A model generated the notes under the pieces. It saw nothing but the letters and a program-made list of their open reading frames with translations. It searched no databases and had not been told where the DNA came from. From Dacryopinax spathularia (lineage: Eukaryota; Basidiomycota; Dacrymycetes; Dacrymycetales; Dacrymycetaceae), in assembly GCA_037974965.1 (NCBI GenBank), contig JBBPFI010000004.1:868001-932000 (forward strand): a stretch of DNA of 64,000 nt, read 5' to 3'. How positions within the stretch are numbered: the stretch's first letter is position 1; every line of letters begins with the position of its first letter. Position numbers and translations under genes: made by a program. Positions 1 through 64,000 of the stretch are shown here, in pieces.

Positions 1-3000
1 GCCATTGTTCAGTTGCTGACAGATGCACGCCTCCATGTGGCTTTGCTCGAGGTAAGTTTCTTGCAGCACCCAGCGGATCGTTCTCTGATCTGCTGCAGTT
101 CAACTTGCTTATGCTCAGTCTGGCTGTTTGGTCTGAGGGTGACCTAAGCGAGCAATCAGAACTCTTCACGGCCGTACTCGACACTTTCGATCGTCATTCA
201 GCTATCTGGGCCTCAATGGATGCGAACGCATCTATCGCTCAAAGCCTGTTCCTCAAGCTGCAGAAGCTCCGTTTCCAGAAACAAAAGGCTCCACCTCTGG
301 TGCGATTCATCCGGCAACCAAAATTCTGGCCTTATCTCGCTAAGCAGGAGAGAGCTGTAGTGGAGACGGAGTACACTCGCTTTGTCAAGGTAAGGCTTCT
401 TCGGCTATTGACATGTCCAAGATGTTTATCTTACCCAGGAACTGGCTGATCCACCGAGAGCCGATAACTTCAGCACGGCACGCATTCCTGAGCTCCAGGA
501 GCTTATCCATTCTTCTGTCGACAAGTCTCCGCACAACATCGCAACCCAAATTTGGGAACGTGTGAAATCAACCCAAGACTGGCCTGGTCTCGTTTGGGAG
601 AACGTCATGCAGGGCTTGAAAGATTACTCGCTACAAGCTACGAGCAGAGAGGAAAGACTGGCTTGCTCGAAACGACTCAGCCTCGTCCTGCATCACCTTG
701 ATCGACGGCTGTTGAAAGGGTTCGACCACTATCTTCGCCTCTGGTGTACGCGCACGGAAGGCCTCAAGATACTGGATATTAACGCTGCACACTGGGAGCT
801 CCTGGTACCTCTACTAATCAAACTCTGCGTCTTTCATGCCGTTTCTTGCGCCACCATTCTGGAGTGCTTCGTTTATCCCGTCTGGCGACACTTTGCGGCT
901 ATACCGACTTCCTCGGACTCGCAAATGTACCGCGAAAGGCATGTGCCCTGCTTGTTTCAGACTGCAATCCTGGTCCTGTGTCTTCTGCTGCAAAACCAAG
1001 CAAGCACGGGCGACGGCGCAGGTTTGACACCAATCAGTCTGCCTCAGCTGCAACGGTTGCAGACCAGAAGATTGTCCGTCTACCAGGGAACCAGCTTTCA
1101 GGCTCTTCTGGACGGTGCTGGCTATCTGGTCGCTCTCAGTATGAGCCCGCTGCTTACTCCAGAGGTCGCCACGACCCTCCTGCGTCTCAAAATGAGTTTA
1201 CTGGATGATCCCCTCTTCAAGCAGCAAGTTTCGCGAGACCCCATCCAGATCCAGCGATCGCTTGCCTCTTCGCCGAACCTCGCAAGGACGCCCGAAGTAG
1301 AGGACAGAATGGAAGAAGTCCTGATGTACCTCATGACAGCTGATAATGGTTCGCCGGCTGTTCAGGGAAGTGACGGAGAAGGCGACATCTGGAAGCAGAC
1401 AATCTCCGAGCTCGATCCCTGGCGCTGTCACCGGGATGCAGTCAAGCTCCAGCTCACTCTGCGCCGACTATGTCGAATTGGTAGAAGCAATTCACCAGAA
1501 GCACCAGCATTTGCTGCGCAGCTGGACCGCGATACGACAGCACTGTTCGCGCATGATTGGACGCCTGAAGAGCTAGCATATATCTCGGTTCTCTTGGATG
1601 GCATTGATACAAAAGCAACCGGCGAGGTTAGCTTCTACAGAATGCTTGCTTTTCCGCGCTAATCTCCCGTTCCTTCAGCTCGTGAACAAGGCGTACGAAA
1701 GGATTACGGATGCATTGCGCAGTACTCTATCGAATCTTACGGCCCAATCTGCCAATGTGTTCAACGGGATCGCCACAAGCACCATTCACCTTATGTTAAG
1801 GATCACGTCGCCAGTGACTGTGATGGAGACCGGCTATCCAGAGATATCGAGCTCCACCATGGAGACGTTCCTTACTGCTGTCTGCAGCACCTGGAAAGCC
1901 GTGTTCCCCAGAATCAGCCCGTATACCACACTACAAGCAATGGATAGCAAGCCCATCGATGGCAGCGTTTACCGTGATCTTATGATGCTCACCACACGGT
2001 TACTCCACTTTGCGCTTGGTGTCATGGAAAACCCTTCCGCCGAATGGAAACGAATGTCTGAGACTGCCATCAGCTTTGCTATCCAGTTCGCTAACGTACG
2101 CTGTTTCCCAATGCTCTTGAGTTGTTACTCATTACCCCTCAGTTCTACGGCACCGATGGACCGCTGAAAGACAGCATACTATTTTCTATGCTTCTCGATA
2201 CCGCCTATTACCTCATAGATGGTAAGATCACGTTCTATCATATTGCCGGGCCTCTGGCTAATCCATCTCAGACCTTCCTTTCGACATGAAAAATCCGAAT
2301 GCAGATATCATTCGCACCATACCCGGCCTATACCCCACCAATCTGTCACCCCACATGTCCGTTTGGCACCGGAACCGAATACAGAAGATACTCCAATACG
2401 TCCCCCGAGACTATTATGTCGAAGGTCTGCAGTATGCAGCAACTCCGAAACATCCAGCTTCAAGAGTCCAGAATCGCCCATGGGAATGGGGCGAAAACTT
2501 CTACAAGCCGCGTGAACTGGGCAAGAAGAAAGTGGACGACTATACGGCCTTCCCCACCCCCGATACGGCACCTACCAACTCTCGCAGTATCTCCCTTGAC
2601 TTGTTCCAGGCTAAGTTCACCCGTGATCGCGTAGCCGAGCCGACGCTATTCGAGGACGTAACAGACAGCGAAGATAACAGGCGAGCAGCGGAGGAACGCG
2701 CGACGGGAGATGCATTGAGCGGCGAGACGATGTATGCTCGGGATTGGCGGGACGCGAAGGTGCCTCTCAAGGGCGCGCGGCTTCCGGAGCAGATACAGGA
2801 AGACGACAGCGACGAGGAGGAATGGCCACGGCTGGAAGGGTTGAGCAGTAAGTGCCTCTCTTCCACTCTGAATCCAAGCCTGACCTCGTATAGTCCAAGA
2901 TAACAATGGCTCGGCGCCGAAATCCGCCGGAGGACAAGCGCCTCCACCATCAGGAAAAGGCAGACGCAAACGCCCAGCCGGCGATACGCCAATCGACATC

Positions 3001-3150
3001 CCAGACGACGACGACGACGAGATCGAGATCATCGAGCCACCTAAGCCGGTGCCTGGGAAGGGTAAAGGTAAGGCTGGGAAGGCGCCCGCTGCTGGTTCCT
3101 CTTCGAGGGGGAGGGGGAGGAGGACGTCCCATTCTAGGACGCGGAAATGA
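1..3150 (+). CDS. MED12: Mediator subunit 12 (Med12/Srb8)-like, C-terminal part
   Basis: Only the 3' part of the gene is present; the 5' end lies beyond base 1. Exons read as 1-51, 99-389, 439-1626, 1679-2095, 2143-2221, 2272-2847 and 2894-3150 stay in one frame throughout. The protein is a long helical repeat-like region, then a conserved stretch around 2286-2480 (PNADIIRTIPGLYPTNLSPH, then WHRNRIQKILQYVPRDYY). The tail is highly charged and basic, with a run of Asp/Glu and GKGKGKAGK before the stop. This layout fits the C-terminal half of Med12, the large scaffold of the nuclear Mediator CDK8 module, which represses or tunes RNA polymerase II transcription. The family name comes from recall of basidiomycete Med12 proteins and is likely, not certain. 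The coding frame itself is secure. The next gene starts about 220 bp downstream on the same strand. Confidence 0.6.
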
Positions 3151-3372
3151 ACGTTTTTTTTTGGCATTTTCCTTTGGGTTGTGGGACAAGGGCAATGTAT
3201 TCTAGGCATACAGAATGGAGCAATACGGAATGTACAACATTGTGCTCTTTCACATTCGTCATCATGTAGCCCCGCGACCAGAAATGCGGGGAAGCGCCCG
3301 AACAAAACCAGACACGACCCTGACTTCATCTGCACATCTTCTAGCGTGACCTCAACACCTGAGGTACATGAG

Positions 3373-4361
3373 ATGGAGACCGCCCGCCTACTACATTCCC
3401 TCATCCCCACCTCCCACTACCTCCCAAGCCAAAGATACAACACAACCCTCACCCCAACCCAAGGATTTCACCGCACCCTCACCTTCTCCATCCCCTCCTT
3501 CTCTACCTCCGCACCCACCACTCCCTATCCGCCAACCACCCCGACCAGCCTGCCAGAAGAGACAACAACATGCATCCTCCAAGCACTCCTCTTCCTCCCC
3601 CCCGACATATTCTCCGACCCTTACGAGCTCTCTCAGCGGCAGTCCGATGGCCGACTAGGCGAGTTCAAAGTCTGGGGCGAGGTGGACCTAGAAGGGCCGG
3701 TTATGGCCGTCGATCCTGCCGGGACCGCTTTGCTCCTCTCAGTGGACACCACTACTCCCCCTGACGAGTCTGAACGGCAGGGACTGGGTGTGGGGATGGG
3801 AGGAGGAGTGGATGTGGATGTTCCGCTGCATTTAAGATACCCGAAGCCGATGGACCACCAGCAGGCTGTGGAGATGGGTTGGAAGGGGAGGTTTGAGGTG
3901 CCTTGGCCTGTTGTTTATTGGGCTTGTGGTGCGTTCGCTTCCTTCCTCTCCACTTTCTCTCTCTCCATCTCTTTCTCTTTGTCTGGGGATGCGGGGCTGA
4001 TGAGTTCGTAGAAGGAGCGAGAGAGGAGGAGGAGTTTTCGCCGTTTGATGCTCTGCCGGAGCCGTTTCGTAGTCCGTATGCGAGGAACACCACCTTCCGG
4101 TTCCTGCGTCCAACTTGGGAAGGGGATGATGCGAAGCTCGAGACGGAGGGGGTGGGGTGGCCGGCGATATCCGTCCAGGTCCCCACTGGCGACCTTTCGC
4201 ATCTTCCTATCGTGGAATGGGGCACGAGCCTAACCGTCCTGTTCGCTTTCCTCTATGTTGCCTGGTATGCTTGGAGCGTGCCTTCTTCCTCCCTGAAGGG
4301 AGCGAGCAAGGCAGCTGCGGACGACGCGCCGCGAAAGGGAACGAGGACGAAGAGGGAATGA
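3373..4361 (+). CDS. PBN1: PIG-X/Pbn1, GPI mannosyltransferase I stabilising subunit
   Basis: Two exons (3373-3928, 4012-4361) encode 301 aa. PIG-X/Pbn1 partners the catalytic PIG-M/Gpi14 in the ER and is needed to add the first mannose of the GPI anchor. Diagnostic features are the motif VPLHLRYPKP near residue 150 and the PWPVVYWACE stretch that follows, as in the PIG-X domain. A single C-terminal membrane segment (about TSLTVLFAFLYVAWYAW) is followed by a short Lys/Arg-rich tail facing the cytosol, the usual type I topology. No clear N-terminal signal peptide is visible, which is also the case in several fungal members. The start was chosen as the first ATG in the open frame. It lies tail-to-tail with the Rho GTPase gene, 220 bp apart. 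Confidence 0.85.
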
Positions 4362-4581
4362 GATTGTACAGGGATCCTTTTTCTGGGTTTTTGTATGGTA
4401 GGTAGAATGTAGGATGAGGCTATCGATGAAGTGCGATATCGAGATATGACGGTGGAAAGGTGCATGTATGCGGGGAGAACGAAGCAAAGTGAATCAAAAG
4501 GATGAGAACCAGCGCACAATAGACCGTAGCGAATGATCAAAGAGAAGGGCGGGTGAACACCAGCGCAGAGGTCGTCACAGG

Positions 4582-5618
4582 TCATGCAAGCACACACCCC
4601 ACCCCACGCTTCTTCAACGCCTTCCCCCATTTCCCCCTCATACTCTCCCTCAACGCCAGCGCAAACACCTCCCTCACCCCCTGGCCCGTCTTGGCCGAAC
4701 ACTCCACATACCTCGCCCCTATCTCCCGTGCCACACTTGCCCCTTGCTCCGGGGAGACGGGGGATTGACCTTGGGCGGCGAGCATCCGGCGAGTGTGCTC
4801 GTCGGACCGGAGATCGATTTTGGTGCCGACGAGGATCTTGGGGGTTTGTTCGCAGAAATGGGCTACTTCGGGGAACCACTGTGCGCGGGGGTTAGCGAGC
4901 TGCACTGTATCTCTCTCAACCTCCTTCCTCCTCCTCTTCCTCTGGCCCATTGAAAGCAGGGAGCATAAAGCAGACAGACGAAGACAGAAGAGACGAGAGA
5001 GCCTAGTGGGAGAGGCGGAGAGGAGAGAGAGATGTTGAGAGGAAAGCAGAAGACGCACCTTATCCTGCACATTAGCCAAACTAACCGGAAAGTCAACCGC
5101 GAACACGATAAGGATCACGTCGCTCTCCGGATAACTGAGCGGTCTCAGTCTGTCATATTCCTCCTGGCCGGCCGTGTCCCATAGTGCGAGCTCGACGGTC
5201 TTGCCTTCGTAGGGGACGGTAGTGACGTAGTTCTCGAATACTGTAGGGACGTAGGCCTGCGCTCATCAACAGTCAACAGTCATCAGCAACATTCCAACAC
5301 CATCCTTCGCTCTCCCCCCGCAACATCATGCCCCTCCCGCGCGCCGTGCAGGTCCGCCCAGCGGCAGAGGCAGAGAGGACAGAGGGGAGAAGTGGTAGAG
5401 TGAGCAGGCGCACCTCCGGAAACCGATTCTCGGCATAAACGATCAACAAACACGTCTTCCCGCACCCTCCATCCCCCACGACAACAAGTTTCTTCTTATA
5501 GTCCGGTCTTCTCCCCAGTTGACCTCCTGGTGTGCTGGCAGAGGGGGCGTGGTCGTCGTACTGCCGTACATGTCAGCCTCCGATTGGGTCAGGTAAACTA
5601 CGTGAGGCTTACCTCCAT
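4582..5618 (-). CDS. Rho-family small GTPase
   Basis: Four exons (5613-5618, 5414-5560, 5059-5256, 4582-4878) give 215 aa. All GTPase boxes are present: P-loop GDGGCGKT, switch [11 protein letters not shown] with its effector Thr, switch [20 protein letters not shown], the GTKIDL variant of TKxD, and ECSAK. The Rho insert is visible after TKID. The protein ends in CVLA, a CaaX box whose last residue predicts farnesylation and plasma-membrane or endomembrane anchoring. The phrase [16 protein letters not shown] suggests the fungal Rho2/Rho3/Rho4 group rather than Rho1 or Cdc42, but I cannot assign the subfamily. Such proteins control actin, exocytosis or cell-wall synthesis. The first coding exon is only six bases (ATGGAG), followed by a 52-nt intron. 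Confidence 0.93.
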
Positions 5619-6007
5619 GTTGCCTTGAGCGGAACAGGATGTTGAGGTGAGGTGTTGGGTCGCAAGGGACGGGAAGACGTGCGAATGCCGGAGAACTCGA
5701 GCTGGGGATAGGTTATGAATTGCTCTGTGCCGGCGGAATGGACTAGTACTGCCCACGGTTTCCCAACCGCACTCAATGAGCTTCGCAGGCACGTAAGGCT
5801 TTGGACTGCTACCGCCCACCCCATCCGCGCATTCCAAACACACGCGACGCGCTCTCCCCCTCACGCTCACGCTTCTGCACAGCCACACACCGATCACCCT
5901 CGATCGCGCGTCCTCTCTGCCCTCAGAACAGAGAGAGAGGATGTCTCACATTCCCCACTGACATCCAGGAGATTCCTGTCAACCCTCGTCCGGGTCGCGC
6001 GCCACCG

Positions 6008-6767
6008 ATGGCTCATCCGTACTCCCAACCTCACGGCCAGCAACAGCAGGCTCAGCAGTACTTCTACCCTCCTCACGCGTATACACAAGCACAAGTACAG
6101 GGGATGCCTACTCCTTCACCCTCAGTAGTCCCTTCCCGCGGGGCTACCCCAGCCGCGGTTGGCTATGTGGCCACGCCAGCGGCCGAGAGACCAGAAAGGC
6201 CAGAGCGACCAGAGAAGTCAGAGAGACAAGGACCTGGCAGGCCAAGGAGGGAGAGACAAGCTGTCGAGGGGAGGGAGAGGGGACAGGCGTTCAAGGGGAG
6301 TTTTACAAAGGACTGTACGTCTCCCTTCTTCGTTCTGCCTTCTTTGTCTTGGTCTACGAAGAGGAAGGCTGGTGCTGATGAGTTAATGGGGTGGGATAGT
6401 GATGCACCTTATGTATGCCTTTGGTGACGTCCCGAACCCCGCACCGGACTCCGTGAGCGTCCTAGAAGAGATCGTAATCGAATACATCCTCGACCTCGTA
6501 CGTCCCTCTCTCCCTCCCTTCCCCTTCCCTCGACCCAGCCAGTTTCACTAACCCCTCCGTCTTTTTCTCGATACGGGAAAAAAAAAACAGTGTCAAACAT
6601 CCCTCCGCGCCACCCCGCACAAGACCCGCCTGCAAGTAGACGACCTGAGGCACGCCCTGAGACACGCGGCGGACTCGAAGGAATTGGGAAGGCTCGAGGA
6701 ACTGTTGTTCTTGCATGAGGAGATCAAGAGGGCCAGAGCCGAGTTTGCGGTGGAGGATGGGGCGTGA
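6008..6767 (+). CDS. TAF13: TFIID subunit TAF13
   Basis: Exons 6008-6314, 6400-6497 and 6591-6767 give 193 aa. The C-terminal half is the histone-fold domain that pairs with TAF11 in TFIID (nucleus, RNA polymerase II initiation). The signature FTKD...LMYAFGDVPNPAPDSV, followed by EEIVIEYILDL, RLQVDDLRHALR and a closing EELLFLHEEIKRAR helix, matches TAF13 closely. The first 90 residues are a low-complexity extension rich in Gln, Pro, Glu and Arg (repeated RPE units), longer than the minimal yeast and animal proteins. The second intron contains an A-rich stretch immediately before its acceptor at 6590. It is divergent from the Rho gene, separated by about 390 bp. Confidence 0.88.
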
Positions 6768-7900
6768 GGCGTGCCCGCGTTTGCTGAGTTTGGGTGGTGT
6801 GGGGGGAGGAGGGGCGGCGTTTGCGCGCTTGGGGAGGGGGTGGGTGCCAAGGGGGTGGAGCTGGGATGGACTGGGCTTGAACGCTCGGCTGCGGGAAGGC
6901 AAAGACGGATCTTACGGCCTTTCAACGTGCACAAACCCAGCATGTGCGGAGTTTCGGCCTGGCAGTACGTCGATGCGCTAAGGAGGATAGAGCGGAACCT
7001 CGCTACCTCAGGCTCCGGGGGGACGGCCATCAACATTAACACACCTTCTCCTTCAGGATATGCGGTATCCCAGCCTGCGAGCCTCGTTTCAACAGGCTTG
7101 TACCAGGATGTTGGACGACACGATCGTGCTCCGCTCTATCTGCGGCCTGCCTCGCACATGCGAGTGACGCACCAGCGCCAGTCAGTCGGGTCAACCGAGG
7201 GAAGAGCGGAGTTCCGGCCATTGTGCGTCCTACAGTCATGTGACGGGGACAACGTGTATCCCACCCCGCAGGACGCACGTCCCTGCGACATGGAGATCGA
7301 GGCGAAGTCGAGGTTAAGAAGAGGGATCGGCAAGCGCACAATGGCAGGAGAAGAGGATGGGTCGGTGGGCGGGGGTGGGTGCTTGTTGGGATCCTCCCGT
7401 CTGCTGTAATGTGATGTATTATTTCTGTGTATTCTTAATCCCAGAGTGTTGATGTTTCTGATACGTTGGGGACTGGGGCAGAATATTTGCTTGGTTTGGA
7501 AAGGAGGATGATCCTTGAGCGTCGTGGTTGGAGGTGCGGTGGGGGCGTGCTGCAAGCGTGGGAATGCGGCAAGAAGCTGCGGAGAAGAGGTTCGGAGAAC
7601 TCAAGAGCGTTTTTCCACTGCCAGCTTTTGCGGGACGTTCCCACGAGTTGCAGAGTCGGCCAATACTCCAGCCGAGAGATTGTCAATGACCGTCTCGAGT
7701 GACAATAATGCCGGCATGGAAAGTTGCCACATTCCATCAAATCCCTGCAACTCGGCAACGCACTTGCCCTCGCCCCTCGGACGCCGCTCCGGCCACCTCT
7801 CCAGCTCCAACCACTCCTCCGAAAGAACACTCGCCCGATTGAAGCTCGTGATGACATCCACTTCAGTCCTATCTCCGGACAGCGCAAACGACTCGGAGCG
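6768..7900. other. Intergenic stretch, no gene seen
   Basis: Just over 1.1 kb between TAF13 and the mini-paralogue gene. Open frames of 130 to 210 codons exist here on both strands, but they overlap one another, carry no recognisable motif and change composition abruptly. I read it as the TAF13 3' flank plus promoter of the next gene. Confidence 0.5.
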
Positions 7901-8066
7901 CAGGTTTATATATACAACAGTAAACTAGTCGCATTGCGGCGACGTAAACCAGCCTGTGCCTCTCCTCCTGCACGGTCGACCTACACGCTACCAAGTTATC
8001 AGGTGAGCGACGGCACCGTAACCGCTCTGCACTGCAAACATCAACTAATGCTGTACCCAACCACAG
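7900..8066 (+). promoter_or_regulatory. Probable TATA box and 5'UTR intron of the 8.07 kb gene
   Basis: A TTTATATATAC element at about 7904-7914 lies 155 bp upstream of the ATG. A well-formed intron follows, with donor AG|GTGAGC near 8003 and acceptor CACAG at about 8066, two or three bases before the start codon. This suggests a TATA-driven, regulated promoter and a spliced leader region. Inferred from sequence only. Confidence 0.4.
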
Positions 8067-8068
8067 CG

Positions 8069-8442
8069 ATGGCCTCCACCACCAAACAGCCAACGTTCAT
8101 ACTCTTCTACAAAGACATAGAAACCGTCCGTCTCCAGCCCAAGACCTACGCCGTAAGCGCACCCATCCTCCCGTCCCCTCTCATCATCAACCCTCACCGA
8201 ACTGGGCGCAGGATCTCGTACAGCTCACGCGGGAGTGGCTCGTCCCTCCCGAGGGGACGACATTCACGCTACGCGTCTCGAAGGGATATCTCCCCTCGGC
8301 GGGGAGTGGTGATGTTGACGGGCAGGGGCGCTATGTTTGGGTCGGGGACGAGGAGACGTGGAAGGAGGTCGTGGAAGGGGCGGGGGAGGACAGGGTGAGG
8401 GTTGAGATTGTTGCTGAGGCGGCTTGGGGCGGCTTTGTTTGA
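8069..8442 (+). CDS. 104-aa mini-paralogue of the 10.9 kb gene (unnamed family)
   Basis: Two exons, 8069-8152 and 8212-8442, separated by a 59-nt intron. I do not recognise the family. The protein aligns end to end with residues 56 to about 160 of the gene at 10929: both have AMA near the start, a [D/E]xETxRxxPKTY[A/S] stretch directly before the intron, then DLxQ-x-[A/T]RxWLxPP-[D/E]G-x-[S/T]F-x-LRV, Y[I/V]WV-x-[D/N]DETW, and RVEIV. The intron sits at the same codon in both genes. This copy stops right after that module (GGFV, stop), so it is a stand-alone single domain. It probably arose by tandem duplication. No signal peptide or membrane segment is visible. Confidence 0.75.
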
Positions 8443-10928
8443 AACATGTAGGCCGTTTATGATGCGTTGGATATAATGTGTAGGGAGAAATGTTACGAGA
8501 GAGATGTTGAACAGAAGTGAGACAACCCCGCAAGAGAAAAAGCAGCCCCACACAGCTTCCTGAAGATATATAAACCACGCTTCTCCCTAGCTTCCCGAAG
8601 ATACCAGAGCGAGCCTAACAACTTCAACCCACAACAACGCACGCCTCAAGATCATTTGATTCTGGATATCACCCTCTGGAAGGTCCGCGGCTTTCCGTTC
8701 CTTTGAGGCGCTGCATCTCCCGAACCATCCTCTTTCTTACCAAAGACAGCCAAAAGAGAGAAGCGCCGCGGTCCAGCGCAAAAACAAACTCACCAATCCC
8801 CATCAGCGCATCACAACCAGTACCAGCTATCAGGAGCAAGCAAGCAGCAAATCATCAGGAGCATCAACAACCAACAACTAGCAATGAATCAGCATCATTG
8901 AGCGCAGCCAGCACCGCAGCATTCCATCAGTTTCGCGCGGAGGGATCACGGTTGGCGCTCGGGAGCCGCTCCCCGCTGCTCCTAAGGCCCCTCTTTACCA
9001 GCGGCCTGCTCCTCAGGAGAAGAGAAGCACGCGGGCGGCAGCCGCCGAGGAGCACATGCTCAGGGGAACGCCATCAGCTCTCCCGAGCCCCTATCTCCCG
9101 AAGGGGGTGTTGTAGGGTGTAGCTTATCAGCCAGCAACGCGGGAAACGGGGATGACTCGACCTCTCTCCCCTCTTTGCTGGAAGAGGGCTTTCAGGGCTG
9201 ATGGCTGACGGTGCAGGGTGGGGGATTAGGAGCAGAGGATTTAGCGCGATTGACCATGATTCTCCTAACACTGTCGAGGCCGTAAAAGGTGAGATATGAT
9301 TGGCTTACTACGCCCTGTTGATGGAGGAGTGGAGCTCGCCGTTTGCGCAGCAGCTCTTTCGGGCTATAGGCAGAGGTTGGTTGTGGATACTCGCTCGGCG
9401 TCCCGAGCTGTTATTCGGAGCGCGGTTGATCTCGGTGGACAGAAGATTAGCTATTTCCCTTTCTTGGCAGGAGCGGTTCGGTGATCTGTTCTGGATCGTC
9501 TGTGGTTTGAGAGACATGGGGAGCGAGGATCGGCGGAATTGGCCGCGCGAGATTGAGAACCCGACTGCTATGAGACATCCCGAGTCGTTCTCTATCGGGA
9601 AGGTCGCTCGACCGTCACTGTGGGCTGTGGGAGGTCTCGAACGTTCTTCGTTCTGGCGGTGCAGAGAGAGGAGGTCCGGCCGCGCAGCAGCAAGTCACGA
9701 TCATCCATCTCCCCCCAATCTAGGGGGATAATTGCCCTTTGTTGAGCAGCGGGTACATGCTGTTCTGCCCCGCGCGAAAGGCGGTCCCTGTTCTTTCCGC
9801 ATTCGGATCCGGCGCGGTTGCCTCGAGGCTCAGCTGGCTGGATACGGCATGCTCATCACCCCGTTTGCTTTTCATGTCCACGCTCAACGCTGTCCATATT
9901 CGTACACCCTGCTCCTACCATACACCGCTCCCTCGCTCTTTGGCAGTACACGTACGCCCGTGCCCCTCCTCAACAGGGGTTAGGATATTCAACCTCGACA
10001 CTCGTACTCTCATCGATACCGCCTCTTACTCGTCGGCGTCACACAACTCTCGCCAGCGCAACGCTCAACACAATCCGCAAGCACCCTCGGCCTGCTTGTT
10101 CTTCCTCGACCGGACAAAACCTGATTCACCGTAATTACCCCAATTGAACAAGGTACGTCCTCACTCGCTCCCGCTCCATTCGTTGTTCTCGATGTTTCTC
10201 CACCCGCGGGGGTCCTTTCGCCTGCACATCCATATCCATATCCATATCCGTATCCTCACTCGTGCACCCCGCCAGCAATGGCAGTTTGGACACGGGCGGG
10301 CCCAAGGGCCGCGCAGGGCTGGCTGTCGTTATAGCTGCGAGCGGCAAATCTGCGCAAACCCTGGGCCCACGCGCCCTGTGCATGTTACGAATGGGGGAGA
10401 GACGACGCATGACGGCATGATCAATCCCCGCCTCGTTGTTCCTTCTTTTTTTGCCTCACTCAGCGGTTCAGTGGAGAGAAGGTACTGCTCGGGCGGCGGG
10501 CGGGCACAGGCGCAAGCGCTAGCGCTGTACGCCCTTAAAGCGGCGAAGAGGAGAGGGTAGGAGGGGGGTTATCACGCGCTCTGTGGTTGGACAAGTCTTC
10601 CTGACTCGGCCTCGCTCTCGCCCAAACCGACTGTAACCCACTCCACACCCGAGGAGGAGTAGGAGCCAAATAGAGAGCCACGGCTGGTCACTATTCTCTC
10701 CCGTATTCATCGCCTGCGCCCTCGTCGACGAACGCCTTTCGAGCGCATATCGTTCTGCCCCTATCCCGCGCTTTCTCCTTTCTCTCGCATTGTTGCTATT
10801 CGTGTTGTTGTAACATCTTCCTTCCCCTTTCCTTTTTCATACCGCTCTCCCCACTCGAATCATCTGCTGCTCAATCAGCACCGCGGAATCTACGGACTGA
10901 CAAGGCACCTGTCCACCGGACAGGTTAT
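8443..10928. other. 2.5 kb gene-free region upstream of the 10.9 kb gene
   Basis: No reading frame here has convincing coding character. The longest (143 codons, 9300-9731) has no motif and a composition unlike the neighbouring proteins. A short CATATCCATATC-type repeat sits near 10230-10250. The GC-rich, CT-skewed stretch at 10590-10920 resembles a fungal promoter and leader. The region may contain a long, spliced 5' leader for the gene at 10929. Confidence 0.45.
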
Positions 10929-12556
10929 ATGCTCGCAGCGACCCACGGTGCTACACCCTCCCCCTGGGCCGCATCCTACACCCAAGTCTCAACCGTCGCC
11001 GCACCCGCCCCTCAGCCTGCAAAGAAGGGCAAGGCTGCCACACCCTGGGAACTCGCTCACACCGCAAGCGCAACCCAGCCGCCTCCATCAGCCATGGCAC
11101 TCGCTCCTCAACGTCCGGCCTACATGACCCTCGTTCATGGGGACATGGAGACGATCCGGATGATGCCTAAAACATACTCGGTGCGTGCCTTGCACATTGC
11201 ACCAACGTGAACGTAGCTCACTCCGCAGCAGGATCTCGAACAGGTCGCCCGTGACTGGCTCAAACCGCCCGATGGAGCCTCCTTCGCACTGCGCGTGCCG
11301 ACGGATATGGCCTCCATCGCCACGAGTCGTTTGATTCAAGGACCTTACATCTGGGTCGCGAACGACGAGACGTGGCAAATCGCCATCCAGGGCGTGAACG
11401 GTACTCGTGTTGAGATCGTCTCCGACGCCGCTCCTCCCCCGCCTCCGTGCGTATCATCCCTTCGCCACTATGCATACATGCTAACACGCCCGCAGTGAGC
11501 CCCCTCGCCCTCCCACACCCGTCCTCGAAATGCCCGCCCAGTTCAACCTCGAGCTCGAACCGAGCCAGACCGTCGCGCTCGAAACATGGATCACCTCCGA
11601 CACCTACGACATGTCCAAGACCGACGACGGGATCACAGTCGACGGCACCTTCTTCGGCAAGCTCAGTATCGTCCACAAGCCCGGGACGCACACCGTCGAC
11701 TTTACCGGCACACGCTACCAGGACCCGGGGCTGCAAGGCGAGTTCTGGATGGACGCGAGCATCATGCGCCGGCTCGCGATCGTAGCGAAACAGCGCTCGG
11801 TCGCCAAGTGTCAGGCGACGGTCATGGCGCCCAGCCCGCAGTACTGCGATTTCTACGTTAGCTTGTCCCATCTCTGGCGCTTGGGCGTGACGTATCCGCA
11901 GGCGGAGGTCATGCCTGACGGGAGGGCAAAGTTTTTCGTCCGCACGGCGAGCAAGACCGGCTACTTGGAGCACTTCAACTCGGAGACGGTCATCACTTCG
12001 CTGTACTACGAGGTCGCGTGAGTCGTCATCTTATGCTGTACCTGAAGGCGATGCTGATCACGTTCATGCAGCCCTGATGTTGGTGTGGACGGCGCGTCAT
12101 CCTATGTACAGCATTGGAACGGCAGCTTCGCCCTGCCGTTCGACTCTTTCATCCCGCACCTGTACAAGATCCTCGAGAGCCTCGGTGTCCCCGCCAAGGA
12201 GCGCACCAACTTCATCTGGTGAGTCATATCTCGTATTGGCAAGTGCCGTACGCTAACATGCATGCAGCAACAACCTCAACGCCTTCTCGCAACACAAGAC
12301 GATCGCCTACCGGCTCATGTCCCCCAACCGGCTCTCCTCCGCCATCGACATCTCCGTAACGACCGACCCGTGCGTCCTAACGCGCGTCTTCCTCCTCTGG
12401 CGCGGCCTGCCGGATGACGAGCTCCCCATGTTCGACGGTCGTGGGGAAAAGGAAGCGTCGGCATTTGACTGGCGCGCCGAGGTCGGGTGGTCGGAGGCTG
12501 CGTTGGAACCGAAAAACTTCCGCGTGCTCGAGTTGAGCATTATGGAGTGCATCTGA
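10929..12556 (+). CDS. 474-aa basidiomycete protein of unknown function (full-length member of the mini-paralogue family)
   Basis: Five exons (10929-11180, 11232-11446, 11496-12017, 12072-12218, 12268-12556) give 474 aa; the lengths sum to whole codons. The family is unknown to me. Residues 1-55 are Ala/Pro-rich. An N-terminal module (about 56-155) is shared with the 8069 gene, and a PPPPPEPPRPP linker follows. The C-terminal half contains the conserved-looking phrases WNGSFALPFDSFIPHLYKIL, NNLNAFSQHKTIAYRLMSP, then RLSSAIDISV and VFLLWRGL. The phrase MTLVHGDMETIRMMPKTYS is followed by a Trp-rich strand pattern that looks like a beta-rich fold. There is no signal peptide or membrane segment, so it is probably cytosolic. 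The acceptor of the first intron is ambiguous by three bases (CAG|CAG). Confidence 0.85.
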
Positions 12557-13688
12557 TGGGCCTCATCCTCATCCTCGTGCTCAAAGCGTCTCGATTTCTC
12601 CTCGTATCTTTCTGCTGCGCTCATCCGGGACAAACCGATGCGATCCACATCTTTTCTTCTCTGTCTGCGTCTCGTCTTCTCTTCTCTTTTTCATGTCTGC
12701 TTTTCTCTTTGGCGAACTGTCTGTCATGCATTCTCTCCGGCTGCGCCGAACACGTGGGATACCCGCTCAACAAAGGGCATACCCATCACAACGCTAATGT
12801 CGATTCCCGAGCCGGAGCTCGCACTGTTTCTCTTTCCTCTCTCTCTCTCTCTCTCTCCTCTTTCTCCTCTCTCTCTCTTTCTCTCGCGTGTTGTGTATCA
12901 CGACCATTCACGTCTCCCTTTCTCTCTTCAAAAACCAAAACCTTTTCCTTTCCCTCGCTCTCTTTCTCTTTCTCAAAGCGACATCAACGCAACGCAACGC
13001 AACGCAGCGCAAAGCGACAAAGCGATAATCCCTTTCAGACATGTGCGATACACCTTTTCTTCTCTCGTCATCCTTCTCTCTCTGTACTCTGTACTCGATG
13101 ACGACCGATCACGAGCTCCCCGCCTCTCGCACCCATCCCTGCCTGCCTGCCTGCCTGACCCGGCGAGGTGGGTAAGGGTGGGTAGGGGCGAAGCGCGGGT
13201 AGGAAGAGGTTGTGTATGCTTATGTATGTTCCAGAACCGGCTGTTTACTAGATACATCATGTACAACACTCGAAGGGGAGTAATTAGCGAAGGGGCGAAA
13301 GAAGGTGAAAGTGTACAATGTATCTAGTAACCGCGGAACTTGCCCGTGCCTGCCTGCCTGCCTGTCTGCCTGCCTTTCTGTCTGTGTCTCTCTTGTCTTG
13401 TCATGGGAGAACGCGATGAGCGGATGTATGAGATGCATGTTACGGGCAGGGGGATGTGGGAGTCATGTCCGTGGAGGAGGGGCGCGTTATTTACGGCGCG
13501 TGTCACGCGTCGCTGATTTCTTTCGACCCAGTCCGCGTCCGATCCCGCCCTACCCGCGTCAGTGACCATCGACCTGCCTCTTCCACTTCGGGCTACCTGG
13601 ACTTGCGTGCGAACCCATCGTCCTCTACAGGTTCATACCATCTATAATCTACTGCCGATTCTTTCAGCAGACGGGATCAGCAGTAAAG
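12557..13688. other. Intergenic region with CT-rich tract and TGCC repeats
   Basis: Between 12640 and 12970 the plus strand is strongly pyrimidine-biased, with a (TC)n core at about 12820-12890. Two tetranucleotide runs of TGCC occur at about 13139-13157 and 13343-13372. No gene is supported. Together with a CT-rich leader near 13560-13680 this probably forms the 3' flank of the preceding gene and the promoter of CMR1. Confidence 0.6.
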
Positions 13689-15895
13689 ATGGCGGACATG
13701 ACAGAATAGTACGTCCTCCTCGTCCTACTGGTCTCGATCGGCGGGCGCTGACGGACCATGCTCGCAGCGAACGCGAGCGCCTCGCCAACATAGCGCACAA
13801 CAAAGCCCTCCTCGCCCAACTCAAGCTCGACAGCGCCGGCTCCGGGTTCTTCGGCCCCAAGCCCGCTCCAGCAGCTGCGAAGCCCAAGGAAAAACGGGCC
13901 AAGCCGGTCCAGCCTTCGAGCAAGCGGAAGCGGGCGGAGGTGGTGGTGCCGGAGAGGGTTATGCCGACTAGGAGCTCGACGCGGTTGAAGCGGGGGGCGG
14001 TGGAGGATCCGAATGAGAGTCCGGAGGCGAAGAGGCAGAGGCTGGTGCGTACGCCTTCCACTTACGCTCACTCGTCTTTGCTGGGCAGAGTGCGCTGGGG
14101 GAGCAGGAAAATATTGAAGATGATGCGTAGGAAGCGGAAGCGGAAGCTCGCCGGTTGCAAGAGGAAGAAACGATGCGCGAGATCGAGCGTCAAATTGCCG
14201 CTTCCCGACCGAGGCACCACGACCTCGACCTCCCCACCCTCGCCACGAAAGAAGACGAAGAAAGCCTGCAGAAACTGCGTTCCATCCTCAGCACCGTCGA
14301 TCCGGACGGGGCAAAACGGTCGTATTTGGGCGATGTGGGTGTGGATGAGGACGTTAAGGGCGATCCGGGGCTGGAAGACTTGAGGGAGAGGATGGGCAAG
14401 CTGGTCGTTAAGAGTCGGGCGAAGGTCACGGAGGATCGGATATACTCTGCGGCGTATCATCCTGAGCGGGTGCGCGCCTCCAGTTCGGCTTCTGGGCGTG
14501 TAACTGACCCGCGGGCAGACGAAAGACCTTATCTTCTTTGGCGACAAGCACGGACAGCTCGGGATCTGGGACACCCAAGCTCCGCCAGACGAGCCCATCG
14601 ACGAGGAAGACGACGAAGCGCGCGAAACGGCCGAAGGCGGCAAGTACTGGCGCCTCCAACCTCACTGGCCCGCTACCAGCAAGAGCAGTATCTCATGCGT
14701 CAAGATCGACCCCCTGAACGCGCACTGCGTTTACACATCAGCATACGACTGCACGCTCCGGCACACGTCATTCGAGTCGGGCATATCGAGGGAAGTCTTC
14801 TCGCTCGAGAATACGTTGCTGTCGACCGTGGATATTACGCCGAATGGGCAGGAACTGTGGATCTCGGATGTGCAGGGTGGGTTGACGCATTTGGATGTGA
14901 GGGAGCCGAGGACTTCGGCGGTGAGGTGGTCGATCAACGAGGCGCAGAAGATTGGCTGCGTGAGCATTAACCCGACCAGCCCGCACTTGCTCGTAACGGC
15001 CTCCAACGATCGGACGATCAAGTACGTTTCCCTCCTCGACGAGGAGCTGCTCGTGCTAACGCCTTTTTAGGCTGTGGGACTCGCGTAAGCTCCCTCACCT
15101 GGTCCAACATGATACCAAAGTCAAGCTCCCGCCCACGCCTCCACGTACCTCGCCCAGTGCAGCTAGTGCAACCTCCGGCAAACCCTCACCCTCCGAACCC
15201 GCCGAACCCTTCTACGTAGACTACGAAGATCTCGCCCCGCTATACGACGCCAAGCCCGGCAAGCCCGGATACGGTCTTCTGAAAGCGCAATACCAGCACG
15301 GCGCGAGCGCGAGCAGCGCATACTGGGACCCAAGCGGGCGAAAGATCGTCAGTACGAGCTATGACGACCATGTTCGCGGTACGTCCCTCTCCCGTGTTAT
15401 CTGTCTATGCGCATGGTCTGAACAAGTGCGCAGTATGGGACCTCCAAGCGGATTCGCTCGCCCGTGAAGCGCCTTTCCAGATATTCAAGCCTCGCAAGCA
15501 GATTTATCATAATTGTCAGACCGGGCGGTGGCTCACGATACTTCGCGCGCAATGGAGCGGCAACCCGGACGTGCATCCGCATTTCACGGTGCGTCGACTG
15601 CGTCACAAGATGTCTGCCGGGCTGATGCTGATATGATGGGGTAGATTGGGAATATGGAACATTCTCTCGACGTGTTTTCGCATACCGGGGAGGTTATAGC
15701 CAAGCTGTACGATAGCATCAAGTACGTCTCTTTTCCCTTTTCTTTCCCCATGGGGCGAGCTAATGGTAGTTATTTGTAGGATTACGGCAGTCCAAGCAGT
15801 TACATGCTCCCATCCGTCCATCGTGGAGCGTGCGGTCAGTGGGAACGCAAGCGGGAGGTGTATCCTTTGGGCGCCTGCCGATTAGACATTCGGCG
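13689..15895 (+). CDS. CMR1: Cmr1/WDR76 family WD40 DNA-damage-associated protein
   Basis: Multi-exon gene with first exon 13689-13708 and introns at 13709-13767, 14045-14130 and several further short ones. The N terminus reads MADMTEYERERLANIAHNKA and continues into a basic linker, exactly as Cmr1 proteins start. The WD40 body shows repeated WD dipeptides (GIWDTQ, LWDSRK, VWDLQ). The C-terminal blades include HYHNCQTGRWLT-like and CILWAPAD before the stop. Cmr1/WDR76 binds DNA and chromatin, gathers in nuclear quality-control foci under replication stress, and links to damage response and proteasomal turnover. In the second intron a nearer acceptor would lead to an immediate TAG; using the acceptor TAG at 14130 restores the frame (EAEAEARRLQEEE). 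It is the last gene before the satellite array. Confidence 0.9.
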
Positions 15896-16540
15896 TGTCG
15901 CTCTTTTTCTTGTTGTACATTTGGACGAATAGGCGATTCATTTTCGATTCTTGTTTATACCACAATTAATGACAGTCATCCACTTCAGCTCAATGGGCTC
16001 GTCCTCACTGCCGTGGCGGTTTGCAACGGCCTGTGATACCGGATATGGCAGCCTTCGTCATTCATGACAACCTGGGGGTGTTTTCCATTGTTGCGATTAT
16101 CTCCGATCATCCGTGGGATATTTTCATGAAGAGCGATCGCACAGGATACCCCGGCCATGCAATCGTCGCTTTCCGACCCAAACGCCCACGTCTTCGAGCT
16201 GAACTGACTGCAACGGGGCGTCACTTTCGGTATCATCTCCAAAGAGACTCCCACGTGGCTGACCCTGATCAGCCTCAGTGGGTCGTGGCCACCAACCGCC
16301 GGTGTTCGACTCCACGACGGATCCGCTGAGCGCGAGGAGTACAGGACCGTTATTCACCGGGAAAAGCGGCGGAAGAGCTAAGGCGCATGTGCAGAGCTCG
16401 CTCATCAGCCACCATGCAAAAATAGTAGACCGTTGCCACCGAGTTTGAACGCTCGCCGAGGAAAATCCTACCACCCGGCCGTCCGAACGGCGGCTACTCT
16501 GCCAAAGGCGCCATACGCACGCAGAAACGGGGTTTTTCGT
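15896..16540. other. Flank between CMR1 and the satellite array
   Basis: About 640 bp with no gene. The sequence shows none of the array boxes, and no coding frame is convincing. It contains the CMR1 3' flank and the transition into repeat DNA. Confidence 0.5.
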
Positions 16541-17050
16541 CAGTCTCGAGACCTCCAAGTTGCGCTGCCAGCCCATTGCCGAGCTTTGACGATCGACCCT
16601 CCATCAGAAGAAACGAGAATGTGGCGGGCAAGTGAAACTTCATGATCCAAATCGCAGGCCGGCGAACCGGCAGCATCGCTTCGTAGGGTGCCAGTTGGAC
16701 TCGGAAACCATCCTCTTGCAAGAGACCTCCCTCCGATTTTGGTCCGGATGCCTCGTCGCAGGGATCTGCACATGAAGGTCTATCAGAAGATGCCGGAATG
16801 TGGCTTCAGATCCTATTTTGGTTCACTACGAGGTTTGCCGTTGTGCGAGCGATCTCCAGGAGAGGGATGCCAAGATAGGGGGCGCTCGACTCATATCGAG
16901 ACCTTTTGCAACATACAGCCTCATACCAAGCGAAGGTTTGGAGGAAGAATTGGATGACAGGCGAGAGCATCAGAAGGTGTAAGAAGTTGGTGGAGGTGAG
17001 GCGACGGAAGGGGCGACGGCATGGACCCTGAGCTGAGCCCGCTGCCATGA

Positions 17051-19464
17051 GTCACGTGATCTTGCCGCCGGTCCATATGTCGCGCGTTGACCTCTTGCTC
17101 GTTGCCACCGTCGTCGAGGACAGTCGAGTAAAGCATGCTACACCTACAATTGACGTTACTTCTTCTTAAAACCTGCAAGACGATGGGCAGCGCCTCCCAG
17201 TTGCCGATATCTGTGCATCAAATACTCATCAGAAGAAGCAAGAATGCGGCCAGGAAGGGCAAACGCGAGAACCTGATTGTCAGCTCGTACGAGCTCCCAT
17301 CGTGCGCCAACAGGGGCTCCCTGGACTCGTAGATTGTTCTTTTTTCATGACCGGCCTTCCGATGTCGGTTCGAACCTCTCGTTGTAGGTATTCGCCAATC
17401 AGCGCCGCATCAGAAGAAACAGGAATGCGGCGACGTCGCTTCAATGCGGAAACCGCACCAATAGCCCGTCTAAGCTTTGACCGCCGCCGCCCAGACCATA
17501 CCAAATGAACTCGGAGGCCGGTCTTGTGCTACAATCAACCCTCCAAGGTTGCTTCGGTTCTTTGGTTCCAAGGATACGTCAATCAGGCCGCTATCAGAAA
17601 AAACGAGAATGCGGCGAGAAAGCTTAAACGCAAGCTTCCTGATCGTAGCCCCTGCAGGCTTGAGCCACGCTCCGAAACATGGCAATCGTGGTCGGAAACT
17701 GGTCTTTTGCTACGGTCCACTCTGCGATCCGGCCTCGGATCTTTGGTTGCGAGCATACACCAATCAGCTTTTTATCAGAAGAAACAAGAATGTGGCACCG
17801 AGCTTATTTCCAGACAAACGAAAATGGTTACTGCGCTGGCGATCCGGCCGATGGCACGGCAAAAGTGGTCGCGCTGCGCTCGAGTCGACATCTTTTGCAA
17901 GGTGCGCAACCATACGATCCGAAAAGATTGAAGATGTTTGATTGACATGCGGGTACGATCAGAAGATGTCAGAAGTGAGGCGAAACCCCAGAAGGGGCAA
18001 GAAGGGAAGAAGCAAAGAAGCCGTGGACCCTGAGCGGAGTTACTGCCCTCGTGATCGCGCGTCACCAAAAGTCACGTGATTTTGCCGCCGGTCGATATGC
18101 CCCGCATTGACCCCTTGCTCGTCACGGCCGTCGGGGGCAGTCGAGCAAAGCATGCTATACCAGCAACTGACTTCTTGAAATCTGCAAGCCCATGGGATGC
18201 GCCTTTCCGGTCGTCGCTATCCCTATATCGAAGATCCATCAGACGGAGCAAGAATTCGGCGACCAACGCAAAACCCGAGCTACAGCTCCCTTCTCACTCG
18301 TTCTCGCTCAATCAGGATGGCCTGGACTGGAAATTTGTTCTTTTACAACAGATCATACTCCGATCTTGGTCGCGCTCTCTCCTTCTTTGTAATCGTCATT
18401 CAGGATTCAATCAGAAGAAATGAGAATGCGGCGACGAAGCTTAAACCTAAGTTTCCTGATCGCAGCCCCTACATGCCTGACTTCAGCTTCAAAGCATATC
18501 AGATGAACTCGGAAACCGGTCTTTTGCTACAGACCTCCCTCCGATCCGGACTCGCAACTCTAGTTACAGATATTCGCAAATCAGCGCTCAATCAGAAGAC
18601 CGAAGAATCCGGCACGGATCTTATTTCCGAGCGGACGAAAATGGTGAACGCGAAGGCGATTCGTACGTTGGCGAGGCGAAAATGCTTGCGCTACGCTCGA
18701 ATGGACATCTTTTGCAATGTACACAACTGTAAAGTGCAAAGACTTCGAAGTTGTTTGGGCGACTTGATGCGACAATCAGAAGATGTCAGAATGCGGCGCG
18801 ATCAGCACGAGGACCGTGAGAGTGATGGACCCTGAGCGGCAAGAGCCGCGGAGGGGGGACGATTCTTTTAGTCACGTGATCAAACCTCTCCTCGTCCGGA
18901 CAACCGACGTTCTCGGATCTGAGGCCTCGCTTGGCATAAATCTCATTCGTGCCGGACTCCGATTAATTCTCACAGTAAGTCGCACACAGTTGAGGGTCTG
19001 AATTTCATGCCAAGCAGGACAATTGACAATTAGAAAGCGAAAACCGACGCAATTACAAGAATGACTCCCACGAGCCCCATGTAAAGCATCGGAAATAGAC
19101 GAAGGCCTGGCCCGGGCTCCGAAAACATGTTTCTCAAAAGTCTGGCCTTCCGATTGCAGTCGATACCCTTTGATGTCGAGAAAGGCACATCAAAATCCTA
19201 TCAGAAGATGCAAGAAGGTGGCACTGAAAGCTTATTTTCGTCCAGCATTGCGTGCTTCTGTTTTTGCTCTGCACACACCTTCGAAGGATGCTTGAAAGAT
19301 ATTGAGACTTCCCAAAGATCCCTTGAAACATTTAGAGCCCCATGAGGGTCTAGTGCGGTTGACATCGCCCAAGAGCGTTCAGCAGAAGTGAGGCGAGAAC
19401 AGGCGCAAGAAGCGAAGAAGCTGTGGACCCTGAGCGGAGTTGCCGCGCGTCGAGTGTTCCCTGA
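17051..19464. repeat. Higher-order super-unit 1 (A1-A2-B1)
   Basis: This 2.4-kb block comprises A1 (17051-18070), A2 (18071-18870, one monomer shorter) and B1 (18871-19464). B1 has its CAGAAGA box 327 bp after GTCACGTG, against 326 bp in B2. The head of A1 (GTCACGTGATC, GCCGGTCCATATG, GCGTTGACC, AAGCATGCTA) matches the head of A3 in order and spacing. Confidence 0.75.
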
Positions 19465-21950
19465 GTCACGTGATCTCGCGGCCAGTCGATATGCCGCGCG
19501 TTGACCCTTGCTTGGTGCCACGGTCGACGGCGGCAGTCCAGCAAAACATGCTAGACCGACAACTGCCTTTTCACTTCATGAAATCTGCGAGACAATGGGA
19601 GGCACCTTCCGGCTGCCGAGATCTGTGCTTCACACACCCGTCAGAAGAAGCCAGAATGTGGCCACGAAGGGTAAACACGAGAACCTGATTGTCTCACGTA
19701 CGAGCTCCTATTGCGCTCGAGCAAAGACTCGTTGGCTCATCAATGGCTTTTTGGTAAGACGCAGCCTTCCGATGTCGGTTCAAACCTCTCGTTGCAGGAC
19801 TTCGCCATTCAGCGCCCCATCAGAAGAAACACGAATGTGGCGACAAAGCTTAAACCGTAACCGCCGAGCTATCGTTCCCTTTTCGCATCGTTGGTGCTCA
19901 ATCAGGATGGACCGGACGCAGATTTGGCTATTTGGCAACAGGTCATACTCCGATCTCGGCTACGATCTTTCGCTTGCGACATTCGCCGATCAGTGCACTA
20001 TCAGAAGATCTAAGAATGCGGCGAGAAAGCTTAAACGCAAGATTCCTGAGCGTCGCCCGTTCAAGCTGTCACCCTGCTCCAGAACATATTGAATGAGTTC
20101 AGAAACTAGTCTTTTGCTACATTCCAGCCTCCGATCCGGACTCGCTTCCCCGTTTGCACATATTCGCAAAGCAGTGCTCCATCAGAAGATGCTGGAATGT
20201 GGCAAGAAGCTTATTTTTTGCGCAGACGGGAATGCTCGATGACATGGCGATGCGGGCAATGCGGGGGTGAAAGTGCGTGGACTGTACTCGAATCGATATC
20301 TTTTGCAACGGGCGCAACTGCAAACTGCAAAAGCTTGTGAGGTTGTTTGGCTGACAAGCGGCGATGATCAGAAGATGTCAGAATGCGGCGAGATGAGAGC
20401 GTGGGAAGCGACGAATGCACGGACCCTGAGCGGAGTCGCGGCCTCCGCGTCGCGCGGCTGAGTTCCTAAGTCACGTGACCTTGGTGGGTTGACTCTGGGC
20501 AGGATGTCGGGACGGTCAAGCGAAGCCCGTCGGACGCGATTGACGCTCTTCGCACTCAACGCTGCGATCCAAGGGGATGCTCCATCTTGGTCGCCGACAT
20601 CCGTATGTCGAACACCTGTCAGAAGAATCAAGAATACGGCGACGATGCCTAACCGCGAAAACGGCGGTGGCAGCTCGTACGCACTCCGATCGTGCTCTGG
20701 CAAGAGCTCCTTGGGCTCATAACTACCTCTTTTGCAATATGCCGTACTCCGATCTTGGCTAGTATCTTTCGTTTTCCACATTCGTCAATCAACGTCACAT
20801 CAGAAGAAGCCAGAATGCGGCGACAAAGCTTAAAAGGTGAAAACCAAGTCACCCCTCCCATTCCAGACCCGAAATCGCTCAATCAGGCTGACCCGGACTC
20901 GGAATTTGCTCTTTTGCAACAGATCACACTCCGATCTTCGCTCCGATCTTTCCTTTGCAACATTCGCCAATCAGAGCCCCATCAGAAGAAACGAGAATGC
21001 GGCTATCACGCCTAATTGCGAAAACTCCCCCAGCGGCCTGTCGGTGAGTCGTGCTCGACCCAAAATATGTCAGATGAACTCGGAAATTGGTCTTTTGCTA
21101 CAAAAGATTCGCCGATCCCTGCTCGTACCTCCGCTTGTGCATCTTCGCAGATCAGCGGTCTATCAGAACACGCAAGAATGCGACACGGAGCTTATTTCTG
21201 GGCAGACGAGAACGACCAATACACTATCGATCCGGACGATGGAGATGTGAGAGTATGTGCGATACGCTCGAGTCAACATCTTTTGCATTATGCGCAACTA
21301 TACCGTGCAACGACTGAGAGGTTGTTTGCAGGACATGATGCAACAATCAGAAGATATCAGAATGCGGCGAGAGGAACAAACAGGACCGTGGGAGCGCTGG
21401 ACCCTGAGCGGCAAGAGCCGCGCGTTCTGGGACCCTTCTGTTTGTCACGTGATCTACCCGTGCCCGTGAAGATGACTGTCGTTCTCGGGACTGAGGCTCG
21501 TTTTGCATGAAATTGATTTTTGTCGGACTCCGAATACTTCTTATAGGAATTCGCACACAGTTGGGGGTTTGAAGCTGCGATGAAGCGCGAGAACGGACCA
21601 TCAGCGAGCCAAACCAGGCGTAAATACAAGAATGCCTCCCACAGGCCCTACGTAACGCATGAATAACGGACGAAGGGGTCGTCCGGACTCCGAAAACATT
21701 TCTCTTGAAGGGTTGGCCTGCCGATTTTCCTCGATGTCGAGTGATGGTGAGAAACGCGCATCAAAATCCTATCAGAAGAAGCAAGAATGTGGCACGAAAG
21801 CTTATTTTCGCCGCCAATCATCTGGGCGAGCTCTCGCCGTACAGAGACATCCGAAAGAGGTTTGGCCGAGATTGGGACTTCCCAAAATTCATTGAAGCGT
21901 TTAGAACCCCTATGAATCTCGCCCTCCTAGGCCGCTCGGTATCGTCAAAG
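19465..21950. repeat. Higher-order super-unit 2 (A3-A4-B2)
   Basis: A3 (19465-20469), A4 (20470-21443) and B2 (21444 to about 21950) repeat the A-A-B order of super-unit 1. B2 shares with B1 the phrases TCACACACAGTTG-like (CGCACACAGTTG), CCGGACTCCGA(A)AACAT and CATCAAAATCCTATCAGAAG. Beyond about 21950 only weak similarity remains, with short CAGAA words. Confidence 0.72.
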
Positions 21951-22799
21951 CGTACCCAAACAAACCAATCAGAACCCATCAGAATCCCTCCAACTCACCA
22001 TGCTCTAACATCCAGGGAAGCACCGGACCCAAAAAGCGGGACCAAATAACCCCCTCCCCCTTGGCGCTGGCAATACCCGGGCGCACGTGCCTCCCCCGCA
22101 TCTGCACAGCCTGGGCGAAGCCAGCGGGTCGGCTACCGTATCAGCCGCCCATGCGGACCCGCACGAAAGAAGGGTTCAGAAGGGCGGGATCTTATCGGCA
22201 GCCAATGGGAGGGCGAGCCGTAGGTGGCTTCTTCTGAGCCGCAGTTGGGTGCGTTTGGGTGGGGTAAGAGCGGTCTGGCGTGGGTGGGGGAAAGACATGG
22301 TTGAAGGATTTCAGCTTGTCCGGGTTTGCGAGCTGTATGCACGCAGGGAGGCTATCGTGCTTTCGGGATGTTAGGCTGAAAGGAGTAATCAACTGATAAT
22401 GAAGCTGTATTTGTCCGTTATTGGTGCGCCGAACCCCAACGTGTGCCCCTACCCAAATCCACGGGCGCGTATCTCGCCCTTAGGAGTCAGCGGGATTGCG
22501 CGTTCAGTCCGTCTCCGCACTCGGTCAGCCGCTGCGGGCTGGGCGTACCTGCTCTTTCCTCTCTTTCTCTTTCTCTCTTACCATCATCACCCATCGTCGA
22601 CGTCGCCTGTGCGCGGGTTGGGCTGCGCGAGGCGTACGTGCGTCCGTGGATTAGGGGTTATCAGCTGAAGGGCGTCATCCTCCTCCACTTCTGATTCTCG
22701 CGCTCCACACCTCGCCTTCGACACCTTGCTCGTCGCCGGCCCCCTCATTCTTCATCTACCCTCGCACGCCCGCGACGACAAGGAACGACGATATCGACG
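21951..22799. other. Flank between the satellite and the adenylate kinase gene
   Basis: No gene is supported. The last 250 bp (CT-rich around 22555-22590, CGTCGTCG-rich near 22590-22800) look like the promoter and leader of the adenylate kinase gene. Confidence 0.5.
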
Positions 22800-23837
22800 A
22801 TGCTCGCCCTTCGCCCGTCTCCCGTCCCCTCCCTCGGGCGCGCATTCTCCACCAACCCCCAAGCTCGCAAGGCTACTCCGCATCTATTCGACGTAACAGG
22901 CACCGCTACCTACCCTCCCTCTCACTCCCCCTCATCGCACTCTCACTCCCCATCACACCCCGCGTCGACCTCGACCTCCGCCCATGCCCATCCGCATGGC
23001 GTCCCCCACCCCCTCAGACTAGTGATGTTCGGCAAGCCCGGCTCCGGAAAGGGCACCCTCTCGACCCGCCTAACCTCCAAATACCTCATCAACTTCATCT
23101 CCACGGGCGACAGCCTCCGCCGGCATATCGCCCGCCGCACACCCTTAGGCAAGCGCGCAGAGACGCTAGTGGCAGAAGGGAAGTTCTTGCCGGATGATGT
23201 TATGTTGCAAGTCGTCACTTCCGAGCTCGAGGCTCTTCCTCCTCCTTCCTCCCCCGGTCTGGCCGCTGCTGCACCGGGCTCGTCGCCAGCTGCAGCGGGG
23301 CAAGCGGGCCAGAGCTGGATACTGGACGGGTTCCCGCGCACTGTGCCTCAAGCTAGGATGTTGGACGCCTACCTTTCCCGTCTTGCCCCGCCTCAGCCAC
23401 TCACTCTGGTGGTGCATCTCGACGTACCCGACTCTGTAATCCTCAGCCGGATCCAGGACAGATGGGTCCACTTACCCTCCGGCCGAGTCTATAACCTCGC
23501 TTACAACCCTCCCCGCGTTCCAGGGCGGGACGACCTGACAGGCGAGCCGCTCCAAAAGAGGCCGGATGATACGCCCGAAGTATTTAAGAAACGCCTGGAG
23601 GTGTTCGAGAGGGAGACGGCCCCGTTACTGAGGTACTACAAGAGTGTGGAGGGGGGCGTGAGGGTTGTGACGTTGAGGGGGGAGACGAGTGACGAGATTT
23701 GGCCGGGGTTGGAGAGGGAGGTTGGGGGGTTTGATCTGCCGTTGAGGGGGGAGAAGGGGGGTGTGAGGGTCGAGGAGGAGTTTATTAGGCGGGCGGAGGA
23801 GGAGAGGGGGAAGGAGGGGGAGGCGGTGAGAGCGTGA
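22800..23837 (+). CDS. ADK2: Mitochondrial adenylate kinase (AK3/Adk2-like)
   Basis: Intronless, 345 aa. It transfers phosphate between AMP and a nucleoside triphosphate (GTP or ITP for the AK3/Adk2 type) and probably acts in the mitochondrial matrix: the N terminus (LALRPSPVPSLGRAFSTNP) has an Arg/Ser-rich presequence character. Motifs are the P-loop FGKPGSGKGT, the AMP-site stretch STGDSLRRHI, WILDGFPRT and the LID with DRWVHLPSGRVYN and a DDLTGEPLQKRPDD loop. The LID lacks the four zinc-type cysteines, as usual in eukaryotic enzymes. Odd points are a His/Ser/Pro-rich insert at residues 40-70, an Ala/Gly/Pro insert before WILDGF, and a very charged Glu/Gly/Arg C-terminal tail. It is convergent with the UMP/CMP kinase gene. 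Confidence 0.92.
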   Translation: MLALRPSPVPSLGRAFSTNPQARKATPHLFDVTGTATYPPSHSPSSHSHSPSHPASTSTSAHAHPHGVPHPLRLVMFGKPGSGKGTLSTRLTSKYLINFISTGDSLRRHIARRTPLGKRAETLVAEGKFLPDDVMLQVVTSELEALPPPSSPGLAAAAPGSSPAAAGQAGQSWILDGFPRTVPQARMLDAYLSRLAPPQPLTLVVHLDVPDSVILSRIQDRWVHLPSGRVYNLAYNPPRVPGRDDLTGEPLQKRPDDTPEVFKKRLEVFERETAPLLRYYKSVEGGVRVVTLRGETSDEIWPGLEREVGGFDLPLRGEKGGVRVEEEFIRRAEEERGKEGEAVRA

Positions 23838-24141
23838 GCGCCGGATGGTGCTCTGCTCTGCATGGGACTTATTTGTGAGAGGACGATGGGATTGGGATTG
23901 AACTGGGCTGCGCGCGTACATTGTTGCTTGTCTGCTTGTCTGCTTGTCCTGCTTGTATTTGTATACCTACCTCGGGAACCCCGCCCATCTCCGGGCCAAA
24001 CGAAATCGATACCACGCATACGCCGTCCACGACCAAGGATCATGAATAAACGTTGTTCATTGCGTGATAACTACTGTCTTCCTAGCTCTCTCTAGGCTAG
24101 GCTAGCACCGCCAACAAAGAAGATGGTTGAATTGGGTGGGG

Positions 24142-25215
<1,074 letters not shown>

Positions 25216-25265
25216 TCAATGCCGGAATAGACTCTAGCAGCTCAGACTCGAGTACAAGCACGCGT

Positions 25266-25514
25266 CTACTCGACCTTCTTCGTCGGTGTCGGGATAAGCG
25301 GGTTTGGGTTCTGCGTCGGCCTCTTACTAGCCGGTGCGGTCTGTTCCCTCTGCTTGGAGATATACGCGAAAGCACCGAAAGAGAGGACGGGGAGGAGGGC
25401 GAGGACGAAGAAGTTTGGGGCGCGGTTGGGTGGGCGGGCGCTGCTCGATGCGCCGTTAGCTTAGGTTGGCGTAAGGGGAGAGGTGGGAAAGGGGACATAC
25501 GGTCCGTGAATCAT
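25266..25514 (-). CDS. Small single-pass membrane protein, 62 aa
   Basis: Two exons, 25501-25514 (14 nt) and 25266-25440, joined across a 60-nt intron; 189 nt, 62 residues plus stop. The product starts MIHGPARPPNRAPN, continues with a hydrophobic segment (FFVLALLPVLSFGAFAYI), then a basic turn (SKQRE) and a Pro/Thr/Lys-rich tail ending KKVE. It has the look of the small tail- or inner-membrane proteins of mitochondria or ER that fungi carry, but I do not recognise the family. Evidence is the exact splice sites, frame continuity and membrane-segment character. It lies head-to-head with VPS2, the two starts about 225 bp apart. Confidence 0.6.
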
Positions 25515-25738
25515 ACACTCTCCTTGTGCGTAGACTCCTAGCTCCTGTGTATAGGGAACAGGAGAAGCACCAGCCGATGATACGTTTGGGTCGTTGTATG
25601 CGTTGTGAGGGGACCGATGACGCTCCTTTCACTCTGAGAACAACGAATGCACAGCCACTTCATGTGATTCATTCCATACAACCCGCAGCTCAGCCTCGTT
25701 CACGACAACCATACCACATCATCCTCCGAACGACGACC

Positions 25739-26738
25739 ATGAATATCCTCGTACGTACCCAAGCAGATCGGCCATGATAGTGGCTGATAGATCCCAGGAC
25801 ACCCTCTTTGGCCGAACGGTCACCCCTGCCGAGCGTCTCCGGCAACATCAGCGCGCACTCCAAAAAGCCCAACGCGAGCTGGACCGCGAGCGCAGCAAGC
25901 TCGAAGCGCAAGAAAAGAAGCTCGTCGCGGACATCAAGAAGAGCGCGAAGGCCGGGCAGATGAGCGCGTGCAAGGTGATGGCGAAGGATCTTGTGCGGAC
26001 GAGGAGATATGTGCAGAAGTTTTATCAGATGAGGACGCAGTTGCAGGCGGTTAGCTTGAGGATACAGACGTTGAGGAGTAATCAGCAGATGGCGGAGGCT
26101 ATGAGGGGCGCTACGAGGGTGCGTGCTTGCCAACATTCTCTATCTATCTCTCTACGTCTTCCTCGAGAAGTGAAACTGACTTGATGGGTTGCCTAGGCCA
26201 TGGCCTCCATGAACCGCGGCATGAACCTCCCCGCCATCCAACGGATAATGAACGAGTTCGAAAAAGAATCTTCAATGATGGACATGAAAGAAGAGATGAT
26301 GTCCGACGCAGTAGACGACGTGATGGACGACGAAGCGGAGGATGAGGAAGAGGAGGGGGATAAGATCCTGAAGGAGGTGTTGGATGAGATTGGGGTTACG
26401 CTTTCTCAGCAGGTGCGTTGCCTCTCCCACTCTGATTCTGGCTCTGCGGCTGCGTCTTCATTTGTGAGGAGCCGAGCTGACTTGGATCGTAGTTGGCGGA
26501 AACACCATCCGCACTCGCGTCACTCAACGCACCAGTAGCGAACAAACGAGAAGCCGTTGCACTAGGTGGCGATCCCCACCCAGGGCCGGTAATGTCAAAC
26601 CCGACAAACAACGCTTCTGCCCCTGCTGTCGGGGGCGGTGCAGGTGGATTAGGAGGTGCAGGACTGGGAGGAGGCGGAGGCGGAGGGAGCGATATTGACG
26701 ATTTGCAGGCGAGGTTGGATGCACTGAGGAAGTCATAA
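25739..26738 (+). CDS. VPS2: ESCRT-III subunit Vps2/CHMP2
   Basis: Exons 25739-25750, 25798-26118, 26197-26412 and 26493-26738 give 264 aa. The N terminus MNILDTLFGRTVTPAERLR is the Vps2/CHMP2 signature. A basic helical hairpin (LVRTRRYVQKFYQMRTQL, then RSNQQMAEAM), a NRGMNLPAIQRIMNEFEKES region, and an acidic helix (DEAEDEEEEGDK) follow. The C terminus DLQARLDALRKS is a MIT-interacting motif that binds Vps4. It works at endosomes, in multivesicular-body sorting and membrane scission. The linker ahead of the MIM is unusually Gly-rich (GGLGGAGLGGGGGGGSD). The first coding exon is just 12 nt. Confidence 0.95.
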
Positions 26739-26864
26739 CTGAGGGTGCAATGGGTATCGTATTGGTTGGTATCCTACAACGAGATATGCTCCCCACCTTC
26801 TTCTCCTCTCTTGTCTCTCCCTTCGCTCCAGGTACTGGATGTCCTCCCCGGAAGCCTCATCGGC

Positions 26865-29581
26865 TCATACCTTGAGCGCGGCGATCCACCGAGCCTCGCT
26901 CGCGCTGAGCCGCCATGCAATACCGCTCGACGTGTAGAACTCGTCCACGCTTTCTTCCTGTTCATGTACACACATTTTGTCAGACTCCCGTAACTTGTTG
27001 TAATGCATACGCCGTGAAAGGCATACACACGGAGAAACAGAAAGAGAAGCGACGAAGAAAAGGGAAAGTGGGAATGGAGGCAAGAGAATAGAGAGAGGCA
27101 GAGAAGTAAAAGGGGGCGCACCTTGTCCAAGTTCAAAATCGTCGCAATCTGCTGCAACCTCTGCAGCTTCTCCCTCGCGTCGCCAAACGACGTCTGCGCC
27201 GCCAAATACCCCGAGATACTCCTCACATCCCTATCGAACCTTATCGCCCCCAGCTCCGTAAACTTCATCCCCAGCACCAACTTCTCCCACGGGCGGACGA
27301 TCACGTCGATCGCGAGTGTCCAGAACTGGCGGAAGTTGGACTCGGTGAACGAGTCTTTGAACCCTTCTAGGATCGATTCCCAGGACTTGATGAACCGTTT
27401 TTTGACCACATCTTGATACTCTGCCGTGGCGTAGGAATCTTCGTCCAGCATATAACTGACGTCTTTATATATGTCCGTCATCAGTGCCCTTAAGCGAGGA
27501 CGGACGAGCTGGTTGAAGAGCTGTTCGATGCCGGACTTGAGGATGGAGCGGAATTTGGGCACGAGGGAGAGGAGGGAGGAGATCCGAGAGCGGGCGGGCT
27601 CGATCTCCCGCAGGAGGAAGTTTTGGGGTATGAGGGGAGATTCGAGGAGATCGTCGGTGAGGCGCTCCATGTGCGAGGCGGAGACGTCTAGGTCGTTGAG
27701 GCATATCTAACGCCTCTTCAGTCCTTCGGACAAAATATGTAGGTGAAATGGGGGGACTTACGATGAAGTTCGTCCGACTCTCCCGCTCCACCCGCTCCTT
27801 TTCTTTGCCTGCCGGCAGACTCTGCACCCCTCTATAAACGTCCTCCAGTTTCCTCCTCAACACACCCGCATAATCCCGCTCCATCAATTCCTCCACAAGC
27901 TTGCACATCCTCTCCATCGTCGGCAGTGACGAACACGTGATCAGCCGATGCAGAACCAGACGGAGGATGTAGAACGCGTCGTCTGGCGTTGTGGTCTGCG
28001 GGGAGGGCTGGGTGTTGTCGACGCTTGCTAGTCTGTGCGCTCTGTCGATGACGGAGCGGAGGTACCACAGTTCTAGGGGCTCGTAGTACCTCTTGAGCAG
28101 GCTGGCCATAGCGGCTTGGCAGCCAGAATCGTCGATCATCTCCAGTATCGATGTCGTCTGATCTTCCTCTGAGTCGTCCTCCGAAGGTACCTGAGTAGCA
28201 TTGGCTGCGGCAGCTCCTTCAACATCACCGTTCTCGTCGGAGGATGGCGGTTTCCGCTTGAGTCGATCGAGCAGGAAACGCCGGAACAGGCCCCATCGGC
28301 TGGCCATGCCCGCTATTTCTGTAAGGACCTTATCCATTTCGCGTGGATCGGGACCTTCTTCTTCCACGCCATTCAGCGGCTTTTTATTCCCAGAGTTTGT
28401 CGGTTTGAGAGCTGCAAAACTCGCATCTCTCGCCTCTGTGAGCTATAGACCCTTCATCAGTTCATCATATGCAGACAGAGAGGAAATGGTAGAGCACCTT
28501 CCGCTTCATCTGCCGCTCGTCTTCCCACCCGTCGAACAGTATCCGTATGACCTTGTCCGCTTCTTCCAATAGCTTCACAACGACGGGTACCATCTTCCCC
28601 GGTCCGTAGTATTTCTCCACTACGGGCTGATGCTGGTCCACGATCAGAGCGATGGACTCGAACAGTGCCGTAAGCATGGAGATATAATACATCGGCGAGC
28701 TCGCTATTCCCATGTCAGCTCAGCAAATCAAGGCCACTTCCGTAATTGCGCGAGACGTACTCTTCCCCGAAATAGGTTTCCGGCCACGAACAAGTTCGAC
28801 CACAAAGTCCGAATATGCTTGCAGGCCCTCCTGCTCCCACCCGATTGCGGGGAAGAGCTTGAAGAACCTGCTTACTGCCACTGAATCCCGTTTCTGAGCA
28901 GCGATCGAAAAGTGTCGCTGGAACGTGTGTAGGAGGGTCTTGCGCGCTTCTTCGAGTGTCTGTGACGGGGGGAGGGGGAGGTCGGCCGTTGGCTGTTTGG
29001 GTGTATGGGTCAGAAGGGGGACGAAGAGGATGCCCACGGGGGAGGGGAGAGGGACGTACGACGGTCTTCTCGGCGAAGGGACCTTCGATAACTTCTTTCG
29101 GTATGGACATTGCGCGTGCGCAGTGACGCGTGGCGGACTCCCAGTCTTGGGCGTCGATGTCCGAGTGTATCGCAGCAAGTGAGGACTGTCAGCCGTAAGC
29201 TTCGCGCAGTACTCTGAGAAAGTACCAGCACACCTTGAGCTCCATGATCAACCCCACTCTATCCGCGGCCTCCCTCACCCGCCTCATCTCCTCATCCAAT
29301 GCAGACACCTTGCCCCCGACAACCTCCGCCGTCCGAGCCGTAACGCTCACTTTCGCAACCAGCGCATCCGCATCCTCCTCCAGCTGAGCAACACCATCGA
29401 GCAGTCCCCTTAGCCTAGTCAGGGAGTTGGCAATTGGTTGCCGGTCCGAGAGCAGCTTGGAGAGTGAGAGGAAGATGGCCGATTCGTCCGCCTGGACAGC
29501 AGAGAGAGCGCTGACGATTGAAGGCAACGTCGTCAGAGTCCGCGGACTTGGCCGGCCTTCTCCCTCTTTCTCAGCGTCCAT
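26865..29581 (-). CDS. COG4: Conserved oligomeric Golgi complex subunit 4 (COG4)
   Basis: Seven exons (29234-29581, 29060-29185, 28761-28992, 28498-28703, 27762-28442, 27122-27706, 26865-26957) give 756 aa. COG4 belongs to lobe A of the COG tether and binds the SNARE regulator Sly1/Syntaxin-5 for retrograde traffic at the Golgi. Recognised stretches are the N-terminal coiled coil, SRFFKLFPAIGWEQEGLQAY, IALIVDQHQPVVEKYYGPGK, LLKRYYEPLELWYLRSVIDR, CLNDLDVSA, and the C-terminal SSGIAWRLSASEARWI. These follow the human and yeast order. The protein ends shortly after this last motif, as in fungi. The last intron (164 nt) is the longest of the gene. The start could be extended 67 codons upstream, but the extra residues lack family character. 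Confidence 0.92.
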
Positions 29582-29854
29582 TGTCCCCACCTTCGAGAGC
29601 TGGGCAGAGTATATGCGCCTTTGGCTGATCGTGCGGATGTCGCGCTTGGGTATGGGCTCGCACACGATGATGATCATTGTCAGGGTCCACGACATCGCCG
29701 GGCGTTTTCGCGCTATCGGCGTTTCTCCACACTTCCGAGTGGACAACAGCGCGAACATTACATCTCCTCCTCCGTTTATCATCTGCTGGACTTACTATCT
29801 ACGTACTGAAACTGTCTACCCTGACTACCTGTATACTGAAGTTGGGTTGTCAAG

Positions 29855-32053
<2,199 letters not shown>

Positions 32054-32236
32054 ACGGAATCCCGTGCGCTGGGTTGTACATTAGATTGTCATGAAATGGA
32101 TAGAAAAGAGGGGTTTCATAATGATTATGCGGGGTCATACAGCTATTGTGTCATAAGCATACGCGAGAAGGTTCCTATATCCATATTGTTCTAAGAGAGG
32201 GTTGGGAAAGTAGGTACAACGGATCCGACGAGAAGC

Positions 32237-33465
32237 TCAGTGCGCAGCAGCGGCAGCAGCCTCATCTGCAGAAGGCTTGCCATTCGCATGCTTCTTCTTC
32301 CCGTTCTTAGGAGCGAAGATGCTGCCCAGCACCCATCCACCCGCCAAGATCCCGCCTACAGCCCACAGGCCCCTCGACTCCTCAGGGGTCATCTCCCTCG
32401 TCCGCTCCTTCTTGGTCTCCGTCGACTCGGCCTCCTCCACCTCAGGCAGCTTCACGAACTCCTTAACGTTCGGCAAACCCCTCACCGCCTCCTGGGTCGC
32501 CTCCTTCCCCTGCTTAACAACACCCTTAACCTTCCCCTCCACCTCATTCCCAAACACCTTCTCCCACCCAATAGCCTCCTTCACGCTCGCCCACACGCCC
32601 GCAGCGTCCCCAGCCGAGAGCTTACGCGCGGCAGACTCGGCAGCTTCTTTCGCTTCGGCGCTCAGTTCTTGTGCGTGCGCGTCGGCGGTCTCGAATACGT
32701 TCGAGACGGGTCCGCCGGAGAGATGGGTCGAGGCGGAGGCGACTGTCATGACTTTCGGTTCTTCTGTTGCCGTTGATGGGACCTGGGGCGGGGAAGCGGA
32801 CTCGGATGCCTTGCTCGCGAAGTTATCTGCTAGGAAGGGCTGCACCTCCATTACCATTTCATGCCAGAGACGGGAGAAGGCGAGGAGGACGCACGATATT
32901 CGGCCCCGGTTCCTCCGGCTCCGGCTCCGCCGCCGGCAACTTGACATCAAATGCGAACGGCCGCGGGGAGAACTTATCCCTCTCGACATTCGACACCAAC
33001 GCATGAACCTTCGCAGTAGTCGAGATATTGCGCGGCTTTGTCGGGGTGGGCGGGGTCGTCTTAGGCAGAGGTGGGACGGGTGGGACGATGAGTGCCGCTG
33101 CGTCTCGGGTGGAGGAGAGGGAGGCGAGCTCGCGTGCGTGGTCGGCTTGGACTATACGGGAGATGAGGGCGGTTTTGTTGCCTTTCCTGTATTCATCTGG
33201 TCAGTACATCTGGTCTGCTTCTCTTCACGCACCGCAGGCCAGATCTGCGGGAAGTGGAATGGGATTGGATCGAAAAAGAGACGTACGCAGGCAACCCCCG
33301 CTTCTTGAGTTCCTCCTTCAACTTGCTCACCGGCTCGCTCTGCCAATCCTGGGCGCTCCGGCTCAACAAAACGGACGAGACGAGCGTCCTAGCTCTTGGG
33401 CGGAGTTGGCCCGCGCTCCTGACGCGCACTACTTGGCGCACGGGGGTTGTGGCGCCGCTCAACAT
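32237..33465 (-). CDS. SAP-domain, probably mitochondrial membrane protein (AIM34-like)
   Basis: Exons 33287-33465, 32895-33186 and 32237-32839 give 357 aa. The N terminus is Arg/Ser-rich without acids (LSGATTPVRQVVRVRSAGQL), a typical mitochondrial presequence. A SAP motif follows across the first intron: VSKLKEELKKRGLPA plus KGNKTALISRI. The middle is acidic and Ala/Glu-rich. Near the C terminus a hydrophobic segment (GLWAVGGILAGGWVLGSIF) precedes a Lys-rich tail. Yeast Aim34 has the same order, presequence then SAP domain then membrane segment, and affects mitochondrial inheritance; that is the basis of the name. The splice acceptor of the second intron was set by frame (GPNI joined to PFLADNFA). 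The gene ends tail-to-tail with PFK26. Confidence 0.75.
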
Positions 33466-33939
33466 CCTTGCTTCCTATTTCTTCACTCTTTCTTTCTTAA
33501 CTCAGTAGACCTCGAGGTTAGGTAGAGCAGTAAGGTCGACAGTGACAGGACGGAGAAAGACGGCGACCTCAAGGACCAAGGGAGGTGGGCATCGGGGAAG
33601 CCGGAAGGGTCTCCGCGGAAAAAAACAATGACGGAACGACGATTGCTCCCGCCATACTGAGGGGAAGTTGACATGACACGGTCCAACTCTACAACAAAAC
33701 ATTTGGGGCGTTTGGGTCGCGTAGGCAACGCGTGCGCTCCACTTTCGGTAATATGGGGCGCGAGGGCATTGCCGGGACAGGAGGTGTGGTGGTGGTTGAA
33801 GTGCTAGGCCAAAGCGGTTAGTATTCTCCGTGAAATTGTATCAGTACAGTCTATGTCCATCCCTCCCTACCGTACACTCCCCCCTTCCCAACGGAAACCA
33901 TTGGCGCATGTACAGTAGTGTGTACAATACAGCGCGTGG
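33466..33939. other. Intergenic region between the SAP-domain gene and ADE4
   Basis: About 470 bp, promoter of the SAP-domain gene and 3' flank of ADE4. No coding frame or structured element is convincing. Confidence 0.5.
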
Positions 33940-35742
33940 CTACCGCCTCTCATAAAACGAATTATGCAGCCCAATCGTATCGTCCGCCCCATTCATAGGT
34001 CCACTACACCCCGTCGGGTCCTCCCTGCTCTCCGCCACTCCATTCGCCCCACCAGTGCCAGCGCCATTCAGAATCTTCCCCTGCTTCAGCTTCGCATTCT
34101 CGCTCCTCAGTCTCTCGAGCCTATCGAAGTACGCGTCGTCCACCCCGCCGGTGACGTATTCGCCCGTGAACACCGAGCAGTCAAACTGCCCAATCCGGGG
34201 ATTAATGGTCCGACAAGCCTTGACGAGATCGGGCAAGGTCTGGTAGATCACCAGGTCTACCCCGATCTCACGGGCGATATCGGCTTCGGTCCGCTTGTGC
34301 GCGACGAGCTCGGTGCGCGAGGGCATGTCGATTCCGTAGACGTTGCTGTACCTTATGGGGGGCGCGCAGGAGGCGAAGACGATCTTGGCTGCTCCGACGT
34401 CTTTGGCCATCTGGACAATTTCCTTCGAGGTTGTGCCTCGGACAATTGAATCTATACATTCAGTCAGTCTTAAGAAGATGAGTAGCAGGGCAGAGTGAGG
34501 GCGACGCACCATCGACGAGCAACACGTTCTTCCCCACAAACTCCAACGCCATAGCATTCAACTTCCGCCTCACGTTCTTCCGCCTCATCTGCTGCCCAGG
34601 CATGATGAACGTCCTCCCCACATATCGGTTCTTGACAAACCCCTCCCTATACGGCAGACCCAGCCTCTGCGCCAACTCGAGCGCAGCCACCCGGCTCGTA
34701 TCAGGCACAGGGATGACCACGTCCACCTTGATCCCCTTCTCCTTCAGCTGCCGCTCGACCTCGTACGACAGCAGCTCGCCCATCGCCATCCTGCTCCTAT
34801 ACACCGAGATCCCATCGAGGACGCTGTCGGGGCGGGCGAAATAGACGTATTCGAATATATCGGGCGCGAAGGGCCGGCCGGGGAGGAGGACACGGCGGGA
34901 GACTTTTTGGCGTGTGATGATGACCGCTTCGCCGGGGAGGATGTCGTTCCATTCTCCGAAACCCTCTGCGTCCGCGACGACCGACTCGCTCGCGAGGATA
35001 TAGTCCGTCCCGCCGCTGCTCCCAGAGGCGCGGGAGCCCATTCCCAGCGGCCGGATACCGTTCGGATCGCGGAACCCGATTATCCCGAACCCCGCCAGCA
35101 TAGCGACGCACGCATATGCCCCCTGGCACGAGGCCATCAGAGCCCGGATAGCAGTAAAGATGTCCTCCTCGTTAATCCGGAACTTCCCGGTCTTTTGCAG
35201 GTTGTCGGCGAAGATGTTGAGCAGGAGCTCCGAGTCGCTGTCCGTGTTGATGTGTCGGTGCGCTTCGTGGTCCATGAAGAGCCGGAGTTGTTCGGTGTTG
35301 ATGAGGTTGCCGTTCTATGGCTGGGATTAGCCTACGCCTTTACACCTCATAGTTGTGGATGGTGCATACATGAGCCATGACGATCCCGTAGGGCGAGTTG
35401 ACATAAAACGGCTGAGCCTCCGAATGAGCCGACGACCCCGCAGTCGGGTACCTCACTGTCCACAACTTCATCAGCCGCTGCCCAGATCCCAAGTATTGGA
35501 AGAGAGAGAGACGCACCATGCCCCACCCCCATACTGCCAAACAGCTGCTGGATCTTCAACGCGTCAAACACGTCCCTCACCATCCCGTTCGCCTTGCACT
35601 GATAGAACCTGCCCTTAGGGCCGCACGTCACGATGCCCGCCGCGTCCTGACCACGGTGCTGGAGGAGGGAGAGGCCTTCGTATATCTCTGGCGCGGCCTG
35701 CGCGTCTGTGGAGTGAAGGAGGAGGCCTAGGATGCCGCACAT
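33940..35742 (-). CDS. ADE4: Amidophosphoribosyltransferase (glutamine PRPP amidotransferase)
   Basis: Exons 35517-35742, 35370-35455, 34510-35314 and 33940-34451 give 542 aa. It catalyses the first committed step of de novo purine synthesis, PRPP plus glutamine to phosphoribosylamine, in the cytosol. The start MCGILGLLL places the nucleophile Cys at position 2 after Met removal. Other motifs are [22 protein letters not shown] across the first intron, [23 protein letters not shown], the PRPP loop [14 protein letters not shown], and SNVYGIDMP. The C-terminal 45 residues are a fungal extension. A possible 5'UTR intron with a GTGAGT donor lies at about 35758-35800. It is divergent from TRM1, 320 bp apart. 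The Cys-type Fe-S ligands of bacterial enzymes are not obvious. Confidence 0.95.
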
Positions 35743-36065
35743 CTCTGTCACTTCTGTCAGCCTCTTCTTCACCCTGCATATATAAAGAGATACTCACTGT
35801 CGCGATGTAGGTTGTAGTAGAAAGGGGCGACCTTGCGCTTATACGATGAGGATGAGGAGAGGGATGGATGTCCACTTTGACCTCCCACTAATTTTCTGCA
35901 TATTACGAGACCCTACCCATTCCCGGCCCGTTTCTCCTAAGCGGAAAACATAGGACCCTGCCCGATCCAGAACAGTGGGGTCGCTTCTGCATAGCCACTC
36001 AATGGGAAAATGAACGCGGTTGAAGGGCGAAGTTGGTCGAACTGCAAGAAAGAGAGAGCGTGTGA
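35743..36065. promoter_or_regulatory. Bidirectional promoter region ADE4 / TRM1
   Basis: Only 323 bp separate the ATG codons of ADE4 (minus) and TRM1 (plus), so both promoters must lie here. No classical TATA box or known operator is evident, apart from TATATAAAG at about 35779-35787 near the ADE4 leader intron. Confidence 0.5.
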
Positions 36066-38046
36066 ATGCTCGCTCGGTTCGCACTCCTTACAACTAAGAG
36101 GCTACCGAGCATATACCCCTCATATCGTCGAATTTGGAACAGCGCGAGGAGAATGGCAAGCACCAGCACCAGCAACCCCCCGCCAGCAATAACGATCCCA
36201 CCAAACCACACCCTCCACACCGAGTCGTCCACCCATATCCTCCTCGGGCCACAAGATGCCTTCCTCAACCCCGCACAACAATTCAATAGGGATTTGAGCG
36301 TCGCTGTTATTAGGACGTGGAGCGAGATGGTAGATGAGGAGAAGAGGGAGAGGTGGGCGGGGAAGAGGAAGAGGAGGGAGGAGGCGGGGAAGGATAAGGG
36401 GAGGAAGAAGAGGAAGGTCGACGGGGACGAGGACGTCGCTTCTGCTTCTGTGGCTGAGGAACCGAGCGACTCTGCTGATCAGCCCGAATCGGCAGGTGCT
36501 GCCGGCGAGACGGAGGAAGCTGGAGCGAATTCTGCTGAGAAGCCGGACGGGCAAATCTACAGGCCGTACAAGTTCACGATGCTCGAAGCGTTCGCCGCTA
36601 CCGGACTCCGGAGTATCCGGTATGCGAAAGAACTCCCGCTGCTCAAGTATGTCGTCGCGAACGATCTGAGCGCAGCGGCATGCGAGGCAGTGAGGCGGAA
36701 TGCGGAGATCAACGGGCTGGAAGTGGGCACTTCTGGGCTCAAGCTCGGTGCAGGAGGCAAGGACAAGGCCGATCAGAGCAAGACGGAAGAAAGCAAGCCC
36801 GAAGATGCACACCCTGGACCGAGCACGGAGAACTCTGTTTCTGCGGCAGAAAAGAAACCGCACCCCCTCATCCGCGTCCAGCAAGGCGACGCCCGCCTCG
36901 CGCTCTACACCCACACCTCCCTCCCCTCCCGGTACGACGCCATCGACCTCGACCCGTACGGCACGGCCTCCCCCTTCCTCGACGGGGCCGTCCAGTCCCT
37001 CTCCGACGGCGGTCTCCTCCTAATAACCTGCACGGACATGTCCGTCCTCGCCTCGACCAACTACGCCGAGAAATGCTACGCGAACTATGGTGGTCTGCCC
37101 GTGAAAGCAGAGTACTCGCACGAGGCGGCGCTGAGGTTGGTGCTGCATGCCGTGGCGAGCAGCGCGGCGCGGTATGGACGGACCGTGGAGCCGCTTCTGA
37201 GTCTGAGCATGGACTTCTACGTCCGCTTGTTCGTGCGCATTCGGACGAGCCCGCTGGAGGTCAAGCAAGCTGCTAGCAAGACCGGGGTGGTGTATGTCTG
37301 CTCGGGCTGCCAGAGCTGGCGGGTCCAGCCTCTGGGGCGGTATGTGCCCGAAGCGAAAGGGAACCCCTGGAAACTCGCCCAGGCTCCTCCTCCCCACACG
37401 GGCGAAGCGTGCCCGGAGTGCGGCAGTAAATGGCACCTCGCAGGACCGATGTGGATCGCCCCACTCCATTCACCCTCCTTCGTCCAGCGCGTCCTAGCGC
37501 ACGTCAATTCCCCCTCTGCGGAAGAACACTACGGCACGCACCAAAGAATGCGGGGGATGCTCACTGTCGCCTCTCAAGAACTCCCGCACCAGCCGTTCTA
37601 CTTCACTCCGAGCCAGCTGGCGGGGATGTTTCACTGCGTCTGTCCGAGCCTGCAGGACGTCGTTTCTGCGTTGTTGAATGCGGGGCATGAATGTAGTAGG
37701 AGTCACGCGTCTGCGGGGAGCGTCAAGACGAGCGCGAGCAGGGAGGAGGTGTATGATATTTTCCGGAGCTGGATTAAGGGGGGGCACGCGGTGAATATGG
37801 CGAAGGTGAAGGAGGGCTCGCCGGGTATGCAGTTGCTCAGTAAGGAGATCAAGTGCGTGCTCTTTTCCTCCTTTTGGCCTGTAGGATTGTGCTTGGTATT
37901 GGGTGTGTGCTGATGCGAGTGTGTGTCTTTGTAGGAGGGAAGCGGACTTTACGCTCCATCCGGAGTATCATGCCAAGTTTACGGGGATCAAGCTGGTTAG
38001 GTATACGGCGGAGAAGTGGGCGCCCGGGACACGGGCGAAGGCTTGA
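36066..38046 (+). CDS. TRM1: tRNA (guanine26-N2)-dimethyltransferase Trm1
   Basis: Exons 36066-37852 and 37935-38046 give 632 aa. It dimethylates G26 of tRNAs in nucleus and mitochondria. SAM-fold landmarks are TMLEAFAATGLRSIRYAKE, VVANDLSAAACEAV, the catalytic-site DAIDLDPYGTASPFLDGAVQ, then LLLITCTDMSVLA and the Cys-rich finger (CSGCQSW ... CPECGSKWHLAGPMW). The C-terminal domain FHCVCPSLQDVVSALLNAG is typical. Two low-complexity inserts occur: one Lys/Glu-rich basic stretch KRKRREEAGKDKGRKKRKVD (a likely nuclear signal) and one between LEVG and HPLIRVQQGDARL. Two in-frame Met codons, 36066 and 36153, flank an Arg/Tyr-rich presequence, as in yeast TRM1. Confidence 0.95.
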
Positions 38047-38200
38047 TACATTGTCTGAAGTACATGGGAGGAGATGCGGGGCATGATAATGGTAATGACT
38101 ACATTGAGGAGTGCATGATGAGGATCCGAGTTGATGGGAATACTGTGAGAAGGACCTGGCCCGCCGGGATGACGATTGCATGAGAATTATGAGATGACAA

Positions 38201-39230
38201 TCATCCTCCCCTCGCCGCAGCGACAAACGGATGTCGAAGCAGCTCTTCCGCACTCGGCCTGATCCTCAAATCCGGCTCAAGCGCCTTATTCAAGAAATCG
38301 ACAGCATTAGCCAAGATGTCAGGCGGAAAACCCGGTTTCGTCCTCGCCCCAAGCTTGTACATCACTTGCATCTGGTCTAACCCCTGCCAAGGATGCTGAG
38401 CCGTCAGCATCTCTATCGCGAGGCAGCCAACGCTCCAAATGTCTGCTTTGTCGGTGTAGGCACTCGCTGTTTGGAGTGCAATTTCCGGCGCCAGCCAGAA
38501 GACCGAGCCTTGCAGCGATGCCTGGGAGCCGTTGCCAGCACCCGAGTCTGTAATCAAGTCGTCAACGGCAGTCCACGGATGTCAGCTATTAGCCCTTGCC
38601 ATCCGCGACTTTTCTGGCGATGCTAAACCCGGAAATTTTGGCCATGCCCTTGTTATCAATAAGGATGTTTTCTCCTCTGATATCGCAATGCATGACGCCT
38701 CGCTGATGCAGGTAGCTCAAGCCCTTCAGGACCTGCCGGATGATGTTGCCAACCAGCGGTTCTTCGAATTCACCATAATCGCGAAGTAGAGCAGCGACCG
38801 AAAGACGTGGTTGACCTGCTGCGGTTCGTCCTAAATATCAGGATCGCAGTTCTTGCGTTCTGAACTGTTGGTAAAGGACGCACCGTTGGGTTGTATTATG
38901 TTCTCATGCTGAAGCGTTTCCAGCAATTCTCTTTCCCGAACTTGAGAGCCGTGTATGCTTCTTTCTCCCTCTACCTGGACTGCGGAGGCCGTCGGCAGCT
39001 CGAATTGGTTGAAGGACATGTGTGTGAGGTAGATGTTGGTGTTGGGGAGGAGGTACTTGACCCACTTCAGCTGCGCTGTGTGTTCCTCGTCTGGCCTTAT
39101 AATGCCCTTCGAACTTAGGCTGCGAGCGTTTCAGGCAGAATAGTGACAACAAAGTATATGCAAGAAAGCACCGTGGAACCACTTCCAGGATATGATGCTC
39201 TTCCCCGAAGGATAGGGGATCGTCCGGCAT
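38201..39230 (-). CDS. MEKK (STE11/BCK1-type) pseudokinase, 286 aa
   Basis: Exons 39172-39230, 38884-39119, 38600-38818 and 38201-38547 sum to 287 codons. The C lobe is clearly MAPKKK-like: VLKGLSYLHQRGVMHCDIRG, GSVFWLAPE, DIWSVGCLAIEMLTAQHPW and RPSAEELLRHPF. Catalytic sites are altered: the glycine loop is replaced by LPNTNIYLTH at about residues 44-53, no VAVK-type lysine is evident (SAVQVE at 65-70), HRD reads HCD (142-144) and DFG reads GFS (162-164), although N149 remains. The segment between the alpha-C region and the hinge is also shortened. The intron 38548-38599 uses a GC-AG pair. The N-terminal regulatory half of normal MAPKKKs is absent. It could be a scaffold-type pseudokinase or a decaying duplicate; the open frame across all exons favours a retained protein. 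Confidence 0.75.
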
Positions 39231-39645
39231 GTGGGGCGTCGATCTCCATAGCAACTGATAGCCTCCACACGCTGCGCTGTCACAGTTGCTGTAAGCGTTG
39301 TAAATTCTGTTCATAACGTAGGGAAGGAGTACAGTAAAACTAAATCGTGAACAATCGTAATGTAAAACCTAGTTAAACACCACCAGAACAGGGGCGCAAA
39401 ACGAAAGTGGTAAAAGATGTGTAAGTGCGGTCAAAACAACCGGGACGCCTTCCTGCTCCCAGCGAGCAGCGAAGTGTCCACGGGGGCATTAGAGGCAGAA
39501 GGTAACGGGTGAAAAGGCTAGAAGAACAAGTAGTAGTAGAACGAGAGGGAAGGAATCATTGGGTTGGTATGCATTGTTTAGAGCACAGTGGTGAGGGATG
39601 TATGGTCAGCGGACGATCGTGTGCGCATCTGGTGTCCTCTGTCGG
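39231..39645. other. Short gene-free gap (pseudokinase upstream, zinc-finger 3' flank)
   Basis: About 415 bp, A/T-richer than the neighbours at 39300-39420. No gene seen. Confidence 0.5.
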
Positions 39646-41855
39646 CTATTGTTTGTGATTTAAGCCTCCGATACAGATGTTCCGTTGCTGATGCCGTGTC
39701 AGTGCGTCGCCTCGTGAGAATCCTTGGCCACTGCGGAACAAAAATTAGACTTTCTGAGACACGCGTGGGAATGATCGGAGAAAAAGAAAAGTACGCACCA
39801 TTCACAGACGAACGGTTTCTGCCGTGTATGTCGGCTTCGCACATGCCGGCCCAGGTCATGATTTCGGACGAATTTCATCTTGCATCCAGGCCAAGTGCAC
39901 GCGAATGGCCGGATATCAAGATGCATCTGCACATGCGACAGAATCGCACTCTTCCGCGGGAATGTCTTGCCGCACATCAGACACTTGAACCGCCTCTGGC
40001 CTGCTGCGCCAGCCCCGCCAAGCTCCGTGTATTTGTCGCTCAGATCAATGTTGAGCAGCGCCTGCTGAGCCTCACGTTCCGCATCAGCCTCATCGTAATC
40101 GCCCGCCTCGCTCGATCCATCATCATCCGACATGTCTATATCGTCCACATCGCTAGCCGGCTGGGAGTAGCTGATACCGCGATTTCGGGGTCGCAATCCA
40201 TGGGGAAGCGGCGGAACAGGCGGCAAATCGCTAGTCTTGATATCGCCTTCCAATCCACCCGTCTTCGAGAATTTGCGACTCCGGACCTTTCTCAGACCAC
40301 GCGTCGACACCTTCCTATCCCCACCACCCAGGCTCGCGGCACTCGTCGGTCGACGCAGCTTCCTCTTTCCAGGCGAAGGCGGGACGGGCATGCCCTGTGC
40401 CACTGGTGGAGGGTAGCTTGGCGGACCATTGGGCAGGCTGATCCCAAATGCGTTATTGTGATAGAAAGCCGCGGCATCCTGACTAGCCAGGAAGTGCTCG
40501 AGCCCTGGTTGAGGATGGCCTTGGAACTGCATGTCGTCCGATGTTGGATCGCCCATCCCGACCGTCCAATGGGGTTCGACGAACTGCGGCATCGGTTGAC
40601 CAAACTGACCGGCTGTGGGAGGTGGAGAGGGGTACATCAGCGCTAGATAGTCCACGTCACTCTCGCTTCCTGGTACAGGATGTTGAAGATAGGGAGAGCC
40701 AGAGTCGTAGCTGGCTGGACTATGTCGCCCATTGGCCGTGGGGAACGGTATGCCAATAGAAGTCGGATCATGCTGCTGACCTTGGTGGGAAGGGAAGATA
40801 TTGATAGGCGGAACGGGTGCAGAGGGCGGCGCAGACGCGCCAGAGTCCGGGTCGTCAAACTGTGCCAAGCTGAATGCGTGTGGATTCGGATTATGCGCAT
40901 GTACCGGGGAGTGCGACATATGCGCTGCAGCGAACGCGGAAGCGAGGTCATGGTTCACGTCTCCGCCTCCATGTGCGTGGTGCGGAACGGTGATGGGCGG
41001 AGCGGTTACGAGGGGGGATGAATGGGGGTATGTGGGGAAGATCTGGCCTATCTGAGCAGACGCCGGCGTTATCGGCGGCGAGGTCGTAAATGCGCTGTCA
41101 GCAGGACTGGGCAGTGAAGAGGAGGACGAGTAGTACTTCAGGTCCTGTCGAGAATCGTTCGGGTGATGCTGTGGTGGGGGCATGTGTTGCTGCTGCTGCG
41201 GTTGCTGTTGCTGCTGCTGAGGTACTTGTTGCTGCTGGGGTACAGCAGCAGCGTAGCGCAGATTACGGAACGTGTCATACTTGCTCGCTCGGGCAAGATC
41301 CAGAGGTGGAGGTACGCGCTTCTCCCGACCGAGGGGCGAACCTGACCTATCCCGCGAGTTGGCTACGGCAGCAAGGACAGAAGCAGGCACGGCAAGACCA
41401 AGCTCGGAGTAGTCGGCCATCAAATCTGGGTCTACCGCACCACGGTAGGCCATCATCTGTTTGTGTGGTGATCCGTCCGCATTCACGACGACGTTGGGTA
41501 TCGCTGGGTATTGTGACATCTGTTGTTGGTGATGCATGCCGTTGACCATCTGGCCCTTCTCGCTTGCGTGCTTTGTCGGTGACAGCTGGCTAAGGATGTT
41601 GCCTGCCTGGCGAGAGAGTTCCATGAGGTTTGCACGGAGTGTGTCGTCCCGAGGCAGGCCCTGGGCGGGCATAGCACTGGCCGTGACGGTCGTGATGCCG
41701 AAAGCCGGCGGGGAGGGGCGCAGAGCGGCCGCTGTTGACGGCGTGACGGAGCGGATGCGTTGCACGGCTGCGGGAGTGGAAGAGCGGCTGCTTTGGGTGC
41801 CGCCGGCGACCGAGGGAGGGGGAGGTAACGGTTGCGGTTGAGTTTGGGTCTGCAT
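39646..41855 (-). CDS. C2H2 zinc-finger transcription factor
   Basis: Exons 39799-41855 and 39646-39730 give 713 aa. A nuclear DNA-binding factor, with the DNA-binding part at the extreme C terminus. Three fingers are visible: FKCLMCGKTFPRKSAILSH plus VQMH; FACTWPGCKMKFVRNHDLGRH plus SRH read as a second C2H2; and, after the intron, CGQGFSRGDALTRHQQRNIC, a C2HC-type finger. That last form (RGDALTRH then Cys) resembles the third finger of calcineurin-responsive Crz1-type fungal factors. The long N-terminal part is disordered, with Gln runs around residues 205-225, many SP/TP sites and Met/Pro/His-rich stretches. A basic patch GKRKLRRPTSA may be a nuclear signal. Target genes cannot be inferred. 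Confidence 0.88.
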
Positions 41856-44731
41856 CCTCGGAAGACTGACGGATGATGGGATATAGGGTTTCGCAAGGGC
41901 GGTGAAAAGGGGGAAAGCAGCCGGAGCCGGCGGAGGATTAGCGATTTGGAGGGGATGGAGGGGAAGAAACGGGTATGACGCGAGTGGACGAGCTAATGGG
42001 TCGATGATACGTGCACGAGGACCTCAGAGCCGTACCACCGAACTGGGCTGTGGAGACGTGCTGTCACGACTGGAACCGCTCTAGACTTGCGTAAGCTTCG
42101 ATGGTCCAAGAGCGTCGAGGTGCACGGGACTCTGCACGGCGGAAGCGAGCCGAGGCGGAGGTCGATGTATGCGCAGGAACTGAGATAGCGCCCAGGACAG
42201 ACCAATCAGACCACGGACTTCCGGATCGAGCAGGACCAGGGGGGTCGAAACCCGAAGAGGCGATGATGCGTAATGGGTTTGTGCGAGACCTTCGATGTAT
42301 GCGTGCGTGACCCAAGCAGGACCCACCCAAAACGGGACTGATGGTGGATGTATAGGGCGAGGGTTCTGTGTCAGTGATTAGCGTCGGTTGGAGCGAGAAG
42401 CATGGATAAGGCTGGGCTCTCTGGAAGAAGTGCCCGAGACCAGACACTCACCACAGCGGGAATTAGGACGAGACCACTGCCTGGACCCACTGCTCACAAG
42501 TAACGAGCTCTTCGACTTCGCTCGCGTGGTGTCGGCGATGCCCAAGGCTCGATGATGTTATGCGTGTGCTCTGAGCAGCGTATATGCGCGCGAGTCGATC
42601 TGATCTTGCCCCAGTTTGGGTGATACGATTGATTCTGGCCGCTCTAGGGTGTCTTGTCTTGGTGCTTGGTCGGCGCCTGCGTGTGGTGTCTGAGGACGAC
42701 CAGCGGGGCGTGGGTGTATTAGGGAAGACGGCTAGGGGGAGAGACAAGTGAAGGGTATTGGATAGCAGAGAGAAGCAAGACGGCCGGGGCGGGGCGGCGA
42801 AGGAGGCTGGCAAGATGGCTAGCAAGGGTATGAAGCGGTACGGGTTTTGAGACAGCGCGCCAACTGAGTCAAGAACCACCTCGTCGGCCCGCTTCTTTCT
42901 GCTTCGCTCGTTCTTCTCGTCCTTGCGGCCACGGTGCGTGTGGTAGAAAGAGGAAGAGAGGAGGAGAGAAGAGGAGGAGAGTGCGCCGGTAGATTAGGGA
43001 TTGTTGTGCACCAACCGAGATGATGGTAGCGCGTAGATGTTGAACGACGCCGTCAGAGAGTCGCCTGAGCTTTGCAGGGCCTGTCCCCTCTCGCCAAAGA
43101 GGACTAGCTCGAGTGCGCCCACAGAGGAGGTAAGCGGGTGGTCCGTGCTCGGCGTAGATAGACGACTGAGCAGCGCACTATGGATGATCTGCACGTTGGG
43201 CGGGCCACATCTGTTGAACGCCGACCCGCGCCCTTTACACCCTCCGCCGGTCCCTGATGGGAGGGGTGCAGGGGTGGGATATATGGATCCCTGGTAACGG
43301 TGGCCTCTCGTATGCGTGTGCTGAGAGCCGACGAGGGAGAGGACGCGCCCGATGGTCGAGCAGTACGGGATCGAGCCGTTAGCTGGGCGGGAGGATGAGA
43401 CCGAGACCACGTTAGGAGGGGAGCAGTAGCGCAGGGGGAAGGGGAGATAGCGCGTCCCTCGGCTGGGTCGATGACACCCCCCGCTTGGCTCACCCAACGT
43501 CACCGCATACAACGAGCAACAGCAAACAGCGCGCGTAGGCGTAGGCGCGTCTGACCATCCCATCCCCCTTCAGCAGTACTCCCCCAAAGACGCGCCAATC
43601 GAACCTTGTTGAGATCGACCTTCTTCTCCATTCGGTCTTCTCTTCGCATCTTCGGTCCCTTCTGGCCTTCTCGCTCGGGGCGACGAACCCTGTCAACCCC
43701 TCGACCGCCGCGGCCAATCAACCCACGGAGCAAGTTCGCTTCCGTCTTAATTGGCCGGCCGCCCTTCTGATCCCGCTTCCGGTCCTTCGCATCTTCTCCC
43801 GCCGTCATCACAGCCCCGATCCATCCTCCATCGATCCCATCACCCAACCTCCATCAACTCCATCAGCGCATCCTCCCATCCGTGCCGTAAAGAAGCCACG
43901 ACAGATCCCGAAGACTCGCGTGCGCTGCCGCACTTGCCGACGGGCCAAGCCGGTCTGGCCCCACGAGGACCGACCCGTCTTGCCCGTCTCGTGACCTCTT
44001 CCTGGGCCAAGCGCCCGGGTTCCGCCCATGACGAGAGCTGACAATCAATAATTTTTGCTGCCGTTAGGGTTTCACACTCCGCCGACGCCGCTACTTATGA
44101 GACAACGTGCAAGCCACGCGAGCCGATTGCTGCCGAGCCGCGGAAGCGATGTCTGCTGCGAGGGCCGACCCTGGTCTGTGCAGGGAAGAGGCGAGGACTG
44201 ATGTAGTTGTCGCAAGTACCAGGGCTTCTGGGCATGATGCTGCTCCATCATACTCATTCCTAATCCACATGATGCCCAGCTTCGCTATTGAGCGCATTGT
44301 CGCAGGGTGGCATCATAGTCGGGTGGCTCCAACGAGAGAGACAACGGACTATGCAACCGACACAATTCCTAGGATGCACGATGCATGATTGATGATGCGC
44401 ACTGGGAATCGAGGGTGATAGATAGTAAGAATCGTTTCATCATGACTAGGGAAAAAAGGGTAAACAGGAAGATACGCTAGGTAGGTTGGTAGGTAAGACG
44501 TAGGATAGGGACAGGGGCGATCAAAGACCGCTCGTGCCCCGCTAGGTCGGGTTTTACATTACATCACATCGAGTCCGCGTCACTTTCGAGCAAGCGCTGT
44601 GCATCGTAGACACCCAGCGCCCGACACAAGCTCTCATTCAGCATTTCTCCGCTCATCGGCTCCGTTAGCGCTCGTGGACCTGTCACGCACGCCTAGTGCT
44701 AGACTGGCTCGTACGACATGGGCACGGACGC
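41856..44731. other. 2.9 kb gene-free region upstream of the zinc-finger gene
   Basis: No reading frame is convincing. The longest (189 codons, minus, 42994-43563) is low in family character and overlaps others. A long regulatory or leader region for the zinc-finger gene is likely, which is common for fungal transcription factors. The stretch 44040-44700 holds the downstream flank of SCAMP. Confidence 0.45.
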
Positions 44732-46069
44732 TTACAGGCCCCGGCCGGTGAAGTATGCCCGAGCGCCATGCGTCGCCAGCTCGCCCTTCGCCTTGTTAAA
44801 CGTGTGTCCCGCATCGTTTCCGTGTCGCCAGATCTGCACATGCAGGAGTCAGCAATAAGGAACGAAGATACGCCGGAGATCGAAGATCGCGGTGACGCGA
44901 TGGCTCGGATGCTAGATGCGCCCGAGCCCAAGTCACGCGTCTAGGAAAGGACTTACCAGACGGTAGTACAGGATATTCCCTACACCCTGGACAATCCAGC
45001 CAGCCGTCGCGACCGTGCCAAGGATTCCAGCAACAAGGTAATGCCGTGCATACGCCCTGAATCCAGGAACAGCAAGTCCCTTTCAGCCTCTTTTCCCCAC
45101 AATGACGATATTAGACCGAGACGCACGAAATCATGGAGATCAGGCCTGCGGACCCTGTTGACGGGATCCCGATGATCATGTAGATTGAAAAGAGGAGATG
45201 GAAGCCGCAGAAGACGTAGTATATGTCTGAAAGCCGAGCGGACCGGGGTCAGACGGTGCCTGATTTCGAGCGGGAAATGCGGGGTACGTACAGTAGAAGA
45301 GGGATTGCTCCTTCGCGAAGCCTCTGTAGATCGGGCTGCAAGACTGTGAGCGAAAGTTGCAGGCACGGTTCGTCAGATTGGCTTACAGGTACCATAGGAA
45401 GAATGAGGCAATAGGGATCACCACAAGGTACCTGGTTCGAGAACCATTAGCCATCTGCAACACCCTCGCACTGAATAGCACGCTCACCCAATACTTGCTC
45501 CCAAGTCCTTGCCGCCATCAGCAGTCCCGCTCAGCAGGATGAAGATGCAGGCGATGAAGTTGATGACCAGAGTGCCGATCAGGACTAGCCAAAGCCAGTA
45601 GAGGCGCTGCATGAGCTGCTGTGATGGCTCCGGGATATCGCTCTTGATGTCATGGTGAATGATAGGGACTGTAGTCCCAATTCAGCATTTATTTTGCGTC
45701 CTGGTGCGAATTTATGCTTACAGACTACAACGGTCTTCGTCAGCGCTTATACAGTTCGGGATGGGTTATGTACTCACAAAACGGCCAATTTGGCTTCCCT
45801 TGGTTCGCGAGCGCCTCTTGCTGCCTCGCCAACTCCCTCTCTCGTGCCTCAAGTTCCCTTTCCCTCCTGCTCAACTCCTCAAGCCTTGCATCCGGGTTCG
45901 CGGTGTGTACAGATGCGGGGAATGTTGCCCTTGTCGGTGTGGGATCCGCGAAAGGGTTAGGGCCGTCGTCCTCTAATGAGGCAGTTGATGCGAAGGGGTC
46001 GACGTGACCTTCAGCCAGCTCATGATCAGCATGCAGTATTCCAGTGGAGCAAACAGTAGGCGCACTCAT
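44732..46069 (-). CDS. Secretory carrier-associated membrane protein (SCAMP)
   Basis: A gene of about six to seven exons; the first is 45778-46069 and the last begins WRHGNDAGHTFNKAKGE and ends YFTGRGL. SCAMPs are four-helix membrane proteins of the trans-Golgi, endosomes and plasma membrane that act in vesicle recycling. The N-terminal part has the NPF endocytic motif (NPFADP) and a coiled coil (SRRERELEARERELARQQ). The domain follows: PEPSQQLMQRLYWLWLVLIG, VINFIACIFILLSG, YLVVIPIASFFLWY, the cytosolic signature PIYRGFAKEQSLFYYIYY, and FCGFHLLFSIYMIIGIPSTG. Exact splice points in the middle (45290-45440) are uncertain by a base or two. The gene start was taken at MSAPTV; an upstream in-frame Met at 46120 exists. 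Confidence 0.9.
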
Positions 46070-46970
46070 GATGGAAGTCCAGTCGGGTTGCCACTCTTGA
46101 TAGGTAGTTCCGATTTCCAAGCAGGATGTAGCAGGTCAACGTAACAGACAGAGTATCGGTCTAGCTGCTGGACGTCCTCTCCTGCGCTATTATGCAGTCG
46201 TGTGTGGCGAATACCGGTACAGAGTACTTCGTATGGAAACGAGGAGCGGACAGCTTGCTTGCCGCGTCCGGGAGCGGACAGCACCCTGGAGACCCCAGAT
46301 TGGACCCAACGCAAGATTCCAGGACATTTTGTATTTCTGCGATTCCGTTTACTCCCGTCTTCACCATCCGACCGGATCCTAATCACGACAGCCAACGAGC
46401 GCTTAACCCTGTCTCGCGCCGAGGTTGAGATAGGCATGTTGGTCTCAATTGATGTTCATATCCTCGCAGCCATCCTTGATACTATGGATCTTCCTCTCGT
46501 TTCTGTCTCTGGCGATTTGAGATTGGCGCGCTGTTCTCCGCTGTGATGACCATCTCCACGTAGCCATGATCGAGAGCTGTGGGACTTTCTCCTCTGTCTG
46601 TCTCCAACCCACCGACATTCTTTACCAACGTAGACGCTCTGCGATACGCAGTCATGTCCTTTCGCCTCCACACATCCGTGACTTTGACAAAATCAATGCC
46701 GCTTCACCTGCACGACTTTATTCGCCCACCTCGAACTCGCTTTTCTTATGTCCTCCCTGGCCTTACGTCCCTCCTCTGTCCTCCTTGGACACTTCCAATA
46801 CAGCCGCCCGACCACGTGTAGTACCTCACCTCGCCACCGTCAGACAGGCTCCTCGGCTTTGGGTGAAGCCACAACTTGAAGCCATCCTCAGAACTGTACA
46901 GGTCCACTTTCCGCTTTTAAGATGCGCGGACGCCCTCTCGCTTGCCTCTTACCAGCCGCTTCGTAGCAAA
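46070..46970. other. Gap between SCAMP and the small helical gene
   Basis: About 900 bp, presumed divergent promoters. An open frame continues upstream of 46971 in the frame of the next gene (to about 46566), so that gene's start may lie further left. No motif supports the extension. Confidence 0.4.
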
Positions 46971-47451
46971 ATGCAGCCAGGCGCGCAGTCGCTTTCCTCT
47001 CCAACCGGCAATACCACTCAGTCACCTCAACCACGCTTTCCGTCCACGGCCCTCCTGTTCTGCCCCGCGGAGCAACAATGCGAGCGAGTCTTGGAGGATC
47101 TTGGTTAGTCCCCGTCCTTCCCGCTGCTACATTTATCTTGATGACTTCCTAGCTCGAATCCAGGTGACGCCTTGCAACTCGTCCCTCGCATCGTCATTCG
47201 CGCAGCTTTCCCTCTTGATCAAGGATGAGAAGGCAGCACTTAGGGCGTGTCATGATTCACAATGGGCACAAATCGAATCCTCTCTGCTCTCTTGTGATGC
47301 AGACACCTTCGCGGCTGCACTTCTCAATCACCTCCAGCTCTTCTTAGATCAAGATCGTGATGCGCTTCAGCTTCAGGCCCAATGGTGGCAGGATCTGCGG
47401 CCATTGCTCAATGTGTATCGCGAACTGGTGCAGCGTCCAATCTGTTATTAG
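46971..47451 (+). CDS. Small helical protein of unknown function, 143 aa
   Basis: Exons 46971-47103 and 47153-47451 joined over a 49-nt intron give 143 aa and a whole number of codons. I do not recognise it. Residues 1-35 are Ser/Pro/Gln-rich; the rest is predicted helical (CERVLEDLARIQVTP, SFAQLSLLIKDEKAALRA, LLNHLQLFLDQDRDALQLQ, WWQDLRPLLNVYRELVQ), the pattern of a small coiled-coil complex subunit such as those of kinetochore or DNA-replication complexes. That comparison is structural impression only. An alternative acceptor (47162) would end the frame soon, so the chosen one is preferred. Confidence 0.5.
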
Positions 47452-47844
47452 ACCAAGCGGCCGCAAATGTATCCTATACAAACGATATGGCTCATCTGAT
47501 TCATTGTGCTGCGCATGTCATAAGTTCCTTTCTCTTCCCTTCTTGCTTCCAAGTACTTGGTAGTATAAAGAGGAATGAAGATTGAGATATTGCCCACGCG
47601 GAGGTCAAAAGGGCCTTATACCTTTGCTCGCCTCATCTGCCAAAGTGACAGGTCGCCCCTAGTCATCCGCATCCATCTGGCGTGGATATCGCCGCTGCTC
47701 CACCCGCAGCTCTGGCTGACAGTTGGGCCCAGGGCAACCACGGGAATACTTCTTATGCATTATAAGGGAATTATTTCATCCACTGCAATGTATGATGTAA
47801 GTAGCTGTGTTAATACTTTGAAACACGCTCCGACTTCGGCCTCT
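47452..47844. other. Convergent intergenic gap
   Basis: About 390 bp between two convergent genes; nothing recognised. Confidence 0.5.
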
Positions 47845-49493
47845 CTATGCACACACATCTGCCCCCGAATCTCCTCCGACCACCCCGGTACCCATGCTCT
47901 TCCCGTCCCAACCTTCTAATATCATCTCCATGTCCTTGGCTTGAGTCCAGATCAAATTCCACCAAGCATTGGCAAACTCGTGATTGATCTGTTCTGCGGC
48001 TTTCCAGAATCTGGCTGCAGTTGTCTCGGGCGAACATCGGATTTGCAAGGCGGGCCACAATGTGCGGACGACTTTCGCCAAGAACGAGGGATCGCCCTCA
48101 AAGCGCTTCACTTCGATACACAGCTCATTGGTTGTCTTGGGAAAACAGTCCTCGTCTTGATCGTCTTTACAGAACGCAGATGTCAACTGCACGTAAACCA
48201 GAGCAGGGTGCTCCATGCTCAGAGCGGCGATCGTCTGCAAGGGCACACCCTGCGCCTCTCCTGTTAGCCCAGCATTGAAAGAGAGAATACCGCTTGGCTT
48301 CCCCCAGCTGATCTCGACCGTATTCAGAACGCGCATTAGCCTTGTAAGTGCGATGATAGAGGCGTCTTTTAGCCGTAAAGGTCGATCGCCCTCATAGTTG
48401 AAGGCAAGACGGCGGAGCAGTTTGCAAGTATGAAGAGGGCCGAGTGCATGGTCGAAGTCGAACGGCCCCAAGTCGTTGCGATGGAATTGGCAACGAAAGT
48501 TGACGGCAAGGTCCTCAAGGGCCGGGTACTGCGTTGCAATAATTTCGGAGAGCATTCGACAGCCAATGTTCGGCAGGGGGCATGTGGCAACAACATGAAG
48601 AACGTGGAGCTCGGCGTGTAAACAGCGAAGCAAGCGCAGGATGTCCTTCATCTCCCCGTCGATTGTCACATGCTTCAACGCGGACCATGCTTGAGACAAA
48701 CGCCAGGTCTTGCGGTTCTCACACATTGTTCTGAGTCCTCTTGGGCCGACGAAGTCTATCCGCTTTACGCTCAGCTTGTGTTGAAGCGCATATAACATGC
48801 CTCCCGTCACGAAGTCGAGGCTGAGTCCCACCCGTTCCAAGCGAGGATACGGCCAAAACATCTGGACACTTGCCAAGGCCGTGTGTTGAAGTCCTACGCT
48901 TTCCCCGCCCATAATAGTCAAGTGTTGGAGGCTCGTGCACGAGCTGGTCGTATGCATCGCCTGTTGGTAAGCTTCGTTCCATGTATGCGCGGCATAACGC
49001 CTCGCAGTGTCAGTCACGTAGATGTCAATGGCCTTGAGATTGGGTCCACAAACCAACTCGAGCAGAAGGAAGCCTTCAGGGTCAACCACATCGACGAGAA
49101 CACGCTTCAAGTTTGGGAACGGACGTTGCCCAGTAGCCAAACGGATCGAACTGATGCCGAGTCCAATGTATCTCGTGTCGTGCTGCTCGAACGTCGTTAA
49201 GTCCAACGAGCGGACTTTTTCGCTGTAGAACCGAGCACGACGGGCAGCCTTGCATTTATGAAGAAGGCTCCACGGGGAACAATGCACCAGGTACTCACTG
49301 CGTCGTTCTGAGCATGACATTCGCGGATAATGTGGAATAATCCCTCAAGCGCATCACTCCCGATGTCCTCCCAAAGAATGTCCAGCGCTCGTTCCATTCC
49401 CTTTGCGGTTGACGCCACATTTATCAAGTCCCGGGGCCTCAAGCTATCGAGGATTCTGTCTTGGATAGGAACCATGCTGAGAATGTTAATCAT
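47845..49493 (-). CDS. F-box / leucine-rich-like protein, 532 aa
   Basis: Exons 49299-49493 and 47845-49248 give 532 aa. The N terminus has a divergent F-box: MVPIQDRILDSLRPRDLINV then ASTAKGMERALDILWEDI, which ends with the typical LWEDI. The rest alternates Leu-rich strands and helices (LQHLTIMGG, YPRLERVGLSLDF, WSALKHVTIDGEM, YPALEDLAVNF, CKLLRRLAFNY), like the irregular LRR part of the very large agaricomycete F-box families. Such proteins are substrate receptors of SCF ubiquitin ligases; the target is unknown. The C-terminal residues are an acidic and Gly-rich tail. It begins the lineage-specific right block of the window. Confidence 0.85.
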
Positions 49494-49736
49494 GGTTGAT
49501 GGTCACAGGTTAAGCCGCTTGCGGGCTCTGGGGCGCGACACGGGTACCAACTAACCGCGACCCTCACATCCTCACCTTACCCCGCAAGTCTTGCCCGGCT
49601 GCCCTTCACTAGGTTTACTAGTAATTTCACATCACATCACGCTATGTCCCCTAACGAGTATACCATTCATAAGCCGTCAATCCTACACGCATATAGCCTA
49701 GCCGTTCGAGAAGGGCGCCGCGACCGGGGTACATCA

Positions 49737-51352
49737 CTAATTAACGTGTCCCCGTACACCTACCAATCCCGTAATCCAAGCTGTCGGCGTCATTCCGAGA
49801 GCTTTCCAGAGTATGAAGAAGCAGACTATGTAGGGGAATGTCAGCCAGTTCGATTGGCGCCGATGTTTGGACTTACTTAGCGTTTCGAGGCACCAAAACC
49901 AGTGCTTCATCAGGAGGTACTTAGGCGCGCCGCCGAGCTTCATTACACCTAGTTTCACGATACCCCAATCCAGAGCTAAGTCTTCCCTCCAAGTCATGTG
50001 GTCGATCCTCCCCGCGACCTTGGATGCGCGACGTCTACCTTGCCAGAGCGTCCAGCTCATCCCAAAATCGTTCCATACTTTGTGTCCCTCTTCGCTCAGT
50101 TGAAGCTTCTGTTGATTCCAGTAGAAGCGGTCGACACAACCATCGCGAAGGGTGATGGCCATCTTCCTGATCAGATGCTCTTTCTTTTCGGGCGCACTTG
50201 CTTTCCAGGCTTGGATGGGTGCACCCCACAGGCGTTCGTCCGAGGCGATTTCCGCTTCACTTGATCGTGCTGTATTACGAAGACGCTAAATGGATGGTCA
50301 GCCTACTGCCAAGGCGAGGTTGAAGAGTATGCGTACCCCAAGCCTATTATGCCTTACCGCCTCCATGATGGCGGGTTGCATCCAGATTTCCCAATCCTTG
50401 CCGTCTACGCAAGCTTCAGCCGCAAATCTCCAGAATCTGGGATCGTCCAGAGTATAACGCGCCAATTCGTCTCGCATACTGTAGTCGCCGGAATGGATGG
50501 GTGGTAAGCCTGGGGTACTGTAGTCGCCCGGATCGATGGGTGGTAAACCAGGAGTCAGGTAGTCGTCGGGATCGATGGGTGGTGAGCCAGCAATACTGTA
50601 GTCGCCGATATCGACAAGTGGTAAGCCAGGAGTGTTTGCCTTGGCTGTCGTCGGGCCCGTGATGTGGACGGCGTCGTCGTCTTGCTCCGCTTCACCCATG
50701 ACGCGTCCCGCCAGGCCGTTATCCACGCACTCCTCTTCTGCTCGTTCCCCTCCGGCAACCTCCATGGCAGATGCAGCTTCGTCGTGAGTGCCTTGCTCAA
50801 GAAATGTCCACCGCTATCGTTTCTTCCTGAGACCGGTACACACGCTGATACGCTCATCGGTGACGCAGGCGCGCCGTCATCGCCTTCGCCTTCTTGGGCG
50901 GAAATCTGCACCTCCCCATCGTCGTTATCTCGAGTGTTGGCCGGTACCCTTTGGCTTGTCGTCGGTGGGGCAGTTGCGCGGTTCTCCTCCGTCTCGGCAC
51001 TGGGGATGCGGTCGTCTTCATCACTGTCGTCAGGACTGGCCGTCTTCATGAATTCACTTGGTAAGGGTTCTTCGCGTCGCTCGCTCGCCGGCATGTGCGA
51101 CATTGTAGTGACACTGGTTGGTATGATGTCTGGCTCCTCCGCGTCGGCATTGTGTGAGAGAGCATGGTCGTCAGCCGGACTCGCTTTGCTCGTCTGCGAT
51201 TGTGGAAGGGCCGGAGCGGACGTTTCCTTCGCCATGATGTTGAGTTCGAACGACGAGTCCGATACGGCGCTCGGGGTACGTTGAGGAAGTGGGTTCAGGG
51301 CCAGAACGGCCAGGGTGGCCGTCGCCGATCCCGGTTTGTTCCTGCGCGGCAT
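49737..51352 (-). CDS. Lineage-specific protein with 13-residue repeats (structure uncertain)
   Basis: The downstream exons are firm: 50337 upward, 49877-50285 and 49737-49825, with introns 50286-50336 and 49826-49876, all in one frame. Upstream, a 345-codon Ser/Asp/Glu/Pro-rich frame must be joined by an intron around 50780-50850. A shorter model starting at 50765 (308 aa) also works. In the middle are four 13-residue repeats of the form PGLPPIDPGDYST. The C-terminal third is Trp-rich and ordered (WGAPIQAWKASAPEKK, DRFYWNQQKLQLSEEG, VWNDFGMSWTLWQGRR) and ends in a hydrophobic stretch (CFFILWKALGMTPTAWI). I do not recognise the family. It resembles the many orphan genes of agaricomycetes. Confidence 0.45.
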
Positions 51353-52187
51353 TACTGACACCGGCCTATCACGGCGGCGGTGCGCTCCTCCTCGCCCCAC
51401 TCCTAACGTATCACTGGCTCGCCATCCTTCCCCATCACTGACATGCAGCTGAGGCCCACTCCTCGTGCGGCTCAGCTCGTCCTCAACCACGCCCAACGGG
51501 TCTTTCCAGACAATGCCTTCAGGACCACCCTCGCCGTCCGCGTGGAGCCTCTGTTCCTCCTCCACTGCTGTGACCTCCTTCCCTTCAACCATCGCCGACG
51601 GGTGCTGCGTAACCAGGGTGAACCGCTACGGTGGGAGAGTTTGTAGAGTAGGGCGATGGACGTCTGCGGCGGTCGTCGAGCAGAGAGCAAGGCTGAATGT
51701 GTGGTGACCTGCGCATGTCGACTTTGAACGGATCCGAATGCGGATTTGCACCAGGACGGACCAACACCCTCATTTTCGCGTGCGACTCGACCACGCATCT
51801 TGCCACAAACCGTCGTTAGCACAGTGTAGACGCGGAGTGCGAGCATCAGAGCGCACCCACGCATTGGAATCTGGATGGCGGCCTGTCCGTTACGCATTAA
51901 CACCCATTGGACTAGTCCCGCGGTCGATGTAGGGAGTATATTTCTGAGGATGTGACAGCATCTGTGCATTGCAAGGACTGTCGGTACTGAGATTATTGGG
52001 TCACATGATTTGCGGAAAGGCCGGTACACTGCTCCACCCAGGGAGATATTAATTGGTTCCATGATAATCTGGCGCGTCACTGGCCTGTTGTGTCATCGCC
52101 TCAACTCCTTTCAGGTCAACCGTTACTTCTCCACCTCATCCCCCCGTACGGCTTTCCAGTATACATCACTCCAGACCGTGAGTTTCC
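51353..52187. other. Divergent intergenic region
   Basis: About 835 bp upstream of two divergent orphan genes. A frame on the minus strand (to 51592) would extend the gene at 49737 upstream, but lacks clear coding character. No repeat or RNA seen. Confidence 0.4.
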
Positions 52188-53063
52188 ATGTACATTCACG
52201 CGATCATCCATCTCAAAGGTTTGCAGCGCACCTGCTTCACCGAAATGGACAGTTTCCAGTTGGGCCATGATGACGACTTGAGAGCTGGAGGCATGGTTTG
52301 CATGGCTCCAACCCGGTTGGATCACAAACACAGTTGGCTGCAACCATCCATCCATCCAACCTCACCTCCGTCCGCATCCCAGCACCAGCATGCGGATTCG
52401 CCGGCGTCTGCTATTGCACCCGGCGATCCAACGGCCGCGGGCGCCACGGGCTTCCTCCCTCCGTATCACACAGGTCTCGATCTACTTCACGCACATTCGA
52501 CTCGCAGCCAACGCGGACAGTCAACCTATCCGTCTAGTCAAGGTGGTACATGTACCTCATCATTGCCGAGCTCGCCCTATTCATCCACACCCCGCATCAA
52601 CACCGTTATTGTAACGCCTGAGCTGATCGCGCTCAAGGACGCTGCCCGGGCTGCCGGCAATTGGGAATGTCTAGCCTTTCTGAACGGAGAGACTCCGAAC
52701 CACGATCCTCGCTTCCCCCCCCCCTACGCAGAGCGCGATGCCTCGTCCGACGGGCCTTTGCTGAAGAAGTCTAACACCTTGCTCGTCAGGATGCGTGGCA
52801 AGCCCATCATCCAGATCCAGCCACCAGCCCCTTTCTCGACCACGCCGGAAGCATTTGCCATGCGCGTCCGCGCCATAATGGACGAGGAGATTCGTCGCCG
52901 GCAGCTGCAACACCAAACTGACCGGCCGAGCCGTTGGTCGGGCTACGCTTGCCTGGGAACGGAGGATCATGGGGATATAAAGACAGAGTGGGACGAAGGA
53001 AGTTGTGCCATCCAACTGGGTAGGGTTTGCCTCAGGTGGTCTTGCCTGAAGTGGTTTCTCTAG
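52188..53063 (+). CDS. Hypothetical protein, Ser/Pro/His-rich, 291 aa
   Basis: A single open frame from an ATG, 291 aa. The first half is low complexity (Ser, Pro, Gln, His), the second has an ordered segment (VTPELIALKDAARAAGNWEC, then FLNGETPNHDPRFPPPYAER and AFAMRVRAIMDEEIRRRQLQ). No family recognised. Proposed because the frame is long for this region and its composition changes smoothly. A later start at the Met of MDSFQLGHDDD is possible. Confidence 0.38.
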   Translation: MYIHAIIHLKGLQRTCFTEMDSFQLGHDDDLRAGGMVCMAPTRLDHKHSWLQPSIHPTSPPSASQHQHADSPASAIAPGDPTAAGATGFLPPYHTGLDLLHAHSTRSQRGQSTYPSSQGGTCTSSLPSSPYSSTPRINTVIVTPELIALKDAARAAGNWECLAFLNGETPNHDPRFPPPYAERDASSDGPLLKKSNTLLVRMRGKPIIQIQPPAPFSTTPEAFAMRVRAIMDEEIRRRQLQHQTDRPSRWSGYACLGTEDHGDIKTEWDEGSCAIQLGRVCLRWSCLKWFL

Positions 53064-53324
53064 ATCATCAGCTTCCCGCCATTGCCGGTCTGTCTGATCA
53101 TGTATAATTCGATTGCCATGTGCTTTGTACGGTACAAGCTATTGTTCCTCCTTGTCGTGTGGGTCCCACCGTCACCGGTGCTCAGCGTGCATTGGGGCCA
53201 TGGCGGGATGCAGCAGGAGCCTGGCCCTCCCAAGTGTATGCGCGACGTGGCGGGCGGAGCAACGGCTTAACCGGCGCCTCATACCGCCTCAATACATCTG
53301 CGGTTCAGTAACTGTCATCTTAAA

Positions 53325-56246
53325 TTACTCGTCATGGACTGATATCCTCACCACTTCGACCGTCCCATCCTCGGTGAGCTCATCCACGAAGGCTTGCACG
53401 GCCTTCTGCTGCGCTTTACTCCTCCAGCGGATCTCGGCGGGCTGCACAGTGTTCAGTCCTCCTATTCCTTCAGATCGCGTCACTCACCTCATGAATTTTC
53501 TCTAAGATATGATCCACCACGACATCACCTCGCATATCCACCCAAGGCACGGTGTGATCGCAGCACCTCTCCAACGCAAGAAGGAGCTCCGGCGAGATGG
53601 CCGCGTTCGATCTTCTGTACTCCTTCGGCAGCCGGCCAGTTTTCACATCGTAATCCTCATGTTCATATATATCGCCTTCGCCGATTGCAATTTCCGGAAT
53701 ATGGGCGCTTGGCTGACGCGAGTGATTGCGGCCGAGCCAGACACGGATAATGTGGTCCTTGCCTTCTCCTAAGCTGTCAAGCTGTTGGTACAGATGCGTG
53801 AGCTATGGTAATTCTCGTCAGCACAGTGTCCTCATCCTCAGTGCCCGGCGTATGCACCGAGTGGTTTCGATACTTGGGGGGGACCGTTTTGAGCACTTGA
53901 ATGCGTCCTCTCCGAATGTGATCTTCTCGTATACCTAGCCGTTCCGACGACATACGCCGCCAGTTCCTTCTCTCCTCGACATCGCTCTCTCCAGCAGTGG
54001 AATACTCATCAGACATCAACGTATCAATGACGAGAGGGGTTGGGTCAATCCCAAACTTAGCCCAAAAAGAAGGGCATGCTCGGAGCCGCCTCTTGTGTTT
54101 CTGTAGGTATGTTTACCAAGCAGATCCTCGAAAGCACATGCCTCCGCACCTTCTTCGGCCTCTGCGTTCTTCGATCTTTCGATTTTTTCTGCTCCTTCTT
54201 CGTCTTCTTGGCATCGTCGTGGTCCGTCAACCATTTCCGTCGCATTGACTTCCAAGTCTGGGTCGTGTAGAGTCGTACAAGGTACTCTCGGGTGATGCTC
54301 TGAGTGCTTGCGGTGGTCCATTCCTTGCCGTCACGGCGTTTCTGCTGATCTTGAGCATGGACAAGGCTCTTCGGAGCAAATACGTACCGTCACCATGGCT
54401 AGCACCTCATCCACTATTGCATCTCTTAATCGAGCGTTGTCCTCCGCGTTCTTGTGCCCTCGTTCGTAGTTTGGCTTCATCTTAACGTGCATGGGCGTCT
54501 GTCTGCTTGAACTATCGTCGTCGTCAGAGGGGTTCTCTTCTTGTTGATGCGACTGTAGCCCTTCCCGGACTGGCCGAGCCCTCAATCCCCGTATTCCTCT
54601 CCCTCCAGTTGCGGTCGACGGACCTCGGTCTGACATCGTAGGACCTTCCTCTGTTAGGTCCTTGAACTTGGCCGCCAAAGCTTTCTAAGGGTACCCACAG
54701 GGCAGGCGTGAGTAGGACGTTTGACCCGCTCCGCAGAGACTACGTACGAGGCAGTACCTCCTGATCACCAGCGGAACATCGCCATCCGTCGCTGCCACTT
54801 CGTCCGGGTCTGCATCTGAGGTGTCTATCTCCATCTCTTGTTTGAAGCGTCCTGGATCTCGTCTCATGTCGCCGGGCGCATCGTCCTCGTCGCTTTTGTC
54901 GATGTCGGAAGTCGCAGCTGAATGCGTGCTGCCTCCTCCTTCCCTGTGAGGTGTAACCCGTCTCTTCCTCCGCCGCTTTTTATTCTTGACTTGCTTGAGC
55001 CTTGCTTCGAGTTGGTTTATGCGGGCTTGCGCTTTCTTGTTCTCCTGCACTAGCTCAAAGTTCGCCGTCTCGAAGTCGTCAGATTTCTTGCGGAGGAACT
55101 CCATCTGAATCTTGAGCTTATCGCGGTGCATGTCCGATCCGATGGTCTCTTGCGATTGAGACGAGACCGCGCGCTGCGTCTCCACTGGCGTTTCATCTTC
55201 CCCAGAGGTCGGCAACGTCAGTGGTGCTGGTACGGTTGGTTTGCAGGCCAGTGGTAGGGTACTGGCGCCGTTCGGAGTGGACAGCTGTTCTCGTGGCCCC
55301 GTAGCTGTTCTTTCCCGCTCCCGCAACAGCTCCTCCTCCAGCGCATGCAACTTGCTGCGCAGGGCCAACTCCTCCGCAATACGTGCTTCTTGCTCTTCTT
55401 TCATAGCTCTCAAGCATTCTTCACGTCGCCGCAAGGTTGCTCCGAGGGCCAAAATGGCTGCATCCTTCCTTCTTGCTAATTCCGTGATATCCTCCTCCAT
55501 CGGGCGTACGCTTGTCGTCCCATGCGCCTCCATAGAAGCTGCGAATGTTTCCAACCCCGACGTGCGTGATGTATGGGGTCTGCGTACAGGGTCTAGACTC
55601 TGGCGAGAAAGTAAGTGTATGCGCCGACCTCCTGATGATTGTCAGCGTACCTCGACATCGTCCTGGTCCACCCCCCCGTTCATGAGTGCTTCAGATGATC
55701 CCTTAGATGAATCCCCATCCCGTGAAGCATTCTGTATCGCAGCTTTAGCATATATTTCCCTTTTGAAGGCGTGGTGACGTGCCCTGAAGCCGGTTGGTGA
55801 TGCATTGGTGGGTCGTTCATTCCTGCCACCGTGCTTGGCGTTCTGGCATTGGGGAGCTCGTGCATACCCTGCCTGCCGATCTCGAGAGTGAGATATTTCT
55901 GCTCGTACTTCAGCATACAGGTCAGGGCAGTGTGGCATATGTGCATACCTTGCAATTGGAGTCTTGCCGTAGGGACATTGGGTCCGACGTGATCGTTGCG
56001 CGCATAGACCTTGTCGAAGATCGCTGGATCCATCTTGGACCATTGGTGCGGCTGCGAGAATTCTTCAATTGTTGACGCCTGAGAATCAGCTGGCGGTGAG
56101 TTTGGAACGTTGCCATGAACCACAGCGGGCAGTCTGTATGTCGTTCGACTGGGATATGGCTGGGGGCGAAGATGATTGTGCGTCCGATTATCGTGTTCTT
56201 CCATGTCGACGTCCGTTCGAGCTCGTTTCCTGCTGAGATTTGCCAT
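53325..56246 (-). CDS. 841-aa coiled-coil protein, lineage-specific, nine exons
   Basis: Exons 55949-56246, 55651-55907, 54748-55599, 54388-54684, 54150-54323, 53935-54100, 53825-53895, 53488-53781 and 53325-53441 total 842 codons. I know no function. The order is: a basic, disordered N terminus (ANLSRKRARTDVDMEEHD); long coiled coils (KEEQEARIAEELALRSKLHA, then VQENKKAQARINQLEARL); a nuclear-signal-like basic run KNKKRRRKRRV; an acidic stretch; a region KPNYERGHKNAEDNARLRDA; a helical Trp/Lys domain; FGIDPTPLVIDTLMSDEYS; and a C-terminal domain (GKDHIIRVWLGRNHSRQPSA, then VDMRGDVVVDHILEKIHE). Several introns are very short (39, 41, 43 nt). This resembles the long nuclear-type orphan proteins multiplied in agaricomycetes. 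A 160-bp gap separates it from the next gene. Confidence 0.75.
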
Positions 56247-56406
56247 GATAATAACGTGTGAGGTGATGCCCGTGGCGGAAAGGCTGATGATTGGTATCTG
56301 TAACTTAGGGCGCAGATGAGGCCACGTTACACAGGTCCCGAGCGCCTATTTAGTCCACGTGAACGCGCGGTACTAGTCTCTGGAACGCATTGAACCAAGT
56401 TGTCTC

Positions 56407-56922
56407 TTGCCATCACCTGCCACCTCGCCTTCTCCGTTCGCCTGGATCCTCCAAGAACAGATATGCCCTCCTCTCGCAGTCGTCGAGTTCCTGCTTGTAC
56501 GTCGTTATCCCGATTTGGCGCCCTGTGGCCTCTCGTCGGAGGTATGCTATAGTCTCGCAGATGTGGCTCTTCTGCGCAAACCCGGTCCGGACTTGAAACG
56601 CTTTGATCCGGACGTCCACTATCAAGCCTGGTACTACGAGGACGGTCTTTTCTCGACTTGGGACTTGCACCGCACTTACAGAAGGCTGGCTTATTATCTC
56701 ACTCTGGACCACTCGTTTCAGTTCACTGGCATCGTGGACGATTGGAGCATGTGGGCGGATTGGGTGCGTTGCTATCCCTGTACGACCGCCTTTCACTCAC
56801 ATGGGCGACACCCGAGAAAGGCGATTCCCCATCGCTCTAAAGCCTACTGGTCTCGCTTCCTGCACAATCCCAGCAACCTGCACTGGATCATCGTCTATAT
56901 GCGCGCCAAGCGTTTCCAGTAG
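56407..56922 (+). CDS. Hypothetical protein, about 170 aa (start uncertain)
   Basis: An open frame of 171 codons whose first in-frame ATG lies late, so a short upstream exon is likely; the left boundary is the start of the open frame, not a proven start codon. Trp/Tyr-rich ordered residues support coding: DVHYQAWYYEDGLFSTWDLH, YYLTLDHSFQFTGIVDDWSM and YWSRFLHNPSNLHWIIVYMR. No family recognised. It is divergent from the 841-aa gene. Confidence 0.42.
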   Translation: MPSPATSPSPFAWILQEQICPPLAVVEFLLVRRYPDLAPCGLSSEVCYSLADVALLRKPGPDLKRFDPDVHYQAWYYEDGLFSTWDLHRTYRRLAYYLTLDHSFQFTGIVDDWSMWADWVRCYPCTTAFHSHGRHPRKAIPHRSKAYWSRFLHNPSNLHWIIVYMRAKRFQ

Positions 56923-57227
56923 ATCCGGGGACTCGTTGTAAAGTCTTTCTCTTACTGTACTTGTTGAGGGTCGAGAGTCATACGTAATACGATGGTATTC
57001 TGTCAATTACAACAATGCGTCCTTCCCAATCGAACGATATGTGAGATTGACTTTCGCAGCCCTTCTGCGGCCACGAGCTTGTGAGGCAGTGCGGTGCTGT
57101 TTCCTCGAGGCATGCACGAGGATCTGGTCCCGCATACTGACTGCAGCCTATGATCTTCGAGTCACCCCTCATAACGGCAGTGGTTGCGCTCTGATAATCC
57201 CTTCGTCCAACGCGCCCGGTCTTCACC

Positions 57228-59645
57228 ATGGCTGAATTTCCCCTCACCGACCTGCCAACGTGGAAGAAAGTCGTTATACTGAGCTGCTTGATCGAATGTC
57301 TCCAGAAGTATCCTACTCCAATCTGCGAACCCCAGCCTTCGGACAAGCGCCCTGGTCCAAGTGAGCTTCAATTTCTGAAGGGGATGGCGCTGCTCCTTTG
57401 CTACGGATATGAGGATGATGACCTACACCGTATTCCTGCTGTGATGATGGCGGCGTGCCCCGAGGACGAAAGCTCGGTGCGGGGAGCCACCGGTGCGGTG
57501 ACATCTGATAAAACTCGTCGTCCTCATATGTCCGCCGGCGGCATCCACACTTTAAAGGAATTCATCACCTCTTCGGACGTGAAAATCCCATCGGACCCAC
57601 GCCTCCCCAGAGGAGATGTTGTTGTCATCGCGAGGAATCCTGCGTTTGGTTCAACCGCTGGGGTTGATCCAGGCGCAGAGGGGGGGATTGAGTGGTCGGT
57701 CGAGCAGGTTCCCATGAACCTCAGTCAAGCGAGTGCTCTAGAGGTACAACTAGGGGCCGAGTACGTCTAGCTCGCTGTCTCTATCGGTCGTCTAGGCTGA
57801 CGGCGTTTCAGCCCAGAAGCGTGCCGCGCAAGTTCATTTCGGACATATGAATCTAATCTCTTTGCCTTATTAAAGGGCGGAAGGGCAGACCAGGCCAACG
57901 GCACTCGTCCCAGAACCTCGTTCGTCTGACCTTGTGTTGTAACTTTCTTCTCTTTCTGATCCTGTTATATAGACCCATCCTGCAATATTCCGTCAGGAAC
58001 TGCATAGGGAAGATTCTGCAGCGTTGTTCGACGTGCGACCGTCCTTTCAGGAAGACTCTGCCCCAGCTGTTGATGAACTGGTACCTTCTCGAAGAGCCCC
58101 GCGACAATACTTCCTCCCTGATCAAAGAGGTCGAGGTCAACGAAGCGATACCTGGGATTGTTCGCTGGTTGCAAGCGGGCAATACTCCCGTCGAAGGCAT
58201 TGAAGTGAACTGGGCGCTGCTCGTATCTGGCCCTACCTCACGAACACCGATATTCACATACGAGAACGCCCGAGTGTGGGCGGCCCTTTTGGCCTTTCTG
58301 CTGTCGACAATCAGATCCACTGCGGAACAACTTCAGCGTCACGATCTCGCCAAATCCGAGACCCAGCGGCTCAGCAAGGAGGACTTCAAGAGTAAATTTC
58401 AGCTCTTAACCGCACTACTCGAGGTTCTAGCGAACTTCTTCCACGGCAGCCCTCCTGATGAAAATGCTTCAAAATGGAGTCTACCTACTATTCTTACTGT
58501 GTTGCTCGGTCGGGAAGAGGTGGGGCTGTACGCGCACCTCTGTAAGTCACCCTTCTTGCCTCAAGCGGTCAAAATACTCACCGTTCTCGTAGGGACCCAC
58601 GCATACCCTGCCTTTAGAGGAGAGGGGCCCGGGCACAGCAAAGACAGTGGGGGCCAGCCACCTGCATTTGCTGAGGGCGGGGAAGATGCGATCCGTGACT
58701 CTTCGACTAGTGCGCTGGAGGACGAGCATAGTCTCTACGTCGAGGCGAAAATGAGCGATTCGTCTTTGCCGTACATGTCCAACCTCGTTACGAGCGCCAT
58801 AAATAACCTCAGCGGCTTTTGGTTCGCGGCGCACGAGACGCACACATACTATATGGGAGATCGGAACACACCGGCTCTGTCCCCGACCTACTTCGAAATT
58901 CGCGGGACCAATATGCCCAAGCTGACTTTGACGGACGACGAGCTCACCAAAATTCGCCGTTGGGTTGAAGACGTCGCCATCAGTAAGAAAGAAGTAAACG
59001 AACGACCCAAATATCATCAGTTTAGGCGACTGGTCACAAGCGGCGAAGGCGTCCACTGCTCCTTTCATGCAGAGGCGCTTCTTATGGCGGCCATCCGACA
59101 GGCTTCGAAGGAAGGCAACGAGGAGTGTACAGGACGTTGTGTGCACTACGATGCTCGGTGTGCCTTGTACACAGCACTCCGGAGGCATCCTCGCCTGTGG
59201 AGTGCGCTTGCAGTACGACCCTCCTTGATTCCCTCCATGCTTCCTTCTAACCACGAGTTAGACCGGGCCATGGCTCACTGTTTGTGCTAAGAAGGCATGC
59301 TCACACTGCCATTTTACGGCACTTCACGGAGATGTTCAGGTGCTCAATACGGACGGCACTCATGGGTTACCATTCAAGTCTATTCTTTTCGGATTAAGTG
59401 ACGATCTCCAAGAGTTCTTTGCCTCTTTGCTTCTTCAGACGTTGAGAAAAAGTCTGAATGATGGAGCTCAGACGCAACAAAGCAGCCCAAATCGCTCGAT
59501 TTACGATGGACGTCCCGCACCAGCCGTCTCCCGAAATACCGCCGACATCTTCGCCATCGATACGGGCGGTGGGGACGACGATGTGCCCGATTCAAGCGAC
59601 CAATGTCTCGTCGATTCTGACCCGATGAGTGATAGTGACTTCTGA
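57228..59645 (+). CDS. Deaminase-superfamily-like protein A, 737 aa
   Basis: Exons 57228-57760, 57812-57919, 57973-58541, 58593-59212 and 59262-59645 sum to 738 codons. The C-terminal third has the deaminase zinc signature split by an intron: FHAEALLM (H562, E564) and, after the junction, AKKACSHC (C623, C626). Between lie CTGRCVHYDARCALYTALR. An N-terminal domain around residue 130 has the strand pattern GDVVVIARNPAF. A helical middle part (VWAALLAFLLSTI; LLTALLEVLANFF; GLYAHL) is shared with gene B at 60907-62427. The tail is acidic and disordered (GGGDDDVPDSSDQ). HAE plus CxxC would coordinate zinc, with Glu as proton shuttle. The nearest known group I can name is the OTT_1508-like deaminase family, reported to be expanded in basidiomycetes; substrate unknown, possibly nucleic acid or nucleotide. 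Confidence 0.7.
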
Positions 59646-60071
59646 GGGTTCGTGCTATCAGTTTACGAAAGGGATTAGCAGGACAAACGGGTCTGGTTGA
59701 TGAACGTAGCTACTAATGTAGACATGCCCAAACAACAATGGACTGACGTCCCAACATCCCAATACACGTTCATCCTGACTTCCCTCGTTGACTAACATCC
59801 CAACGTCGCAGCACCCCAAAAGATGTTCATCCTAACCTCCCTCATGGCTGACATCCCAACGGCCTTACCTCCTTACCTCCATACATCCGTGCACCGGCTC
59901 AAGTCTGTGGATCGCGTCCTAGACCAGCGGAGAGTTCCTGCCGGTCGCGTTGGGTGCTACCCAGGATCAACCCCTTTCTCCAAGGTCCTGACCTTCAAGC
60001 ATTCTCTGCCAATGCTGCCAACAGTCGCATCTTGAATCGGCTCCACCACCGTGTAGAGATATTAAGTGAAG

Positions 60072-60398
60072 AATACCCTCGATCCCCGGGGTGCTACTCC
60101 GGCTCGACACCCTCGCCCCTGTCCTAATCGCCATGTATAGGGATGGAAAGAGGGAGAGTATACCCTCGATCCTCGGGGTGCTACCCCGGCTCGACACCCT
60201 CGCCGGTCCTAATCGCCATGTATAGGGATGGAAAGAGGGAGAGTATACCCTCGATCCCCGGGGTGCTACCCCGGCTCGACACCGTCGCCGGTCCTAATCG
60301 CCATGTATAGGGATGGAAAGAGGGAGAGTATACCCTCGATCCCCGGGGTGCTACCCCGGCTCGGCACCCTCGCCGGTCCTAATCGTCATGTATATTAA
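60072..60398. repeat. 84-bp minisatellite, four copies
   Basis: Four near-identical units begin with TACCCTCGATCCC at about 60073, 60161, 60245 and 60329; the first is 88 bp, the others 84 bp. Each has a CCCCGGGGTGCTAC core, GGCTCGACACCCTCGCC, and CGCCATGTATAGGGATGG. The copies differ at only a few positions, so this array is far younger than the satellite at 16.5-22 kb. Confidence 0.93.
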
Positions 60399-60464
60399 AG
60401 AGAGCCGGCCTACCTGGGATGGATACGCCGTCATCAAAGGCCCGGTACTTCCTTGGGTTCCCAA

Positions 60465-60556
60465 CATGCACACATCCCAACATGCACACATCCCAACCAA
60501 CATCCCCACATCCCAACATCCCAACTTCCCAACATCCACACATCCCAACATCGTAA
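60465..60556. repeat. CATCCCAACA-type simple repeat
   Basis: A run of CATCCCAAC/CACACATCCCAA units, about 9-14 bp long, lies on the plus strand. The same words recur singly at 59750-59850 and 60605-60630, suggesting slippage-driven spread. Confidence 0.85.
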
Positions 60557-60906
60557 CAACCATACGTGAGTATCTAGCAGGGGCTACCTGGGATCGCGGC
60601 CCAGCTTCAACATCCCAACATCCCAGTATCCTGGCCTCCGCACTGCATGCAGAGGGGGCGCGTTCTGGGATCGCCCCCTCCATATCAATTCGAGGGTGCC
60701 TAACTGAGATCGACGCCGCAACATCAGACTGGCATTAATGTGCCAACAAAGCACGAGCGCCGGGAACCAATCGATCAACAACAAGGTAGTATTACAACAT
60801 AATCCGATGATGCAGTGAGGATCCCCAATGGTGTACAACATGATCCGCAAAACTTGGGAAACCAGTGGGTATAGGACGCACAGACGGTATCAGGATGGAG
60901 ATACCC

Positions 60907-62427
60907 TCAACAGAGGGCTTTGTTTGGACGTAAGCGGGCTGCGGATTCGAAGCAGGTGAGCAAGAGGGCCCGGATCAACGAATCCTCTTGAGCCTGGTCG
61001 AGGCCGAAAGGCCAACATGGCACATATTCTCCTAGTCCTTCCAGAGAGGATGGCCGATCGGCCGGGGGAATTGATACCCATTTGCATATGGCGCAGGGAC
61101 GCTTGGAGGAGCCCTGCATTGAACCGTAAACTCGCTGGGTAACGTTCTATTCACATGTCAGTGTCTGTATCGTTGCTGTGCATCGCCGACTTACGGATAA
61201 CGGTCGCAGCCCGAATCTTTGCCTCAAAGAATTGTAAACGGCACATCGTTTGTCTTCGTGGATACAGTCCGCGCTGCATGTACGGTACTGGGCTGTTAAA
61301 CTGCGCACGGCGAGTATGACCGTTTCGGCGTGAATGGAGCTGGCGACGACCTCCGCTCCGTAGCGATGCAGGTGAAGGAGGAGATCGCTGAGAAGGGATG
61401 AATGTATACCGGCCCCTTTGGCGATAACCTGCTGCAGCCCCGTGAAGACCGCCGAGGTGAATTGTCGGGGCGCCACACGGCGCATTTGCCCTCGCAGGAC
61501 GATTGCAGAGAGGGGACGTAGTTTCAGCTCGACCGGAAGATCTCTGTACTGGCTAGCGAGTGTCCTTCCCGCCGAGAGATAGAAGACCAGGCGATAGATG
61601 TGCTGTAGAATGGGGTTGGGTCGAGGGTCCATCGCTGGATCGCCATTCTCTACTACTGAACGGTCAGTGTCTGGAAGGGGCATTTGCGGATGAGCACTCA
61701 CTGAAATAAAGTTGGACGTGCGCATCTAGGCCGATCATTCTGCTAGTCAGAAGTGTCTGCAGCACGTCTACTCTCTTGTCACTGTGAGGCGTAGTGATGT
61801 GGTAGACTAGACCCCAAAGCACTTCTAATCGTGCGAAGAGGCTCTTGGCGGTCCGCTGAAGGAGTTTCTGGGGGCCTTCTTGAGATGGCAAAGGCGGGCG
61901 CCCGCTGGTCCCGGTTGGGGGCCATGTAGGAAGTAGGCCATGACATGCCAGACAAACGTCTTGCTTCGCTGGATAGTACACACCTGGGGTGCTATACAGC
62001 CCCAGGAGGAGTACATCGCAGTAGATCTCCTCAAGAAGTGATGCTAAGAGCCGCGCCCAGTAGATGTAAGTATCTGGACCGAACACTGCGACCTTTGACC
62101 CCCTTATATGCGTTTGGCTCTGCCGCATGCCATTCCAGAGATGCCGCTGAGCTTTCTGTTGGACATACCGCCAGGCGCCTTCCGGTAGCTCGACCAGGAA
62201 TGCATCGAGTACCGAAGAATTCACATCCTCCCCCGGTATCCAAGAACGTAGTACGCCGGGCACAGGTGCGATGCAGGTGTGTTGAAGATCACACACTTGT
62301 CGGCAGAGATCGCTGATGTGGCTTCCAATGGTTAATTGGGCGAATCGCCTAATCAGCATGAGCGCACCACAAACGGAACTACAAGAACAACGACTAACCA
62401 TATTGCGTCCTCATTCAAGCGATACAT
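60907..62427 (-). CDS. Deaminase-superfamily-like protein B, 458 aa (paralogue of A)
   Basis: Exons 62399-62427, 61702-62348, 61195-61655 and 60907-61146 sum to 459 codons. The zinc signature is complete: SSIHAETVIL (H334, E336) and SSKRPCAICKWVS (C397, C400), a textbook PCxxC. Between them lies CSADCIHEDKRCAVYNSLR, which matches CTGRCVHYDARCALYTALR of protein A. The helical domains also align: YWARLLASLLEEI with VWAALLAFLLSTI, and LFARLEVLW ... GLDAHVQLYF with LLTALLEVLA ... GLYAHL. Two introns fall at equivalent places in A and B (after GLxAH and between the HAE and CxxC exons). B lacks the N-terminal domain and acidic tail of A. The first coding exon is just 29 nt, with a GTTAGT donor. Confidence 0.72.
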
Positions 62428-62699
62428 GGGAGAGGACAAGGAGGCTGAATACAAGTAGTTAAGGGCAGCTTGACAGAAGCTTGCGCGGTCCCGAGAGGTA
62501 CATAATCTCATTCTCCGTCCCGTCAGCGCGGCTTAGACTGGAGGGACGGGTCCGACTTACTGAGCACCCACATCATCGTCGCATTTGCTTGAACCCTTCT
62601 CCGACTCTGCTACCGCTTCCTCCATCGACCATGCTACAAGGGCCGGACTCCGTGAGGTGTGGGCCAACCCGCCCTGTCCCTCCACTAAGGTACTAAAGG
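62428..62699. other. Short intergenic gap
   Basis: 270 bp with no gene or repeat seen. Confidence 0.5.
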
Positions 62700-63185
62700 T
62701 TAGGCTGACGATTGCTTGGCAGGATAGATGAGCTCACCAGGTTCACACAATGTGGCATGCATCACCTCCAGGCCGCTCTCCTGGCCCTTGACGCCGGACG
62801 TGACATGAACCGATATCAATGCCAGCCGCGAGTCGGGCAAGACGGCCTGAACCGTCGCAAGGCTGTATGGGTCACAGGTCGTTGGATCGGCCACGCGCAG
62901 GCATGTGAAGGCGTCCAATGAGCTGGGCTCGTACTTCGGTATCATGGTAGTGTACGGTGTTGTTTCAAGGTATGGCGTGTCATATTGACGAGGAGCAGGA
63001 GCAGGGGTAGGGCGTGCCGAAGACCTCTCGAGATATGCCAGTACTCTGGTAAGGAGTGCTACAGCTTCTGCCGTGGCCAATTCTGCAAAAGAGTTGCGAT
63101 GCTTGGGAAGAGTCATTCCTTGCAGGTGGTCGTTGGAAGCTTGCCTGCGCGCAAGTGTACGGTAGTAACCGGGGCGGTGTGTCAT
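62700..63185 (-). CDS. Hypothetical protein, about 161 aa
   Basis: An open frame with ATG at about 63185. A helical segment (SFAELATAEAVALLTRVLAY) precedes a Pro-rich linker and an ordered, beta-like C terminus (ATVQAVLPDSRLALISVHVT, then GLEVMHATLCEPGELIYPAK). No family recognised. It may be one exon of a larger gene upstream, since 63186-63494 has no convincing separate gene. Low certainty. Confidence 0.3.
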   Translation of the reverse strand: MTHRPGYYRTLARRQASNDHLQGMTLPKHRNSFAELATAEAVALLTRVLAYLERSSARPTPAPAPRQYDTPYLETTPYTTMIPKYEPSSLDAFTCLRVADPTTCDPYSLATVQAVLPDSRLALISVHVTSGVKGQESGLEVMHATLCEPGELIYPAKQSSA

Positions 63186-63494
63186 ACATCCATAGGACAC
63201 GGTCTTCCCTGCATGCCTTCATGCTATTACTAGCTGGTGTTGACGCGCCCAGCATCGGAGGCTTTCTAAGACACCATGTGGACCACAGATGAGAGGCGGT
63301 GCAATGAGGGGGAGCAATCCGCTGTGCTGGCTTGTCAGGTTGAGGTTGCCTTATAAGGCTACAGGACGCGGAGAGGGCTGCCTCTCCTTTCTTCGTCTGC
63401 ATTTCCCAAAATCATGTATGGACTTCTTATAGACAGGAATGATACAGGCATTATACATCAAATGGCCCCAACAGGGCATACGGACAATCTCTCA
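63186..63494. other. Gap between the hypothetical gene and the helicase end
   Basis: About 310 bp, probably the 3' flank of the helicase gene and the promoter of the small hypothetical gene. Nothing else seen. Confidence 0.4.
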
Positions 63495-64000
63495 TTAAAT
63501 GCCATAGCCTTGTGGTTCACACGGATCTAACCAGGCGATGGTAAGCACTGAAGGGTCCGGACAGAAGCAGCGGCAAACCTTGCTGCGGTCGTACCCTAAA
63601 ACTTGCAGACCACTCAAGGATGCAGCACGCGAGAGGGCAACGTATGCTTGACCTAATGTTTGGACCTAAGTAAAACTTAGCACCGATGAAGTCATTCGAA
63701 CCCACCGTCCTCCCAGACATTGCTGAGATCAGCGAAGACTCGGGACAGCGTCTGTCCTTGTGCCCCATGATGTGTGAAACCGTAGGCGGGAACGAGAGGT
63801 ATCTACCTGCCAGTATGAACAAGTGGACCGATGCAGCCATCCACAAGCGTACCTGTTTGCGCCAACCCGCCCACGAGCGCCTTTGATAGGTATAGACATC
63901 CCAAAACCGCGGTGTCGCTAACATGACCAACTCCGGATGGTTGCCTCTAGCGGGAAATTGTACCACGGGGCAGACACAATCGTCGTCTCTGAGATCATGT
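63495..64000 (-). CDS. PIF1-family DNA helicase, C-terminal end (partial)
   Basis: The gene runs off the right edge. Exons inside the window join as CVCPVVQFPARGNHPELVM..., then after an intron near 63806-63855 IPLVPAYGFTHHGAQGQTL, then after a 40-nt intron GQAYVALSRAASLSGLQVLG ending at the stop 63495. QAYVALSRA is the classical last helicase motif of PIF1 proteins, and QGQTL the preceding one. In the preceding motif the usual IHKAQGQT reads HHGAQGQT, so a conserved lysine is replaced. Basidiomycetes carry many PIF1-like genes, both host copies and those of Helitron transposons; the Rep part that would settle this lies outside. The C terminus is short and Cys-rich (VCRCFCPDP). Confidence 0.75.

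What the first reader, a model, noticed from the sequence alone, without database searches (positions are those of the whole stretch)
57228..62427. Convergent pair of paralogous deaminase-superfamily-like genes
Both proteins have HAE and, after an intron at the matching place, a CxxC (AKKACSHC in A; KRPCAIC in B), the zinc signature of the cytidine/nucleic-acid deaminase fold. Helical parts upstream and two intron positions are shared, so they are true paralogues. The spliced leng­ths are exact codon multiples. Fungal members of the OTT_1508-like deaminases are, to my knowledge, uncharacterised; a mutator, RNA-editing or nucleotide-salvage role is open. This is the best candidate in the window for an undescribed enzyme system.
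Basis: partly seen in the sequence, partly recalled or inferred. Interest (0 to 1): 0.8.

Follow-up and report, generated by a model that had tools for sequence, protein, structure and literature searches.

The report
Paired fungal OTT_1508-like deaminase genes
Two facing, anciently duplicated fungal genes each encode a long helical protein ending in what looks like a divergent OTT_1508-type deaminase, the family whose Neurospora members edit RNA during antiviral defence, so these are probably RNA- or nucleotide-modifying enzymes of a known family rather than a new system.

Summary
Gene A (+, 57228-59645, 737 aa, 5 exons) and gene B (-) are convergent paralogues. B is longer than reported: 5' exons extend it to about 63116 (654 aa, 6 exons). 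All four A introns are matched by four B introns in order and phase (2,2,1,0), not two. BLASTP A/B gives E about 1e-6, centred on the HAE block.

Pfam PF14441 is the only deaminase profile either domain draws, below its curated cut-off: A E=0.008 (1.8e-4 with the Cys-rich insert removed), B 0.039 with it removed; 13 motif-preserving shuffles give none. Membership is likely but divergent. AlphaFold2 with two sequences was uninformative (pLDDT 33), so the fold is untested.

"Uncharacterised" is out of date. Neurospora OLD proteins are OTT_1508-like A-to-I RNA editors that correct a stop codon in the adjacent zinc-finger gene zao during virus infection (PMC12754623). No zao-like gene adjoins A or B within the window. 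Best reading: active zinc deaminases of the OLD kind; family likely, substrate inferred.

The parts
57228..57760 (+). Gene A exon 1 (aa 1-177), N-terminal part
   Evidence: open frame from ATG to GTACGT donor, phase 2; Pfam finds no family outside the deaminase part of A
57812..57919 (+). Gene A exon 2 (36 aa)
   Evidence: 51-nt intron before (CTGAC branch, TTTCAG) and 53-nt intron after (TATATAG); phases 2 and 2
57973..58541 (+). Gene A exon 3 (190 aa)
   Evidence: aligns over its whole length to B exon 62348-61702, 5/300 shuffles reach the score
58593..59212 (+). Gene A exon 4, first half of deaminase domain
   Evidence: HAE at 59066-59074; z=12.5 against the B exon
59126..59161 (+). A: CTGRCVHYDARC, Cys-rich insert, candidate second zinc knuckle
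   Evidence: C-x3-C-x-H-x4-C occurs only here and in B among 87,856 residues of window ORFs; removing the insert raises the PF14441 score 16.5 to 21.8 bits
59262..59645 (+). Gene A exon 5: AKKACSHC zinc motif (59286-59309), GTHG, acidic tail, stop
62738..63116 (-).
   Evidence: open frame, GTGAGC donor at 62737
62561..62684 (-).
   Evidence: ends phase 2 like A exon 1..AWSMEE..VGA|Q compares with A ..EWSVEQ..LGA|D
62399..62512 (-). Gene B exon 3 (38 aa; counterpart of A exon 2, 36 aa)
   Evidence: phases 2 and 2 as in A; acceptor of the preceding intron is GAG, so the start is uncertain
61702..62348 (-). Gene B exon 4
   Evidence: counterpart of A exon 3
61195..61655 (-). Gene B exon 5: HAE (61332-61324) and CSADCIHEDKRC (61278-61243)
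   Evidence: acceptor ambiguous by 3 or 6 nt
60907..61146 (-). Gene B exon 6: GSSKRPCAIC zinc motif (61113-61084) and stop
60073..60552 (.). Intergenic tandem repeats between the two 3' ends (85-bp x 3.8; TCCCAACA x 12)
   Evidence: Tandem Repeats Finder

Best explanation
A and B are anciently duplicated, divergent fungal OTT_1508-like (PF14441-type) zinc-dependent deaminases, each with roughly 500 residues of family-unassigned, apparently helix-rich sequence before the catalytic domain. Shown: two long paralogous gene models with four matching introns; HAE and CxxC in the order of the deaminase zinc site; a weak but specific match to PF14441; a shared Cys-rich block between the motifs. Inferred: the His of HAE and the two Cys of CxxC hold the catalytic zinc and the Glu activates water; the C-x3-C-x-H-x4-C insert binds a second, structural zinc; the N-terminal part recognises the substrate or partners. 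Most likely substrate: adenosine in mRNA hairpin loops, as for Neurospora OLD, so that the pair edits a small set of transcripts, possibly in response to virus or stress. The target need not be a neighbouring zao gene, because none is seen in the window.
For: PF14441 is the only deaminase family hit: A domain E=0.0081, 16.5 bits; without the insert 1.8e-4, 21.8 bits; B without the insert 0.039, 14.4 bits. Nine shuffles keeping HAE and KKACSHC, and four shortened ones, give no PF14441 hit. A composed family-like peptide with HAE..YIGVSKLSCFLC..GSHGKLYP scores 84 bits, so PF14441 rewards the G-x-SK-x2-C-x2-C and HG motifs that B (GSSKRPCAIC) and A (AKKACSHC, GTHG) partly keep. Paralogy: E about 1e-6, intron phases 2,2,1,0 in both. 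Function by family: OLD proteins, HxE..CxxC, A-to-I editing of UAG in zao (PMC12754623).
Against: All PF14441 scores lie below the gathering cut-off of 27 bits, and B has no hit without the in-silico deletion. The fold is untested: pLDDT 33. No relative was found in viral, prokaryote, plasmid, phage or PDB sequence collections. No zao-like C2H2 gene or TAG-split zinc-finger frame lies near. Nothing here distinguishes RNA from DNA or free nucleotides as substrate, or adenosine from cytidine.
Confidence: 0.45

Rival explanations
1. The proteins are OTT_1508-like deaminases but not RNA adenosine editors: they act on cytidine in DNA or RNA, or on free nucleotides, for example as mutators of transposons or in salvage.
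For: The HAE/CxxC core is shared by cytidine, adenosine and nucleotide deaminases (established knowledge). Extra structural zinc ligands also occur in dCMP deaminases (own knowledge). B has the classical PCxxC.
Against: The only characterised fungal relatives of this profile family found here edit adenosine in mRNA; the long N-terminal part is unlike small salvage enzymes (own knowledge).
Confidence: 0.27
2. They are a true OLD-ZAO antiviral module whose zinc-finger partner lies just outside the window or was missed.
For: Same profile family; the OLD-ZAO system is reported in one basidiomycete and is duplicated in Neurospora. The window ends only about 0.9 kb beyond the B start.
Against: Both genes point at each other, and no C2H2 gene or TAG-split finger frame lies in the 15 kb upstream of A. 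The nearest C2H2 gene (39702-42023, -) is over 15 kb away and uninterrupted.
Confidence: 0.1
3. They descend from deaminases but have lost catalysis (regulatory or pseudo-enzymes), or one of the pair has.
For: Strong divergence from PF14441; B has a weaker match and one non-standard splice acceptor.
Against: HAE and CxxC are intact in both, despite only about 22% identity between the paralogues; reading frames are open over 737 and 654 codons.
Confidence: 0.12
4. They are not deaminases: zinc-binding helical proteins in which HAE and CxxC occur by coincidence.
For: Sub-threshold profile scores and no usable structure model.
Against: PF14441 is the profile drawn by both; 13 motif-preserving shuffles draw none; the motif order and the intron between the motifs are conserved.
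Confidence: 0.06

Closest known systems
Pfam PF14441 OTT_1508-like deaminase family
   Same: HxE then K-x2-C-x2-C; A keeps a GTHG like the HG motif downstream; best and only deaminase profile hit
   Different: scores below the cut-off; a Cys-rich insert of about 30 residues between HAE and CxxC in both proteins
Neurospora OLD-1/OLD-2 with ZAO (Honda et al. 2025, reviewed in PMC12754623)
   Same: fungal OTT_1508-like deaminases with HxE..CxxC, duplicated
   Different: no adjacent zao-like zinc-finger gene with a premature TAG in the window; here the two deaminase genes face each other; sequences could not be compared directly
dCMP deaminases with a structural zinc site (own knowledge)
   Same: extra Cys/His zinc ligands besides the catalytic zinc
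   Different: no profile similarity found; much larger proteins here
Tad2/Tad3-Ame1 fungal mRNA editors (PMC12754623)
   Same: HxE..CxxC chemistry and fungal setting
   Different: no Tad-type deaminase family hit for A or B

Membership tests
PF14441 OTT_1508-like deaminase | profile score at or above the curated cut-off (27 bits) | tested here: not met
   A 16.5 bits as it stands, 21.8 without the insert; B none as it stands, 14.4 without the insert
PF14441 OTT_1508-like deaminase | specific similarity beyond the HAE and CxxC motifs | tested here: met
   0 of 9 and 0 of 4 motif-preserving shuffles hit PF14441; A E=0.008 to 1.8e-4
PF14441 OTT_1508-like deaminase | G-x-SK-x2-C-x2-C before the second zinc helix | tested here: inconclusive
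   B has GSSKRPCAIC, A only AKKACSHC; that PF14441 rewards the motif is shown with a composed peptide
Deaminase superfamily | HxE followed by CxxC as zinc site | tested here: met
   present in order in both, HAE to first Cys 61 and 63 residues
Deaminase superfamily | five-stranded sheet with H, C, C brought together | tested here: inconclusive
   AlphaFold2 pLDDT 33 with two sequences
OLD-ZAO module | adjacent C2H2 zinc-finger gene with a premature, editable TAG | tested here: not met
   no C2H2 frame near A or B and no TAG-split finger ORF in the window; sequence beyond 64000 not available
OLD-ZAO module | A-to-I RNA editing activity, virus-induced expression | not testable with these tools
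   needs RNA-seq and assays

The most novel reading that the evidence does not exclude
A and B define a distinct fungal subfamily of OTT_1508-like deaminases with a second zinc knuckle between the two catalytic motifs, acting as zao-independent RNA editors. They would be candidates for the unidentified enzyme behind reported mRNA editing in basidiomycetes.
Probability: 0.12. Interest if true: 0.7.

Novelty: new member of a known kind. Interest (0 to 1): 0.38.

Why it matters
A 2020 review lists the enzyme for mRNA editing in basidiomycetes as unknown (PMC7306014, Table 1), and a Coprinopsis study did not list OTT_1508-like proteins among its candidate editors in the passages read here (PMC10532568). 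If these genes are active OLD-type enzymes, they give testable candidates and extend an antiviral editing family to divergent members that standard Pfam annotation would miss. The organism itself was not identified here.

Tried and rejected
Relatives: viral contigs with A, with A+B and with a composed family consensus, genome contigs twice, plasmids and phages by tblastn, PDB by sequence, PADLOC, NCBIfam and PHROGs: no relative. No fungal collection was available and no genome is held for the window. Family search across bacteria by handle was not possible. The Orientia prototype OTT_1508 was left unfetched, as a predicted effector of a human pathogen. AlphaFold2: spliced proteins were not submitted because the tool asks for letter-for-letter translations; read-through forms carrying 16-17 intron-derived residues were used instead, and both models were unusable, so no fold search was run. 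Two-intron alternatives for A between 57700 and 58000 were enumerated; the GTACGT/TTTCAG and GTTCGT/TATATAG pair was kept for its consensus sites and fit to B. The Phage_gene29 hit of B (E about 0.1-0.2) and the BssB_TutG hit were rejected as chance. The family consensus peptides were composed from recollection of the motif and are not database sequences.

Full report
Observation. The region was re-read and gene models rebuilt. Gene A runs on the + strand: 57228-57760, 57812-57919, 57973-58541, 58593-59212, 59262-59645 (737 aa plus stop). Its introns are 51, 53, 51 and 49 nt long in phases 2, 2, 1, 0, all with YAG acceptors. Gene B runs on the - strand. Upstream on the same strand is a further open frame with consensus splice sites. 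Joining it gives 63116-62738, 62684-62561, 62512-62399, 62348-61702, 61655-61195, 61146-60907: 654 aa, introns 53, 48, 50, 46 and 48 nt in phases 1, 2, 2, 1, 0. The last four phases equal those of A, and the small exon is 36 aa in A and 38 in B. Caveats: the 62560-62513 intron uses a GAG acceptor; the intron starting at 61701 can end at any of three AGs; the 5' exons of B were chosen partly by likeness to A, so only the last three phase matches were independent; codon bias is weak and supports 4/5 A and 4/6 B exons.

Paralogy. BLASTP of A against B gives E about 1e-6 over 48 residues, with weaker collinear pieces upstream. In the six-frame window each is the other's only significant match. By exon, the HAE exon scores z=12.5 (0/300 shuffles), exon 3 of A against its counterpart is reached by 5/300, and the others are not significant alone. 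Global identity is about 22%. The genes are convergent, their stops 1.26 kb apart, with an 85-bp minisatellite and a TCCCAACA array between them.

What the proteins are. PF14441 (OTT_1508-like deaminase) is the only deaminase profile hit. Whole A gives E=0.18 and the A domain E=0.0081 with 16.5 bits, against a cut-off of 27; B gives none. Between HAE and CxxC both carry C-x3-C-[VI]-H-x-D-x-R-C-A; the pattern C-x3-C-x-H-x4-C is found only in A and B among 87,856 residues of window ORFs. Removing that block in silico raises A to 21.8 bits (E=1.8e-4) and brings B to 14.4 bits (E=0.039), whereas shuffled sequences keeping the motifs never hit PF14441 (0/9; 0/4 shortened). Deleting residues favours a match, so the B value is supporting evidence only. 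Composed peptides with the family motif score 71-85 bits, which shows that the profile expects H[AC]E, G-x-SK-x2-C-x2-C and HG. B keeps GSSKRPCAIC, and A keeps AKKACSHC and GTHG.

Structure. Two AlphaFold2 jobs on two-row alignments gave pLDDT 33. No solved structure resembles the domain by sequence.

Function. A 2025 review (PMC12754623) describes Neurospora OLD-1 and OLD-2, OTT_1508-like deaminases with an HxE..CxxC centre. They edit UAG to UIG in the neighbouring zinc-finger genes zao-1/2, favour hairpin loops and U at -1, and act in an antiviral response; the system is reported from Eurotiomycetes, Sordariomycetes and one basidiomycete. The zao homologue CHE1 of Fusarium has three C2H2 fingers after the edited stop (PMC11169179). 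Here no C2H2 frame adjoins A or B. The only credible one (39702-42023, two fingers) is more than 15 kb away and uninterrupted, and no TAG-split finger frame exists in the window. A finger split by an intron could have escaped the unspliced pattern scan. By family the best guess is RNA adenosine deamination; the zao circuit is not supported in this window. The Cys-rich block is read as a second zinc site by inference only.

Novelty. A and B are most likely divergent members of a known family. The new points are the ancient pair supported by shared introns, the corrected B gene, and the conserved Cys-rich insert. Whether that insert is common among fungal homologues could not be checked, because no fungal collection was available. 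The organism was not identified; a basidiomycete is inferred from the short introns only.

Noticed in passing
60073-60394 and 60459-60552: 85-bp tandem repeat (3.8 copies, 95% match) and a TCCCAACA array between the two convergent 3' ends.
   Followed up: partly
50477-50633: 39-bp repeat (4 copies) that keeps the frame of ORF 50301-50813 (-), giving 13-residue repeats such as GLPPIDPGDYSTP.
   Followed up: no
39702-42023 (-): 774-aa uninterrupted ORF with two C-terminal C2H2 fingers, a probable transcription factor.
   Followed up: partly
3151-4008, 22695-23834, 26777-28442, 36066-37910: Ordinary conserved genes: PIG-X/PBN1, adenylate kinase, COG4, TRM1.
   Followed up: no
56377-56919 (+): ORF just upstream of A with a weak DUF7075 match (E=0.005, below cut-off).
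   Followed up: no
53061 (+): A 293-aa frame ends in TAG and continues 68 aa in frame; one of only two such TAG-joined pairs with positive codon scores in the window, without zinc fingers.
   Followed up: no
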